From contig KV919013.1 in NCBI GenBank assembly GCA_002049455.2, forward strand, positions 1 to 64,000: 64,000 bases of DNA. The letters run 5' to 3'. Origin of the DNA: Porphyra umbilicalis. Taxonomy: Eukaryota; Rhodophyta; Bangiophyceae; Bangiales; Bangiaceae. The notes beneath the pieces are model-generated. The model saw nothing but the letters and a program-made list of their open reading frames with translations. It did not search any database and was not told the origin of the DNA. Position 1 is the stretch's first letter, and each line of letters starts with the position of its first letter. Position numbers and translations under genes: made by a program. This document shows positions 1 to 64,000 of the stretch, in pieces.

Positions 1-239
1 TTGGTCGCGTAGGAGGACTTAGTCGAGTCGGCGAGTTGGTGGGTAAGCATAGCGGCGGCGGCCGTGCTCCCCGGGCCGGCGTCAAATGTACTGGCACCGA
101 CCGCCTCCGCTGCTCGTGTCCACGCCACGGCGGCGGCGCCCTACCGCCGCGTATGAAGCGAAGGGCACACACTCGCCGGTGGGGGCGGTGCCCCGGCGCT
201 CCTCCCGCGCCGCGGGTGGAGACGCCCGCCGACCGGGGG

Positions 240-1350
240 AGGTAGAAAACCTCGGACGCCATCCGCAGCGCCGGCAGCCACCACGACTGCGCCGTCCACG
301 TCGGCACGATGACCGTCGCTGTCGCCCTGTCCTGATAGATCTTGTCAAGCACACGCGGGATGCCGGTGAACGGGGGGTTGACCCAGTTGTTATCGGCCCC
401 CCAGTACTGCTGGAAGGTGTCCACTGGCGCCCGGCCTTGGTCGAGCACGGCCGAGCTGTACCGGTCCAGCTGCTTGTTCCCCCACGACGCGAAGCGGTCG
501 ACCGTGTGTGGCCCGTACGCGGAATTCAGCGAGTCGAAGTAGGTCTGGCCCAATGTCCAGTCCGTCGAGTCGCGGTCGCGGCTCAACTTGTCCGCCCACA
601 CGTTCTGCGCCGTCGGGATCCATTCCGCCTCGAGCGTGACGCCGAGTTGTTGGGCGACGGCGTGGCGGCGCCGCAGCTCGGCGCACAGCGCCGGGGAGCG
701 CGACGAAAGCGCGTTGACCTCGTTCAACGCCACCTGGGAGTCGGTGACGATGCGGAGCACGTCGCCCGACGAAAAGGCGGCGGCCAAGGAGAGGAGCGAG
801 TAGCGGATGGCCGCCACCTCCTTCACGTTGATGTGCCAAGCGACCGCCTCTCCCGTGAAGAAGCCCCGCGCCGGCGTGGTGCTGTCGGCGACGCCGTCCC
901 ACCCGTATTCCGACGCGTCGGTGTGCAAGGTCTGGGCCGGCGGGCTTGGACACATCGGTCGGCCGTGGCCCTCGAGGCCAAAGGACGCCCAGAATCGGAG
1001 ATCCCGGATCAATTGGTGCGACAACTTACAGTCGGCGTTCAAGTCCCCGCCCGATAAGTCGTCGTAAATCGACCTGGCAAACAGACGCGCCTCGGGGATG
1101 GCCAGCGAACCGGAGACGACGATGCCCGCCGCGCTCTGCAGGAGCTTGCGGCGGACCCACCGCCGATTCTTGCGCGCCGACGACAGCAGCGCAGCCGCGG
1201 TGCCCCGCAGCTTGGCCAGCCGCGACTCCGGGAGCCGCACCTGGTTGTTGGCCGTGTCGAGCGTGTATCTCAGCAACGTGAGCTGCTGCGTCCCATCGCG
1301 GTTGCCCTTGTCTGGGTGCAGCAACAGTCCCAGCCGGTCGTACAGCTTTG
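240..1350 (-). pseudogene. DIRS-like RNase H and Dam-like methylase module
   Basis: Continuation of the pol frame after the frameshift. It begins with the RT thumb/connection (LYDRLGLLLHPDKGNRDG), then RNase H with LHTDASEYGWDG, the VAWHINVKEV strand and IVTDSQVALNEVNAL, which carry the expected acidic residues (Asp in TDAS, Glu in KEV, Asp in TDSQ). It ends in a module with VDRFASWGN and NPPFTGIP, resembling the N6-adenine methylase-like domain of DIRS elements. After about position 240 the reading becomes low complexity. Transcription would be towards the left edge, where a tyrosine recombinase is expected. Confidence 0.7.
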
Positions 1351-2170
1351 TTACAAAACAAAACCCTTGGCCGCGTCCGCTTTTGACACTGGTCGGCGCC
1401 CCGGGGCCGCCGCCCCGTGGTCGTCGACATAGCCTATCAGGTGGAAGCCCGACTTGCGCAAGTAGGCGAGCACTGGCCTCATCACCTTCGTCCACGCCCA
1501 AGGGGCGAGGGACAGACCGAAAGGCATGGTGATGGGCTCGTAGGTGCCGCCGTCGTTGGCAAAGGTCAGGTAGGGGCGGTCCGAGAGATGTATAGGCACG
1601 TGATGGTACGCGTCTTTAATATCCCACGAGATGAGATGATCAAGCGGCTGGACGGCCGACATGAACTCGACCAACGCCTCATACTTGAAATGGATCGCCT
1701 GCAGCTGCTCGTTGACCTGCCGCAAGTCTATGACCAGCCGCGGCTTGAGCCTCACCCAGCTGACAAATGCTGGCGAGATGCACGGCGCCGCCTCCGCCTC
1801 CTTGGCGGACAGCGGGCGGATGAAGCCCGCCAGCACCCAGCGCTCCAGCTCCGGGGCCACGAAGGAGCGGTCCGCCTTGGCGACCGGGTACGGCTTGGCC
1901 CGTCGACGCGGTCGCCCCCGTGGCGTTAGCCACGGGAGGCGGAAGCAGAACTTAAGGGCGCGCCGCACCCAGCGGGACGCGCCGATGGCCCGCCAGGCGT
2001 CGTCGGCAGCTCTCACTCGCGCCGCCGGTGGCAAGCCGGCGGGCGCGTCACCCCTTACAGCAACTCCCGGCGCGCCCGTCGTGGGCGCAAATGGGGCGGG
2101 TGAGACCCCCCGGGTCGCCGCCGGCTTACACCGACGGGTTTGCACCCCCGCCGCGCTTTTTGCCGCCCCC
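1351..2170 (-). pseudogene. DIRS-like reverse transcriptase, frameshifted
   Basis: Reverse transcriptase domain on the minus strand. Visible motifs in order are WVLAGFIRPL, LVIDLRQVNEQ, the first catalytic aspartate in WDIKDAYHHVPI, PFGLSLAPWAWTKV, and the YVDD active site at 1420-1431. The frame stops at 1351-1353, about 22 codons after YVDD, while the natural continuation (TKLYDRLGLLLHPDKG) runs on in another frame. At the break the minus strand reads ttttgttttg, a perfect 5-base tandem duplication; loss of one unit would reconnect the frames. The open frame extends upstream through gag, but that part is low-complexity shadow. This copy is therefore probably unable to make a full polyprotein. 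Confidence 0.75.
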
Positions 2171-3456
2171 GCCGCGGGTGCCGCGTCGACGCGCCGTCTT
2201 GACCTCGTTCGCTGCGATGACCTTGTTGAGGGCCCGGTCGCGCATGTTGACCGTCTCGACTTGGAGGCCGCGGCGGGTGCGAGAGGCGTGGACGTCGGGG
2301 GGGGGGAGGAGGCGCTCTTGCAGCTGGGCTGTGACGGCGTCGTCGTCCTCACGGAGGACGTCGTAGCGCGCGGCGCACAGCTCTGCGAGCTGGTAGTGGT
2401 AGACGCGACTGCGGATGAGCATCGCCTGCAGCCGTTGCACGTCTCCATGCTCGGGCCCATTAATAAAAGACAGCAGCTCGTTGTGGATGAGCGTCGACCA
2501 GGCGCCGACGATGAAGAGGTGCTTGGCATCGTCCGCGCCCTGAGCCCCTTCGGCAAAGTCCGACTGGTACTGTAAGGTCTCCATTCGGAAGGGGGCGGGG
2601 TACGACGTCCGCGCCGACGGGGGCAGCTGGAAGAAAGTGAGCTCGTCGCGCCCCTTGGCGACACGCTTGGCCTGCCCGTCGGTGAAGGCGCGGGCGGGGA
2701 CGACCGCGTCGTCGTCATCTTCGTCGCTGGAGCCGTTGCCCCGGCCGCGCCGCGAGACGCGCAGGGCTTGCGCCAGGCCTTGGGCAATGGCGGCGGCGAT
2801 ATCAGCGGCCGGCCCGCCGGGAGGAGGAAGGCCAGTACCGGCGCCGACTCCACCGGCGTGGGCCCCGGCGGCCGCGCCTGCGGCGGCGGCGCCATGGGGG
2901 GGTCCGGCTGCATAACCCGCCTCGGTGCGTAGCTCCACGGCGGCGAGTCGGGCGCCGAGCCCGTCGATACCCGCGCGCACTTGGCCGAGGGTCGCGAGCT
3001 GCCCCAAAATCACGGGCAGCGCGGCGTTGATGTCCACCGCCTCGGCGTCTTCCTCCAGCAGGTTGAGCAGGTCGCCAAGGTTAGCGTCGGCGGCGGCAGC
3101 AGCGGCGGCGGCAGCGCCCTCAGCGGCCACAGCAGCGACAGCGGCAGCCGCATCTATTCTGACGGTTCAGCGAAACCACGGGCAAGCCCGGGAACCAATT
3201 CCAGACTCACGCAAGTGAGGCTGGAAAGTGCTTACCGGCCGGCACCTCGCTCCCCCCGGTCGCCGCCGCGGGCTGATAAAGACCCGTAGCGGCGCCGGCG
3301 GCGGGCTGGCGGACAGCTGTCGGCGCACCGGGTGCGCGCTAGCGACGGGGGGGGGGTAGCCCCCCCCCGTGTGGATGCCCGCCCGCCCGCGCTCGTATTT
3401 GGCGGGCGCCCCTTGCGAGGTACCCCATGGCTCCGCAGGCTGCAACTTGGCCACAT
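2126..3456 (-). CDS. DIRS-like element gag-like protein, probable intron
   Basis: The main open stretch runs from 3158 down to a stop at 2126. It starts with an Ala-rich segment, then a helical part with a Leu/Glu-rich stretch (NLLEEDAEAVDINAALPVIL), a low-complexity Gly/Ala/Pro linker, a core (ARTSYPAPFRMETLQYQSDF), and a basic Gly/Lys/Arg tail that could bind nucleic acid. No usable ATG lies in this frame before the core, and a stop codon lies just upstream. A GTAAGC donor at 3235 and a CAG acceptor ending at 3159 would remove 77 bases and join it in frame to an ATG at 3456. The pol frame overlaps its 3' part, so pol may need frameshifting. Gag assignment rests on position only. Confidence 0.55.
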
Positions 3457-3502
3457 CGTATCTGTTGGCTGTGCACCTTTTGCTCACTGTCAGGCAATAA
3501 GT

Positions 3503-3840
3503 GTGGCGCTTACTTTAGAAATCTCATTTTTTTTGTGCAGTGCCGAACGGAGCTAGAGGCATTCAAAGGTCGAGGCCTCCAGGGCCGCTTGGTTCAGAAG
3601 TAGCCTACCAATCCATGCGGACTGCCCCTGAGAGAGCGATTTCGTGCAAGGCTCTCCGTCCAGGTCGAACGTACCTGACATTTGTTCTTGGACAGTTACA
3701 AGCGCTACGTGACAAGGAGAGAAGCATGAAGATCGCAGGGAGCACCATCAGAAAGAGCACGTCAAAGAGCATAAGGTGTGTGTCTCATCTTGCAAACTCG
3801 TCAAGCCTCATAAGATGAGAATTCTAAAATAAAGCGCCAC
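3503..3840. repeat. MITE-like element with terminal inverted repeats
   Basis: The left end (3503-3527, gtggcgcttactttagaaat and on to ctcat) is matched by the reverse complement of the right end (3815-3840), differing by a few bases and one gap over about 26 positions. Both ends are flanked directly by AAGT, a plausible 4-base target duplication. The 338-base interior is much more AT-rich than its surroundings and holds no convincing gene. This fits a non-autonomous DNA transposon; the superfamily is not assigned. Confidence 0.7.
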
Positions 3841-3965
3841 AAGTGTTCACCTTGCGGGCCTCGGTGCGGGCCTCGTCACGTGCCGCCACGCCGCCACCAC
3901 GTCTGCTCCACGACGCCCTCCTTGTTGCCCTCGTGTTGCTGCAGCCAGCGCCCCCCCCCAAGCTC

Positions 3966-4528
3966 ATGGCGTCCACCTACACCTTTGGGCGCCACGCCAT
4001 TGCCCCGTCCGAGGTGTTCCTCGCCACCCCCCACGTGTTCGCCATGGTCAATTGGAAGCCCGTCCGCCCCGGCCACGTCCTCGTCGTCACCCGCCGGGTG
4101 GCGCCGCGCCTCGCCGACGCGACCGCCGCCGAGGCCGCCGACCTCTTTGCCACCGCCCGGACGGTCGGGGTGGCGATGGAGGCGCACGCCGCCGCCGCCG
4201 GCCTGTCGTTCGTCATCCAAGACGGGGCCGCCGCGGGCCAAACGGTGCCGCACGTGCACGTGCACCTCATCCCGCGGGTGGCGGGCGACTTTGTGCCCAA
4301 TGACAAGGTGTACGACGCGGTCGATGGGGTCGACTTGAGCGTGCTGCGGGGGGGGGACGGGGGGGTGGCGGCGCCGACGGGGGGGGGGCGGCGGCGCCGG
4401 CGGCGGCCGACGCCGCCGCAGGCGGCAAAGTGGACGACGAGGGGCGGGTGCAGCGGTCGGCCGAGGATATGGCGGCCGAGGCGGCGGAGCTCCGCCCGCT
4501 CTTTGCGCACCTGTCTTTACCGATCTAG
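3966..4528 (+). CDS. FHIT: FHIT-like bis(5'-adenosyl)-triphosphatase
   Basis: HIT-family hydrolase of dinucleoside polyphosphates such as Ap3A. From the ATG at 3966 it reads MASTYTFGRHAIAPSEVF, then VNWKPVRPGHVLV, IQDGAAAGQTV and the histidine triad HVHVHLIPR, with the catalytic middle histidine, followed by AGDFVPNDKVYD. These match FHIT closely rather than the HINT branch. The family's C-terminal helix (SAEDMAAEAAELRPLF) is present but in another frame, ending at the stop 4526-4528. The shift falls in G runs between 4348 and 4388, so a run-length error is the simplest explanation; a small intron is the alternative. An in-frame GTG further upstream is not a likely start. Expected length about 187 residues, close to FHIT with a Gly-rich insert. 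Confidence 0.85.
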
Positions 4529-4942
4529 GCCGGCCGGCGGGGGCGGCGGGTGGTGGCACCCGACGAGGTGGGGGGTGCAAGTAAAGGAAGCCGGTGCCGC
4601 CCGCATCGACGCGCTAGCCGCATCACGGTGACTGACGCCGGGGGGTGGGCGACAGTGGCCGTCGGCACGGGCGGCGGCCGCCGCCACGGGCGGCGGCCGC
4701 CGCCACAAGCTGTGCCGCCTGGGCGCCGCCCCCGGGGCCGCAGCACCGCCGTGCGGTCCGCCGCGCCCCAGAGCGCCGCCACGAATACGCAATACAAAAA
4801 AAAATAGGCGGCCGCAGACGCCGACCAGGCGGCGACGAGCCCGCCCCCCCCCCCCCCCCCCACCCACCGACCACCACCGAGGGCCGGGGTGAGGGCGGCC
4901 AAACAAACAAGGGGGCACCCGCAGCACCGTCGACAGGACCGC
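4529..4942. other. Short gap between convergent genes
   Basis: Convergent 3' flanks of the FHIT-like gene and the CDF-like gene. It contains a run of A around 4797-4806 and a C run at 4845-4861. No gene is supported here. Confidence 0.5.
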
Positions 4943-7900
4943 TCAGGCGCCGCCAACCACCTCCACGGTCACCCATTCGCGGCGCACGCCCGCGGCCGCG
5001 TACGCGGCCACCGCCGCGGCGGTGAGCGCCCACTCGTCCGCCCCCCCCACCGCGCGGAGGCGCGCGACGACGGCCACCCCCCCCCCCGGCAGGGGCCACG
5101 CCGCCACGCGCTCCACCCGCGCGACGCCCGGCGTGGCGGCGACCGCCGCCGACGCTGCGTCCAAGGCCGCCGCCTCGGCGGCGGGCACGCCGAGGCACAG
5201 CCGCCGCCCCGCGTCGACGGCGAGGACGCGCGCCGACGCGGCAATGGCCACCCCCGCCGCCGCCGCGGCGGCCACCTCCCCGCCGCGCAGGCCCGCCGCC
5301 CAGCGGAGGCCGCAGCCCACCACCGCGGCCGCACACGTGACGGTGTTGGCCCAGACTTGCGCGGCGATGCTCCGCACCGCGTCATTGGCGCCGCCGCCGC
5401 CGGCGCCGGCCGACAGCGCCGCGGCGGTGGTGCTCGCCACCGCCGCCGCCAGGGAGGCGGCCGACGTTGTCGCGCCGAGGCGGGAGGACTCGTCCCGCCG
5501 CGAGCCGCCACCGCCGCCCGCGCCGCTGCCACCGACGCTGCCGCTGCCGGCGGCGCCGCCCTTGGTGCTCGTCATGAAGAAGAGGCCGAGGCCGTTGCCT
5601 GTGGCGGAGAGGAGCGAAACGGCGACGACGCGGCCTTTGCCGGCCACCGCGCCGGCGCCGACGGCGCGGGCAATGGCGCCGGCGACGGCAACGACCGCCG
5701 CAAAGAGCAGCAGGATGCCGTTGAGAAAGGCCGCCAGTGGCGTCAACCGCGACTGCTCCTGCAACGCGACCGCCGCAGCCACCGACCGGTTGGCGGCGTT
5801 TCGGGTCGTCGGGGATGTCGGGCCCCCGTCGCTGGCATCCCCCGGCCGGCGGACGCTGCTCTTGACGCCGCCGCCGCCGCCGTCGCTGGCGCCACCACCG
5901 CCGAGGCCACGGCCGACGGCCCCCCCCCCCCGTCGCGGCCGTCCCCCCCCCGGTGCACGTCCACGTCCACCCGCAACCGCAGCGCGTGGAGGGACACGGC
6001 CAGGCCGATGCAACAGAGCAGCGTGTCGGCCGACGCGGAGAGGAGTCCCGGCGACTGGGCAACCGCCGCGTACGTCCACTCGCCCACGACGAGGGCGGCT
6101 TGAAACGCCAGAAAGGTCAGCGCCTGCCACATGGCGTGCTGCCGCCGCGCCGCCGACACAAAGCGCGCGGCGGAGCGCAGCCGCCGCCGAACCGACGCGG
6201 CTTGGCGAAAGGCGGCCCGCGACGGCCGGCCGCCGCGGCCGGTGCCATCCGGCCCGCCCCCCTCGCCGACCCCACCGCCGGGCGGCGCGCAGTAGGGCGC
6301 GGCGGCGGCGCCGAGGACGACCGCCACGACGGCGGCGAGCGACACGCCGCCGCCCGCCCCCCCACCGTCGGGCGACTCGGGGGCGGGCACGAGAAAGTGC
6401 GCCACCGTCGCGGCGGCGGCAAATAACACCACCCCCGCCGCGGGCCCATCCTCACACCCCGCAAAGGCGCCGAGGATGGCACCCCCCCCGCCTCCGCGCC
6501 GCCGCCGCCGCAGCCAACGGCCTTGCCCTCCCGCCCGTCGCGGGATCCCCCCCGGTGGCGGCTGCCGCTGCGGCGGCGGGCGCCGCCGCCGCCGCCGCCC
6601 CCCGCCACGTCCGCCGCCCGGTCCGCCGCCCGGTGCTCCATGGCCGCCGGCACGACGAGGCAGCCGACGGCGGCAGCAACGACCAGCGGCGCGGCGGCCA
6701 GCGGCGGCAGCGGCGCCGTGCGCGCCCGCACCCCCGCCGCACCCGCAAGGACGCACAGCACCAGCGCCGCGGCGTAGAGGGCGGCGACGCGCGCCGCGCG
6801 GCGGCTGTGCAGTTGGACGGCGAGGGCCACAAACGAGGGGCCCGCCGCCCAGGTGCACGAGACGCCGACGAGCGTGGCGCCCGTGACGGCGCGGAAGAGC
6901 GCCGCCCAGCCGTGGGGGGGGGGGTCCGGCCGCCGCCAAAGAACCAGGGGGGCGCGGCGGGCGGCGCGGCGGACGCGGGGTCCGTGTCGGCGGCGGGCAC
7001 CGAGGCGGCACCGTCGGCAGCCAGGCCGCCACCGCCCAGTGCCGCAGCGTCGGCACCAGACGCCGCCCCGTCTGCCTGCGGCACAGCCGCGTCACCCGGT
7101 GCGGCAGGCGGGGGCGCAGCGCCGCCGACGCCCGGGGCGGCGGCAGCCGGCCTCCCGCCGTCGGCCCCTGTCTGCGCACCGGCAGCGACGGGTGCTGCAG
7201 CGGCCGCGCCGCCGCCGCCGCCGCCGCTGCCGCCGCCGCCCGACCCCAGCAGGCGCCGCCGTGGCGCCGCGCCCGCCGCGAGGGGTGGCTCGTCCGCCGC
7301 CCCCACCGGTGGCGGCGGCCGCGGCCGGTCACGCGCCGCGCCGCCCGCGTGTCCGACAGACCCGGCACCGCCTTCGTCGGCAAGGTCCAACAGGGGCACG
7401 TCGGGCGCAGCCGCTGGCGCTTGCCCAGGCGGTGGTGGCGCTGCCACACTTGGCGGCTGCGGCGGTCCTGGGGCTTGCGGCGGCAGCGGTGGTGCCCCCC
7501 CCCCGCCGCGTCCCCACCCACCCCGTCGGGCGCCAGGCGTTCCCGTAACCGCACCGCCGCGTGGCGCGCCCACCGGGGCGCCACGACGGCCCGCCCCCCC
7601 CCCCCGCCCCTCCCCCCCCTCCGCAGCCACCCGCTCCACCGCCGCCAACGACAGGCGCCCAAGCCGCGCCGCCGTCTGCGACTGCGCCAGCCGCCGCCGC
7701 GCGGCGGCGGAGAGCGCCCCCCCCCGCGCGCTCCCAATCGTCACCCGCCGACCGGCGCCCGCCCCCCCCCCATATCCGCGGTGAGCAGGGCGGCGAGGCC
7801 CACCACCGCCACGGCGGTGGCCACTGTCCTGCGGCCGGCGCCGGCGCCGGCCCCGCCGCCCCCACCACCGCCGCCGCCGCCGGCTTTACCCCCCGCCGCC

Positions 7901-8400
7901 GCCCACGCAGCGGCCACGGGCGGCGACGCAACGGCGGCGAGTAGCAGCGACCGGAGGGCGCCGAGCGACGCAAGGGCGCCCACCCACGCCGCCACCTGCA
8001 CGGCGACGGGGAGGCCCGCCGACAGCGCCGCCGCCGACGGGCGGAGGGGCACAGACCGGCGAAAGGCGGCAGCGGCGGCCGCCGCCGCCGCCGCCGCCAC
8101 CGCCGCCGCCACTGCCGGCGGCGACGCGGACACGGGCGCCGCCAGCAGCCGCGCCGCCGCAAAGGCGCCGAGGGAGGTGCACAGGCGGGACACAAAGTAG
8201 GGGCCCGCGGGGAGGGGCGCCGCGCAGCCCGCTGCAAGCGCCGATGCAGAGGCGGCGGCCGCCGCGGCGGGCGGCGAGCGGCGGCCGACGCCAGCAGCGG
8301 GGCCGGGCAGCGCCGACGGGCCGCTGTAGGCGTCAAAGGAGGCGAGGGAGCGGCTGCGGCGGGAGCGCCCGCCGGCAGAGGGGGAGCGGCTCCGCGCCAT
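4943..8400 (-). CDS. Divergent cation diffusion facilitator (ZnT5/6, Msc2/Zrg17-like)
   Basis: Large polytopic membrane protein. Start chosen at the ATG at 8400 (MARSRSPSAGGRSRRSRSLA), stop at 4943. The N-terminal half has many Ala/Leu/Val membrane segments broken by Gly/Pro-rich loops. The C-terminal part follows the CDF plan: TM1-2 (FQAALVVGEWTYAAVAQSPG, then SADTLLCCIGLAVSLHAL, about 6120-5985), TM3 (LAAFLNGILLLFAAVVAVAG), TM4 (VSLLSATGNGLGLFF), a Gly/Ser loop, TM5 (RSIAAQVWANTVTCAAAVVG) and a small cytosolic domain. In CDF transporters TM2 and TM5 each carry HxxxD or DxxxD zinc ligands; here I read TxxxC and QxxxN, and the usual His-rich loop is Gly/Ser-rich. That resembles ZnT6 or Zrg17, non-transporting partners of ZnT5 or Msc2. 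Frames change at C runs near 7590, 7760 and 5925. A single gene is inferred. Confidence 0.6.
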
Positions 8401-8776
8401 GGCGACGGCCGCCGCGCCGTCGGCGCGGCTGGGACGGGCGGGCGGTCGAGTGGGGGGGGGGGGGGGGGGGTGGCGCCGACCGTGGGGAGGGGCGGGGGGG
8501 GGAAGGGGGGCGCCGAGCGGCAGCAGCACACCCCGTCACGACGAGCGCGGCGGTGGGTGGAATGTGGGCCGCATTGGCCCCCGCCACGGGACGCCGGGTC
8601 GGTCGGCGGGTGCCGCGGGCGCCGCGGGCGACAGGGGCGGCAACACGCCCGGGCGACGCGGGGGCCGCGACCGCCCGGTGCACCGCGGCGGCGGGTCAAC
8701 GCGCTGGCGCGCCCCCGCGGGGCGTGTTGTTGGTCTTCTCTGCCGGCGAGGATGTCAGCAGACTGGGCGTGCCGCA
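8401..8776. other. Intergenic, upstream of CDF-like gene
   Basis: Low-complexity GC-rich flank with a long G run at 8453-8470. It should hold the promoter and leader of the minus-strand CDF-like gene. No separate gene is supported. Confidence 0.4.
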
Positions 8777-9265
8777 GCGCAGTGCTCGTTGGAGCATGGG
8801 TGCACGCAAGCCCGTTTTCGCATGAATTTCTTGTCAGACGGCATGTCGACGCACAAGAACTGGTCGCATGGACATGTGCAGCAGCAAGTTCTGGTTTTGC
8901 CATGGTTGGTGGGTAGGGCCTGGGTACGTAAGCGGCCAATCAGTGCTCCAGAGCCCTGACCGAAAGCGCATGGCGCGCCCTCATCGCAAGCCTCTCATAG
9001 GGTTCGATACGTGTGATTTTTGACGCACTCGAAAGCGCAGTTCTACAGCATAAAATGAGCTCTCTTGCACTAACAGTCTGCACCGCCGCGACACGCTTCT
9101 TGTTATATGAATTGTACAAGTGCGATCCGAGCAAACCCTGGTTGCAAACCACTTGCATTGTCATTCGAGCCACAGGATACTGTGACGGGGTGCCAATAAG
9201 TTCTTGCAGCCCAAAACGTACCCATTTTCTGCTTGCGTGCACCCACGCTTTGAGGAGCACTGCGC
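8777..9265. repeat. Inverted-repeat-flanked element, about 490 bp
   Basis: The left end at 8777-8811 (gcgcagtgctc, then agcatgggtgcacgcaagc) matches the reverse complement of 9230-9265 with about five mismatches over 35 bases. The interior is AT-richer than the flanks and has only short open frames. I found no clear target duplication. A small non-autonomous transposon is the likely explanation. Confidence 0.5.
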
Positions 9266-10191
9266 CGCCATTGTGGGTGGCACACGACCAGTCACGCTCA
9301 AATTGAGTCGGTCCGACTCGGCGTCAGTCCCAATGGCGACCGCGGAATTGATTGCGGATGCAAAAGGCAAAGGGCCAAAGCGCGGCAAGCGGTCACGCCG
9401 CGGGGCTGGTGAACCAATCAGATCGGGGGGTAGGGTTTTGGGCGGCGCTGCCACGCAGACACGCAACGGCGGATTTGGCGGGCGGCTGCAACCCGTGGCG
9501 GGGCACGGCATCGGGCACCGGACGCAGGCGTGTTGCATGGGAGCACCAGGACCCGCCAGCGGCGATGTCGCCTTGGCTAGGCAAGGATGAGGGGCATACA
9601 GGGCGAGAGTGGGGGACAATGGTAGAGACAGGAGATATTGTATATTTGTTTGGAAGGAAGAACATGGAGACTGCCTAGGCGTGTGGGGCACGTGCCGGAC
9701 CGAGCAGCCACCGAGATCGGACACCACGGTTGGCACGCCCCGACCCCCGGCTCAGTCGACAACGGCTGGGCGGCGTCGCCACCGCCGCACTCAGCCGCAA
9801 TGGCTACCGCGGGCGACGCCATCAAGATCGTACTTGCAAATTCGCAGAGCCTGCACCGCCACGCCAGAGGCAACCGACGCAAGGACACACGCGACAGGAG
9901 GAAACCAAAACACCAGCCCCAGTTTCGATCGTCAGTATCACCTAGCACGCCGTGGCATGTGGGCACTGACAGATAAACAGCCCCCCCTGCAGGTCTGCCC
10001 GGTCCCGCCCATCCCCTCTCCTCCCCGCCCACCACTGCCTCCCGACTGGGGCTATCCCCTGCCCGCCCGACGCCTCCGCCGGACACCTCCTCGACCTTCC
10101 ACTGCTCGCCCTCCCTCCGTTCTTGTGAGCCCGTGAGCCCTGAGCACCAATAGTAGAAAGCCTCGCCTGCAGGTCCGGTCCGGCAACGTAC
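9266..10191. other. Intergenic, no supported gene
   Basis: Mixed composition with short open frames on both strands and no recognisable domain. The 3' exon of the SAP30-like gene may lie between about 10050 and 10170, but I could not place it. Confidence 0.4.
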
Positions 10192-10996
10192 CTTTTTCGA
10201 GGACGCGCTTACCCCGATCCGAGCGCGTAAAGTTGTGAAAGTCCCGCGCCACCGCCAGTTCTTGGACCGGCATCTGCGCAAAGTGGACCGTTACGATCTT
10301 CAAGCTGTGCCGCCACCACCCCACCATCGTCCAACGAGGGCGCAATGCAAAGGCGAGGGGGAGACAGTCCAGCGTCGATTGGTCGCGGTGTCGTGCACCA
10401 GACAACGTCATCCGCGTCCACCAGAAACAGCAGTCAAGGACGGCGGAGCAAAGCAAGTCGCGCTGGTCAGCTTCCACGAGTGGCAAAAGCGCCGCATGTC
10501 GCCACGAGGGGAAGAGCACCGCACTGCCGCCGCCTCACGTCGGTGCGCCCTGACGCAGCCCTCCCCGCCTCCCCGCTGAGATACCGCCACCGCCGTTGCC
10601 GCCGCTCACGTACAGTTCCACCTTGGTGTTCCCCCTAGCCTCGATGCCAAAGTGGGTCAGGTAACGCTTTAGCGAGTTCTTGTGCAGCTTCGACAGGTCC
10701 ACATACTGCGCACGCGCCCATTCGACCACCGAACAAAAACACTTGGGCAACCGGGCACCGCGGAAACAACTGTCAGAAACCGCAGCGGCGGACCGCGGGG
10801 GCTCGGGCGCCAGCCGACGCAAGCGGCCACCCCAGACCTATCGCCACTAAATCGCCGCCACAGGTCAACCGTCATACTGTATTTCGCCTCCTCCCCACTC
10901 GCCAGCAACCGTCTGGACCCAACGTACCGGTCTAGGCACACCTGCTCCGGTCTTATCCTTGGCGGCCACTGCCTTGCCGCGGGGCTTGGACGTCAT
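10192..10996 (-). CDS. SAP30-like Sin3-binding protein, 3' end unresolved
   Basis: Three phase-compatible exons can be read on the minus strand. Exon 1 is 10996-10928 (ATG, MTSKPRGKAVAAKDKTGA), with donor GTACGT. Exon 2 is 10741-10610 and contains ARAQYVDLSKLHKNSLKRYL and THFGIEARGNTKVEL. Exon 3 is 10273-10192 and contains LAVARDFHNFTRSDRGKRVL, ending at another GTACGT. The pattern DLSKL, LxRYxxHF, K-E/V-L and VAxxF matches the SAP30 Sin3-binding domain, which tethers Sin3-HDAC complexes. The final exon is not identified and the exon 2 acceptor is weak. The function is inferred from a short motif only, so a different small nuclear protein remains possible. Confidence 0.5.
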
Positions 10997-13900
10997 GGCG
11001 AGCGGAGGTCCTCACCGGATGGCGGCACGCCACCCGTCGCGTCGCCCGCAGTCGCCCGTCGTTCCGCCGCCGCCGCCGGCGGTGGCGGCTCGAGCCGCCC
11101 GCGGCGGTGGCGCCGGGGGGGACCGCCGACGCGCACGACGCGTCGGGACGGGGGTTGTCATGCAGGAAGGCGCGGCCGGTAGGAGGGGAAAGGAGGGGAG
11201 AAGGCAGATGCAGAGGCAGGGCCAGGGAGGCTGGGGCGTGGCGGCCACCGGCCTCACAGCACCAAGGGAGAGGGGGAGGGAAGGAAGCGCCTCGGTGGTT
11301 AGGCCGGCCGCCGAGTGAGAGCCGGTCGGGGTTGGTCGGCAGGCGGGCGGGCGAGCCGCGGCGCGGGGGGGGGGCGGGCGGGCAGTCCGGCAAGCGAGCG
11401 CGGGCGAAGCTGCAGGCGAGGTGCGGGGGTCGGCTGCCTCACGCACGAGGGAGGCCCGCGAGCGTGACCGCCGCCGGTGTCCAGCCCCGCCCAGCGCCAC
11501 GCCCGCGGCGCCGACCCGCCGTGTCTGCCGCGGGCGCCGCTGCAGCGGCTTTGCCAGGGGCCACCACCGCGGGGGTGGGTCTGGGAGGCGGGGGACGGGT
11601 GCGTGGGTGTTGGGGAGGCCGGCGGCCTTGTGTTTCAGATTTGTGGCATTTCAACTTGTGCCGCACAGCAGACGAGCGGCCCGCAGGCCTTGGATCGCGG
11701 TATTCTTACAGTAAAAAGTGTCAGCGAACGAGAAGACATCCATGTAGCCTCCCAGATTCAATTCTACAGGTACATATTGAGACAAATACAGATTGCCGTT
11801 CTTTTAGAACACACGTGATGTGAATACTTCCTCAGTATAATTTCTGAGGCATATGTCGAGCAACAGACACGACTTGTATTTACCGGAACAAAACCAACTC
11901 AGTCGCCGAGGTGTTGCTTTACGCTCTTCAACGGACAGGCGATACGAAGGGGCTGCCGTCCATGCCAGACTCGGTGGTTTACACGCCTCCCCCCTCCCGT
12001 CGGCCACCGGGCTCTGTCCAACCCACGGGCCTGTGCTCCCCCCTGCCTCCCCTGCGCTCCCGCTCCTATCGCTCCGTCCGAGATGGTGGCTACCAGCTGC
12101 GACCAGGGCGCGGCCGCCGGCGCCCTCAACCGTATTGCCGCTGGGTGCGTGGACCGTGCGTTGGCCCCCATGCGGGTGAGGCTGGCGTCAAAGGTGTCCG
12201 ACCTGTATATCATGGGGATTGAGATGTTCCCGTGTTGAGCGAGCGGCATGTACCGTTTCCTGTATCCGCCGTCAATTGAACAGCCGGCCTGCGCCGGCTG
12301 CGAGAATACGAGCCGTGCGTATAGCCCCTATGCCAGGTTGTTGCGGTCGTTGCGCCAAATGCTGGAGAGGCCCCAGTCAAGTCGATCGATGTCTGTGCCC
12401 ATCAAACGCAGAAAAGCGCCTCTTTGTTAGACCCTGGACGCGCCACTTTTTACCGCAACGACAATAGTGCTCCTGCTCACATACTCCTCTCCAAAACAAT
12501 AGTACACAGGTACGCAGGTGTGTACTTCACACCAATGGCACGCCACCAGCTGTACACACGTCGAAAGTGTCACCGACGCAAGCAGAAGAGGTTCCCGCTG
12601 GGCGCCTTGGCCACCAGTACGGGCCATCTTTACCACACGTGACATCTGTCTGGTGATTGTCGGACGTTGGGCGTGCCGCCACCAACAGCCTCTTTCCGGC
12701 GACGGCGGCTTTCTCCCCTCTTTTCTTGCTCCGAGCAAACAGAACCAGGATATTTTCGCTCGTCACAGACACTGAAGCGACATCACATTGAAGCGACATC
12801 ACTGCGTGCGCTTGCCAGCCTTCCAAGTTGTATCCCGTAGGTCGCGCTACGGATCCCTTTTCTGCATCGCAAGGTCGCTGACACGTGCTATCAGTTTCAA
12901 GCGAGCGACCGCAGCTTTTTTCTCCACTGCTTCCCTTGGAAGAGGGGACGGGCAGGGAGGTCCTCCGTCACGGCCGAGTATGCAAAGCAAGCACGGACGC
13001 CGACGGCGAAGCTCGCGGACAGGGCTTCTTTCTTCGCACCACGCACGATGGACGCGGAGGGGCACCCGGAGATCCGCTGTTCCAATTTCGCTCCTTGGCG
13101 CGAGCGCTGCTGTGAGCAGCCTCGGAGACCAGAGGCGACGCCGACAGTGCGTGCGTACAGTAACGTGCGGTCTTGTCATTGATCCGACGCGTCGGATCAT
13201 CGTCAGCGACACGCCTCACACGAAAAAAGGCGCTGCGGCCGTCAAACCCATTCTGCCAGCGCAGCCGGATTTCCCACCGCACTGGCATCTACAGAGCCGC
13301 CTACGCTCCGGCGGCAGTCGACGCTGACCACCGCCGCGCCAGCCTCGTTTGCGACAGGTGGACGCGCTGCGAACGGCCAGAGGCGCTCCACCCTCTGGCG
13401 GGGCCCACGACCGGCCCCCTCAGCGGGCGGATGGCCAAGTTGTCGCCCGCCTGGGCGGCGCTCCCGTGGTAACCCGCCGCCACCCGGATTGGCGGGAGGC
13501 CTGCCTCGCCTCTGTCGCAACCGCTCGTCTCGATTTGATGACGGGGCGCGCCTGCCAAGTCAGCCGTTTGACCGCCGGCGGAACCCCCCCCCCCTCGCCC
13601 CTCCCTCCGCAGCAGAAGGAACTGTTGCGTAGCACCCCTTGGTGCGGTCATCATTTCTCGACAGGTTGATTTCTGCGCTAGGCGCCGCCGACCTTGATGG
13701 GCGACGCGTGCCGCACGGGGAAAGGGGGACACACCCCCCCCCCAGGGCCGGCGGGAGCGGCACCTCGCGTAGCGCCACCTGTGTCCCCTGACAGTAAACC
13801 CGCGGTAGCAAGGTGGGATGGCCCCGGGGGCGGTCTCTGCGCCAAGCGGGTAGCGGCGGGTCGGCGCGGGGCCCTCTGCTGTTTGCTGGTGCGGTAGTGG

Positions 13901-14603
13901 CCGTGGTGTGGGGGCAACCGGTGCTGCCACGCGGCGGGGCGGCTGCGCGCGGCCGTGCAGCCAGAGGTCGTGGTGCCCGCGCGGCCGCGTCTGTGGAGCC
14001 GACTCGGCCGCCGACGTTGCGACAGCGCCGCCAGAGGCCGCATTGGTGTGCGTGTGCGCTGGGGCGCCGGCTGTCGGCCAGCCTGCCCGCTGCTCCCCCC
14101 GGTGTACGCTTAAGTGCCGCTTGACCTGGAGTGGCGGGCACGCACGGCACGAGCGCGACCGTCGTCGAGCACACAGCTGCACGCGCACACTGCCGTGGTG
14201 CCGTGCACGCGGCTTTTGTGTCGGCGGGGTGTTTCGCTACCCCAGGGTGGTGGCGTTTGTGTGGCAGCTTCGGGTGCGTCGTCGGGCTGGGCAGCGGTAA
14301 ACTCGGCCGTTTGTTCCTGTCGTCGGCGCGGCGCGATCCATCTCGGTCGTCACGCGGCGGTGGGCACTTTGACGGCGCGTGGCGGACGGTGGATCGCGGC
14401 GGGTCTTTCCCTGGCACCTACCCAGTGTCCCCCTTCGTCGGTGCGCACTCGCTGCTCCCAGCCGCGTCGACCGCAGTCTTGCGGGGCAACCTAGCGCTGC
14501 GGATCTGCGTCTTCTCTTTCCCCCCCGTCGCGCTCCTGCCGGCCGGCCGCCGCTCCCCCGCTGCCGACGGCCGAGCCGACCACGCGCCACTACCCTGGCG
14601 GTC
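10997..14603. other. 3.6 kb intergenic, no supported gene
   Basis: Alternates between GC-rich low-complexity sequence and AT-richer patches (11640-11900, 12420-12560, 12730-12960). A 51-codon ORF at 12083-12238 is clean but unrecognised. At 12774-12803 there is a short duplication of gaagcgacatcac. No long ORF carries a recognisable domain or a clear splice pattern. Confidence 0.45.
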
Positions 14604-16888
14604 ATGGCGACCCAAGGGCGGGATGCCGAGCCGCGGCTTTCGCGGGACGACCCCCCCCCCCCCCCCAGTCCCCCCTGACGGCCCCCCCCCCCGGCGGCTC
14701 CGCCGGCCTCTTCTCGGACCACCTGTCGGCGGCCGGGTGGAAGAAGCGCATGGGCGCCGCCTCCAAAAGTGGCGACCTCCCCGCCGTCCGCGAGCTCCTC
14801 TCCCGCGCCTCGGACGGCGTATCGCGGCCGCTCAATAAGTCGTCCGCGACGGCCTTGCACGTGGCGGCGCAGCACGGGCGGCGGCAGATTGTCGAGGAGC
14901 TCCTCTCCCGCGGCGCCGACGCAGACGCCAAGGCCCTCGACGGGTGGCGGCCGCTGCACATGTCGGCGGCGGGCGGCCACGAGGGCGTCGTGTCGCTGCT
15001 GCTCGGCATGGGCGGCGCCGACGTGGACGCGACGGAGGAGGAGGGGTGGGCGCCCCTGCACGTGGCCGCGGAGAATGATCAGTTTGATGTGGCCATTACG
15101 CTCCTGCGGGCGGGCGGGGGCGTCGACGTGGCGCGCGAAGACGGGGCGACGCCGCTGCATGTGGCGGCGGGGAATGGGTTTGCGGATATGGTGACGCTGC
15201 TGCTGCGCAAGGGCGCGGCGATGGAAGCGCAAACAAAGGACGGGTGGACGGCGCTGCACATGTCGTACGTTTGAGATCGAGACGACTTGGTGGGCGTGGC
15301 ACGACGGGTTACGGGTTTGGAGCGCTGCCCTTGGCTGGGGGAGACCGTCGCTGGGCTCCTTGGGAGACCGGAACGCGAGCCCGCGCGATTGTTCTGGTGG
15401 TTCACTGTGAGTGGGCTGTTTCTGACGGCTTTGCCTCCCATTCTTGTTGTCCTTACTTTTCTGTGACGTGGTGTCGTGCTCCTCATCGGTTGGTCGCGTC
15501 TCACTCTGTCTCTTGATGTTTCCCTCCTTGTTCCCGCATGAAGCTGTGGCAATGGCCACTTGGCCGCGACCGAGCTCCTTCTGCGCAAGGGAGCTGCGAT
15601 AGACGCTACAGCGTCGGCAGGTTGGTCGGTACGTTTTTGCAAGAGGCGCCTTTTGGGGACGACACTGGGGAGGCGGTCGCTCCTGTGTCAAGCTGTCGTG
15701 GATTCTTTGGTCTTGACAGAGCACTTTTCTTGGGTGGAAGGACCGGATGTGAGTCGGCGTGATCCACCTAGTGGAATTTGGTTGCAGGGCTGCTTGGCTG
15801 ACATCTGTGCTCTTGTCCTTTTGTCCCTTTGCTTCTCGGTGTCCGTGGGCGCCTCCTTCCCCGATTGGGCGCGCCTGTTGTATCGATGATTGTACCAACA
15901 GTTAATCCACATGGCTGCCACACACGGTCACGACGTGGTCGCCGAGCTCCTGCTCCGTCGCGGGGCGGACCCAAACAGCAAGGCTGAGCAGCAGTGGTCG
16001 GCGCTCCACATGACTGCTTGCTACAACCACGCCGACGTGGCGGCGCTGCTGCTAAAGGCCGGCGCGATTGTCGACGCGCCTCGCTCGGACGGTGCCACGC
16101 CCCTCCACATTGCCGCGCGCAAGGGCAACGCCGAAGTCGCCGAAGTCCTCCTCCGCGCGGGCGCCTCGGTCGACGCGGTAACCACACGCGGGCACACGCC
16201 CCTGGTGGCGGCCGTTCAGTTTGGCCACACCGAGGTGGTCGCCCTGCTCCGCAACCCGCCGCCGCCGTCGGGCCCGCCGCGCGTGCCCGCCCCGTTGGTC
16301 GACGCGGCGACCGTCACGTCCGAGCCGGCCAGCGAGACGACGGCGCCGCCGGCGACGGCGGGCCGAGCGCCCAGCCCCGGCGCGTCGGCGGCCTCGTCGG
16401 TGGGCGCGACGGTGCCCCGCACGAGCGTCGCCACCCGCCGCCGCACCGACGCAGAGGTGAGCCTCGTAGACGACGCGTCCGCGCCGCGACTCGTGCGGGC
16501 GGCCACCGAAGACGGCGCCGCCGACGTGGATGACAATGGCGACGGCGTCGCGTCGATGGGTCCAGAGGAGGTGGCCGAGGCGCTCACCGCCTTTGTGTGC
16601 CGTGGCTTGCCGGGGCCGACCAAGCTCGCCTACCGCGCCGCCGTGCGGGCGGCGACGGCTGAGCACGACGTGACGGGGTCGGCAATCGTGTACGAGGCCA
16701 ACCCAGAGGAGCTCGCACGGACGCTTCTGGAGGGGTACAAGAAGGGCTCGCTGCCGCGCGGGAGCCTCGGGCTGACCGTGCGCTTCATCATTGAGGCGCA
16801 GCAGGCCGAAGACGCGGCTTCGCGGCGGGGGAGCACCGCGGCAGCGTCGGGCGCTCGGGGGGGGCGCGCCAGCGGCAGGAGCCGCTGA
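14604..16888 (+). CDS. Ankyrin-repeat protein, three exons
   Basis: Protein-interaction scaffold built of about eight ankyrin repeats followed by a variable linker and a helical C-terminal part. Exon 1 runs from the ATG at 14604 to 15262 (repeats with TALHVAAQHGRRQIVEELLS, PLHMSAAGGHEGVVSLLL, PLHVAAENDQFDVAITLL and TPLHVAAGNGFADMVTLLL). Donor GTACGT at 15263; exon 2 is 15544-15628 (GNGHLAATELLLRKGAAID); donor GTACGT at 15629; exon 3 starts at 15902 after CAG (HMAATHGHDVVAELLLRRGA). All phases fit. Each intron falls inside a repeat. The C-terminus (about 16560-16800) is helical with LARTLLEGYKKGSLPRGSLG, slightly SAM-like, but I would not assign it. The N-terminus shifts frame at C runs 14651-14666 and 14682-14692. 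Partner and pathway unknown. Confidence 0.85.
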
Positions 16889-17181
16889 GATGTACGACGC
16901 TGCCATGCAGCTCGGTCGAGTGCATTTGATCAGTAGGGCACCAGCGGTTCATAAGTGGTAGCGGACGTGAGCCACCATCAACAGACGGCTGCACTTTGTG
17001 TTGATGTGGGGATGAGCACGGCAGCGTAACGATGACCATCTGTTTGAGATGTGCATCTCCATGATTGGTAGCGGCAATAACAACATTACCATGCGCGGCT
17101 TGGAACACGAGCGTCACGGTCATCAGTCCCCACAAATTCTAGAACAAACACTCACACCCCCATCTCCACATCAAGGCCATG

Positions 17182-18497
17182 CTAAGCGAGCTTCTTGGCA
17201 GGCAAAGAGCCGCTCTGGTCCGCCGCCACGGCCCCAGATGCCTTTGCTGGCGCAGCAGTATCGGCTGGTTGCGCGCCCGCCGCCTTCTCCACCCCCCGCT
17301 TCTTGTACGAGCGCCGGTAAAAGTCGAGGAAGAGGTGGAAGAAGGAAAAGCCAACGGCCTGCCCAAACAGCCAGCCCCGCATCGACCCCGAGCAGCCACG
17401 GGCGCCATAATACAGCAACGGAAACGGCCAGGTGGCGGTGAGGTCAATGACAAACTGTACAATCTGCGCCTGGGTAATGTACCGCTTCCACCAACAGGGA
17501 ACACCAAACGTCGACGCCGTGTAGTAGCCGTACATGGCAACGTGTACGAGAGAGTTGGCGACGACGAGCACCCACGAGATGATCATGCGGGACTGGTTGT
17601 ACGTCCAGAAAAGGATGAGCACCACACAATGGTGGTAGACGTGTAGGAAGGAAAGGGGGCGCTTCTTCACGACCAACAGGACTGTATCGAGCAGCTCATA
17701 GTATCTGCAGCACGACGAGAGACAAACAAAAGAACCAGTGGTGCACCAGCACACAAGAGGCAAAGGACCAGCGCGAGCATGCTCGTTAGAAAGAGATGAG
17801 TCAGTAACCGGCTCAGACACCGATTCACGATGCGGCCAATGCAACCATGCGGAGGAGCACGAATAGCGACCAAGACACCAGCCAGTCCACCTCTGGTGTC
17901 CAACGCCGCCAAGCAACGAATTCACCCCAGCGGCACTCTCGCGAGCGACCTCCCCCGCTACTAGAACCCTTTCGCTGCCGAACCCGCCCCCCCACCACGC
18001 ACCGTCTCCCCCTCCACCCCCGACACGTACTTGCTGAGGTAAAAAACGTAAAACCACACAGCCAGACGCCCCGTCATGGCCGTCTTCTCCCGGTCGCACA
18101 CGACCGACACAAACCCGTGCCGCCGCGCATTGATAATCAGCTCCACAATGGTGCCGACGGCCATCGCCGCCGACAGCCCCGTCAGCAGAATATTGTGCAC
18201 CGCCGCCGCCGCCTTCATCCGTATTGGGGGCCGCGACCGCATCGTGCGGTGCAGCGCCCAAATGACGGCGAGGTAGACAAACATGACGCCGACCGGGTAG
18301 CGGAGGGAGGAGAGCGGGGCGTCGGCCCACGAAAAGTTGCGCAGCGACAAGTCGACGCACCGCCCAAAGAGGCAGAGCAGCTCCACGCGGTCGTCGTCGA
18401 CGGCCGCCGCGGCCGTCGTGTTGGCCACCACCGCCCCGACCGCCCGGGCCGCCATGGCCGTCACGTCGGGGGCGCCGCCCGCCGCCACACCCGCCAT
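17182..18497 (-). CDS. ELO-family very-long-chain fatty acid elongase
   Basis: Membrane 3-ketoacyl-CoA synthase that condenses malonyl-CoA with acyl-CoA in the ER. Exon 1 is 18497-18031 and exon 2 is 17704-17182; the donor is GTACGT at 18030, the acceptor CTGCAG, and the join restores LSKYYELLDT across the splice. Family signatures are all present: KxxELxDT (KYYELLDT), HxxHH (FLHVYHHCVV), NxxHxxMY (NSLVHVAMYGYY) and the TxxQ block (YITQAQIVQF). Seven or so membrane segments are visible. The last four residues, KKLA, form a dilysine ER-retrieval signal. Length is 329 residues, normal for the family. The HVYHH form is typical of PUFA-type elongases, but substrate cannot be read from sequence. 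Confidence 0.93.
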
Positions 18498-19560
18498 GGC
18501 CCCACACCACCGCGCGCCGCGAGCAGCCGGGTCACCAGGGGCAGGGTCGCGACGCGTTGCTCCCGCCCGTGGTCGCCGTCACCGTTGCCCCGACTTGTGC
18601 CCTGCTCGCCCCAGGACGCCCGCACTCGGCGAGCGGCGGGGGGTGCTGCGGCGCTGCCGGCAGCGACGCGGATACGGGTGGCCCCGTGCGCGCACGCCCG
18701 AGGTGCCGACGAGATACACCCGTAGATACTGGCGTCGCAGGTCAAGCGGCACGCACGCCCCCCGCCCCCCTCCCTCTCCGTGCACCGTGCGTGGCGCGGG
18801 GCGCGGCGGTGGGCGGCGCTTTGCCCGAGCGACGCCGACGCCGCACCCGAGCCGCGCGCGTCGCGCCCCAGTGACCCAGATCGGCCCCGTCGGTCGGCGG
18901 CGGCTCCGGGTCGCGCCGACGCTGCGGGTGCCGCCGAGCCTCACGTCTGGGCGCCGACGGGCGTGCGGCACGGGTCGCGGCCGTCGTGGCGATCCCGTTG
19001 CCCGCTGCAATGCGCGCGGCAGCAGCGCCAGCGGCGCGGTGGGGCGGGGCGATCGGTGCGGCAGGCGCCCGGGCCGGGAGCCAGCTCTCGCGGCACCCGG
19101 GTGCCGGGTACCCGGCCGCGGGGCAGGGTGCCAAAGGGGTCGAAAAACTGGGCCGTGGAGCGCCGGGAGCTGCCCGAAGGTGCGCCGCGATAGGACGCCC
19201 ACAGCCGGGCGACGGATGGCCACACAGGCGCGGCACAATGGCTCTGATTCGTCAAACAGAGACCAGTCGGGATCAAACGGGACGACTACAGTACACGGCC
19301 TTGGCCGTGGCCGCGTAAGTACGATTGTTTCTGATGGAGAAATGCAGAGAAGAACAAGGTGCAATTGGCGTCGGCGGGAAAGCCAGACACGCAGTACGCG
19401 AGCGCACACACGACGCTGCGGTGGCCGAGCGGTGCTGCGACGCGCGGATGGGAGCGCGCGCCTACGGGATCCCTTCCGTCTCCGCCTCGACCACAGCTCG
19501 AACAATCCGCTGGTCCAGCCGCCCTACCGCCCATGACGCCATCATGACGCGTCGCCGTCA
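18498..19560. other. Intergenic, no supported gene
   Basis: GC-rich sequence with overlapping low-complexity open frames on both strands and no domain. It should contain the promoter of the elongase gene at its left end and the 3' flank of the DUF455 gene at its right end. Confidence 0.45.
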
Positions 19561-20840
19561 TCACGCGTCACGCTCACGCGGAGGGCACCTCTGCGCACGG
19601 CGCCTCTGCCGCCGCTGCCACCCCTCCCCGCTTGGCCGCCGCCCGCGCCGCGCGCTGGGCTTTGCGGTTGCCCCGCGGCGGGGTGCCCCCCCCCCCCCCC
19701 CCCCTCCCCCCCTCCCCCCCCCCGCCGCCGCTGCCGCGGCCGCCCGCTCCTCCCGCCGCGCGCGCACCTCGCGCCCCATCGCTTCCGAGACGGGCAGGTA
19801 CCAGTCCTCCCCCAGCCCCGCCGCGTCCCGCGCGGCCACGTTAAACGGGGGCGCGACCGCGCCCGCATTGGCGTGGCGCATGGCCAAGTCGAAAAAGCGC
19901 GCCTGGGGTGACGCCCCCCCCCCGCCCCCCCCCCCACGCCCGCCTCGACGGCCCACACAAACCAGCGCACGCCCGCGGCCACGTGCGGCACCTCCTCGGC
20001 GGAAATGGCGCGCACGAGGGCGGCCGACTCGGCCCACCCGCCGCCGACGAGGCGGCCCGCGAGGCGGGGCCCCGCGTCGAGCCCCCGCGCCTCCTGCACG
20101 AGCTGCCCGAGCGCGAGGCGGGCCGCCAAGTCGGTCCGCGTCGCGTCGGCCGACGCCCACACCAGCCCGTGGGCGGGCAAGTCCCCATACGCCACGCCGA
20201 GGGCGGCGAGGCGGGCCGACAACCACCCAAAGTGCCGCGCCTCGTCCGCGGCAATGCGCACAAAGTCGGTGATAAAGGCGCGGGGCGGCGGTGGGTCCGA
20301 CGGCGACGGGGGCGCCGCAAAGCGGGACAGCGTGTCGGCCGCCAAGTCGATCGCGTTGAGCTCCACGTGCGCGAGGGAGTGGAGGTAAAACACCTCGGCG
20401 GTGACGCCGCTGTCTTTGGCCGACGGCGGGTGCGCAACGATGGTGGGGGCCGCGGGCCGCGCGGGGGTGGGGGGGGGGGGGTCCCCCCGACCGCCAGGGG
20501 GGGGGTGCCGGGGGCGGGGGACTCGACCGCGTGGAAGAGGGCGGTCGCCAGCCGCGCCTTTTCGTGGGGGGACGCCGTGCGGAGGATGTCGACGGCGAGG
20601 GAGGTGATGGTGGGGGGGGGGGGGGGGGGGGGAAGCACCGCCCGCGGCCACCGCCCTCGTCGCCATGGTGCACCCCCGGGCGGCAGCGGCGGCGGCGGCG
20701 GCGGCCCCTGACGGGGAACGAGCCGCCGCACCGGCCGGCGCCCAGGCGCGGCCGCACAGGCGGCGGGCCGACGGCAACACGACCGTCCCCGCGCGGGCGA
20801 CCAAGCACGCGGCAAAAGCGACGGTGGCACCCACCGTCAT
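19561..20840 (-). CDS. DUF455 ferritin-like protein
   Basis: Member of the DUF455 family (ferritin-like four-helix fold, function largely unknown). From the ATG at 20840 there is an Ala/Arg-rich leader that could be an organelle transit peptide, then SLAVDILRTASPHEKARLAT. The core follows: HSLAHVELNAIDLAADTLSR, ITDFVRIAADEARHFGWLSA, GVAYGDLPAHGLVWASA, LVQEARGLDAGPRLAGRL, SAEEVPHVAAGVRWFVWAVE and PFNVAARDAAGLG. Glu and His residues in HxxHVE, DEARHF and EEVPHV are the likely metal ligands. The tail is basic and low complexity. The frame shifts at a G/C run near 20461-20490 and at a C run near 19913-19943. Confidence 0.8.
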
Positions 20841-20948
20841 TGGGCGGGGCGGTGCGGGGAGGGGCGGCGGCGGGCGGCGAGCACGGCTGGGGGAGGCGGA
20901 CGGCAGCGTGTCGCTAGCGGATGGCGGGCGCGGAGCGGCGGCGGTCGT

Positions 20949-22216
20949 CGTCGCTGCAGGCGGCAGCCTCAACAGAACGCCATTCTGTTCGGGCGTCTGT
21001 TGCCGAACAGACGCCCAACAGATGCGATTCTGTTGCGGACCTGTTCGGTGCTAGGCGCTGGATCTCGGGATTTTTGGCAGAACCGTGCAGCACATGTGAT
21101 CGAGAACGGGATCAGGAGCTCCAGATTAGGGCTATTGGGAGAAAAGGCTTGCGAATACAAGTTGCAGTCCAACGTGGGCAGACCGCAGCTGCTTTTCCAT
21201 TACATGTTAACTGCACAATTCCTGGTCTGACGGTCTGAGCTAGGCTCTTGCGTCATGCCCACAAGACACGGAGCTACTCCTTTACTCGCTTCTACAAACA
21301 CGAGCCTCAACGCACCACCAATCCAACCTGGTGCGAACAAAGACAGAGAAGCCCCACGAGAAGTAGAGTGACCCAGTAAAACGGTGAAGCACACGCCCAA
21401 GACAGAGAAGGTGAGTGCGCCTCTTCCCAAAACGACCGCGTGAGGGAAAGCGCATGCAGATCATGATCACCGTCAGAGCCACTAGCGCTGCAGAGCCGAG
21501 GTCGTGCCACAGAAACAGTCCGCAGCAAGTCGTGGGGGGGGGGGGGGGGGGCTTGGGGGCAGGAGAACCGCGCGCAAGGAGAACGTCATGTAACGCACCA
21601 CAGGCGAGTGAGAAGCGCGCCCAGAGGCCATGCACCCACAGAGAAAGTGAAAAGGTTGACGAAGGGCGTTGACGTCAGGGGGGAGGCAGTGGAGCTGGGC
21701 AGTTCGTGGAACGAGTGGTGTTCGTGGCAGTCGGACGAAGGTAGCGGTTGCCCAGCTGGGAAGCCATCGGCCAATGGCACGTGGGTGGTTGAGAAGACGA
21801 GGTGGAAGGCTGCCTGCACGCTGGAAGGCCAGTGGACACATTGCACCAGCCCTTCTCCAACGAGCTACACATAAGGACAGGGCTGGCTGAGTCCTATTTA
21901 ACATGAAGTAGCGACGATGTGGCACTTCCTCGCACGGCAGTCCATGACAGGATGGCAGACATACCTTCTTTGAAGACTGAAACAGACTTAGGCATTCAAA
22001 AACTCACTAACCATCATAAAGAGAGCCGTTACTCGATCCAGTTCCTGGCAGTGGAGTAACCGACCCACGAGACAGACCAACAGCGGCGCCGAACAGATTG
22101 GCGTTCTGTTCGGCGTCTGTTCCCGAACAGACAGGCCCAACAGATGGCCTTCTGTTCGGCTGTTGCCCAACAGCGATTCTGTTCGGCGTTCTGTTGGGCT
22201 GCCGCCTGCAGCGACG
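20949..22216. mobile_element. 1.27 kb TIR element, no transposase seen
   Basis: The left end 20949-20981 (cgtcgctgcaggcggcagcc, then tcaacagaacgcc) is an almost perfect match to the reverse complement of 22185-22216, with one inserted base. Inside each end are clustered copies of ctgttcgg and its complement ccgaacag, forming many small palindromes (20970-21055 and 22090-22200). The middle is AT-rich and has no long ORF; a G run lies at 21534-21550. A clear target duplication was not seen. This looks like a non-autonomous DNA transposon with subterminal repeats. Confidence 0.7.
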
Positions 22217-22486
22217 GTCCGTCGTGGCCGTGCCCACGCCGGTGGCGCCAAGGAGTTGACCGTCAACTCTCGCGTGCGCGGGGCGACGCGAAACGATTTG
22301 GGCGGCCGCGCATCGCCACCGCGACGGCCGCGGCGGGGTGACGGTCGTCGCGCGCCGCGCTCACGCGGCGGCCGCGCGGCCGCATTGGCCGCAGCGGCGC
22401 GGCGCCCGTCTCCCCCCCCCCGCCCCCCCGGCAGCGTCTGCTCACCTGACCCCTCCCCCTCCCACCCCCCCCCCCCCACTCTCACC
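22217..22486. promoter_or_regulatory. CT-rich leader before LCAT-like gene
   Basis: The 45 bases before the ATG at 22487 are almost pure C/T, as seen also before the ERCC8 and serine-protease-like genes. Probably 5' untranslated leader and core promoter; inferred from position and composition only. Confidence 0.35.
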
Positions 22487-24114
22487 ATGCGCGCCCCCCT
22501 CGGCCGTCGCGTGGCGCTCTCCGTCCTCACCGCCGCCGCCGCGGCGAGCCTCGCCCCCCCCCCACCACCGGGCGGGTGCTGAGCCGGGCGGCCTATGCGG
22601 CGCTCCCCCCCCCGGGCACCCCCCCCCCCCCCCCCCCCCCCCCCCACCCCCCCCCCCCCCCCCCCCGCACAGCCGTGGCCAACAACGGCCCCCCCCGTCC
22701 TCCTCATCCCCACCTGGGGCGGCACGCCGCTGCACCCCCCCGGCGGCGGGGCCCCCCCCGTCGGCCTCGGCCCCGTCACCCCCCGCACCGCGGCGCGGTG
22801 GGCGGCGGCGCTCGCCGCCGCGGCGCCGCCGCCGCGCCTCGCGGCCGCGGCGTGGGGCGGACCCGCCGCCTGCGTGCCGCCGCCCGTCAGCCGCGTGACG
22901 CGGTGCGTGCCGGGCGCGCGGGGGGGGGGGGGGGGGGCGCCCTCGTCGACCGCCTCGCGGCGGGGGGGGGGGGGGGGTCGCGACCCTCGGCTGGGACTGG
23001 CGCGCGCCCGCCCCGTCGGCCGTGACGCCGGCGCGGCTGCTCGGCGCGGTGGCCGACGTGGCAGCCGCCGCCGCCGCCGCCGCCGCCGCCAAGGCAACCG
23101 CCGACGGCGGCGGCGGTGGCGGCAGCGGGCCGCCCCCCGCCGCCGCCCCCCGCCGCGTGCTCCTCGTCGCCCACGGCGTGGGGTGCACCGCGGCGGTCGC
23201 CGCGTTGCGGGGCGCCCCCCCCCCCACCGTTGCCGCCGCGGTGGCCGGCATCCTCCTCGTGGCCCCCCCCCCCCCGGCGGGGGACTCCCCGCCGCCGCCG
23301 CGGCGCTGCTCGGCGCCGCCGACGGGGGGGTGTTGCTGCCGACGCCCCTGGGGGCGGCGGGGCCCCTCGGGGGGGGCCCACCCCGCCGCCGCGCGTCGAC
23401 TTTCGGGGGATGGAGTGGGAGCTCGGGTTGCGCCGGCGCCGGCGGCCGCCGCTGCCGCCAACGGCGGGCGTGTGGACGGGGGGGGGGGGGTGGGGGGGGG
23501 GGGGGGGGGAAGGTGCCCCACCCGGCCCTGTGGGCGGCCGCCCGGGGGGGGTTGGCGCCCGCGCTGGCGGCGCTGGTGCCCCCGCCGGGCGGGGGGGGGG
23601 GGGGAGGGGCAGATGTGTGGGCCAACGTGTCGGCGGTGCTGCGGGGGTGGGGGTTGCACCCGCCGTCGCCCGCGCAGCCGCTGCGGGCGTCGGGGGGGGG
23701 GGACACTGTCGGCGGCGGCGGCGGCCGCCCGGCGGCGGCGGGCGAAGGCGGCGACGGCGGCGGCGGCGGCGGCGGCGGCGGCGCGCCCGCCGACGACCCG
23801 TGCGCCGCCCTCCCCGGCGTGCCGTGCGTGGCCGTGCGGGGGGTGGGGGTGCCGACGCGGGCGCTCGGCCGCGTCGATGCTGGCGGCTGGGGCGACCGGG
23901 CGGCACCCGCGGGGGCGCCGGGCGGGGCGGTGGAGTGGGGGGACGTCGACGGCGACGGGGTGATGCCCGCGGGGCCGCCGCCGCCGCGGCGCTCGCGCGT
24001 CGTGCGGGTGGGGGGGGGGGAGCACTGGGCGCTCCTGGGGGGGACCCCGTCTGGCGGCTGCTGCTCGACGCGGCGGCGGGGCGGTGGGGGGGGGGGGGGG
24101 CGGAGGGGGGGTGA
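22487..24114 (+). CDS. LCAT-like alpha/beta hydrolase, nucleophile apparently lost
   Basis: ATG at 22487 opens a secretory-type leader (MRAPLGRRVALSVLTAAAAA). Blocks then match the lecithin:cholesterol acyltransferase / phospholipid acyltransferase family: PVLLIPTWGGTPLHP near 22695, LGWDWRAPPS near 22990, LLVAHGVGCTAAVAAL at 23160-23195, a tail-end GVGVPTRALG near 23845, DVDGDGVMP near 23945 (family Asp) and GEHWALL near 24020 (family His). In active members the elbow reads A/G-H-S-x-G; here codon 23175-23177 gives Gly in place of the nucleophilic Ser. Frames change at many G/C runs (for example 22615-22666, 22921-22937, 22968-22977), so the protein is assembled from several frames and the exact 3' end (24114 or 24133) is uncertain. 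Confidence 0.5.
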
Positions 24115-24301
24115 CCAGGGGGGGGGGGCGTGAGTAAAGGCAGACGCAAGCACACCCGGCCGGTGCGCGGGCACGAGGGTCAGGCAACAAGAAAAGAGAA
24201 GCAACAAAATCATCAGGAGGGGACCAGTCGGAAAAAAAAAGGCAGAGGAATGCACGGGCGCCGCCACCCCCCCCGGCGACACCCCGCCGCGCCTGTACAC
24301 G

Positions 24302-25786
24302 CTACTCGAGGTCCTCATCCCGCACCATCTGCGCGCCCGCACCCCCGGCCGCCGGCCGCCCCCCTTCTGGCGGGTCCGCCCCCTCGTCCTCCTCCTCGGC
24401 CCCGTCGACGGCGTCGACGAGCTCCTCCGCCACGCTCCACGTCTGCACCATATTGTCCTCTGCGACCGACGCGAGGAGCCACGCGTCCGTCCCACTCCAC
24501 GCAAAGTCCGACATCTTGTCCGTGTGCCCCCCGTGGATAAACATGAGCTCGGGGGGCCCATCCTCCGCGTCCTCCGACTCCTGCTCCTCCCCAATGCGCG
24601 CCAAATTCCATACGTTGACCCGCCGGTCCGCCGCGGCCGACGCGAGGACGGCCTCGTGGAAGGGCGACCACGCGACCGTCAACACATCGTCCGTGTGCCA
24701 ATCCGCCGAGTGCACCTTGGCGGTCATGTTGCGGAGGTCCCACAACGCGACGCTCTTGTCCGACGAGCCGGTGGCGAGGACAAACTCGGAGAAGGGGTTG
24801 AACGCAACGCTGTTGATTTCCGCCTTGTGCGCCGCGGAGCGGGAGGTTGGCGCGGGCTTGCGCGACGCCGCGCGGGTGTCCCACACGAGCAGCCGCCGGT
24901 CGTCGCCGACCGACGCGAGCAGGTGCGCGTGGTGGTTGTGCCACGCCACATCCCCAACGACGCCGTCGTGCGCCGCGTAGGTGGCCGTCGGCTGCATTTT
25001 GGCGGAGCGGGAGCCACGGCCGCCGCCGCCGCCGCCGCCCCCCCCCACGGTGCCCGTGCCCGACGCGTTGACGTCCCACGTGACGACGAGGCCGTCGTCG
25101 GCGGCCGACGCGAGGGCGCCCTGCTTTTGGAGGGACCACGAGAGGCCGTAGCCCTCCTTGGTGTGCCCGCCGAGGCGCGCCTGGGGGCAACACACGCCCC
25201 CCGCGGGAGGCTTGGACGGGTGCTTGGACGTGTCAAAGAGCAGCACGTCCCCGTCGACGGCCTTGGTCGCCACGAGGAACGCGTTTTGCGGCATGTACCG
25301 CGCGCGGTTGACTTCCCCGTCGTGGGGGATCTCTTGGACGACCTCAATTTTGGTCGAGGCGGGGCCCGCGCCGTAGCCGCCAACGCCCCCGTCGGCGGCG
25401 GCGGCGGCGGCGGCGCCCGCCGCCGCGCCCGCCGCGCCCGCCGGCGGCAGCGGGTTGGCCGCATGCTCCGCCGCGTACGCCGCCACGTCGGCCGCGGCGG
25501 CCGCCGACGGCACCCGCACGTCGGCGAGTTTGAGGTGGTTGGGCACCCCCGTCGACGTGTGCGTGCCGAGGAGGAGCTTGTGGATGGCATAATTGACGCC
25601 GGGCGGCTCGCGGCGGTCGGGGAGCCACTGGACGGTTAGGGACGGCCACTCGAGGGCCTTGGTGATGATGACGTCGTAGAGGAAGGGCGTGTTCTTTTTC
25701 CACACCTTGTACTCCTCGGTGATGAGGCGGTCGTCGGGCACGCTCGGGTCGCCGCCACCGCCGCCATTCGTGTCGACGGCCATCAT
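24302..25786 (-). CDS. RBBP4: RBBP4/MSI1-type WD40 histone-binding protein
   Basis: Histone chaperone subunit shared by CAF-1, Sin3/HDAC, NuRD-like and PRC2 complexes; it binds histone H4. Single uninterrupted ORF of 494 codons. The N-terminal family helix is clear: EEYKVWKKNTPFLYDVIITK, then ALEWPSLTVQWLPDR. Next come the H3/H4-contact region and WD repeats, including QEIPHDGEVNRARYMPQNAF, GLSWSLQKQGALASAADDG, GDVAWHNHHAHLLASVGDDR, NSVAFNPFSEFVLATGSSDK, LTVAWSPFHEAVLASAAADR and FAWSGTDAWLLASVAEDNM, ending in an acidic tail. Insertions of Ala/Gly (about residues 94-150 and 275-295) make it longer than the usual 410-430 residues. The start may be either of two adjacent ATGs at 25786 and 25783. 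Confidence 0.95.
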   Translation of the reverse strand: MMAVDTNGGGGGDPSVPDDRLITEEYKVWKKNTPFLYDVIITKALEWPSLTVQWLPDRREPPGVNYAIHKLLLGTHTSTGVPNHLKLADVRVPSAAAAADVAAYAAEHAANPLPPAGAAGAAAGAAAAAAADGGVGGYGAGPASTKIEVVQEIPHDGEVNRARYMPQNAFLVATKAVDGDVLLFDTSKHPSKPPAGGVCCPQARLGGHTKEGYGLSWSLQKQGALASAADDGLVVTWDVNASGTGTVGGGGGGGGGRGSRSAKMQPTATYAAHDGVVGDVAWHNHHAHLLASVGDDRRLLVWDTRAASRKPAPTSRSAAHKAEINSVAFNPFSEFVLATGSSDKSVALWDLRNMTAKVHSADWHTDDVLTVAWSPFHEAVLASAAADRRVNVWNLARIGEEQESEDAEDGPPELMFIHGGHTDKMSDFAWSGTDAWLLASVAEDNMVQTWSVAEELVDAVDGAEEEDEGADPPEGGRPAAGGAGAQMVRDEDLE

Positions 25787-26392
25787 GTCCGTGCGAGGGA
25801 GGTTAAGGGAGGAGGGGGGGGAGAAAGGGGGGAAAAAGGGAAATGGGGAAAGTGAGGAAATGGGGACGGGGCGAGCGCACCAACCACACGAGTCCCGCCG
25901 CAGGTCGAGGGAATGGGGGTGGGTATGAGCGGGGCAAGTGGGGAAGGAGAACGACGGCGGTGAGGATAAAGGCGGTGAGTTTGAGGGATGGGGAGGCTCA
26001 CGCGGCCGTCAATCAACCAGAGGGGGTGTGCGTCGCGGACCTCCAACCGGTGCACGCAACGGGCGCGCCGCCGACGCCGCCACGAGAAGCACGCATGCAG
26101 CCGCCGACACCAGGCGTCGCCGAGGCAAGTGGCGCCAAAAGGAGGTTCCGGTTTGCCTTCCCGCCCTTTGCTCGGTGACCCCCATTGGCACAGGACAGCA
26201 CTCAAGTGCTCTGCCAATGGCCAGACAATTACAAGCAGTTAAATGAGCACTCCAGCTCAGCGGATCAACAACTGCGCCACCCGAGCTTCCCCTTCGCACG
26301 CGGGCCTGACCTTGGAAGACGGAGCTCGTCGCATTCCCTTTGGACGGTCTATCTCTCCCCCTTTAGCCACGTTACCGCATTCCCCTATTGTT
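25787..26392. promoter_or_regulatory. Shared upstream region of RBBP4 and BolA genes
   Basis: The two genes diverge from this 606-base interval. The first 70 bases are purine-rich on the plus strand, so the RBBP4 leader on the minus strand is CT-rich. A bidirectional promoter is inferred from the arrangement; no specific element was recognised. Confidence 0.4.
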
Positions 26393-27528
26393 ATGGCTTC
26401 CTGGTCCATGGCTTTTGCGGGCGCTATGCCGCTGGCGCGAGGGGCATTTGCGGTACGTTGCCTTGTTGGTGCAGCGAGCGGCTGCGGTCGACGCGTTTGG
26501 ACCGGCGCACGTGCGCGGGTGTCTCGTGGGACAGTTGCACGATGCCTTGTGGTAGGCGTCTCTTCTAGGACCCCTTCGTTCGGTATTGGGGGATTTGTTT
26601 GTTCGCGCCTGCTGACATCCCTTCTCCAACCCTGCTCCATTCTTTTTTGTACACGGTGCTTTCCCTCTCAATGGCCCTCTGCTATAGAGACACGCGGCTC
26701 TCGCCATGCCACGTACGGTATCTCGGTCGCGCGCCTTCCCCGCGCGGGTGGTCACCCGCGCCATCAACATCCAGCCGCCACCACCGCCGGCGGGCGGCGG
26801 GGAGGCGGGCGACTCTGTCGTTGCGACTGTGGAGCGCAAGATTACCGAGGTACGGTTGGCACGTCGCTGTGCGGGCGGGGAGCTTGGCGGACGGTGGGGC
26901 CCGACGTCTGTTGACGTGGCGGGAATGGCGCTCGACAGCGCGCCGGCGTGGGCGCCTCTGGCAGTGGAGCCGGTTGGATTGTTCCCGAGGCTAACCTCGT
27001 CTTGTGTTTTGCACTCTCACCCCAATGTTCGTGGTGGTCTTTTTCGGGGGGGGGGCGCCGCGCCACACCTCGTGACGTCACGTGGCTCGGCGGTACGCAG
27101 GCGATCAACCCGACGTCCCTGGTCGTCACGCCGTCGTATGGCGACCCGAACGGCTCCCACGTCACGTACGTTTGCGGGTCCCCCTCGTGCCATTGTTTTG
27201 CGCTCTTCCCCTTCCTCGTGTCCCGCGCATGACTGGTGGGTGCCGCCGTGGGGGACGTGCCCGACGTCCTCCTGCTGCGTCCACGTTTCACGGCCTAACC
27301 TCGTCACCGGCGCTGCGGTCGCTCTCGCACCTCCCCCCCCCTCGGTTGGACGACGCCCGGTTCCCCCCCCGTCGCAGCATCAATGTGGTGTCGGAAGCGT
27401 TTGAGGGCCTCAACGTCGTCAAGCGCCACAAGCTGGTGTACGGCGCCATTTGGGAGGAGCTCAGTGGGCCCATCCACGCCGTCGACCAGCTCGTCACGCA
27501 GACACCCGCAGAGGCGAGCAAGAAGTAG
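26393..27528 (+). CDS. BolA-family protein, four exons, probably mitochondrial
   Basis: BolA proteins act with monothiol glutaredoxins in iron-sulfur cluster handling. Four exons give one open frame of 145 residues: 26393-26452, 26688-26849, 27101-27165 and 27378-27528. Donors are GTACGT (26453), GTACGG (26850) and GTACGT (27166); acceptors are TATAG, CGCAG and CGCAG. Exons 1-2 encode a leader with Arg, Ala and no acids ([20 protein letters not shown]), typical of mitochondrial targeting. The BolA core reads [51 protein letters not shown] and [20 protein letters not shown]. The invariant His in KRHKLV is present. The loop between the first strands has no His or Cys before GSHV, unlike BolA1 or BolA2 types. 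Confidence 0.9.
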
Positions 27529-27690
27529 TCGGTACGCGCGCGTGCGGGGAGAGCCGCTCGGCGCGGGGTGGGAGCCGCAACTTTTTTCATGTGCGCGGGC
27601 CCCCTCCACACAACGTGGAGGTGCCTGCTCGCGCCGCTCCCTCTGTACAATATCCTTGCGTGCCGGCCGGCGCACGGCGCCCGCAGCCGC

Positions 27691-28181
27691 CTACACCCCC
27701 CCCCCCCCCACCGCCCCCCCCCCCCCCCACCGCCCCCTCCCCCACCCTACCCCCCCGCCCCCCCCCACACACGGCCTCATTGACGCCGACGCCCGCGCAG
27801 TAGCCCACCCCAAAGTCCGTCCACGCGACCCCCCCCCCCACCGCGTGTCGACGCTCACCGCGCTCCGCGGCGGCGCGCGGCGCGCCAGCCGCAGCAGCTG
27901 CACGACGCGGCCGAGGTTGGACGTGCCGCTGCCGACAAAGGCCGCCGCGCCGACGAGCAGCTCCACGTCGGCCCACAGCGCCGCGACCGCGTCGGCGGTC
28001 GCGCCCCACGCGGCCGCGTTGAGCGCCGCCTGCCGGTGGCCGCCGCCGGCCGCCGCCGACACGACGGTCATGGTCGGGAGGGCGGCGGCGAGCGCCGCCG
28101 CCGCGCCCGCATCGTCAGACGCAACGTACACGGCGGTGAGGGGGGGGGCGTCGGCCCCGCCCCCGCCGCTGGTGCCGCCCC

Positions 28182-28213
<32 letters not shown>

Positions 28214-28571
28214 GCAGCCGCCAGGAGGGTGACGAGCCGCGCGTACGCTTCGACGGGCACCGGCGGCACTTCGGTGGCCTTGTCCCCCCGCCGCAGGTGC
28301 ACGCCCACGTAGCGGGCGGGGAGGCGCGAGCGGGAGGGGGCGGCGGCGGCCGCCACGGCCGCCGCAAAGGCGGGCGTCGGGCGGGTCAAGGCGGCCAGGG
28401 CGGCGGCGGCGGCGGCCATCCCCCGGTCCCCACTCGGCGCCGTCAAGGCGGCCGCCGCCGCCCGCTCGTCCGCGTCGGTCGCAACCGTGACGCACGCAGC
28501 GCCCGTGGCGGCCGCGTCAACGGCGGCCAGGGAGGTGCACGCCGCCACGTCGGGCGGCGGCAGCGTCGCGC

Positions 28572-28628
<57 letters not shown>

Positions 28629-29003
28629 GCCCGCCGGCCGTCCCCCCCTCGGGCGCCACCCGCACCTCCACCCCCGCGCCGTCGACACACACGGGCGTGG
28701 GGTGTTCAAAGTAGCAGTCCCACCCCCGCCGCACGCCGCAGCCATAGTTCCACCACCGCGCGGGGGCGGCGGTCAGCGCCGCCGACCGCCCGCGCGCGAC
28801 GGCGAGCGCGGCGGCGCGGCGCAGCAGCTGCGCGCCAAAGCCGTTGAATTTGGCCTCGACGGTCACGACGGTACGGCCGCAGGTCGGGGGCGGGGGGGGG
28901 GGTGGGGGTGGGGGTGGGGGTGAGGGGGGCCCCCGCCGCCACTGGCGGCCGACGGCGGCGGCTGCCGCGCCGCGCCGCCGCCGTCGCCGCCGCCGCCGCC
29001 GTT

Positions 29004-29050
<47 letters not shown>

Positions 29051-29303
29051 TGGCGGGCGTGAACAGAACCGCACGCGGGTCACCGCCCGTCACCAACCAC
29101 AGGTGGAGGAGCGTCAGTGCCGCCACGCCGACGGCGGCGACGCCAAAGACGGCGGGGATGAGGGCGCGCGGCGGCCGCGGCGGCGGCGGTCGGCCGCCGG
29201 GGACGCCCCGCGCCTGCGCGAGGGGGAGGGCCGACGGGATGGCGCGGCGGAGGAAGCGGCGCCATCGGCGGAGGAGGGAGGGGGGGGGGGGCATGGGTGC
29301 CAT
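27691..29303 (-). CDS. Fucosyltransferase-like type II membrane protein
   Basis: From the ATG at 29303 (or the in-frame ATG at 29294) a basic N-terminus is followed by one membrane anchor (LIPAVFGVAAVGVAALTLLH, about 29175-29100), a poly-Gly stem and a lumenal domain. The domain starts VTVEAKFNGFGAQLLRRAAA and contains RYVGVHLRRGDKATEVPPVP (about 28315-28260), AVYVASDDAGAAAALAAALP and FVGSGTSNLGRVVQLLRLAR. The GVHLRRGDK motif and late SGTSNLGR motif resemble GT23 alpha-1,6-fucosyltransferases (FUT8/NodZ), where the paired arginines bind GDP-fucose. Assignment to that exact family is tentative; other GDP-fucose enzymes share the motif. Poly-Gly codons form a pure trinucleotide tract at 28571-28628. 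The C-terminal end shifts frame near 27830 and is uncertain. Confidence 0.6.
28571..28628. repeat. Trinucleotide (CCG)n tract
   Basis: A nearly pure run of about 19 CCG units, encoding poly-Gly on the minus strand inside the fucosyltransferase-like gene. A second, interrupted tract lies at 28975-29049. Such tracts are prone to length change. Confidence 0.9.
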
Positions 29304-29676
29304 GGGGGGGGGGGGGTGAGTCCCCACCGCCGCGCCGCAGCAGACGGCAGAGGCGGAAGACGCGCCAACGCAGACGCAGACGCGAGCTGCCACTCGCACC
29401 AGACCGACCGCCGCACAATTACACCATGGTACGGTACTTGTGCGGGGCACGGCTGCTCGCGGCGACCGTGCGCCCGTCGTCGGGGCGCCGTCGTGGCCCA
29501 AAGCTCAAGAACGTGAGCGGGTCCGAGCCGAGCAAAACAGGAGCCGTCTCGACGCGACTGCCATGTGTGGCGCCCGCTAGCTAGGGAGCCGTCCTCCCCC
29601 AACCCCCCGCGGCGCGCGGCCACCGCGCCTCTACCCCACGGGCGGTGCCGCCCGCGCCCCCGCCCCGTCCCCCCCC
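29304..29676. other. Intergenic between tandem minus-strand genes
   Basis: Holds the promoter side of the fucosyltransferase-like gene (right after 29303, a G run at 29305-29316) and the 5' end of nothing else that I can see. No ORF with a recognisable domain. Confidence 0.4.
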
Positions 29677-30185
29677 CTACACCCGCCTCCGCCCCAAATC
29701 CCGCACGAGCGTCGGCATGCGCACGAGGACGCTCCACAAGTCGAGGCGCACGAGGACGACGGCCCACCCCTCGCGGGCCACCCAATCCGCCTCGGTCGCC
29801 CACACGACCACCGCGTTGCGGCCCGGCGCCCACGCGACCGCCGACGTGAGCGCAAAGCGGTCGGCGGGCGCGCCGCCGTCACCGCCGCCGGCGGGGGCGT
29901 CCCCCCCCCCCCCGAGCACCAACCGGCGGAGGCCGGCGGCGCCCGCCGGCGACCGCATCACCGCATTCACGTCGGACCGGTCGCGCACCCACAGCGCGCC
30001 GACGGCGCGCGCGGCGGGCGACCCGCCGAGCAACCGCACCGTGTCGGTCGGCAGCGGCCGCAGGGGGGACGCCCCCGCCCGCACGTTGCCGGCGCGCGTC
30101 GCCGCGTCAACGACGGGGGGGGGGGGCGCCAAGCCCGCGACCGCCACCCGCAGGTCGGGCGCGAGCAGCCGCACGTCCGTGGCGC

Positions 30186-30224
<39 letters not shown>

Positions 30225-32908
30225 ATTGGCCGCCGCAGCCGCCGCCGCCGCCGCCGCCCGGCACGGGCCCGCCGAGCAGCGCGTCAACGGTCGCGCCGAC
30301 CCACCCCCGCGGCAGCCCCGCGGTCGCCGCAAAGCGGGCGGCCGCCGCCGCCCAGGCGGTCAGCGTCGGCGGCGCGCACGCGGGGCGTGCGCCCGCGTCG
30401 GCGGGCGGCGCGCCGAGCGCCGCCGCCAGCCGCGCGAGCCACCGCGTCGGCGACAGGGCATCCCAGGCAGACGCCGACAGCCGCCGGCCGCCGGCCGGCG
30501 TGGCGGCGACTGCAAAACGCAGGGCGGGTGCCGCCGCCTCTGCCGCCGCCGCCGCCGCCGCCGCCCCGCCCTCGGCGGCGGCGGCGGCGGGGAGCGACGG
30601 CGGTGGCGGCGGCGGCAGCAGCTCCACCCCGAGGCACGCGGGCAGCTGCTCGGGCCGCCGCAGCGTCGCGGCGACGACCTCCTCGGCGGCCGGCGGGCAC
30701 CCCCGCGGGCGCGCCACGACGAGCGTCGGGCGGGGCTCGCCGCCCCCCCCGTCCGCCAGCCAGTCGGGGGCGGCGAGCAGCAGCGGCAGCAGCCCGACGG
30801 CCGCCACCCCCCCCTCCCCCACGTGGACCGCGTCAAAGCGGCGGCCCGCCGCGGCGGCGGCCCCCCCACGGCGGCAGCCACCCCCCCCGTGCGGAAGGCA
30901 ATGTCGACCCCCGCCCCCCCGTGGGCGGCAAGGACGGCGCCCGACGCGGTGAGCCACGCCGCCACCCCGTCGGCGGCCGATGCGCCGCCGCCGGGGGGCA
31001 CGTCGAGGCCCGCCGCGAGCGCCACGGGGTTGACGCGCCCGAGGGCGCCGGCTTCCCGAAAGAGGGCCCCGTCGTAGAGCGTCGGGTTGACGGCCCACCC
31101 GTCCCACACCGGCGCGTCGGCGGCGGCAGCGGCGGACCCGGCCTCGGCGGCGAGGCGGCCGGCCATGGCCGTCGGCGGCAGCGTCACGCCGGCAGACACA
31201 AAGGCGGCCACTTCAGCGTCGGTGCTCCGCGACGTCACGGCCGCACGGGGCGCCTCCCCGGCGGCGGGCGGCGACGCGGCGCCGTCGGCGGCGGGCGCGG
31301 GGGCGTCCCCGCCGCCCGCGGCGGTCCCCCCAACGGCCGCCGGCGGCGCCAACAGCGACGCGCGCAGCGTCGCGCGGATCGTCTCGGGGGAGAGCGCGGC
31401 GACCTGGTCGGCCGTCGGCAGCCGCCCGTCGGGGCGCTTCATCCCCGCCGCCGCCGACCGCAAGTCCCCGTCGCTGAGCGCGTCGAGCGCGGCGAGCATC
31501 GACGCGGTGGCGGGGGCGGCGGGGTCTGCGCCCGCCGCGGCCCCGCGCGCCGTCGCGGGGGGGGGGGGGACGCCGCCCCGCCGCCTATCGGGTCCGCGTC
31601 GCCGGCGACCTTGTCGTTGGGGGGGGGGGGGCGCGCCCCCACCCGCCGCCGCCGACGCGCGGACGACGGCCGCGCGGGCGGCGGGCCACGGCATGTCGAG
31701 GGCGCGCCAGCGGCGCCAAACGGCGTGGAGGGCGGCGGCCGTCTCGACCGTTGCCGCGCGCAGCGCCGGGTGGCCGAGTGCCACGCCGCCGCCGCCATTG
31801 CCGCCGTCGGCGCCGCCGCCGCCACCGCCGCTCGCCGCAGCGGCGGCCGCGCCCGCACCGCCGCACCCGTCGCGCTCCACGGCGGCGGCCGCGTCGGCGG
31901 TCGCCGCCAGCAGCGCATCGAGCACCGCGTGGACGGCGGTTAGTTGGGACGGGAGCAGGTTGGCGCCCGCGTAGAGGGCGTAGGCCAACCCCGCCGCGTC
32001 GGCGGCGGGCACCCCCCCCTCCCCCCCCGCGCCGCCTCGCCCGCTGCCGCCACCGCCCGCACCAACACCACCGACCGCGCAAGCGCCGTCGCGCTCTCAT
32101 CATGCACCATCAGGTGGAGCGCGTCGAGTGGTGGCGGCGCCGCGTCCCCCCCCCCCCCCCCCTCCCCCACCCCCCCCCCAGGCGGGGCGCCACGGCCACG
32201 AGCGTCGCCCACACCTCCCGCGGGTCCCCCCCGGCGGCCGCCACCGCCACCGCCGCCCGCCGCGCCGTCGCGCCCGCCGGCACCAGCGACGTGGCCGCCG
32301 CCGCGTGGCGCGCCGCCACCAACGGGGCGGGCGTCTCCACCGGCGCCGACCGCACGACCGGCGGGGGGCGGCGGGGTGCACCGCCGCCCGCCGCAGCGGC
32401 GGCGGCGCCCGCGCCCGCGCCCGAGCCGCGGCGGTCGGCATACCATGCCGCCGCGTCGCGAAGGGCGACGACCGCCGCCGACGCCGCGGCGCCGTCCCCC
32501 CCACGACCGCGACGGCAGCGTCACAGTCGGCCACCGCTTCGGCGTGGCGGGCGGCGTAAAAGGCCGCCCGCGCGCGGCGGAGGTGCAGTTTGGTGGCCAC
32601 CGCCGCGTCGGGGGCGGCGGCGAGCCCCGCCGTCGCGTCGGCGGCGGCGCCGTCAAAGTCGCCGACGGCGGCGCGGGCGGCGGCGCGGTTGGAGAGGAGC
32701 ACCGCGCGGGTGGGGGAGGTGGGGGGGACGTTCCTCCATTCGTCGTGGTGGGGGGGGGGTCCTCCGCCGCCGGCAGGGCGGCGAGGGCGGCGGTGTAGGC
32801 GCCGGCGGCGGCGCCGGGGCGGCCGCCAGTGTAGTGGGCGTTGCCGGCGGCCTTGTGGGCGGCGGCGGTGGACGCGGCGGAAGGGGGGGAGGGGGATGGT
32901 GGCGCCAT
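29677..32908 (-). CDS. TPR protein with DUF4470-like region
   Basis: Long minus-strand gene, ATG at 32908, stop at 29677, about 1,070 codons. The N-terminus has TPR helices: STAAAHKAAGNAHYTGGRPG, then VLLSNRAAARAAVGDFDGAA and KLHLRRARAAFYAARHAEAV. Further on come GDPREVWATLVAVAPRL (about 32232) and LHLMVHDESATALARSVVLV (about 32130-32070), which resemble the GDxRNVxxTL and NDxxxxxLARNxxL motifs of DUF4470, and later FDAVHVGEGGVAAVGLLPLL (about 30835), similar to that family's second methyltransferase-like block. Such TPR-DUF4470 proteins are known in fungi; DUF4470 also occurs in the dynein assembly factor DNAAF3. Frames change at C/G runs near 32150, 31565, 31625 and 30865. A GAC/GGC repeat at 30186-30229 encodes Asp-Gly pairs. 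Function is not predicted. Confidence 0.5.
30186..30229. repeat. Hexanucleotide gtcgcc repeat
   Basis: About seven gtcgcc units, encoding alternating Asp and Gly on the minus strand within the TPR gene. An identical type of repeat lies at 28183-28215 in the neighbouring gene. Confidence 0.85.
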
Positions 32909-34820
32909 TGTGGCAGCGTCGGGGGGAGGGGGGGGGGTGTGGGGGGGTAGGGGGGAGGGGGGTAGGGGGGGGGGCGGTTGCGGCCGGGGGGCGGCGGGGG
33001 GACGACGACGGCGGCGGCCGCTGGCGGATCAGAGGTGGTGGTGGCAGCTCGGCGGGGCGATGCGTCTGGGCCTGGAGCGAGGCAAAACCGCCCGCGCGAG
33101 CCAATCGCGTCGTGCAGTGTCTAGCAATTGTCGAAAGCCGACCAATTGACTCTTTTCATGGCCACGAGCCCAAATTGTATCGTACCGACACGCTCATGAA
33201 GCGCACGGCCGGTTGCTCGCGGCCTCTTCCCGCGGCCGGCCCGCGTGCGCGCACACGCGCCGCCACGTCCACCGCCACCGCCACTGCCACCGCCACCGCC
33301 ATCGCCAGCGGCGCCGTCGAGCGCCCCGACCGTCGGTCTGCCCCGCCGCCGGCGACGCGCCACGTCAACGCCCCGGTCGCTGCCGGTACGGTAGGGCTGT
33401 CGGCTCCCGCCGTCCACCCCCCCGTCACCCACGTGGGGCACGGCTCTCCCAGAGGCGCCCCACCCGACGGCGGCCGCCGCGCCGCCGCGGCCGCCGCCGC
33501 CGCGGCCGCCGCCGCCGCCGCCGCCCGCCACGCGGTGCGCGGCCATTGCCATGCCATAGCGGCGGCCGGGGGACGGCGGTGGCATGTACCTGTCCACCAA
33601 CGGCCCCCCCCCCCCCCCCCCGCGCGCGCGCGCGCGCCCCGCGGCCCCCGTCGCCGCGGCGGCGGGGGCGGATGGCGTGTCCCGCCGCCGCGGCGCCACC
33701 CGCGCGCGCGCGCGCTCCCGCGGCGCCCGCCCCCCACGCTGTCACTGGGACCCGCCACGCACCGCGCCGTGTGGCCTATAACCCGACCGTGAACGTTGAC
33801 GGGGGCGGCGGGGGGTGGGGGCGAAGCTCCCCCCCCCCCCCCCCTTCCCACTGGGGGGGGCATGACGTCATCCGCGGTCCGCGGCGGCAGCCGGCCGGCC
33901 GGCCGCGGGGCACGCGCGGCCGGGAGGGCCGCCCGCGGCGCCGCGCGCGGGGCCACTGATGGGGCCCCCGCGGCGGCCGCTTGCGTGGCCGTGTCCGTGA
34001 CCCCGCGCGGCGGCGGGGACGCACGGGGCGCCACGGGCGCGTCTCCCACACCCGGGGGGGGGGGGGGCGAGCGCACGCCGGGGGGGGGGGGCGGCGCCTC
34101 TCGCGCGCGGGGGGGGTGGGGGGGGGGGGGTGGTGGGGGCGCCCCGACGCCGCTGGTTGGTGGGGGATGCGGCGCCCCCGCGGCCGTGCCGGCGGCACGC
34201 ATCGGCGGGGGTGGCGGGGTGTGCCGCGCGGCGGGCGCGGCGGGAGGCGTCCGCGCTGCAGGGACGGCCGCCACGCCGCTGTCGCGGCACGCAGAGGGGG
34301 ATGGACGCGGCGGCCGCTGCGGGTGGTGGGCGGCGGCGGCAGCGCCTCACCGTACGTACCCCCGTGCGCGCGCCGCCCGTGTGAGGGCGTGGCCGAGGAG
34401 AGGTGGCGGGCGGTGTGCCCCGCCGTGAGCGTCGGCCGCCGCCGCCGGCTCTGGGGCGCCGAGGCACCCCCACCGGCGCCTGCGCGCTCCGCGGGGTGTG
34501 CCTCGCCGCCGCCGTCTCGCGCGGCGCTTAAAAAAGGGCAACCGCCCGCCACCCGCTGCGCCGCGCCAGCCGACGCGGACGGCAACGCTCACGGGCGCGG
34601 CGCGGCAGCGGCAACGGCAACGGCGCGGGGGCGGTGCGGCAACGGCACTGGGGGGGGGCGACCGCCACCCGCAGGCCCGTGTGCTGACCGGCGCCGCGGG
34701 CGGTCGCGCGGCGTCGGCGGCCACCCACCCCGCCCGCCGCCGACGCGCCGCCCGCCGTGCGAGGCGGCCGGCGCGGTGCGGGCGCGCGCGGCGCCGCGTG
34801 CGGCGACCGGGGGGCCCGCC
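32909..34820. other. Low-complexity GC-rich stretch, no supported gene
   Basis: Almost entirely G/C, with G or C homopolymers (32921-32975, 33604-33620, 33828-33844, 34052-34064, 34118-34130), alternating CG tracts (33621-33637, 33699-33713) and polyproline or polyalanine reading frames on both strands. The long open frames are explained by base composition. A CGTACGTAC at 34353-34361 resembles the local splice donor on both strands but has no convincing exon. Confidence 0.5.
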
Positions 34821-34841
34821 ATGGCCGGCGGCCGGCGGCCC

Positions 34842-34876
<35 letters not shown>

Positions 34877-35887
34877 CGCCGTCGACCGGCGGCGGCGGCG
34901 GCGACGGCGGCGGCGGCAGCGGTCGCGGGGGGCCACCGCCGTAGCGGCCGCCGCCGCCGCCGCCGCTGCCGCTGCCGCCGCCGTGGCGGGCGCCGCCGCT
35001 GGCGCGGTGCGGGCGCAGGGGCGCGCCCCGCCGCCCCCCGCCCCCGCTGATTGGGTGCGGGCGGCGGCGGCGGCGGCGGCGGCGGGCGGCGGCGGCGGCA
35101 CGGGTGTGGCCCCGCCGCTCCCGGGGGGGGGGCCTCTGTGGACGCACGCAGCCGTCGGCGCCGCCGCCCGCGGCGGTGGTGGCGGCGGCTCGGCAGCGGC
35201 GGCGGCGGCGGCGGCAGCGGCAGCGGCGGCAACGTCGACGAGAGTGGCGGCGGCGGCAGCAGCAGCAGCCGCATCGCACGGTGTCGTCCCCCCCTCTGTC
35301 CTTTCGCCCCCCACGGCGTCCCACCCCCCCACACGTCGGCGGCGTGGCGCCTGCCGCCGGTGCTCCTCGGCCCCGCGGCACTGACGGCCGTCCTCACCTC
35401 CATCTTCCCCGGCGGCGTCCCCGAAGTCGCCGCCGCCGCCGCCGCGCTCGTCGCCGCCGCCGCGGCGGTTATTGTCGCTGCCGAAGTCGGTGCCGCCACC
35501 CTCGCCGTCGTGGGCGGGGCGGTGCGCGCGGGGCGCGCCGGCCACCGCCGCCAGGCGGGCGCTGACGGCGCCGCCGCCGCGACGCTGGGCGGCGACGGGG
35601 GTGGCAAAGCCGGTTGCACCGCCGCGGCCGCCTGTACCGGCGCCCGCACCGGCGGTGGGGCGGACGTGGAGGCGGCGGCGGCGGCGGCGGCGGCGGCGGG
35701 CGGCGGTGGCGACGGCAACGGCGCCGTTGGTGAGGAGCCCCCACCGCCGGCGGGTGGCGAGGCGTGCGCCGACGGCCGCCCACACATTGACCGGGACGAC
35801 CACGGGCGGCGGGGGCTGCACGCGACGGCGGCGCTGGGCTGGGATGGGCGCGGCGGCGGCGGCGGCGCAGCGCATGCCGCCGGGTGA
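34821..35887 (+). CDS. Doubtful Ala/Gly-rich membrane protein
   Basis: Weak prediction. An ATG in CCATGG context at 34821 opens an Ala-rich frame. After a frame change near 35330, the reading PPVLLGPAALTAVLTSIFPG, then VAAAAAALVAAAAAVIVAAE, gives one or two hydrophobic segments, followed by a Gly-rich tail to a stop at 35887. Third codon positions are strongly G/C over 35355-35520, as in the real genes nearby, which is the main support. No family is recognised. The opposite strand is also open here, so the strand itself is not certain. Confidence 0.25.
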
Positions 35888-36536
35888 CCCGTCGTGTATC
35901 TGGGCTACAGACGGTGGCGCCCGACGCGGCGGCGTGGCGGTGTGGCGCGGCGCTTGGAGCGCGCGTGGGCCCACCGACGGGGTAGGTGGGGCTTCGGGGG
36001 GGCAGGGCAGAGCTGCGCGTGCCGATGTTCCGTCCTGTTTGGTTGACTTTGTTTGACACACCTGACATGACCGAGGGTGGGTGCCGCGTCGGAGGCCGTT
36101 CTTGTCATGCCATACCCGGCGGTTCCCGACCTGCTCTAGTAGATGTAACTGTGCTGGTTTTCTTATTTGTGGAGACACGTGCGACGGTGGCATGGTGGTG
36201 GTCCCGAGTGTTGGGTGTGGGCAACGAACGCTGCTGCTCGGGCCGACTGAACGCGCTCATTTGGATGTTGTGGACCACCCAGTCCGGACGGGCACACAGT
36301 GCACGCCGACAGCAGTTGGCGCCCTCGTCAAGGCGGACGACACGCCACGACTATGGCCAGCAACCGTCTCGTGCTCATGAAAGGAATAACACTTATCTCA
36401 TCGGCACACCCTTGCCCATTCATAAAAATAACAACCACAGGAATAGACAAGAGGCCGTCGGCGAGACGAGCCAAGAGCGCCGACTCGCGTCCAGGGCCCC
36501 ACCCCCCGAGCCCCGGCGCTTCGGCTACGCACGCCA
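35888..36536. other. Intergenic, no supported gene
   Basis: Composition becomes less extreme after 36000. Short ORFs only. The right end is the 3' flank of the HCF164-like gene. Confidence 0.4.
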
Positions 36537-37376
36537 TCAATAGTCGTCATCACCACCCCCCATGATAGACGACATATCCAGCCCGAGGTTGGGCAACGGC
36601 TTGCCGCTCAGCATGGCATCAATGTCCTCAGCGAGAATCTCCTTCGGCACCCCCCCAATAAAGTTGGTCAGCACTGCCCCCCGGCGGTCGAGCAACACCA
36701 GCCGCGGGATGCCGTCCACCCCCCACTTGTCCACCAACGCCGCGTTGGCCTCATTGGCCGCGTCGACGAGCACAAAGTTCACGTCTGGCGCGTAGCGGGC
36801 CTCAAGCAGGGATAGGCCCGCGGCGCCGTCGCGGCACGCGGCGCACCAGTCGGCATAAAACTCCATGACTGTCGGCCGGTTGGAGGCGGCGACCGCTTCG
36901 GGCGTCGGTGACGACGCGTCGAGCTGGTGGAGGATGGTGAGGGGGCTCACGGGGTTCGCCGCAACGAGGAAGTAGAGGGCGGCGCCGATGGCGGGGCCAA
37001 TGACCGCGAGCGTGCGGTCCCGCGTGCGCTCCTTGGCCAGCGCCGCGTCGCGGATGGCGGCGGCGGCTTCTTGGCGGCGGCGCTCCGCGGCGGGGTCTCT
37101 GCCGAGGCGAGCGGCCACGAGCTCCGACGCCGTCAGGGGCCGAGGAGGGGAGGGGGGGGGCTCGCCGTCGGTGGGCGGGGGGGCGGGGGGCCCCCCCGCG
37201 GCCATAGTGTGGATGACGGCGCGCCCGACAGAATGGTTTGGCCGCGGCAGTGGAGACTGCAGAGGGTGGGCAGGAGAAAACGGGGACAGTGGCAGGGGGC
37301 GACGGTACGCCGCAACGGCGGGGCAGCTGCGGGTGCCGCCTACACCCAGCGGGGTGGGGCCGACAAAGGCCGCCAT
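36537..37376 (-). CDS. HCF164: HCF164/TxlA-like thylakoid thioredoxin-like protein
   Basis: Membrane-anchored thioredoxin-like protein of the plastid; HCF164 works with CcdA in assembling the cytochrome b6f complex by reducing lumenal thiols. Start chosen at the ATG at 37376 (an in-frame upstream GTG is ignored), giving 279 residues. Residues 1-70 form a Ser/Pro/Arg-rich transit peptide; a helical charged segment (80-120) is followed by one membrane segment (TLAVIGPAIGAALYFLVAAN, 122-141). The thioredoxin fold has FYADWCAACRDGA with the redox Cys178 and Cys181, NFVLVDAANEANAALVDKWG, and the cis-proline in GVDGIPRLVLLDR. HCF164 usually has WCEVCR; here WCAACR. The gene supports a plastid-bearing host. 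It is divergent from the gene starting at 38047. Confidence 0.88.
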   Translation of the reverse strand: MAAFVGPTPLGVGGTRSCPAVAAYRRPLPLSPFSPAHPLQSPLPRPNHSVGRAVIHTMAAGGPPAPPPTDGEPPPSPPRPLTASELVAARLGRDPAAERRRQEAAAAIRDAALAKERTRDRTLAVIGPAIGAALYFLVAANPVSPLTILHQLDASSPTPEAVAASNRPTVMEFYADWCAACRDGAAGLSLLEARYAPDVNFVLVDAANEANAALVDKWGVDGIPRLVLLDRRGAVLTNFIGGVPKEILAEDIDAMLSGKPLPNLGLDMSSIMGGGDDDY

Positions 37377-38046
37377 GGCGGGCAAAATGGAAGCGACTGG
37401 GGCAGAGAGAGACGGGAGACAACGCCTGGGGGTGGGCAAGATGCCAGAAAGCGCCACACCAAGTCGGTGGACGAGTCGCAGTGGGAAGCAGAGGGGGGCT
37501 GGCGGCGGTGGCGCGGCGGCGCCAGAGCGACCAGTGCGTGGACGCCATGAGCCGACAAGACAAGTGGGGGCAGCGGCACGCGAGGCGCTGGAACGTCGGA
37601 GATTGCACTTGTGGGCACCTACAAATTGAGACGGTCAACTTCTGACTGATCGGCCAATCGGGCGATTCGCTACGAGCTCTTTCTCTCTGAGCACAAGCAC
37701 GGTGCATCCACCGCTACCTGTGAGCACCTGTTGGGAGTGGGTGGCCAGGGGGCTGCTGCTGGCCGTTCGATAGGAAGCCTCGGGTCTCTCTGCTGCAGGT
37801 CGCTACTGACATTCTGTTGCGGTGCCCGCGAGGCGGCAATATGTGCACCCTGGGGTGTGACTCCTCGCTGGGCGGCGACGGTGTCACTGTCGGCCGCCGA
37901 CGGACCTCTTGTACTACCACTTCCGCGCGCGTCTTTGTGGTTCTCACTGGGGGATTGTAGCGTCACCCTTGCTCTCCAGCGTGCTTTCACCAGACGGAGC
38001 CGGTGCGGGAGCACGGTGCACCAACGGGTTCATTGCATTTTCCGCG
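37377..38046. promoter_or_regulatory. Shared upstream region of two divergent genes
   Basis: A 670-base interval between the HCF164-like gene (minus) and the gene at 38047 (plus). No further coding sequence is supported; regulatory role is inferred from the layout only. Confidence 0.35.
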
Positions 38047-40270
38047 ATGCGGTCCTGGATGGGTGGTCGAACGTACGTTTGCACAGTCTGTTGGGGATGG
38101 ATATCTGTTTTGTATGGGGTTTGCGTCCCTGATGCGGTTTTGCGTCCCTGATGCATTTTTCGTCAGTCTGTCGCATGTCACTGACGGTCGCGTGCGCTGG
38201 GGCGTCCCTGCATGCACGCTTGACGCCGTGTCCTTCTCGTTTTGCATCGAACCGCGTCATGGGTGGTTGTCCTGACGCAGGCGGCTGTTGGCGGCGGAAA
38301 AGACGGACCGAGCGAGCGTTCAGAAGCGGTTCTTCTCGCAGCAGCGTACGCACCACAACGCCGTGCCCGGCGCGGCGGCTGGGTATGGCGCACCCGCCCC
38401 GACTGGTGGGGCATCCGGCGGCGGCTCGACGGCGGGCGCCGGAGGGCGCACCGAGGTGCGGAGCTCCCGCAAGGACGTGTTGGCGAGCCTGGACCTGTTG
38501 GCCTTATCGCAAGACGGCTCCAAGCGGGGCCGCCCTGCCCGCCGCGCGACGCCTCTCCGACCGGCGGGCGATTCGGCCGCGGCGCCGGCGTCACGGCCGC
38601 CGCCTGCCAACTACCACCGGTCCAAGCGCCCCCGGATGGCCGAGGACGTGCACGAGGGGCTCGTTGACGAGCAGCCGATGCGAGCCGAGCCGTCGGGCGA
38701 GCGCTCGGCGCAGCGGAACCACGCCAAACGTCGCTTGGACGACCTGCCGGCAATCCCGGACCGTGTCGTGCGGCAGCGGGTGGAGGCGCGGGACGTGCTT
38801 GGGGTGGACGACGGCTTTGGTGCCAGCCCGTCGTACGACAGGCGTGGCGTGCCCCCCTCTGCAGGCCACGCACCGCCGCCGCAGTCGTCGAGCGACGGCG
38901 AGATATCGTCCCTCCATGGGATTCGTCTGTTTGAGAACGACGAGGACGTTACGGTGCGGTTCCAGCAGCAACGGCGCCGTACGCCGTCGTCATCGACGCT
39001 CCTGGACTACCGTCGTGGCGCTCCCTTGGCCGACTTCCCGCGTCAGGCCGATGACCGCTGTTCTCTGCCGCCCATGGCGTCGGCGGCGTTCTTATCGCAC
39101 CAAGCAGGTGTGTCATTGGGGGCGTCTGCTGCTGCTGCTGCTACGGCTCCCGATGGGTCGTCGAGCCCTTTCTTTTCCGTCCAGTCGGGAAGGGGCCCGG
39201 CACCGTCATTTGCTTTACCGGCGGCAGCAACCTACGGGGCACCCGACTTTGTTGGCCACCAGGCGGCCAACTTGGAGGACGACTCCCCGCCGGCATACAG
39301 GTCCAGATTCGTGGAGGTGTCAGCGGACGGCGGTGAGCGTAGAATTCCTCGGGAGCCGGACGCAGCGGGCACTGCCAGCGGCAGTGACTCCCTGCGGGTC
39401 GCTCCTCGGTCCATGCGTCGGCGTCTGGACGATGGGTTTGGTGTTGGCGACGTGGTACCGGCTACTGTCGCGCGTCGCTCCGATCCGTTCGACTTCTCCA
39501 ATGCATTTCGTTCCGGGGGAACACGTTTGCCGCCGCGGTCAGGTGCGCATGTGGAGAGGCCGTCGGTCGCCTCCTGGGCGGACGAGGCTATGCACCTTCC
39601 TGGCGAGGATGAGCGACCTGCCGATGGTCGACGTCCTCACCCTGCTCCTTCCCTCCGCGCTCACCACGATGACGATGCATTCGGTGGCGTCGCCGGTCAT
39701 CCACTTGACGGTGGTGGGGGCGGCCCTGCTCCTTTGCCATCCCCGCGCAGCATCCCAAGCAGCAGCAGCTGCGACTTGGAGGTGAAGGTGGCTCCTCGCG
39801 TCAGCCTGCGAGTGGACCCCATCGCCCCGTCCGCGCTGTCGGCTGAGCTCGGCGTCTTGGAGCGCAAGTTCCTGGGTGTCGTCGACAAAGCAACGGGGTC
39901 GGCGTTTTGTGGGACGCGACGGGCCCGATCTGCTGCTGGCAGACGACCGGCAACGCTTGGGCAGCCAGGCCAACAGCAGTCGCGGGCGTCCCTTGCCATG
40001 CCGATCGGCGTCGCCCGTTCAAATGGCGTCGACTCCTTGGGGGCCCCTGTGGCGGATGGCAAGCGGTCGTTGTCGGCGGGATTGCCGGGAGGGACCGCAT
40101 CCGCCAAGGCCGGCGTGGGAGATGCTGGTTGCTCAGTGGGGATTGGGTCTGAGGCAGGAAGCTCTGCTCGCCAAAGCTTCTCGTCATCGCGGCATGCTTC
40201 GAACAGCTCGCACAGTGTGAGCAACCCGCTGGCCAGCACGTCGTGCCACATTGACGCGGGACTTGCTTAG
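38047..40270 (+). CDS. Unrecognised basic, disordered protein, two exons
   Basis: Exon 1 (38047-38072) carries the ATG: MRSWMGGR, then donor GTACGT at 38073. Exon 2 starts at 38281 after GACGCAG and stays open for about 660 codons to 40270. The phases match. No domain is recognised. The protein is Ser/Pro/Gly/Arg-rich and probably disordered, with basic clusters that could be nuclear signals (RSKRPRM, AKRRLDDL). Two related segments, KRRLDDLPAIPD / VDDGFGASPS near 38725-38830 and RRRLDDGFGVGDVV near 39415-39455, suggest an internal repeat or short linear motif. Third positions are strongly G/C. An 18-base tandem pair (tttgcgtccctgatgcg) lies in the intron at about 38119-38154. Confidence 0.75.
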
Positions 40271-40800
40271 GTGGGGGTGTGGGGGGCGTGAGCACGGGTT
40301 CCCGCTTGTTTTTTTGTTGCATGAAGTGAGGCCCACTTGGCGTACTTGCTGCCCTCTGTTGCTTGCTCTGCGTGAACAGTAGTGGTGGAGTTTGCATTTC
40401 CTACAGCGCTTTGCTCGAGACACTACAGCCCGATCATGAGACAACGGCCCAGAGCAGCCTGGCTGTTGCTTACCGCCCCCCTCCCCACTTCTTCTCCTTC
40501 GTGTCCTCAGAGTGACTTGATGACAACTGTTGTTTTTATTGTCGCTGCTCCAGACGAGACGCGCAGCCAGGCGGTGGCTGACGGCGCAGTCGAGACGATC
40601 AGTCGCTGATGTCAGGAGCCGGTAAGCACTCTCCCCTCCTCCCCACTCAAAAAAAAACCCAAGACGAGAGAACAAGCGTGAGAGCAATCAGGTGGACGCT
40701 GAGGCCCGACACAGACGCCGAGGTCTACCGCGCGAAAGGCAGTGGAGTCGGTCGGCTCGCACATAGAAAAAGTTAAGCCAAAAATAGAAGTGCGCCGCAC
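40271..40800. other. Gap between convergent genes
   Basis: AT-richer 3' flanks of the gene ending at 40270 and of the cyclin gene. Several poly-T and poly-A runs (40308-40316, 40650-40659) could belong to 3' processing regions. No gene is seen. Confidence 0.45.
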
Positions 40801-41580
40801 TCACGACGGCGTGGAAGAAAAAAATGAAGAGCGCGAGCCACGACTGTGCTGCTCAAGACGGGCACGGTACACCGAAATAGTGCCAACGTCAACTTGGACC
40901 CGCCATTGAAGCGCGTGCAGCATCAGGCGTTCCAGCTTGGCCATCTCGGCGGTGCCCTCCACGCCGCCAATCACCGCGAAGTGGGCATTGGCGAAGGTGC
41001 GGTCCTCGACGCTCTTGGAGGCCAGCATGACCGCCGTCACCAGCAGCCGATGCAGGTTGTAGCCGCTGACGGCCAGCCGCGAGTCGGCCGCCGCGCATCG
41101 GTCCAGGAGCACGAGCGCCACAGTTAGCACCGTCGGCGAGCATTTGCAGTAGGTGACCAGCCGGTCCACGTAGGCGGCCGTCGGCATCTGTGGGATGGAC
41201 ACAGAGAAGAAGGCCGAGATGTCCTCCTGCCACCCGGGAAGGTTGGCCTCTGCCGCCACGTTCTCCTCGCACACCATATCGAGCACGCTCGACACGACGT
41301 GGGTCCAGGTGCTCTTGTTCAGTGGCGATGCGTGCGTGCCGCGCACATCCACAGGAGATGTGGAGGGTGGCCTCTTGCGGCCCAGCGGAGAAGAGTGAGG
41401 CGGCATCGGTGGAGACGGGCAGACACCGTCTCCCGCACCAAAGTGATGCGAGAGCGAAGGGGAGTGTGTGGTAATAGGGATGGGCCGGCCAGCGCCGGCG
41501 GATGCCTCAGGGTCGAGCGGGCCGGCGGGCGCAAAAAGGAAGCCCCAGAGGGAGGGCCACCCTTCGGCCGTGGCGCCCAT
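40801..41580 (-). CDS. P/U-type (PHO80-like) cyclin
   Basis: Regulatory partner of a cyclin-dependent kinase; in yeast PHO80 links phosphate status to kinase activity, in plants CYCP/U are homologues. Single exon, ATG at 41580, 259 residues. A Pro/Ser-rich N-terminus (1-85) is followed by the cyclin box: FFSVSIPQMPTAAYVDRLVT, YCKCSPTVLTVALVLLDRCA, NLHRLLVTAVMLASKSVEDR, then FANAHFAVIGGVEGTAEMAK and LERLMLHALQWRVQV. The pattern (CSP, LLDR, N-x-HRLL, KxxED, N-x-x-(F/Y)A-x-(V/I)GG, LE) is diagnostic. The C-terminus is Ser-rich. Length is normal for the family. Confidence 0.9.
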   Translation of the reverse strand: MGATAEGWPSLWGFLFAPAGPLDPEASAGAGRPIPITTHSPSLSHHFGAGDGVCPSPPMPPHSSPLGRKRPPSTSPVDVRGTHASPLNKSTWTHVVSSVLDMVCEENVAAEANLPGWQEDISAFFSVSIPQMPTAAYVDRLVTYCKCSPTVLTVALVLLDRCAAADSRLAVSGYNLHRLLVTAVMLASKSVEDRTFANAHFAVIGGVEGTAEMAKLERLMLHALQWRVQVDVGTISVYRARLEQHSRGSRSSFFSSTPS

Positions 41581-42897
41581 CGCGGCGGGTCAGGGTGCAG
41601 TGTGGGTGACAGTGGTGAGCACGGCGCTCACAGGCGAGAGCGAGACGACGTGAGGTGAAGAGCCACGAGCGCTTGTGTGAGGGTCGGCGGCGAACGGGGT
41701 TGCAGGAAGGTTGTGGGGAGAGACGAGCACACTGAGCTGCTTAAACCTGAAGCGACTGTGGGAGACGACAGCACTGCGGGCTGGCACAAGAGCTGTGGTC
41801 GGGGCTGACGCGAATCTGCAATGGGACTGGTGTAGCAGCCGCACGGCACGGTGAGAAAGGCCCAGAACAGCTCATGGGGCACAGATCGTGGCACACAGCT
41901 CCAAAAAGAAACGGCGCCAATGGTGGGGGTCCCACGACGCTCAACGGAGATGGCCTGAGTGGACACCACTTGTGTGGGGCGGTGGCAGCCAGCTTGCCTC
42001 TTGCCAAACCGCTGCGCAAGGGTATGACTGAGGCGGTTGCAGCACTGCCGCAGCCCTGCCCACGCCCAACCGTCGTGGATGCGTTCGCCCGAGGACCAAT
42101 CGCGACGGCGATCAGCTCCCGCGTTTTTCCTGGCGCCCCACAGACACTGCTGCACCAGTCGAGAAACTGCCATTTGACAAGCGAGTGCCGCAAGCGGAGC
42201 CACGACGGTCTTGCGCTGTCCTCAAACCGCTCGGCGTCACCGTCCTGCTGGATGGGATGGGTTGAATCTTGACCTTGTTCCACTTCGAGGGCCTGCCACA
42301 CACTTACTCCGCAGTGACCTGTACCAGCCGGCATAGGCCCAAACGACCATCAGACGCGCACACGTCACGAGGAAAGCCAGAGCCAAGATCGGTCATCGGT
42401 CAAGTCCTGTCCGGTGCTGCTTAGCACTTGACGGCCGACAACAGTCCCGACCAGAGGGATCCTCAGTTTGGAGGCCGGGATTGGAGCAGCGGGAAGATTT
42501 TGGGTTGTGACGTGCGTCGCTCGGAGGGCGCCCCGTGTTCGCCACGCGCGCGACTCCTCCACTCGCCCAACCCGCCGATGCGCGGTCTTACACGTGTAGC
42601 GCAAGGCTTCGACTTCTTGACCACACAGCAGCCCTTCCAGGTGAGAACGCTTTCGCGTTTGCCGCTCCGCCAATTGACAGCCAGAACGCATTGCGGTTAT
42701 GCAACACCGCGGCGGATCCTGGCATGCATGGTACGTAGTGGTGCATACGTGTCTGCCACCAGAATCTTCCCGTGTACGGCCGACTGCTTCCAAGCGAAAG
42801 AGAAAACCGCCTTCCCATGTAGTTGTCCTTACCAATTAATTTGGTATCGCCGTCGGCGAGGTACTTATGTTTCGGCCTGGCACAGCCAGGCTGAATC
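41581..42897. other. 1.3 kb intergenic, no supported gene
   Basis: Contains the upstream region of the cyclin gene and several short ORFs without domains. On the plus strand a GTACGTAGT at 42732 and a GTGAGA at 42641 resemble donors, so an unrecognised plus-strand exon around 42535-42731 is possible but not proven. Confidence 0.4.
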
Positions 42898-43292
42898 TCA
42901 AGTACCTCGGGTAGGCTTGTATTTCACGCCCTCAAACCCGGGGCGTCTGGGCGTAAAATGTCGAGGATCCCGTGCCGGCCGCTGCCAGAGAGGCGTTTGG
43001 GCCCGATCGGCTAGGATGACCCGCAACCGTCCATGCATTGCGGCCATGTCATGCTTTTCACAAACACACTTGGCTGCCTTTCTTGAACGTGTCGGGATGG
43101 CGCATGACTGCAAGTCCTCCGTGTGCCCCCGCACCCTGCAGGCTCCGCATGCCACAGCACACAGAATACACGTCGTCTGCCCGCAGGCATCAACGCACGG
43201 ATACTTTAGGCTTTGCACGAGCGGGCAAGTGCGCGTGTCGTGTCCGTCCATGCTGCAGGCACTGCACGGCCGGACACGCGTCTCGGCCATGC
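42898..43292 (-). CDS. Cys-rich zinc-knuckle protein, probably a 3' exon
   Basis: Minus-strand frame of 130 codons. It has a zinc-knuckle pattern near the start (CSACSMDGHDTRTC, CX2CX4HX4C) and further Cys/His pairs (CGQTTCILCAVACGACRVRG, then a His and Cys; CVCEKHDM). The first form is typical of knuckles in plant MULE transposase-derived and RNA-binding proteins. An ATG lies at 43290, but the sequence just before it (tatttttctctcttgcag on the minus strand) is an excellent splice acceptor ending at 43293, so this is probably an internal or last exon. An upstream open segment at 43451-43900 might belong to the same gene, but I could not match the phases. Confidence 0.45.
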
Positions 43293-43450
43293 CTGCAAGA
43301 GAGAAAAATAACCATATTTACAGCAGAACAATCAACTGTACAATGCATCGCGCCGTTTGAATATTGAGATGAGTGAAGTTGGCCAGCCGCGTCCATGAAA
43401 TCGTGCCATTCCGACAACAAAGTGCGCCACACGAACTAGACGCGTATCAC

Positions 43451-43900
43451 CTACCAGCCAGTGGTGGCGAGCCTGTACCCACGGGGGCGTCTGGGGCTCC
43501 CGAGTGCGAAGCGGCACCCTCCATGTGTCACGGGAATGGTGAGCAGAAACCGTAGTGTGAACGGACACGCGACCTCGCTGCGGCGCTCGGGGACAGTGAC
43601 GGGAATGGCGACAGTGATGAGCCCCGTGATGATGGCGAGTGAAGCTGTGGCCGTGGACAGCTGGTCGACGGCGGCCACTGCAGTCGAATTCCGGGACAGG
43701 TTGTCACTCACCGAATTCAATCGAACTGTCAGGAAATGCTGTACTTCCTCATGTATCTCGTCTTGAAAGGCGCCGAAACTAGCCCAAATATTTCGTTTGA
43801 AAGATTGACAGTGATGTAACTGTCGGTCTCTGTTTCTGGACAGAATTGGGGGATCAGCAATTGTGTGGTACAGTTTCCCGACGACACTCCCCAAGTGCAA
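43451..43900 (-). other. Unresolved open segment with membrane helix
   Basis: Open on the minus strand for about 150 codons without an ATG at its head. It reads NIWASFGAFQDEIHEEVQHF, then a Ser/Thr/Asn segment and a hydrophobic stretch (ASLAIITGLITVAIPVTVP). It ends at a stop that overlaps a GTAGGT donor-like site at about 43455. Composition is lower in GC than most genes here. It could be an exon of the zinc-knuckle gene or of a mobile element; no family recognised. Confidence 0.25.
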
Positions 43901-44486
43901 ACGTTTGTATCCTGTTAAAGATTTTCATACTACCTCGCCGATTGGAACGACTGCGGGACGGTCAAGTGAGGGGTCGCGCTGTACTCGTGTTCGGCTTGGC
44001 AGGTGCATTTCTGAGCACGCTTACTCTCTTGACCACAAGGCGGTCGCCGCGCCAACCGCGCACGCGCTGAAGCGCGCAAAGAAGAGGCGCACGGACAGAC
44101 CACAGCAGTCATCGAGACGGGGCGGAGACCGCCAACAGCGCGACCTGGTCGAGCTTTCGTTAGGATGTGTTGCAGACACATACGCGCGCCAAGTCAGGCT
44201 CAGAAAACAATCAGTTGCCCACTGACAAGCCCAGGGCAACCATCGCAGTGGGGGGACAGAGTTGGTGACACAGATACAGTGTGTGCCCTTTGAGTACTGT
44301 ATTATACTAAGACACTCGATCAGGCATCACGGACAACAGCCTTTTCACATACGTCCAACTCTGCTCAACCAGCCAATCGGCACGAGCGCATGACGTCAAC
44401 CCCAACGTCAGCAACACAACCAAAAAAACGCAAGAGCATACCACTCCACGTTCCACCCCGTCGGGACCCGATGCTCGACTGCCTGC
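43901..44486. other. Intergenic, AT-richer, no supported gene
   Basis: Short ORFs only. The right end is the 3' flank of the PDI gene. Confidence 0.4.
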
Positions 44487-45461
44487 TTAGAGCTCCTTCT
44501 CTGGGTTCATTGCCTCAAGCGTATCGGCGGCGGCCTGGGCCGCCGCCTTGCCGGCCTGCGCAGCCATGCCCCCAGCCTTGGCCGCGATGTCCGCCGCAGT
44601 ATCAGCCACCGGCTCCGCCGCGCCCACCGCAGCGTCGGCAGCATCGCCCGCGGCGTCCGACACGTCCTGGCCAAGCGCCTTGATAAAGTAGTCAATGACG
44701 TTGAGGCGGCGGCGCATATTGCGCATCTGCGCCTCGGTCATGACGCCCGGCTTGGCCGACTCGAGGAGCCCCGACAGGCGCGCCTTTTCCGTCGTCAGCC
44801 ATGCATCGCCCTTGGCCTTGACCCTGTCCATTACCTTGAGGTAGTACTGGCCGTGCTTCCGCGCGCGCGCGTCCAGGCTGGCGAGCCGCTCCTCAAAGGC
44901 CACCTTGAGCGTATCGCGCTCCGTCGCCGCGGCCGCCAGGAACGTCGACACGCCGTCGCGCAGCGACTCCACAACGCCGGCCTGCGGCAGCACCTGGCCA
45001 GACGGCAGCACATCCGTGCCGGCTGCCTTGTTGATGTACGTGACAAACGACTCGAGGTCACGCCCGGCCTCGTACACCGTGGCCGACGAGTCCGCGCCGC
45101 GCGGGAAAAACTTGATAGTCGGGTACCCCTTCACGTCCTCCTTGTTGCCGATCGCCTTGTGGGCGTCCGCATCGACGATCGAGACGACCACATCGGGCTC
45201 TTCCGCGTAGGTCTTGGCGAGGTCGTCAAAAACCGGCTTGAGCGCCTTGCAATGGCCACACCACGAGGCCGTGTAGGCGACGAGCACGTCCTTGGACGGA
45301 TCCGTCACAGTCGCCTCGTATGTCTCTGGCGTCAGCACGGCCACCTCCCCGGCCGTCGTCACCGAAGCATCAGCTGCCGCCAAGCTTGGGACCGCCGCCA
45401 GCACCAGGGCAGCGAGCACCGACACCAGCGCCCCCCGCGCGACAGTCATCTGGCACGTCAT
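44487..45461 (-). CDS. Protein disulfide isomerase with one Trx domain and ERp29-like tail
   Basis: Secretory-pathway thiol oxidoreductase. Single exon, ATG at 45461, 324 residues. Signal peptide 1-30 (GALVSVLAALVLAAVPSLAA). One thioredoxin domain with TASWCGHCKALKPVFDDL (CGHC at 68-71), and cis-Pro in VKGYPTIKFFPRG. It is followed by a helical D-type domain (about 150-255; AFEERLASLDARARKHGQYY, NMRRRLNVIDYFIKAL) like the ERp29c domain of PDI-D proteins, then an Ala/Asp-rich tail. The last four residues are EKEL, close to but not a standard KDEL-type retrieval signal. Most PDI-D proteins have two Trx domains; this has one. Confidence 0.9.
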   Translation of the reverse strand: MTCQMTVARGALVSVLAALVLAAVPSLAAADASVTTAGEVAVLTPETYEATVTDPSKDVLVAYTASWCGHCKALKPVFDDLAKTYAEEPDVVVSIVDADAHKAIGNKEDVKGYPTIKFFPRGADSSATVYEAGRDLESFVTYINKAAGTDVLPSGQVLPQAGVVESLRDGVSTFLAAAATERDTLKVAFEERLASLDARARKHGQYYLKVMDRVKAKGDAWLTTEKARLSGLLESAKPGVMTEAQMRNMRRRLNVIDYFIKALGQDVSDAAGDAADAAVGAAEPVADTAADIAAKAGGMAAQAGKAAAQAAADTLEAMNPEKEL

Positions 45462-46505
45462 CGTGTGAAGGCAGGTAGCGAACGATGGAGGGTAACAAAC
45501 AATAGAATCGGTGAGGGGTTGGACGGGAGGTAGAAGGGGGAGTGATCACGGACACTAGGCCGAGTCCACCGACAACGGCACAGTGGGTAGCCACTGACGG
45601 GCAAGGTGGTACGCGTGTTGACTAATGCATGACAAGCAGTCGCAGCTGATGGCGTGCAAGGCGAAAAAGAGCCCGGTGCCCCAATTGCATGCAAACAAAG
45701 ATAGTACTGTAGTCGAGTGAGGTGTCAGCAGAATGGATCAGCTGCCAGGATGGCACGTGGAAACATACGGAATGTTTTGAAGGCAATTGCTCTTCTTCGA
45801 GTCGATTTTCCTCAAGTTCTTTGCATCCGTTCTGCTCCGAATTTCCGCTCTCGTCGGCGTCGGCGCTTGTTCTTAGGTCAGCGGTAGACACGAGCACACT
45901 TGTTTTTTTCACGCTCTTGTCTGCGCGTACTACCCTTTGGCAGCGACCAAAACACCCATGGCTACTTCACTCAGAGAACGTCACGAACGGTGGGATGGCG
46001 CCAGACGTCGGCCTCTACCGACCAGCATCAGCAAGAAGGGCCTTGCGGGTGCCGTCGAGGCCAGCCGTTGAGCTGCTGCAATTGACCTCGCCGCCTGCTG
46101 CCGGTCTCTGCCGTCAGCCAGTCTGTCGTCCGCCCGCGGCTGTGTGTCACAGCCGAAGGTGGCCCGGCTGCGATGGTGTTGTACAAAAGGATACCTGACC
46201 AGAGCATTCGACTCAGTATGCGCCGCAGGCGGAGAAGCGAGAGCAACGACAGGAACAGCAATACAAGAAGAGGGTGATTGCAAAGTGCACATGCGGTTTA
46301 CTCAATGCACGACGATAGAGCCGAGAACGACAAGGAACCTCATCGTACCCGAGACTCATCATGGCAGAAGAACCGCCTGCATGCGGTGCTTGGCCAGTGG
46401 CAGCTCACACCAAAGAAAACACCACCCCCACAGCCCGCGTCGCCCACACACACCGCGGCACGGGCACACCGCCTCAGCTCTGCTAACGAGGGTTTACCCA
46501 CGCAT
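45462..46505. other. 1.0 kb intergenic, no supported gene
   Basis: Upstream region of the PDI gene and 3' flank of eIF1. An open minus-strand stretch at 45622-45912 is Glu-rich and of lower GC, but lacks an ATG and any recognisable domain. Confidence 0.4.
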
Positions 46506-46847
46506 TTAGATGCCGTGGATCTTGATCATCTTCTTCGCGGCGATCTCCTCCTCCACCAAGAAGAGGGTCACCTTGTTGCGCTGGTCGCCCTGCAGCTGGA
46601 TGACGCGCCCAAGCTCCTTGTCATCCACGACGCAGCCGTTGCAGCAAAACTCCTTCTTGAACGCCTTAGTCAACTTGGCAAGATCCAGGGACGAGTTCAG
46701 CCCCTGGATGGTCGTCAATGACTTGCGTCCGTTGCGCTGTTGAAGGCGAATGTGCACAATGCCCTTTGTCACCACTTGGTCATCGCCCTCCGCGTCCGCA
46801 AAGGGGTCGAAGGGGGTGAATGTCGCGGAGAGCTCTGCGTCGGTCAT
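46506..46847 (-). CDS. EIF1: Translation initiation factor eIF1 (SUI1)
   Basis: Small ribosome-binding factor that controls start-codon selection in the 43S complex. ATG at 46847, 113 residues, the normal length. Conserved blocks: TPFDPFADAEGDD, VHIRLQQRNGRKSLTTIQGL, DLAKLTKAFKKEFCCNGCVV and GRVIQLQGDQRNKVTLFLVE, ending IKIHGI. The NGRKSLTTIQGL loop and GDQR motif are diagnostic. The frame is open to another ATG at 47024, but the extra 59 residues are unlike eIF1 and are probably leader sequence. No intron. Confidence 0.96.
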   Translation of the reverse strand: MTDAELSATFTPFDPFADAEGDDQVVTKGIVHIRLQQRNGRKSLTTIQGLNSSLDLAKLTKAFKKEFCCNGCVVDDKELGRVIQLQGDQRNKVTLFLVEEEIAAKKMIKIHGI

Positions 46848-49074
46848 GAGGGCGGGCGTGGTAGCGGGGCGGAAGACGGGCTCGGTGTGTGACACCGGAA
46901 GAAAGAAACCGAATGACCCGCTACTAGTGTCAAGGACAGGAGATGAAATGGGATGTAGCAGGATGAGGGAGCCGGTATGAGCGCACGCATGGAGGGACAC
47001 GAGACCATTTGGACAAAAAAGCATGACAAAACCATCACGAACGTGACGTCAACAGGTTAGAAACAAGACGATGACGATACATAAACCGACCGAGCAAGAG
47101 CCCAGACCAAAGCCAGAGCCGTGCAGGGCAAGAATGAGCCGAGTGTGCAGCGTTCGAAACAAAACACCAAATCATCGACCACGACGACGGCCTCCACACC
47201 GGCAGAGAACGTTCGTATGCGACGAGAGGTGTGACCCTGCTGGCTCGCCACGCGCACAACAGCAAGCTCGGACCATGACGTTCCCACGAGCGTGCGAACA
47301 AGAACGGTCACAGCACCCGTCACAGAAATCGGCGGCGCCCTCTCGATCAAAAGTGAAAGTGTGTGTGACACACATACCTGCAGCAAGGGGTGTGTGCACA
47401 GGGGGTGTGGGGGTGCGTGGGGAGTGGTGGAGAAAAAACGCGGTGAAGGTGGCGTGTGTGGTGAGGTCGGAATGTGAGTGGTCACAGCCGCCCCCGCCTT
47501 CGCGGGCTGGCACGTTTTATAGGGGCCCCCACACTGCCCATCTAGCCACCTTTTTTCCCCGCCGCGGGGGCCGCCACGCGCCAGCGTGCCTCTGTCGTGT
47601 GCACCCGTCGCGGCCACGGCCGACAGAGGGCCCGGGCCCCCCCCGTGGCTGACTGTGGGGCGAGAGGAAAATTCAGGCCTGCCATGTGGGTGTTGGCCGC
47701 GCGAGTTGTGACGACGAGGGCGGAGGAGGAAGGGCTCCCCCGCCCATGGGGCCCACACGGACGGTCAGCAGCAAAATTAGGACGGATCTTGCTGAACCTC
47801 ACCGGAAATTTTGGGTCGTCGCCCCCCGCACTGGTGCCATTCCGCACATGTGATTGGCCTGCGGGCCAGGAAAGGGGGGCTGAGAGCGGGCTGCACGCAA
47901 AAGCAAACCACCTTTGGGGCCTTTTTGGGTGGCTGCAGCGCGTGCCAGCGGGTGGGCGAGTGGAAGAATCGCATCACAAATCAGAAAACTGACCATCAAG
48001 AGACAGTCGACCACCCAGGCTGGCAATTGGAGCGAGGCGGGCCCGTCGCGGCCACCGGGGCACCAACGCCGCAGATACGTGGAGGCATGCCAGGTTGGGG
48101 TCCCACGCGAGGGACAAGGCGCCACCAGGAGACAGCCCTCGAGTAGTTGATCCAATATCAGTGGAAAGTACTTATATGAAGCATCGGCATGTGTGCATTT
48201 GTTCATGACGTGGCAGAATACCTCGTGCGTTACTGCACCACGCAACCGACGCTCGGGTCCGAGTGGTGGTGCTGGCCGCCACTCCCGCCGCCGTGAGGAC
48301 CGCACCTGTCACCACCACCGTACCGCGTTCGTCCGAGTGTTGCATCCAACAATGGTGTGAGCGACGCTGCTGTTCACAAACGACAGACAAGTGCCACTGA
48401 ACTGTCCACCAACAACAGCCAAGGCCCACCGCGCGAGCGGGTGCCACACCGCGTTGGAGGCGCCCCGGGGGTGGGCCCCCGCGGGCGCCCGCTCCCTCCC
48501 GCGCCCGACGCGCACGCGCGATGCGGCACGAGCGTCTCTGCCACGTGTGTTTCGACCGTAGCCGGCCTGGAATGTTCCGACAGGGCGCTTCTCCATGGCC
48601 AAGAGCGACATGGCGCCGCCGCCGCCTGCGCGCCACGCGCCCGACGGTGGCGCCCGACGGTGGGCGGGCACCCACCGCGGTCGCCACCTACCGCAGCGCG
48701 CTTCTGACCTTGCAGGCGCGAAAGCGGCGGCGTCTGACTGCTATGTCACCCACACGGCGGGACAGCCCAGAGCACAATAGCGCCCCAGGCGCACGCGCAC
48801 GAGTGCGTGGAACTTCCTTCCACATGGCAGCCGCGCGACGTGCCTGCGGACACCCCCGCACGATTCCCGCAACAAACCGGGCCGACAGACGAGGTCCGGG
48901 TCTGGTCAAGCAAAGACAATGGAGTTTTGATAGTGGTGGCCCGCTTCTCCCCACCGGCCGCCACAACGCACGCCCCGCCGCCCCTACGCGCCCCCCCCCC
49001 ATCCAAACGCATACCGCTCCCTCCCCAGGCAACCCGCCCTCCGGCGCCGCGCCCGACCGACCATCGACGCCTCC
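46848..49074. other. 2.2 kb intergenic, no supported gene
   Basis: Mixed composition, with GC rising to the right. It holds the eIF1 upstream region and the 3' flank of the CCT gene. ORFs are short, overlap on both strands and show no domain. Confidence 0.45.
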
Positions 49075-50513
49075 TCATCGTCTTGTCGCGCCCTGCATCG
49101 CATCGTCCGTGTCCCGCACCTCGTCCCCCCCGCCGGCAGCGGCCACGGGCACGGCAGCAACAGCGGCGGCGGGCACCTCGGCCGGCTTGTAAAACCGCCC
49201 GTGCTTGCGCGGCCGCACGTCGGCCAACTTTTTGCGCACGCTGTAGCGGATGCGGGGGCACAGCGCGCGCTTCTTCTTTTCCTGAAACCGCCGAATGGCC
49301 GCCCGCCGCTCGGCGGGCGAGTAGGCGACCATCACCGATCCGCTGCTGCCAGGGGTGCCACCGACGCCGCCGCAGCCGCCGCCGCCCGAGCCGCTGCCGC
49401 CGCCACTGCCACTGCCACTACCACTGCCGCTGCCGCCGCTGCCGCCGCTGCCACCACTGCCACCACCGCTGTGGTGCAACAGCGGCGACGACGGACCGTT
49501 TGGCGTCGACCGCACGACGCCGCCGCCGCCAGGCGTGCTCGTCGCCGCCGCCCCGCCGCAACCGGCGCCGACGCCCACCGCCGGCGGCGGCAGCGGCGGC
49601 GGCGGCGGGTGGTGGTGGTGCCCCCACCCACCCCCCGCCGTCGGCCAAGCGGCCACGGTCAAGTAGGGGAGCGCGCCGGGCGGGTACCCCCCGCCCCCCC
49701 CGCCGCCGGGTAGGCCCCCATGGGCGGCGGCGGCGGCGGCAGGGCGGCGGCGGGGGCGGCCACCCCCCCGCCCCGCACTGACGGCGAAGGCCAGTTTGGC
49801 ACCACAGGCGCCGCCGCGCACGTCGACGAGAGGCCCGACGAGGAGCAGGCCGACCCCTCCCGCGGGCGGTTGGGTACCGCCGCGGGGGCGGGGAGCGACA
49901 CGGCCGCCGGCGACGCAACGCCGCGCGCGGACAAGGTGGCAGCGGCGCGCCCCGCGGGGCGCCGCTTGAGCGCCTTGGTCGGTCCGCTGGCCGGTACGGA
50001 TGCCGCCGCAGCAGCCGAAAACGACGGCGGCTGCGACCGACCCGACAGGGGCTGCGACGGCGGCGGCGAAGCGCCGCCGCCCCGCTCGGCGCCCCCCGCC
50101 GCAGGTGACGGGGACGCGGGCGTGAGCGGGGAGGGAGACGGGGTGCCCCCGCGGCCGGCGCGCGAGGAGGACGAGGCCGACGAGGAAGAGGCGGCGCCCG
50201 TGGCGCCAGACGCGGCCGCCCGCGACGGCGACGGGGAGCGGAGGGCCGCGCAGGCGGCCGGCGACGTTGGGCACTCGCCGCCGTCAGTGGTGGCCGCCAC
50301 ACCCGTCATTCCCGCCTCGCCTTGGACCGCCCATGTGCGGGAGGCGGGCGGGTGCGTCGCGGTCGTGGCCGCCGCCGGCCGCGGCATCGTCCGCAAGCTA
50401 CACAACGCCGAGACGGCAAAGAGCGTGGCCGCCGACGTGTTGCGGCGGAGGCCCTGCCGGCCGGTCGGTAGGGGCAGCGGCAGCGCCGGCGCCACGTCCG
50501 GCCGGTCCGTCAT
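49075..50513 (-). CDS. CCT-domain protein (CONSTANS/TOC1-type motif)
   Basis: Putative nuclear regulator. ATG at 50513 (MTDRPDVAPALPLPLPTGRQ), then long disordered Ser/Pro/Ala/Gly segments. Near the C-terminus (about 49330-49190) is the CCT motif: AERRAAIRRFQEKKKRALCP, then RIRYSVRKKLADVRPRKHGR and FYK, which keeps the basic residues and the RYxxRKxLAxxRPRxxGRF core. In plants this motif mediates DNA binding and nuclear import in CONSTANS-like, PRR and some GATA proteins. No B-box, receiver or GATA finger is visible here. The N-terminal and C-terminal parts are in different frames, meeting at C runs near 49685-49700. Target genes are unknown. Confidence 0.75.
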
Positions 50514-52901
50514 GGTAGCGTCGAGCGGGGGGCACGGGGGGGGAGCGGGAGGGACAAGCGAGAGGGGATGGATGCCGGGGGCGGTGGAGACGAGCACTCG
50601 TGGGGAGGGAGTGGGATCCGTACAGCGCGGTCAAACTCGGTGTCCGTGTGGTCGCAACAGCGACGGTCGGGTGGTGCCGGTGGTGGGCGTGCGCGGCTGT
50701 CACCGGGGACGCTGGGTCGTGAGGATGTGCACCCGACGCGCTTGATGGCCTCTCCGGCGCACTTCGGTCGCCGCGTGTGAGGTCGGGGGCGCGCCACCCG
50801 CTGGACCCCCCAGCCGTGCAGGGCGCCGCTGCTGCCGTTGGGCTGCGGCACAATGGCAGGCTGCAGCGGGGGCTGCTGGCGGGGGGCGCCGACGAGCGCA
50901 ACTGTCCGGCGGCAACCTCCGCGACGGACCGCGCCAGCGGGGTCGGCGGCGCTGCCTCGACGGCTGCCGCAAACGTCTCCCCCCCTCCACTGTGGGCGCT
51001 GGAAGAGGAGACGGGACACGTTTGTTTGGAGCAACGCCGGCCGCGGATATTTCGGGCGGGGCCTCCGCAGGCGTCCGCCACCACAGGTCCGATATCTCTA
51101 GGCGGAGCCCAGATACACCGGATTCATAACTGGTGCCCCCAGCGCCGCCATCAAAGCGATCCCCACGGGCGGACAGCAGGCGGCCGGGCGGGGGCACACT
51201 CCGAGGCCACTGAGCGCGCGCGGGTGTGCCGGTCAGATTCATTCTTGTCGCTGCCTCGTGCGCCCACGTCTAGCCTCGGCCGCACGCACCCGCGCGTGTG
51301 GGGTCGCGCGCCGCCGACCGGGCGCCGAGCGCGCGGCGTGTGTGGCTGGCGGGTCGGATCTGGCCACGCAGGCACGCCAGTTCCGTCCAACTGTGGCCGT
51401 GCGCGTGCACCCCCCAGGTGGGCGTGGGTGGGTGGCCGCACCGCCACGGCCGTGCAATCGGGTGCGCCGGCTGCGCTCCCACTGCAAGGCTGCCGACGTT
51501 GCCCACACGTGGGTGCGCGCTGGCCGACCCCCAATCCGTGGGGGCCCCAGCCGGTCGCCGGTGCGCGTCACAGTTTGCCCCGTGGAGGCGGCGTGCAAGC
51601 TGTGGTTGACGGCCGCGCCGGGGGCGCTCAGCCACGGCCTGTGGGCCACCGCCTTTTGTTTGAAGGCAAGGCGGCAGCCGACAGGCTGTGGCTGTGAACA
51701 GCTCCACCACGTGAAGCGGGGCTGGGATGGGCGGTCTGGCCAGGGTTCCCGTGGCAAACACGACCACAGCAATCCCCGCGCGCCGTCTTCGCGTGTGCAA
51801 CGGCCACCGCGCGTTCGGCTGAGGCGCGTGGTCTGTCACAGGCAGACTTGAGCTTCCACACTGGGCAGCCTGCTCGCTGGGGTGTCAACGACAGCGTCCA
51901 AAGGACCACACACACGTGCGGCAGGGACAACAAGATGCGGACAGCTGACGCAACGGCTGGGGCGTGTGTGGTTGTTGGCGCACGCAATCTCGGCTGGGCC
52001 AGCTGCATTAGAGGCAGGCAGCCTCACGACGAGAGTTTTGGATCCGACCGTCACCCCCAGCGCGCCCGTCATTGGTCCCTTGTACAGCATTTCAACCATT
52101 CACACAGGGTAGCGCGCGAGCAGGCGATCCACGTGTTCGGGACCAAACCAGTGGGCCTCTGCGCGTGCAAGCAATGACTGTTCGTGGAGAATCTTTGGAT
52201 CATGCAGGCACAGTGCCGATCTTTTGACAGGTGCCACCGACAAGCGTCCCGCTGAGCCGCACGCGGCGAGCCCGTTCCGCCGCTTGAGCTGATATTTTGC
52301 ATGGCCACTGTCGTCGAATATCTCGCGGCGACTGTCAGCAGAGAGAATATCTCCGTGCTGGCACGCGAAACGCAGATGTGTCGCAGGGGACGAGCCTGCG
52401 AGCCCAGTCGACCTTGCCCGCGAAGGGGTACAGTACCCCGCCATGGACCGCCGGTCTCGTGGCTGGCAGGCCTCATGATACCTCTGTGCACGCCCCCAGG
52501 GTCGCCGCATGGGTGGGACCCGACCTCTTCCGTGGTGGGGTTCCATGCCTGTCGTCGGCGCCGCTTCCAAAATGGACGCCTGCACGCACTGCAGCCGTCG
52601 GCAACGTGCTGGCATGGCGTGGCGTGGCGAGAGCCGCCCCGTCCGCCTCCTACTTCGCTCAGACGGCAGTGGCTCTGCGTCGAGGAGCAGGGGCACCACC
52701 ACGCGCGTGTGACCGCGCCTTCGTGGTTGTGCGGGGAAAACGTATCACGCCCTTTCTCTCCGTTGCGGCGCTGCCCAGCCCCTCTCCCCCCTCCTCTGGG
52801 GCCATGGCGTCAATGAGCTGCACTCCGCCTCGGCGGGTCAGTCGAGCGCGTCACGGCGTAGCGAGCTCGGGCACGCTGAGCCGACTCAACGCCGCGGTCC
52901 C
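50514..52901. other. Intergenic, no supported gene
   Basis: GC-rich with short overlapping ORFs. A minus-strand open segment at about 52117-52380 has balanced, gene-like composition (HGDILSADSRREIFDDSGHA) but no start codon, no family and no clear splice sites; it may be an old transposon fragment. Confidence 0.4.
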
Positions 52902-52976
52902 GAGGCGCCGCGACCCTGCATCAGGCGCCACGACCCTGCATCGGGCGCCACGACCCTGCATCGGGCGCCACGTGCC
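52902..52976. repeat. 20-bp tandem repeat, about 3.7 copies
   Basis: Units of gggcgccacgaccctgcatc follow one another with one or two mismatches in the first and last copies. No gene context is recognised. Confidence 0.85.
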
Positions 52977-54216
52977 TCTGGCGCCGCGACTCTGCGCACA
53001 CCAGGTTAGTGTCCTTGCTGAGGGGGGGGGCCCGCCCTGCGCAGCGAGGCCGGTGCCTGCTCGACGCACCGCGTCGTTGCTGGTGGGAGTCATCCACGTG
53101 GTACACTCCTGCCCGCGAGGGTGCCCGGCGTGTGTCGCGCCTGCGCCTGCGGCCATGGCAGAAGGTGAAAACCACACCCGCGCCGTACGTCCGTCGGCGC
53201 GTCGGTTGGTCGGCGGCGGTAACGGCCTGGAGCGTCGCCTCGGTCCGCTTCGCGTTGTGTACTGACAGTAGGCCTCCTCGCTCTCGTACGCCATGGGGGG
53301 ACGCAGATCGCGGGGTGGTGCCCACCGTCATCAGTGCCATGACGTCGTCGGCCGGCGAGGCCGCCTACGTGAAGTGGGGTCTTGGAATGACCGGGGCGCG
53401 CGCGTGTCGTACCGCCGCGCTGTGTCGCAGCGTTGCGGCGTCGTGCCCGCCGGCTGGGGCGCACGCCACTCCCCTGCCGCGCGGTTTCGGCCACCCCGCC
53501 GAGGCCGCCCGTCGCCGCCACCACCGCGGCGCCGCCGCGCCGCGCCACCGCGCCGTGCCGACCACCGGCAGCGTCAACGGGGGCGCGGCGGTGGCAGGGC
53601 GGCCGCCGCCATTGGCGACAGGCGGTCGCGGCGACCAAGGCCGCCGTGGGCGCTCGCGCGACGTGCAGCGGGAGAAAGTGGGTCGGGGACCGCCCCAGTG
53701 ATACGGTGCGGAGGGAGGTCGGTGGGTGGGGGGCGGGGGGACGGCGGGCCGCTTGAAGCCGTCGTGACGCCCCTCTCTGTCGCCCACACGGTGCTGCGTC
53801 GGCCCCCATATCGGGCAACCGCAGGTGAGGACGGTCGTCTGGACCATGAGGAAGCCTTCTGATTGGTCGAGACAGCCAGGAAAGGGCCGTACAGTACCTC
53901 ACGGCGTCGCAGCCATAATGCCAAAAAAAAAATGGGTGCTTAACTGTGCCATGCCTCGAAAAAGGGTTATGGGAAATCCTTCTCGAATAGGGGGCCTTGG
54001 TGGAAAGGAAAGTTGGATTCTGACCGACTTTTTTTTTTTTGCTGTGTTTACTGTGTTGGCTGTGGCCAAGCAGCACCCGTCACCTCCTTGAACGACAACA
54101 GAGCCGCCTCGCCGCCTTTCCTCACCTCGTTCCCTGCCTTTCCCCACGACCACCTCGCTCCCCCCCCTTCCCCCCAACTCCTTCTTCCCCACCCCCCCGC
54201 CCACCCCCCGCCAGCC
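52977..54216. other. Intergenic, ERCC8 upstream region at right end
   Basis: Short ORFs without domains. Poly-A at 53922-53931 and poly-T at 54030-54041 are present. The last 110 bases before 54217 are C/T-rich and probably form the leader of the ERCC8 gene. Confidence 0.4.
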
Positions 54217-54469
54217 ATGCTCCACGCCCTCTCCCGGCGGGAGCTCGGGCACCCCCCCCCCCCCCCCACCCCCCCCGTCCCCCCCCCGCACCCTCCTCAC
54301 GCTCCGCGCGTCGGCGCTCGCGCCGTCCCCCACCACGCGCGTCGCCCCCCCCCACGGCGCCAACATTCGCGCGCTGGCGCTCCACCCCTCCCACGGCGGC
54401 GGGCGCTTCCTCCTCTCCGCCTCCCTCGACGGGGGGGTGGCGGTGTACGACTTGGCGGCGCCGCCGGCG

Positions 54470-54503
<34 letters not shown>

Positions 54504-55981
54504 TTGGCGCAGACGACAGCGGCGGCTGGGCGTTGGGCGACGGCGCGCCGACGCACCCGCCCGTCGGGGTGACGGTCAACCTCGGGTTGCCCCCGCCGGC
54601 GGGCGTCGCCTCGGCGGCAGCGACGGCGGCGGCGGCGGCGGCGGCGCGCGGGCCACCCCGGCGGTTGCGGCAGGGGCGGGGGGCGGCGGGTGCCCGCCGC
54701 CCCACCGCGTCGCTGCCCCGCCACTACGCGGCGGGCACGGCGCGGCGGCACGGCGCGGCGGCCGTCGACGCAGCGTCGGCGGCGGCGGCGGCCGCCGCCG
54801 CCACCCCCGACGCCCCCGTTGCCGTTGCGGCGGCGGCGTGGTACCCCCCCGACGCGGGCCTCTTTGTGACGGCCGACGACGGCGGGGTCGTCAAGGCGTG
54901 GGATACCGCCAGCCTCGTGCCCGCGGCGGCGGTGCGGACGCCCGCCCCCGCCCGCGGGGTGGCCCTGTCCCGCGCGCCGGGGGGGCGCCCGGACGTGGTG
55001 GCCGTCGCGGGCGCCGGCGGCGGCGGCGTCGGGGAGTTGCTCCTCGTCGACCTCGGGGCGGGCGCCGTTGCCGCGGCGCTGGGGGGGGAGGGGGGGGACC
55101 GCCCGGCCGACGGGGCCGGCGGCGGGTGTGGCGGCGGGCCACCCCGCGGGGCCCCGGGGCTCGCCGCCGTGGCATGGAGCCCGGTGCACCCGCACCTCGT
55201 GGCCGCCGCGTCGGCCGCCGGGGGGGTCGTGCGCCTCTTTGACGTCCGCCGCAGCGGCGACAGCGCGGTCGTTGGCGTCCTAGACGGCCGCCGCGTGGCG
55301 GTGGGGCTCGGCGGCGGCGGCGTCGCCGCCGCCGCCACCGTCGCCGCCGGCGACGGCGCGACCGACAATGACGGGTGGGCGGTCGACGCGGCGCCGCTCG
55401 GCGTTGGCGCCACCGTCGGCGAAGCGCCAACGGGCGGGGGTGCCCGCCGCAAGCGCCGCCGCCGGCTGTCGGGTGGCGGCGGCGCCGGCCGCCCCGTTGC
55501 CGACGCGGCCGGGGTGGCGGACGTGGCCTGGTCCCCCGACGGCCGCTGGGTGTGGACGCGCGGCGGCGGGGGCGTGGCCAAGTGGGACGCCCTCACCGCC
55601 CACCGGGTGCCGGCGGCGGCCGGCTGGGCCCGCCTCGGCGGCGGCACCGCCGGCGGCACGGGGGGGAGGGGGGGGATGGTCCCCGCCGCCGACGGGGAGA
55701 CGCTGTTTGTGGCGGCGGGGCGGAGCGTGGCGGTCGTCGACGGCCCGACGGGCGCGCGGGTGGGGGTGCTCGACGGGCACTGGGGGCGGGTCACCGCGCT
55801 GGCGGGGGGGGGGGGGAGGCCCTCGTGTCGGGGGGGGAAGACCTGCGGGTGGTTGTGTGGGAGCCCCCAGCGACGGGGTGGGGGGGGGGGGGAGGGGGGG
55901 AGGGGGGGGGGGGGCGGACGCCCCGCCCGACGGGGGGGGGGGGACCCGCACGATTGGGACGGGCGCGACTGGGGCGGGTGA
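54217..55981 (+). CDS. ERCC8: ERCC8/CSA-type WD40 repair protein
   Basis: Substrate-recognition subunit of the CUL4-DDB1 ligase in transcription-coupled nucleotide excision repair. ATG at 54217 (MLHALSRRELG, like the short CSA N-terminus). WD repeats in order: ANIRALALHPSHGGRFLLSA / SLDGGVAVYDL, VAVAAAAWYPPDAGLFVTAD / DGGVVKAWDTASL, a divergent third blade (VVAVAGAGGGGVGELLLVDL), GLAAVAWSPVHPHLVAAASA / VVRLFDVRRSG, GVADVAWSPDGRWVWTRGGG / VAKWDALTAHRV, ETLFVAAGRSVAVVDGPTGA and GHWGRVTALAGG followed in another frame by ALVSGGEDLRVVVWEPP. The WYPPDxGLF and LFDVRRSG blocks are CSA-like. Long Ala/Gly insertions interrupt blades. Frames change at G runs from 55804 on; the stop at 55979-55981 is the best guess. 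C/T-rich leader precedes the ATG. Confidence 0.75.
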
Positions 55982-56315
55982 GCGGCGGTGGCGGCGCCGT
56001 GGCGGCCGGCGGCGCCCTGTTGCGCGGCGGGCGGGTTGGTCGTACGGTCACGCCACGCCCGCGGGGAGGGTGGCGCGCGCATGATCGGCTGGGCGCTGCC
56101 GCCGTCCGTCCACTTCTGCTGGACGGCCGGCGGCGAGTCGCCGACGTCTCCGGTCTGTCCCGTGCCAAGTACAAGGAGCGTTGGGGCACCGCCCAGCGCT
56201 GCGCGCCCACGGTGCACGCGCGTGGGCGCGACGGACGGGGCGGCGCTCGGGCGGGGCCGGCGTCGGGGAGGTTGGACGGCCACGGGTTGCGCGGACGGGG
56301 GCCCTCCGCCTGTCA
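55982..56315. other. Intergenic, no supported gene
   Basis: 3' flank of the ERCC8 gene; open in one frame but without a domain. Confidence 0.4.
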
Positions 56316-56675
56316 ACGGGAAGGCCTACCAACGGTGGCGAGGGGCTCGTCTGCGCTACGAGCCACCGGTTCCTGCGGACGTGCACAGTGGCCCGGGCTT
56401 TGTTGAGCGCTCGAGAGCGAGCGTGCCATTGAGAGGTTCACAGTGGGCCGCCTGCATGCCCAGGGGGATACAATCTCGCCACACACCTCTCGACGGGAAG
56501 GCCTACCAACGGTGGCGAGGGGCTCGTCTGCGCTACGAGCCACCGGTTCCTGCGGACGTGCACAGCGGCCCGGGCTTTGTTGAGCGCTCGAGAGCGAACG
56601 TGCCATTGAGAGGATCGCACTGGCCGACGCGAGCCGCCTGCGTGCCCAGGGAGATAAAATCTCGTCACCAGCGTA
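56316..56675. repeat. 177-bp tandem duplication
   Basis: Two direct copies begin at 56316 and 56493 (acgggaaggcctaccaacgg). The first 110 bases are almost identical; later parts differ by substitutions and a 9-base indel. Both copies stay open on the minus strand in the frame 56765-56313, giving a repeated peptide that includes MARSLSSAQQSPG. No family recognised. Confidence 0.9.
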
Positions 56676-57043
56676 CGGCTCCCTCCCACGAACCACGAGT
56701 CGTCGACAGGACGGAAGAACAAGAAGACGTCTGGGGACCCGCTGTCTGAAGCAAGCCGCCGTCAAAAAAACAGGAAACCGTGCGAGGGCTCTGGTCGCAA
56801 GAGGAGATGGGAACGTTCAGTACGTTCAGAAATCTTGACAGTAATGATGGCGCGACGGCGGGCGCAACGTGTGGCTCCTTTGAGCGTCAACGCGCCCTCC
56901 CGTTGCAGGTTTGGCGGGTCGGGCGGCGAAATTGCGGGCCTGAGGACCGCCGGGCCTCGCGCGCCTCTGCGGGTCTGGCCGCCCTCCCCTCCCCTGTGGC
57001 AGCGCCCCGACAGGACGCGTGGTGCGTAGGGGCCCCGCGTGGC
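56676..57043. other. Intergenic, no supported gene
   Basis: Contains an A run at 56764-56770 and short ORFs only. Confidence 0.35.
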
Positions 57044-57595
57044 CTAGAAATCTGGCGGGGGGCCGCGGTTGGTGGCGGCGGGCCCCGTGCTGGCAGCTGC
57101 GGTGCGTAGCGCAGAAACGGACGACGAATCCTGCCCTTCTTCCACGTCAACCGGGATCGAATATGCGCATCTGGGTGGCTCGCGCAGGGGCACGTGGGCC
57201 CAATCAAACGCGGCGGAGCTCGCGGAATCCGACCCGAGCTCGTCCCAGCGCCCGTAAACGCCGATCCCGTTCCCACAGACCCAATGGTCGAACAGTGGGC
57301 GGACACGAGGTATTCCTGCCGTTTCAGACCGGATGGGCCGGACCACGCCTCGTTCGGGCCGGATGCCGCGAGAATCAGCGACGCAATCACCCGTGGCAGG
57401 GGCGCCGTCCATCTGTCGGAGCGCCAAAGACCCGCCGCTGGCAGCAATGGGGGGCGCTGCGGCGCCGCCTGGATGGCCAACAAGGTTTTTTTGCACAACC
57501 GCCTCCACTGCGTAGTGGTCCTCTGAGAGGGGGGCGGCGTCCAGGGCCGTACAGTACCAGACCAGCCCAGAGCGCGGCCGAGTGTGTCGCTCCAA
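57044..57595 (-). pseudogene. Possible RNase H-like retrotransposon fragment
   Basis: Open on the minus strand for 183 codons. The part GNGIGVYGRWDELGSDSASS followed by AAFDWAHVPLREP recalls the first strands of retroelement RNase H domains, where a glycine-rich strand pair is followed by W-x-H/I-x-x-x-E; the DIRS-like copy at the left of the window has VAWHINVKEV at that point. The expected leading Asp is not seen and the acidic residue after PLRE is uncertain, so the fragment would be degenerate. This is a weak assignment; an unrelated protein exon cannot be excluded. Confidence 0.25.
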
Positions 57596-57613
57596 AACGG
57601 GCTTGACAATGAG

Positions 57614-58403
57614 GTTGGCATTTACCGAACATTGCGATTCTGGATACCGTTTCCCGATCGGTATATCGATTTACCGACTTTGTACTTATATATCGGTATC
57701 TTAAGTTTTATAACAAATCGATTTTTGAGATGTGTAGTTGCAGCACCACTCCCGTTCGCACCCTCTCTCACAGACTGCGACTGGCCGTGCCCCGACCATA
57801 CAAACTGCTCGCCTCAGCACTCCACCCAACCAGCGCCACGGCCTCGACCGTGCCTGACCTGGGTTAGCTTGGACCCGTCCCTTCGCCCCTCCGTCAATGA
57901 TTCCCCTGCATGCAAGCCACGCCCTTTTTTCCTCATGCATCAATGCACACCTATCGATAGCAAACTGCTCGCCCACTCTGCTGCCGACAATGCGACGCAG
58001 AGGAAACTTGGTCGCGCGGAAGTTGCGCAACCGACACACTACCTATTGGAGATACCCAAGGACGTCATGAGATGGCAGTGAGCACGCTTGCTCGGGCAGA
58101 GCGGGCCAGCTGGACTGGCGCAGGAGGGTCTGTATGCCAGACACGGCTTCCTTGTGGGCTCAGTATCGTGTTTATCGCCGCTGGTTTTGTTGGTCTTTCT
58201 GGTCTGTGACTAAATTATATGTAGTGAGTCTGTCAAGTGCCTCGCTTGCTGTGTGGCAGCGGTGGAGTTCTTCCAGGCTTGAATACTCACATAAGTACCA
58301 TACCGATATGTACCGACCGTTGAGCGAATGGTCAATACCAATTATCGATCGGGACCGACCGTTACTGATTTCGTTTAACGACTTAATGTACCGATATGCC
58401 AAC
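57614..58403. repeat. AT-rich element with degenerate inverted ends
   Basis: The left end 57614-57633 (gttggcatttaccgaacatt) resembles the reverse complement of the right end 58385-58403 (gttggcatatcggtacatt). Both ends lead into AT-rich tracts with scattered cggtat / ataccg words. The interior is clearly poorer in GC than the rest of the window and has no convincing gene. Non-autonomous transposon is the best guess; no clean target duplication. Confidence 0.4.
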
Positions 58404-59065
58404 ATTATTGGCAAGGGAGGGCTCAGGGGCTCGCTCGGAGGCGCGCGCCACCGAGGGCCTTGCTCGTTCCTTTGCTCCGCTGCCGTCAGCGGACTGTGAC
58501 TGTCGACCCGGAGGGCTGGCGAGTCCCCCGCCAACTCGGAGACGCCTTCAATTCGACCCGCCCAGACGCAAGGCGAGACCCCTGACGGTCCGTGGCACGC
58601 TTTCTGGCCGTTCGTTGCGGCCTCGCTGTCACGGCCGCTGTGCGCCGCGAATCCCGCAAGGTAGGCAAAATGGCAAACCTGCGCCGAGGGTGTGCGCGGC
58701 GAACACTGAACGGATCGTCTGGTCATGCCCGCGCGGTGCCCCTGTGCACGGGGCCGATACGCCCGCAGCTCGCGCGCCAGGTGTTTTCACAGGCTGTGGG
58801 CGTATGCCCACAGAGCAACCGACGCGGTGAGCCATTTTCGCCTGGCGCGCGCGCCAATGTGCCCAGAGGCGTACCCCAAGCGCTCTCGCTGGCAGCCTCC
58901 GACGCCAGACGCCTATATCAAGCCCCCACATCTCCCAGCCGCCATGCGTTGACGACGCGCCCTCCCCTCCCCTTCCTCGCCCCTTTTGTCGTGCCCGCCG
59001 CCGTCACGCCTTCGACCTCATCGGTGCTCGGTTGTCGCGGCCCCTCGCCCACGTTTACCGTTGTC
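58404..59065. other. Intergenic, upstream of Ser/Pro-rich gene
   Basis: Short ORFs without domains; the last 120 bases are C/T-rich and probably belong to the leader of the gene at 59066. Confidence 0.4.
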
Positions 59066-59758
59066 ATGGCGCACCTCATTAGCCCGACGCACATGATGAG
59101 CGGGGGGCCGGCCGGTATGCCGACCATCCATCCCCGGTGCTTCGTGCCCGACACCCCCGCCCCGCACACGTGGTGCCCGTCGAGCCCCCGATCGCGCTTT
59201 CCGCCCGACGGCCGCGCCAAGCCGATGGACGTGCCCGCCGCGGGCGGCTGGCCGGGACCCCCACCGTCCCCGTCGCTGATGAGTGACGCGTCTCCCACAC
59301 TGCGCTACGCGCCGTCGCCGCCGCCGTCTCTGCCGCCGTCGCCGGGCACCTCCCCCCTGTCGAGCAGCTGGTACATGCCGCCGCCGGCGATCCGAACGGC
59401 CGTGCCGGGCGCTCCGCCCCTCTCGGACCGCTCCGTGGTGCTCATGGCGCTCGCCGACCTCCGCACGTCGGACCGCCCGCTGCCTGTGGGGCCCCACTCG
59501 GTGCCGTCGTCGCCGCGGTCGGTGCCGGCTGCTCTCCGCCGCGTGCCGTCGGCGGCCGACGGCGGACGTGCCGTGAACCGTCACCGCCGCGCCGCCCGCC
59601 ATGGGCCGACCTCCTCCGTGGCGGCGTGCAAAAAGGCGACGGCCGACGTGGCCACGTCAAGCCACGCGGTGCACGCGCTCAAGAAGCGGGTGGGTGGGCT
59701 CCTCTGGTTTGGCAAGGCCCGCCAGAGTACCGGCTGGGAGGATGACACCCTACGTTGA
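59066..59758 (+). CDS. Unrecognised Ser/Pro-rich protein
   Basis: Single exon of 230 residues from the ATG at 59066 (MAHLISPTHMMSGGPAGMPT). It is rich in Pro and Ser and probably disordered over most of its length, with SPSxxP-type motifs (SLMSDASPTLRYAPSPPPSL, SVPSSPRSVPAALRRVPSAA) that could be kinase sites. The C-terminus is helical and basic (VHALKKRVGGLLWFGKARQS) and is the only part with a folded look. Strong G/C third positions and a C/T-rich leader support a real gene. No signal peptide or membrane segment is seen. Function unknown. Confidence 0.65.
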   Translation: MAHLISPTHMMSGGPAGMPTIHPRCFVPDTPAPHTWCPSSPRSRFPPDGRAKPMDVPAAGGWPGPPPSPSLMSDASPTLRYAPSPPPSLPPSPGTSPLSSSWYMPPPAIRTAVPGAPPLSDRSVVLMALADLRTSDRPLPVGPHSVPSSPRSVPAALRRVPSAADGGRAVNRHRRAARHGPTSSVAACKKATADVATSSHAVHALKKRVGGLLWFGKARQSTGWEDDTLR

Positions 59759-61265
59759 CTGGCTGGGGCGTGAAGGTGCCCGTCGACGCGGTGGATTGGT
59801 GCGCAGGCGCAGATTCTTTGGGGGAGGGGACGAGCCACGTTGCTTGCTCTGGTGGCTTGAACCCGCTGCCTGCACCCAGCGGCAGGTAAGGCACCCTCGT
59901 CTGCATGTATGTTCATGCTAGTTGTCGGCGTGGAGCCTCTGCGGAGGCCCTCGCCAGTTTTGGGCCCGGTGCGTCGGCACCGCGGTCATGACCTTCGTTG
60001 CCCTTGGCCGTCGCCAGCGCGGTGGATATCCGACGCCCACAGTCAACGCCAGGTCGCAGACCCAGTCGCATGTTCTTCATGCCGCGTTGGTCTGCCCATG
60101 CCTTATAGAAGGAGCTCTTCATTGCCTGCATTCCGGGCTTGGCGACGACAGGCCGGCCGCTCGGTCGGAGAGACAGCCACCCTCGGCGGGTGCCTGAGGA
60201 ATGCATCGATTGCGCAACACGCCCCGCATGAAAAGATTAGGTAGGTTCTCGTGGTGCACGCGCCCGCCGCTGCCTGTGTGGGACCAGCGTCGACGCCGCC
60301 ACCGCCGTTGGTGGTGCGGCGCGCACACGTCCCCCTGCCGATGAGCCAATCCCCTGCTGCTGCCGGGGCGCCCCCAACGCGCACGCCCGTGTGCCTATGG
60401 TGCCGAGGCCGGCGCGCTCCCGGCGGCGCCGCCGCCCTTCGTCGCGTCCGACGTGGCCGACGGGCCGGCTGTTGCCGGCGGGTGCCCCGGGTGCCCCCCG
60501 CACCAAAATCTCGACGCAACGCGCACGCGCGCCCACGGCCACACGTGCCGATACGCTTGCGAAGCGCCGCCGCCCACGGCGCGCGTGCAAGGCCCCCAGC
60601 GTGTCTCACGTGGGGCGGCCGCGCCCGCCCATGTCCATGGGTGGCGAGCCCGACCCATGTCATGCGCCACGGCGGCGGCCGATCCGGGATCGGCTTACCG
60701 TTGCGGCGGCGGCCGCTGCCGTGCCCAGCCCCGCCCGTGGTCGTACCCATCCCCCCCCCCCCATTCTCCGTGTCTCTCGCCCCGCCTCGGGTTCTCCCGT
60801 CACCCCTCGTTGCCCCGCCGCACCGCGACCCGTGCGCCGTCATTACGGTCGCGGGGGGGCCCACCTCCCCCGACCCCGGTACACCTCCCCACCGCCGGCC
60901 GGCGGCCGCGCCGCCCGCCCCCCCCGCCCGTGCCGCGCCGGCGGACCGTCGAGGGGGAGCCCCGTCGCCGCACCGCCGCGGCCGTCGCGGCCGCCACTGT
61001 GGGCAGGGGCGGTGCCCACGGTGGGGGGTGGCGGCGCGGGCCCGCCGGCGCCACCTCGGCGGGTGAGCTTCCCGCTCGTCCACCCCCCACCCCCCCACCA
61101 CCATTCCCCCCCCCCCCCCCCGCGACCATGCCCCCCCCCCACGCACCTCCCCCCGCCGCGCCGGCCGACGCTGCCCGTGACGGCAACGGCGCCGTGGCCG
61201 ACCGCCGGCCGAGCCCCGCCGCGCCGCCCGTGGCCCGTCGGTCGCGGCGCGCGGCGGTGGGGTGT

Positions 61266-61296
<31 letters not shown>

Positions 61297-61779
61297 TTGA
61301 CACGCCCGCGCCGCGTCGGGGGGTTCGACCCACCAACGCCGCGTCGGGTGGCTTGACAGCCGCGGGTGCCGCCCGCGCGCACGCGTGGGTGGGGGGTTTC
61401 TCCCGTGGCCGTGGGTGGCACGCGTCCCATGGGGGGGGGGGGGGGCGGGGGGTGCGGACGGCTGCGAGCGCCACCGCCCCGGGCGGCGATGGCTCTGGAC
61501 GCCGCGCCGCCGCACGCGCGGGGGTGGTGGCTGGCTGTTTATAGGGTGCGCCTCGGCCGCTCGATACGGACCGGGAGGGCTCGGCACCAACGCACGCCCC
61601 CACCGACGCAAGGGTGGTGAACCGCAGCGGCAAGCAGCCACGATCGCCCCCCGCTGGCCTGCCGCCTTCCCCCACCCCTTTCCTCTGCTCGGCCGTACTC
61701 CCCCTACACCCCCCACCTCCCCCACCCCCACCCCCACCCCCACCCCCACCCCTCCTCCCCCCCCCCACCAGCGGCGACC
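59759..61779. other. 2.0 kb intergenic, low complexity
   Basis: Long open frames on both strands (for example 60103-62160 minus) are Pro/Arg/Gly-rich and explained by composition. No domain is seen. The end, about 61650-61779, is C/T-rich with a (ccccca)n tract at 61718-61752 and is probably the leader of the protease-like gene. Confidence 0.5.
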
Positions 61780-62709
61780 ATGGTGTCCCACCGATTTGCC
61801 GCCACCCTTGTGGCCCTGACCGTCGCCACCGTCGCCACCGTGGCAGCCGCCCAAGCGTACCGCCTCGGGGACACCAACCACGACACCCCCGTCAACGTGT
61901 CGGCGTTCAAGCCGACGCGCACCGGCCGCCTCGTCGGCGGGCGCGTCGTGGCCGCCGACGCGGCCGACACCGCCGCCGTCTTTTTCGCCAAAGTGTTTAC
62001 GCCCGACGGCCTCGGCTTCTTCTGCGGCGGCGCCCTCCTCGATCCGCGCCACGTGTTGACGCGCGCCGGCTGCGGCGCGCGCGTCGGGGATGTCGTCCGC
62101 GTCGGCGGCGTCGGCATCTTTGACGGCCTCGAGCGGCACGTGGCGGCGGTGGCGGCGCACCCAAACTACACGGCCAACGGGGACTTGTACGACGTGGCGG
62201 TGCTACGCCTCGCCGACCCGCCGACGGCGGCGGCGGTGGCGGCGGCGGGGCTCGTGCCCGTGCGCCTCAATGGGTGGGCGTGGGACGAGGCGGCGGCGGT
62301 CAAGCCGACCAACTTTACGGTCGCGGGCTTTGGCGCCGTGGACGCGGCGGGGGAGACGCGCGGCTCCCCGCGCCTGCGCGTCGGCACCCAGCGGCTGACG
62401 CCGTGGGCGACGTGCGCGGCGGTGACGGACCAGGTGCCGATCCCGCTCGCGATCGACGCGCAGGTGTGTACCAACATGGACGCGGCCGCGTCGACGGCGC
62501 TGTGCGCCAATGACATGGGCGGGCCCCTGTACATCCGCTACGCGTACCGGGGGGGGGCCGTGTTTCAACTGTTTGGCGTGGCGAGCTACTGGGTCGCCTC
62601 GGCTGAGGGGCCCCTGTGCCCGGGGGGGGGGCTCCCCAACGTGTACACGCGGGTGGAGAAGGTGCGGAGCTGGGTGTGGGGGGTGCAAGCCGCCGGCTGG
62701 GCCGCCTAA
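61780..62709 (+). CDS. Trypsin-like (S1) serine protease homologue, probably inactive
   Basis: Secreted chymotrypsin-fold protein of 309 residues, single exon, ATG at 61780. Signal peptide 1-26 (FAATLVALTVATVATVAAAQ). The domain starts at VGGRVVAAD and follows the S1 plan: FFCGGALLDPRHVLTRAGCG, VAAHPNYTANGDLYDVAVLR, the paired Cys blocks and ALCANDMGGPLYI, ending LPNVYTRVEKVRSWV. The catalytic Asp is present (Asp138). The His position, TAAHC in active enzymes, reads TRAGC (Gly97), and the Ser position, GDSGGP, reads NDMGGP (Met246). The specificity residue before it is Ala240. The fold appears intact with a clean ORF, so this is a pseudoprotease rather than a decayed gene; a binding or regulatory role is likely but unknown. 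Confidence 0.92.
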   Translation: MVSHRFAATLVALTVATVATVAAAQAYRLGDTNHDTPVNVSAFKPTRTGRLVGGRVVAADAADTAAVFFAKVFTPDGLGFFCGGALLDPRHVLTRAGCGARVGDVVRVGGVGIFDGLERHVAAVAAHPNYTANGDLYDVAVLRLADPPTAAAVAAAGLVPVRLNGWAWDEAAAVKPTNFTVAGFGAVDAAGETRGSPRLRVGTQRLTPWATCAAVTDQVPIPLAIDAQVCTNMDAAASTALCANDMGGPLYIRYAYRGGAVFQLFGVASYWVASAEGPLCPGGGLPNVYTRVEKVRSWVWGVQAAGWAA

Positions 62710-63159
62710 ATTTAGGGGGGGCGCGTCGCGTGGGGGGGGGGGGGGAAGCGTCGTGCCGCGCGTCCTGCGCGCGCCGCGCGGTGGGGTATGTATCGACTAC
62801 GTATTACGTATATAGCAAAATCGACAGGCGACAGAAGAAGACAGGGGCGGTCTGTAAAGTACGAGCATGCATTGTCGATGGACGGCAGGGGGTCGGGGCG
62901 GGATCCCCCACACCGGGACAGCGGGCGCCGCGCGGCGGTCAAGGCGCAAAAGGGGAGGCGCGACGGACTCGAACGCGCACGCGCCCGGCCGCCGCCCGGA
63001 GCCCAATGACCAACGCGGAGCACGATGGGGGTCTCTGCGCGAGCACGTCCCCCCGGCCCGACCTCCCCCCCAGCAGCCAAGCCGGCCACGCGGCCACGCC
63101 CCGCGCCGCCAGTGGACGCCAGCCACCCCCGCCGCCCCCCCCCCCCCCCCCCCCCCTTT
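62710..63159. other. Gap between convergent genes
   Basis: 3' flanks of the protease-like gene and the reductase gene, with a G run at 62733-62746 and a C run at 63136-63156. No gene is seen. Confidence 0.4.
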
Positions 63160-64000
63160 TCAATCCCCCCCCAACGCCCGCGACTTGGCCACCGCGACCG
63201 CAACCGCGTCGGCGACAGCCGCGCGCACCCCCCCCCGCTCCAACGCGAGGACCCCCCAATGGTGACCCCCCCCGGGCTCTCCACCCGGTTCCGCACCACC
63301 GCCGGGTGGTCGGCGCCCGGGGCGGCGAGGAGCGCGGCGGCCCCCCCCACCCCCCCCACCGCCAGGCGCGTCGCCGCGTCGCGGGGGAGCCCCGCCGCCA
63401 CCCCCGCGTCGGCGAGCGCCTCGACCCAGAGGGCGGTCCAGCTCGGGGCGGTGCCGGCGAGCGCCGTGGCCGCGTCTTGCAGCGCCTCGGGCAGCACCTC
63501 GACGGTGCCAATGGCGGCGAGGAGGGTGGCGGCGGTCGCCGCGTCGGGGGGGGGGTGCCCGCCCCCGCAGAGAGGGTCGTTGTCGACGCGCGCACGGCGG
63601 CGGCAACGTTGGGCATGGCCCGCACGACGCGGGGGGGGGAAGGGGGGGGGGGGGGGGGGGGCGTGCCCCCGTCGGCGACAGAGGCACCGTCGGCAGCGGT
63701 GGCGGCGGCGAGGTGCCCCGCGAGGGCGCCCGTGCCGACGCCCGCCGCGACCGACAGCAGCAGGCACGCCGGCGTCCAGTGGGGCCCCACCTCGGCCAGC
63801 ACCCCCGCCACGGCGGGCGGCTTGACGGCCAACACCACCACATCCGTGGCGCCCGCCGCCGCTGGCGACGCGGCGAGGTCGGCCATCATGGCCGCCGCCG
63901 ACGCGTGGAGGTGGTCGGCGGGCACGCCGAGGGCGGCCATGGCGTCCCGCCCCCCCGCCGACCGGTTGCACGCGTAGATGGCGGACGGGGGGAGGCCCCC
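63160..64000 (-). CDS. P5CR: Pyrroline-5-carboxylate reductase, 5' end outside window
   Basis: Last enzyme of proline synthesis: reduces pyrroline-5-carboxylate with NAD(P)H. The window holds the C-terminal four-fifths; the N-terminal GxGxxG strand lies beyond 64000. Visible blocks: SAIYACNRSAGG, ATDVVVLAVKPPAVAGVLAE, LLLSVAAGVGTGAL, VVRAMPNVAAAVRASTTTLS, then GTVEVLPEALQDAATALAGT, APSWTALWVEALADAGVAAG, LPRDAATRLAVGGVGGAAAL, HPAVVRNRVESPGGVTIG and, in another frame, LALERGGVRAAVADAVAVAV. MPN, ALAGTAPS and SPGGVTI are the family's cofactor and substrate motifs. Frames shift at G/C runs near 63550, 63640 and 63265. The stop is at 63160. Confidence 0.88.

Follow-up and report, generated by a model that had tools for sequence, protein, structure and literature searches.

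Is a trypsin-fold gene that has lost both its catalytic His and Ser a protease in decay, or is it kept for a role other than cutting? The question is raised by an ORF of Porphyra umbilicalis in the first 64,000 nucleotides of contig KV919013.1 (assembly GCA_002049455.2, forward strand), the whole stretch of DNA that was analysed and that we call the window. The ORF (61780–62709, + strand) encodes 309 amino acids from ATG to TAA and is intact, as the initial annotation had reported. Residues of the S1 domain were called by alignment with solved trypsin-fold chains and with trypsins of the same genome, and are given in chymotrypsin numbering. The gene is laid out as follows:

61780–61851 (+), signal-peptide-like N terminus, residues 1–24 (MVSHRF...VAAA), a hydrophobic core and then Q at the putative cleavage point (translation, hydropathy)
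61852–61929 (+), short spacer or propeptide with the zymogen-activation Arg, Arg50 (residue 15 in S1 numbering), as its last residue (alignment A1)
61930–62706 (+), mature chymotrypsin-fold (S1A) domain, which starts at LVGG, runs to the end and lacks the catalytic His and Ser
62059–62073 (+), TRAGC in place of TAAHC, with His57 replaced by Gly and Ala55 by Arg (family alignment)
62191–62193 (+), Asp102 of the triad, kept (invariant, 8 of 8 rows)
62497–62523 (+), ALCANDMGG, corresponding to a segment such as DSCQGDSGG in intact paralogues (family alignment)
62584–62592 (+), Ser-Tyr-Trp at 214–216, where several intact paralogues have Ser-Trp-Gly (Trp216 in 8 of 8 family rows)
62707–62709 (+), stop codon TAA

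An S1A fold without its catalytic residues

A Pfam-A profile search of the window protein returns a single family, PF00089 Trypsin, at 66.3 bits against a curated cut-off of 20.6, with residues 68–299 covering profile positions 14–220 of 220. The closest solved chains in a sequence search are ordinary trypsin-like ones, namely transmembrane protease serine 13 (E 4.9e-9) and chains named trypsin and factor Xa, and the predicted structure, a confident model, has the chymotrypsin double-barrel fold. The S1 markers, including DVAVL, are kept, in agreement with the initial annotation. The protein is probably secreted, to judge from its N terminus: the Kyte–Doolittle maximum over 15 residues is 2.21, from residue 10, and reaches 2.39–2.61 in the five other family members with a full in-frame N terminus. 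The segment between the signal peptide and the activation site is about 26 residues long and has no cysteine, nor is there any in residues 1–50.

The active site reads R55, G57, D102, A189, L190, N193, D194, M195, S214, Y215 and W216. Of the His57-Asp102-Ser195 triad only the Asp is present (G57, D102, M195), and neither the oxyanion-hole Gly193 nor an open 214–216 strand is found (N193, S-Y-W). The S1 alignment confirms the change of TAAHC to TRAGC and the replacements of Gly193 by Asn, Ser195 by Met and Asp189 by Ala that had been read from the sequence at the start; it adds Leu at 190 and Trp in place of Gly216, and this Trp may perhaps fill the S1 cleft. What is kept is D102 (in DVAVL), D194, S214, G196, G197, the activation site R|LVGG (R50|L51 in the protein) and six paired cysteines (42, 58, 168, 182, 191, 220).

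The initial annotation had also taken the clean ORF as evidence. The frame is indeed open, but it is weak evidence for the gene, because GC is 76.5% over 60001–64000 and an opposite-strand ORF of 685 amino acids covers the first 381 bases. That the gene is coding follows instead from its 38–50% protein identity to seven paralogues and from the codon model described below. Runs of 9, 10 and 6 G occur in its last third, at 62549, 62622 and 62678; the frame stays open, and matches the paralogues, beyond them.

The family in the genome

We searched 83.8 Mb of genome sequence in 665 contigs (C denotes a contig and L a locus) and found at least 43 matches to the Trypsin profile, some of which are exons of one gene and some HtrA-like (GNSGGP). 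Seven paralogues with HVLTRAGC and ALC[QE]RDxGG lie on four contigs other than that of the window (C18, C44, C186 and C238):

C44:254671 (L022), one gene
C44:304366 and C44:308681 (L028), two genes, an inverted pair about 4 kb apart
C186:141099 (L036), one gene
C238:93476 (L025), one gene
C238:30638 (L026), one gene
C18 (L039), one gene of two exons with a 245-base GT-AG intron

HVLTRAGC, ALCxxDxGG and S-[YF]-W are all three present in the window gene and the seven paralogues. Read backwards, the TRAGC pattern gave one chance match. Five of the eight members were searched against NCBIfam, which returned no family for them. The two L028 genes are 96% identical, and 12 of their 14 differences are non-synonymous. 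In both C238 copies the signal peptide (MGRVLSVAV...) is out of frame with the domain and lies upstream of RIVGG; a poly-C run between signal peptide and domain differs between the copies. A protein and pattern search found a ninth relative (L095, C85:67690–68423) with TSAGC and CERDVGGP, the parts of which lie in three frames, as in a recent pseudogene or as a result of assembly errors. It is nearest to the window gene, with the same residue in 81 of 135 codons versus 64 for C238b. A TRAGC-coding match at C319:205–225 was excluded from the family, its frame being 45 codons long with no further S1 sequence.

Outside the alga's own contigs matches are distant. Prokaryote contigs hold 42 loci with 24–33% identity (39 from Streptomyces and one each from Rhodoluna, Actinacidiphila and 'Actinobacteria bacterium'), which we take as generic trypsins; the two active sites read among them (L053 and L056) have TAAHC and GDSGGP. 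On viral contigs eight stretches matched a pattern and none was confirmed.

The main tree has 30 rows, eight of the family, 20 others from the alga and two from bacteria. In it, a branch with 100/99 support separates the window gene and its seven paralogues from the remaining rows. The branch holds at 96/99 after removal of the active-site columns and at 100/99 in a tree of 29 partly different rows, and the intact S1A paralogues, which show 27–36% identity over matched stretches, fall outside it. TRAGC is found in 8 of 8 family rows, and His57 and Ser195 are absent from all eight; in the other algal rows His57 is present in 19 of 20, and 14 have both TA[AG]HC and GDSG[GS] in the aligned frame (in C190, C303:40818 and C227 the GDSG motif was found in a later piece). 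Trp216 is likewise in all eight and absent from every other algal row that reaches this segment. Because the clade of eight shares its losses and the other algal rows mostly keep His57 and GDSG[GS], the alignments are most simply read as a single loss of the catalytic residues at the base of the family, and not piecemeal in the window gene. The losses had been counted as independent in the initial annotation; seven paralogues share them, so that they are not independent but most simply inherited from the family ancestor.

Over the 243 gap-free columns of the eight genes, R55, G57, D102, A189, L190, C191, D194, G196, G197, S214 and W216 are invariant. Position 195 may be M, V, P or A; at 193 the seven paralogues have Arg and the window gene has Asn. 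Of the eight active-site positions that have been replaced, five show one and the same new residue throughout, compared with 58 invariant columns among all 243, a modest excess (p = 0.02). Around the activation site, R50 (S1 Arg15) and V52-G53-G54 are invariant in the seven rows of family alignment A1, and V17-G18-G19 and D194 are present in 8 of 8 family rows; position 16 is Ile or Leu, with Leu in the window protein and Ile as the family state. Along the sequence of the family alignments, as distinct from distances in space, no new invariant Ser or His adjoins the lost ones.

A second lineage may have followed a similar course. C20:386210 (L097) reads VTLASC, with GDEGAP in a later piece (His57 to Ser, Ser195 to Glu), and C38:251547 (L040) reads TVASC and GDVGAG (His57 to Ser, Ser195 to Val), with Asp102 apparently Asn. 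The two pair at 96/79 near C190, which has intact motifs, and apart from the TRAGC family, a placement made less sure by their long end branches. They apparently lost His57 and Ser195 separately, and pseudoproteases may thus have arisen at least twice in this genome.

Selection on the family

For distant pairs NG86 dN/dS was uninformative, as third positions are 83–94% GC and near saturation (ratios 0.49–0.98); the two near-identical pairs, with 14 and 12 differences, had ratios of 2.2 and 1.3 respectively. It was replaced by a codon model with position-specific base frequencies, which assumes one base composition and gives a single omega of 0.26 for the eight genes (243 codons). Purifying selection, which the initial annotation had proposed to look for, is therefore seen at the level of the family. 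The window branch has omega 0.35, a value that includes the stem of the other seven, since the family root is probably on this branch, and omega = 1 is rejected for it (2dlnL 10.1), as it is under the other topology, like that of the 29-row tree (2dlnL 13.9). None of 40 simulations with a neutral window branch reached 10.1, the largest value being 5.25 and the lowest omega 0.575.

The picture is less sharp for the window gene by itself. Once C85 joins the data set (now 135 codons), omega is 0.45 on the window tip and cannot be told apart from 1 (2dlnL 1.28); on the C85 branch it is 0.32 (2dlnL 3.75). Constraint on the family is thus firm, and constraint on the window gene alone is suggestive. 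On the branches of the two near-identical pairs omega rises to 0.89, higher than elsewhere and indistinguishable from 1 (lnL –4200.46 with a separate omega for the pairs versus –4203.67 with one omega), and these recent duplicates look relaxed or fast-changing. The shared losses and purifying selection suggest that the family is kept for binding rather than cutting. The selected non-proteolytic role that had been proposed for this gene holds up to that extent for the family; for the window tip it does not gain the same support.

Proposed role and alternative explanations

The reading that we put forward, at a little under an even chance, is that of a secreted S1A pseudoprotease with its zymogen switch intact, which active paralogues cleave and which serves to bind a partner; the lack of activity, the switch and the partner are what we infer. 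The window protein would leave the cell as a zymogen-like precursor, and an active trypsin-like paralogue of the alga would cleave it after Arg15 (Arg50). Candidates for this step are available, because 14 of the 20 non-family algal rows carry both active-site motifs. The freed end at Leu/Ile16 would then dock on Asp194 and bring the activation loops into the order seen in an active protease. With His57 and Ser195 gone, position 193 altered and the cleft perhaps filled by Trp216, the ordered face could bind a partner with no cutting, the partner most likely coming from the alga's extracellular protease network (a protease, an inhibitor or a substrate). The outcome would be a proteolytically switched cofactor or decoy. 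Retention of the activation site and D194 could also reflect folding or descent and not a switch. Also weighing against this reading are the departures of the window copy from the family at 193 and 16, the omega of its tip once C85 is included, the omega of the near-identical pairs and the frame breaks in both C238 copies.

A dead protease without any switch is a possible though rather unlikely alternative: the secreted fold would act only as a stable scaffold, with a surface that binds a foreign enzyme such as a pathogen hydrolase or inhibitor. The architecture (secreted-type S1, non-catalytic, multi-gene, beside intact paralogues) is like that of glucanase inhibitor proteins, which PMC3091767 describes as catalytically inactive proteases and apoplastic effectors, and the omega of 0.89 in the near-identical pairs is as in a binding arms race or relaxation. 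However, the owner here is an alga and not a pathogen, and the activation site and D194, both retained in the members compared, would be dispensable in a plain scaffold. Drift of a duplicated trypsin gene after loss of function is improbable, even though the nearest relative, on C85, is broken over three frames, the frame is broken in the C238 pair, and neutrality cannot be rejected for the window tip alone. Against it, the losses are common to and fixed in a clade of eight, the codon model without C85 rejects a neutral window branch, the ORF is open through all three G runs, and the protein still has its six paired cysteines, D102, D194 and the predicted fold. Neutral decay of this copy beside intact orthologues, which the initial annotation had named as the finding that would speak against its view, is accordingly not what the family shows; only the tip with C85 added leaves room for it.

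Another alternative is a working enzyme with an active site rebuilt around another Ser, His, Lys or acid, which we consider very improbable. D102 and S214 are there in 8 of 8 rows, and Ser196 (window protein numbering) is invariant in the seven rows of A1, but position 195 is free to vary, and with Asn or Arg at 193 and Trp at 216 neither an open cleft nor an oxyanion hole is to be expected. The His in HVLT, residue 91 of the window protein, is invariant but also occurs in many intact paralogues, and His127 is nearly invariant across 33 S1 rows; as both are widespread, neither is a new catalytic residue. That the gene is a contaminant or an assembly artefact, for instance one from an oomycete or a bacterium that grows on the alga, is hardly credible. 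Oomycetes do possess dead trypsins (PMC3091767), and the oomycete Pythium porphyrae attacks Pyropia yezoensis (PMC6928737), which we count for this explanation. Yet the family is spread over six contigs of one assembly (C18, C44, C186, C238 and C253, and broken on C85), one member has a GT-AG intron, prokaryote contigs hold only the distant loci at 24–33% identity and viral contigs none.

Relation to known pseudoproteases

S1 pseudoproteases as such are already known, from insect serine protease homologues and oomycete glucanase inhibitor proteins. The clip domain is an N-terminal domain with six cysteines, and in insect clip-domain serine protease homologues (cSPHs) the usual loss is that of Ser195. 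These non-catalytic proteins need proteolytic cleavage for their activation, according to PMC6901238. By analogy, cSPHs such as CLIPA28 would be the closest working model for the window protein, as both have the S1 fold without catalysis and occur as several genes per genome beside active proteases. Unlike them, the window protein has no clip domain (no cysteine in residues 1–50, and the Trypsin profile alone matches), its family is altered at 57, 195, 193, 189 and 216, and the host is a red alga.

In vertebrates, the HGF beta chain, haptoglobin, azurocidin and protein Z are dead S1 domains used for binding, and HGF keeps activation cleavage and the residue-16/Asp194 switch, which control receptor binding. 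Several of these proteins carry kringles, CCP or Gla domains, whereas the window protein matches the Trypsin profile alone. Glucanase inhibitor proteins come from the pathogen, and their targets are plant glucanases. Those of Phytophthora, secreted inactive trypsin homologues encoded by several genes beside intact paralogues (PMC3091767), resemble the window family by description and in the S1 fold. Intact paralogues of the same alga (L009, L010, L011, L017 and L023) have the same domain and, in several cases, an IVGG-type activation site, but keep TAAHC and GDSG, unlike the window family. In Pyropia yezoensis, trypsin-like genes increase after ACC treatment, as stated in PMC12394230.

Our literature searches, which covered open-licence papers, returned no red algal multi-gene clade with the TRAGC signature. 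Animals supply the best-known protease cascades with dead members; if our reading is true, a dead-trypsin clade in a red alga would show that a distant multicellular lineage arrived at the same solution, and a switch kept while catalysis is deleted would separate the function of the S1 switch from catalysis. It is more speculative, and on balance unlikely, that an extracellular S1 cascade arose in red algae separately from those of insects and vertebrates and that its switchable pseudoproteases, activated by intact paralogues, gate wall remodelling, spore release or defence, the second lineage perhaps being a separate origin. For annotation, at least eight genes matching the Trypsin profile here, and perhaps two more from the second lineage, should not be called proteases.

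Two further observations concern the surroundings. Downstream of the window gene, a convergent ORF (62939–64000, – strand) is open to the end of the window and has a weak PF03807 match (21.0 bits against a cut-off of 21.6); its VVLAVKP and RAMPN motifs presumably mark a resemblance to pyrroline-5-carboxylate reductase. Elsewhere in the assembly, pigment genes point to a red alga as the host: contig C665 carries 8 near-complete phycobilisome genes of the 11 genome matches, one nearest to B-/R-phycoerythrin alpha chains and another to allophycocyanin alpha chains.
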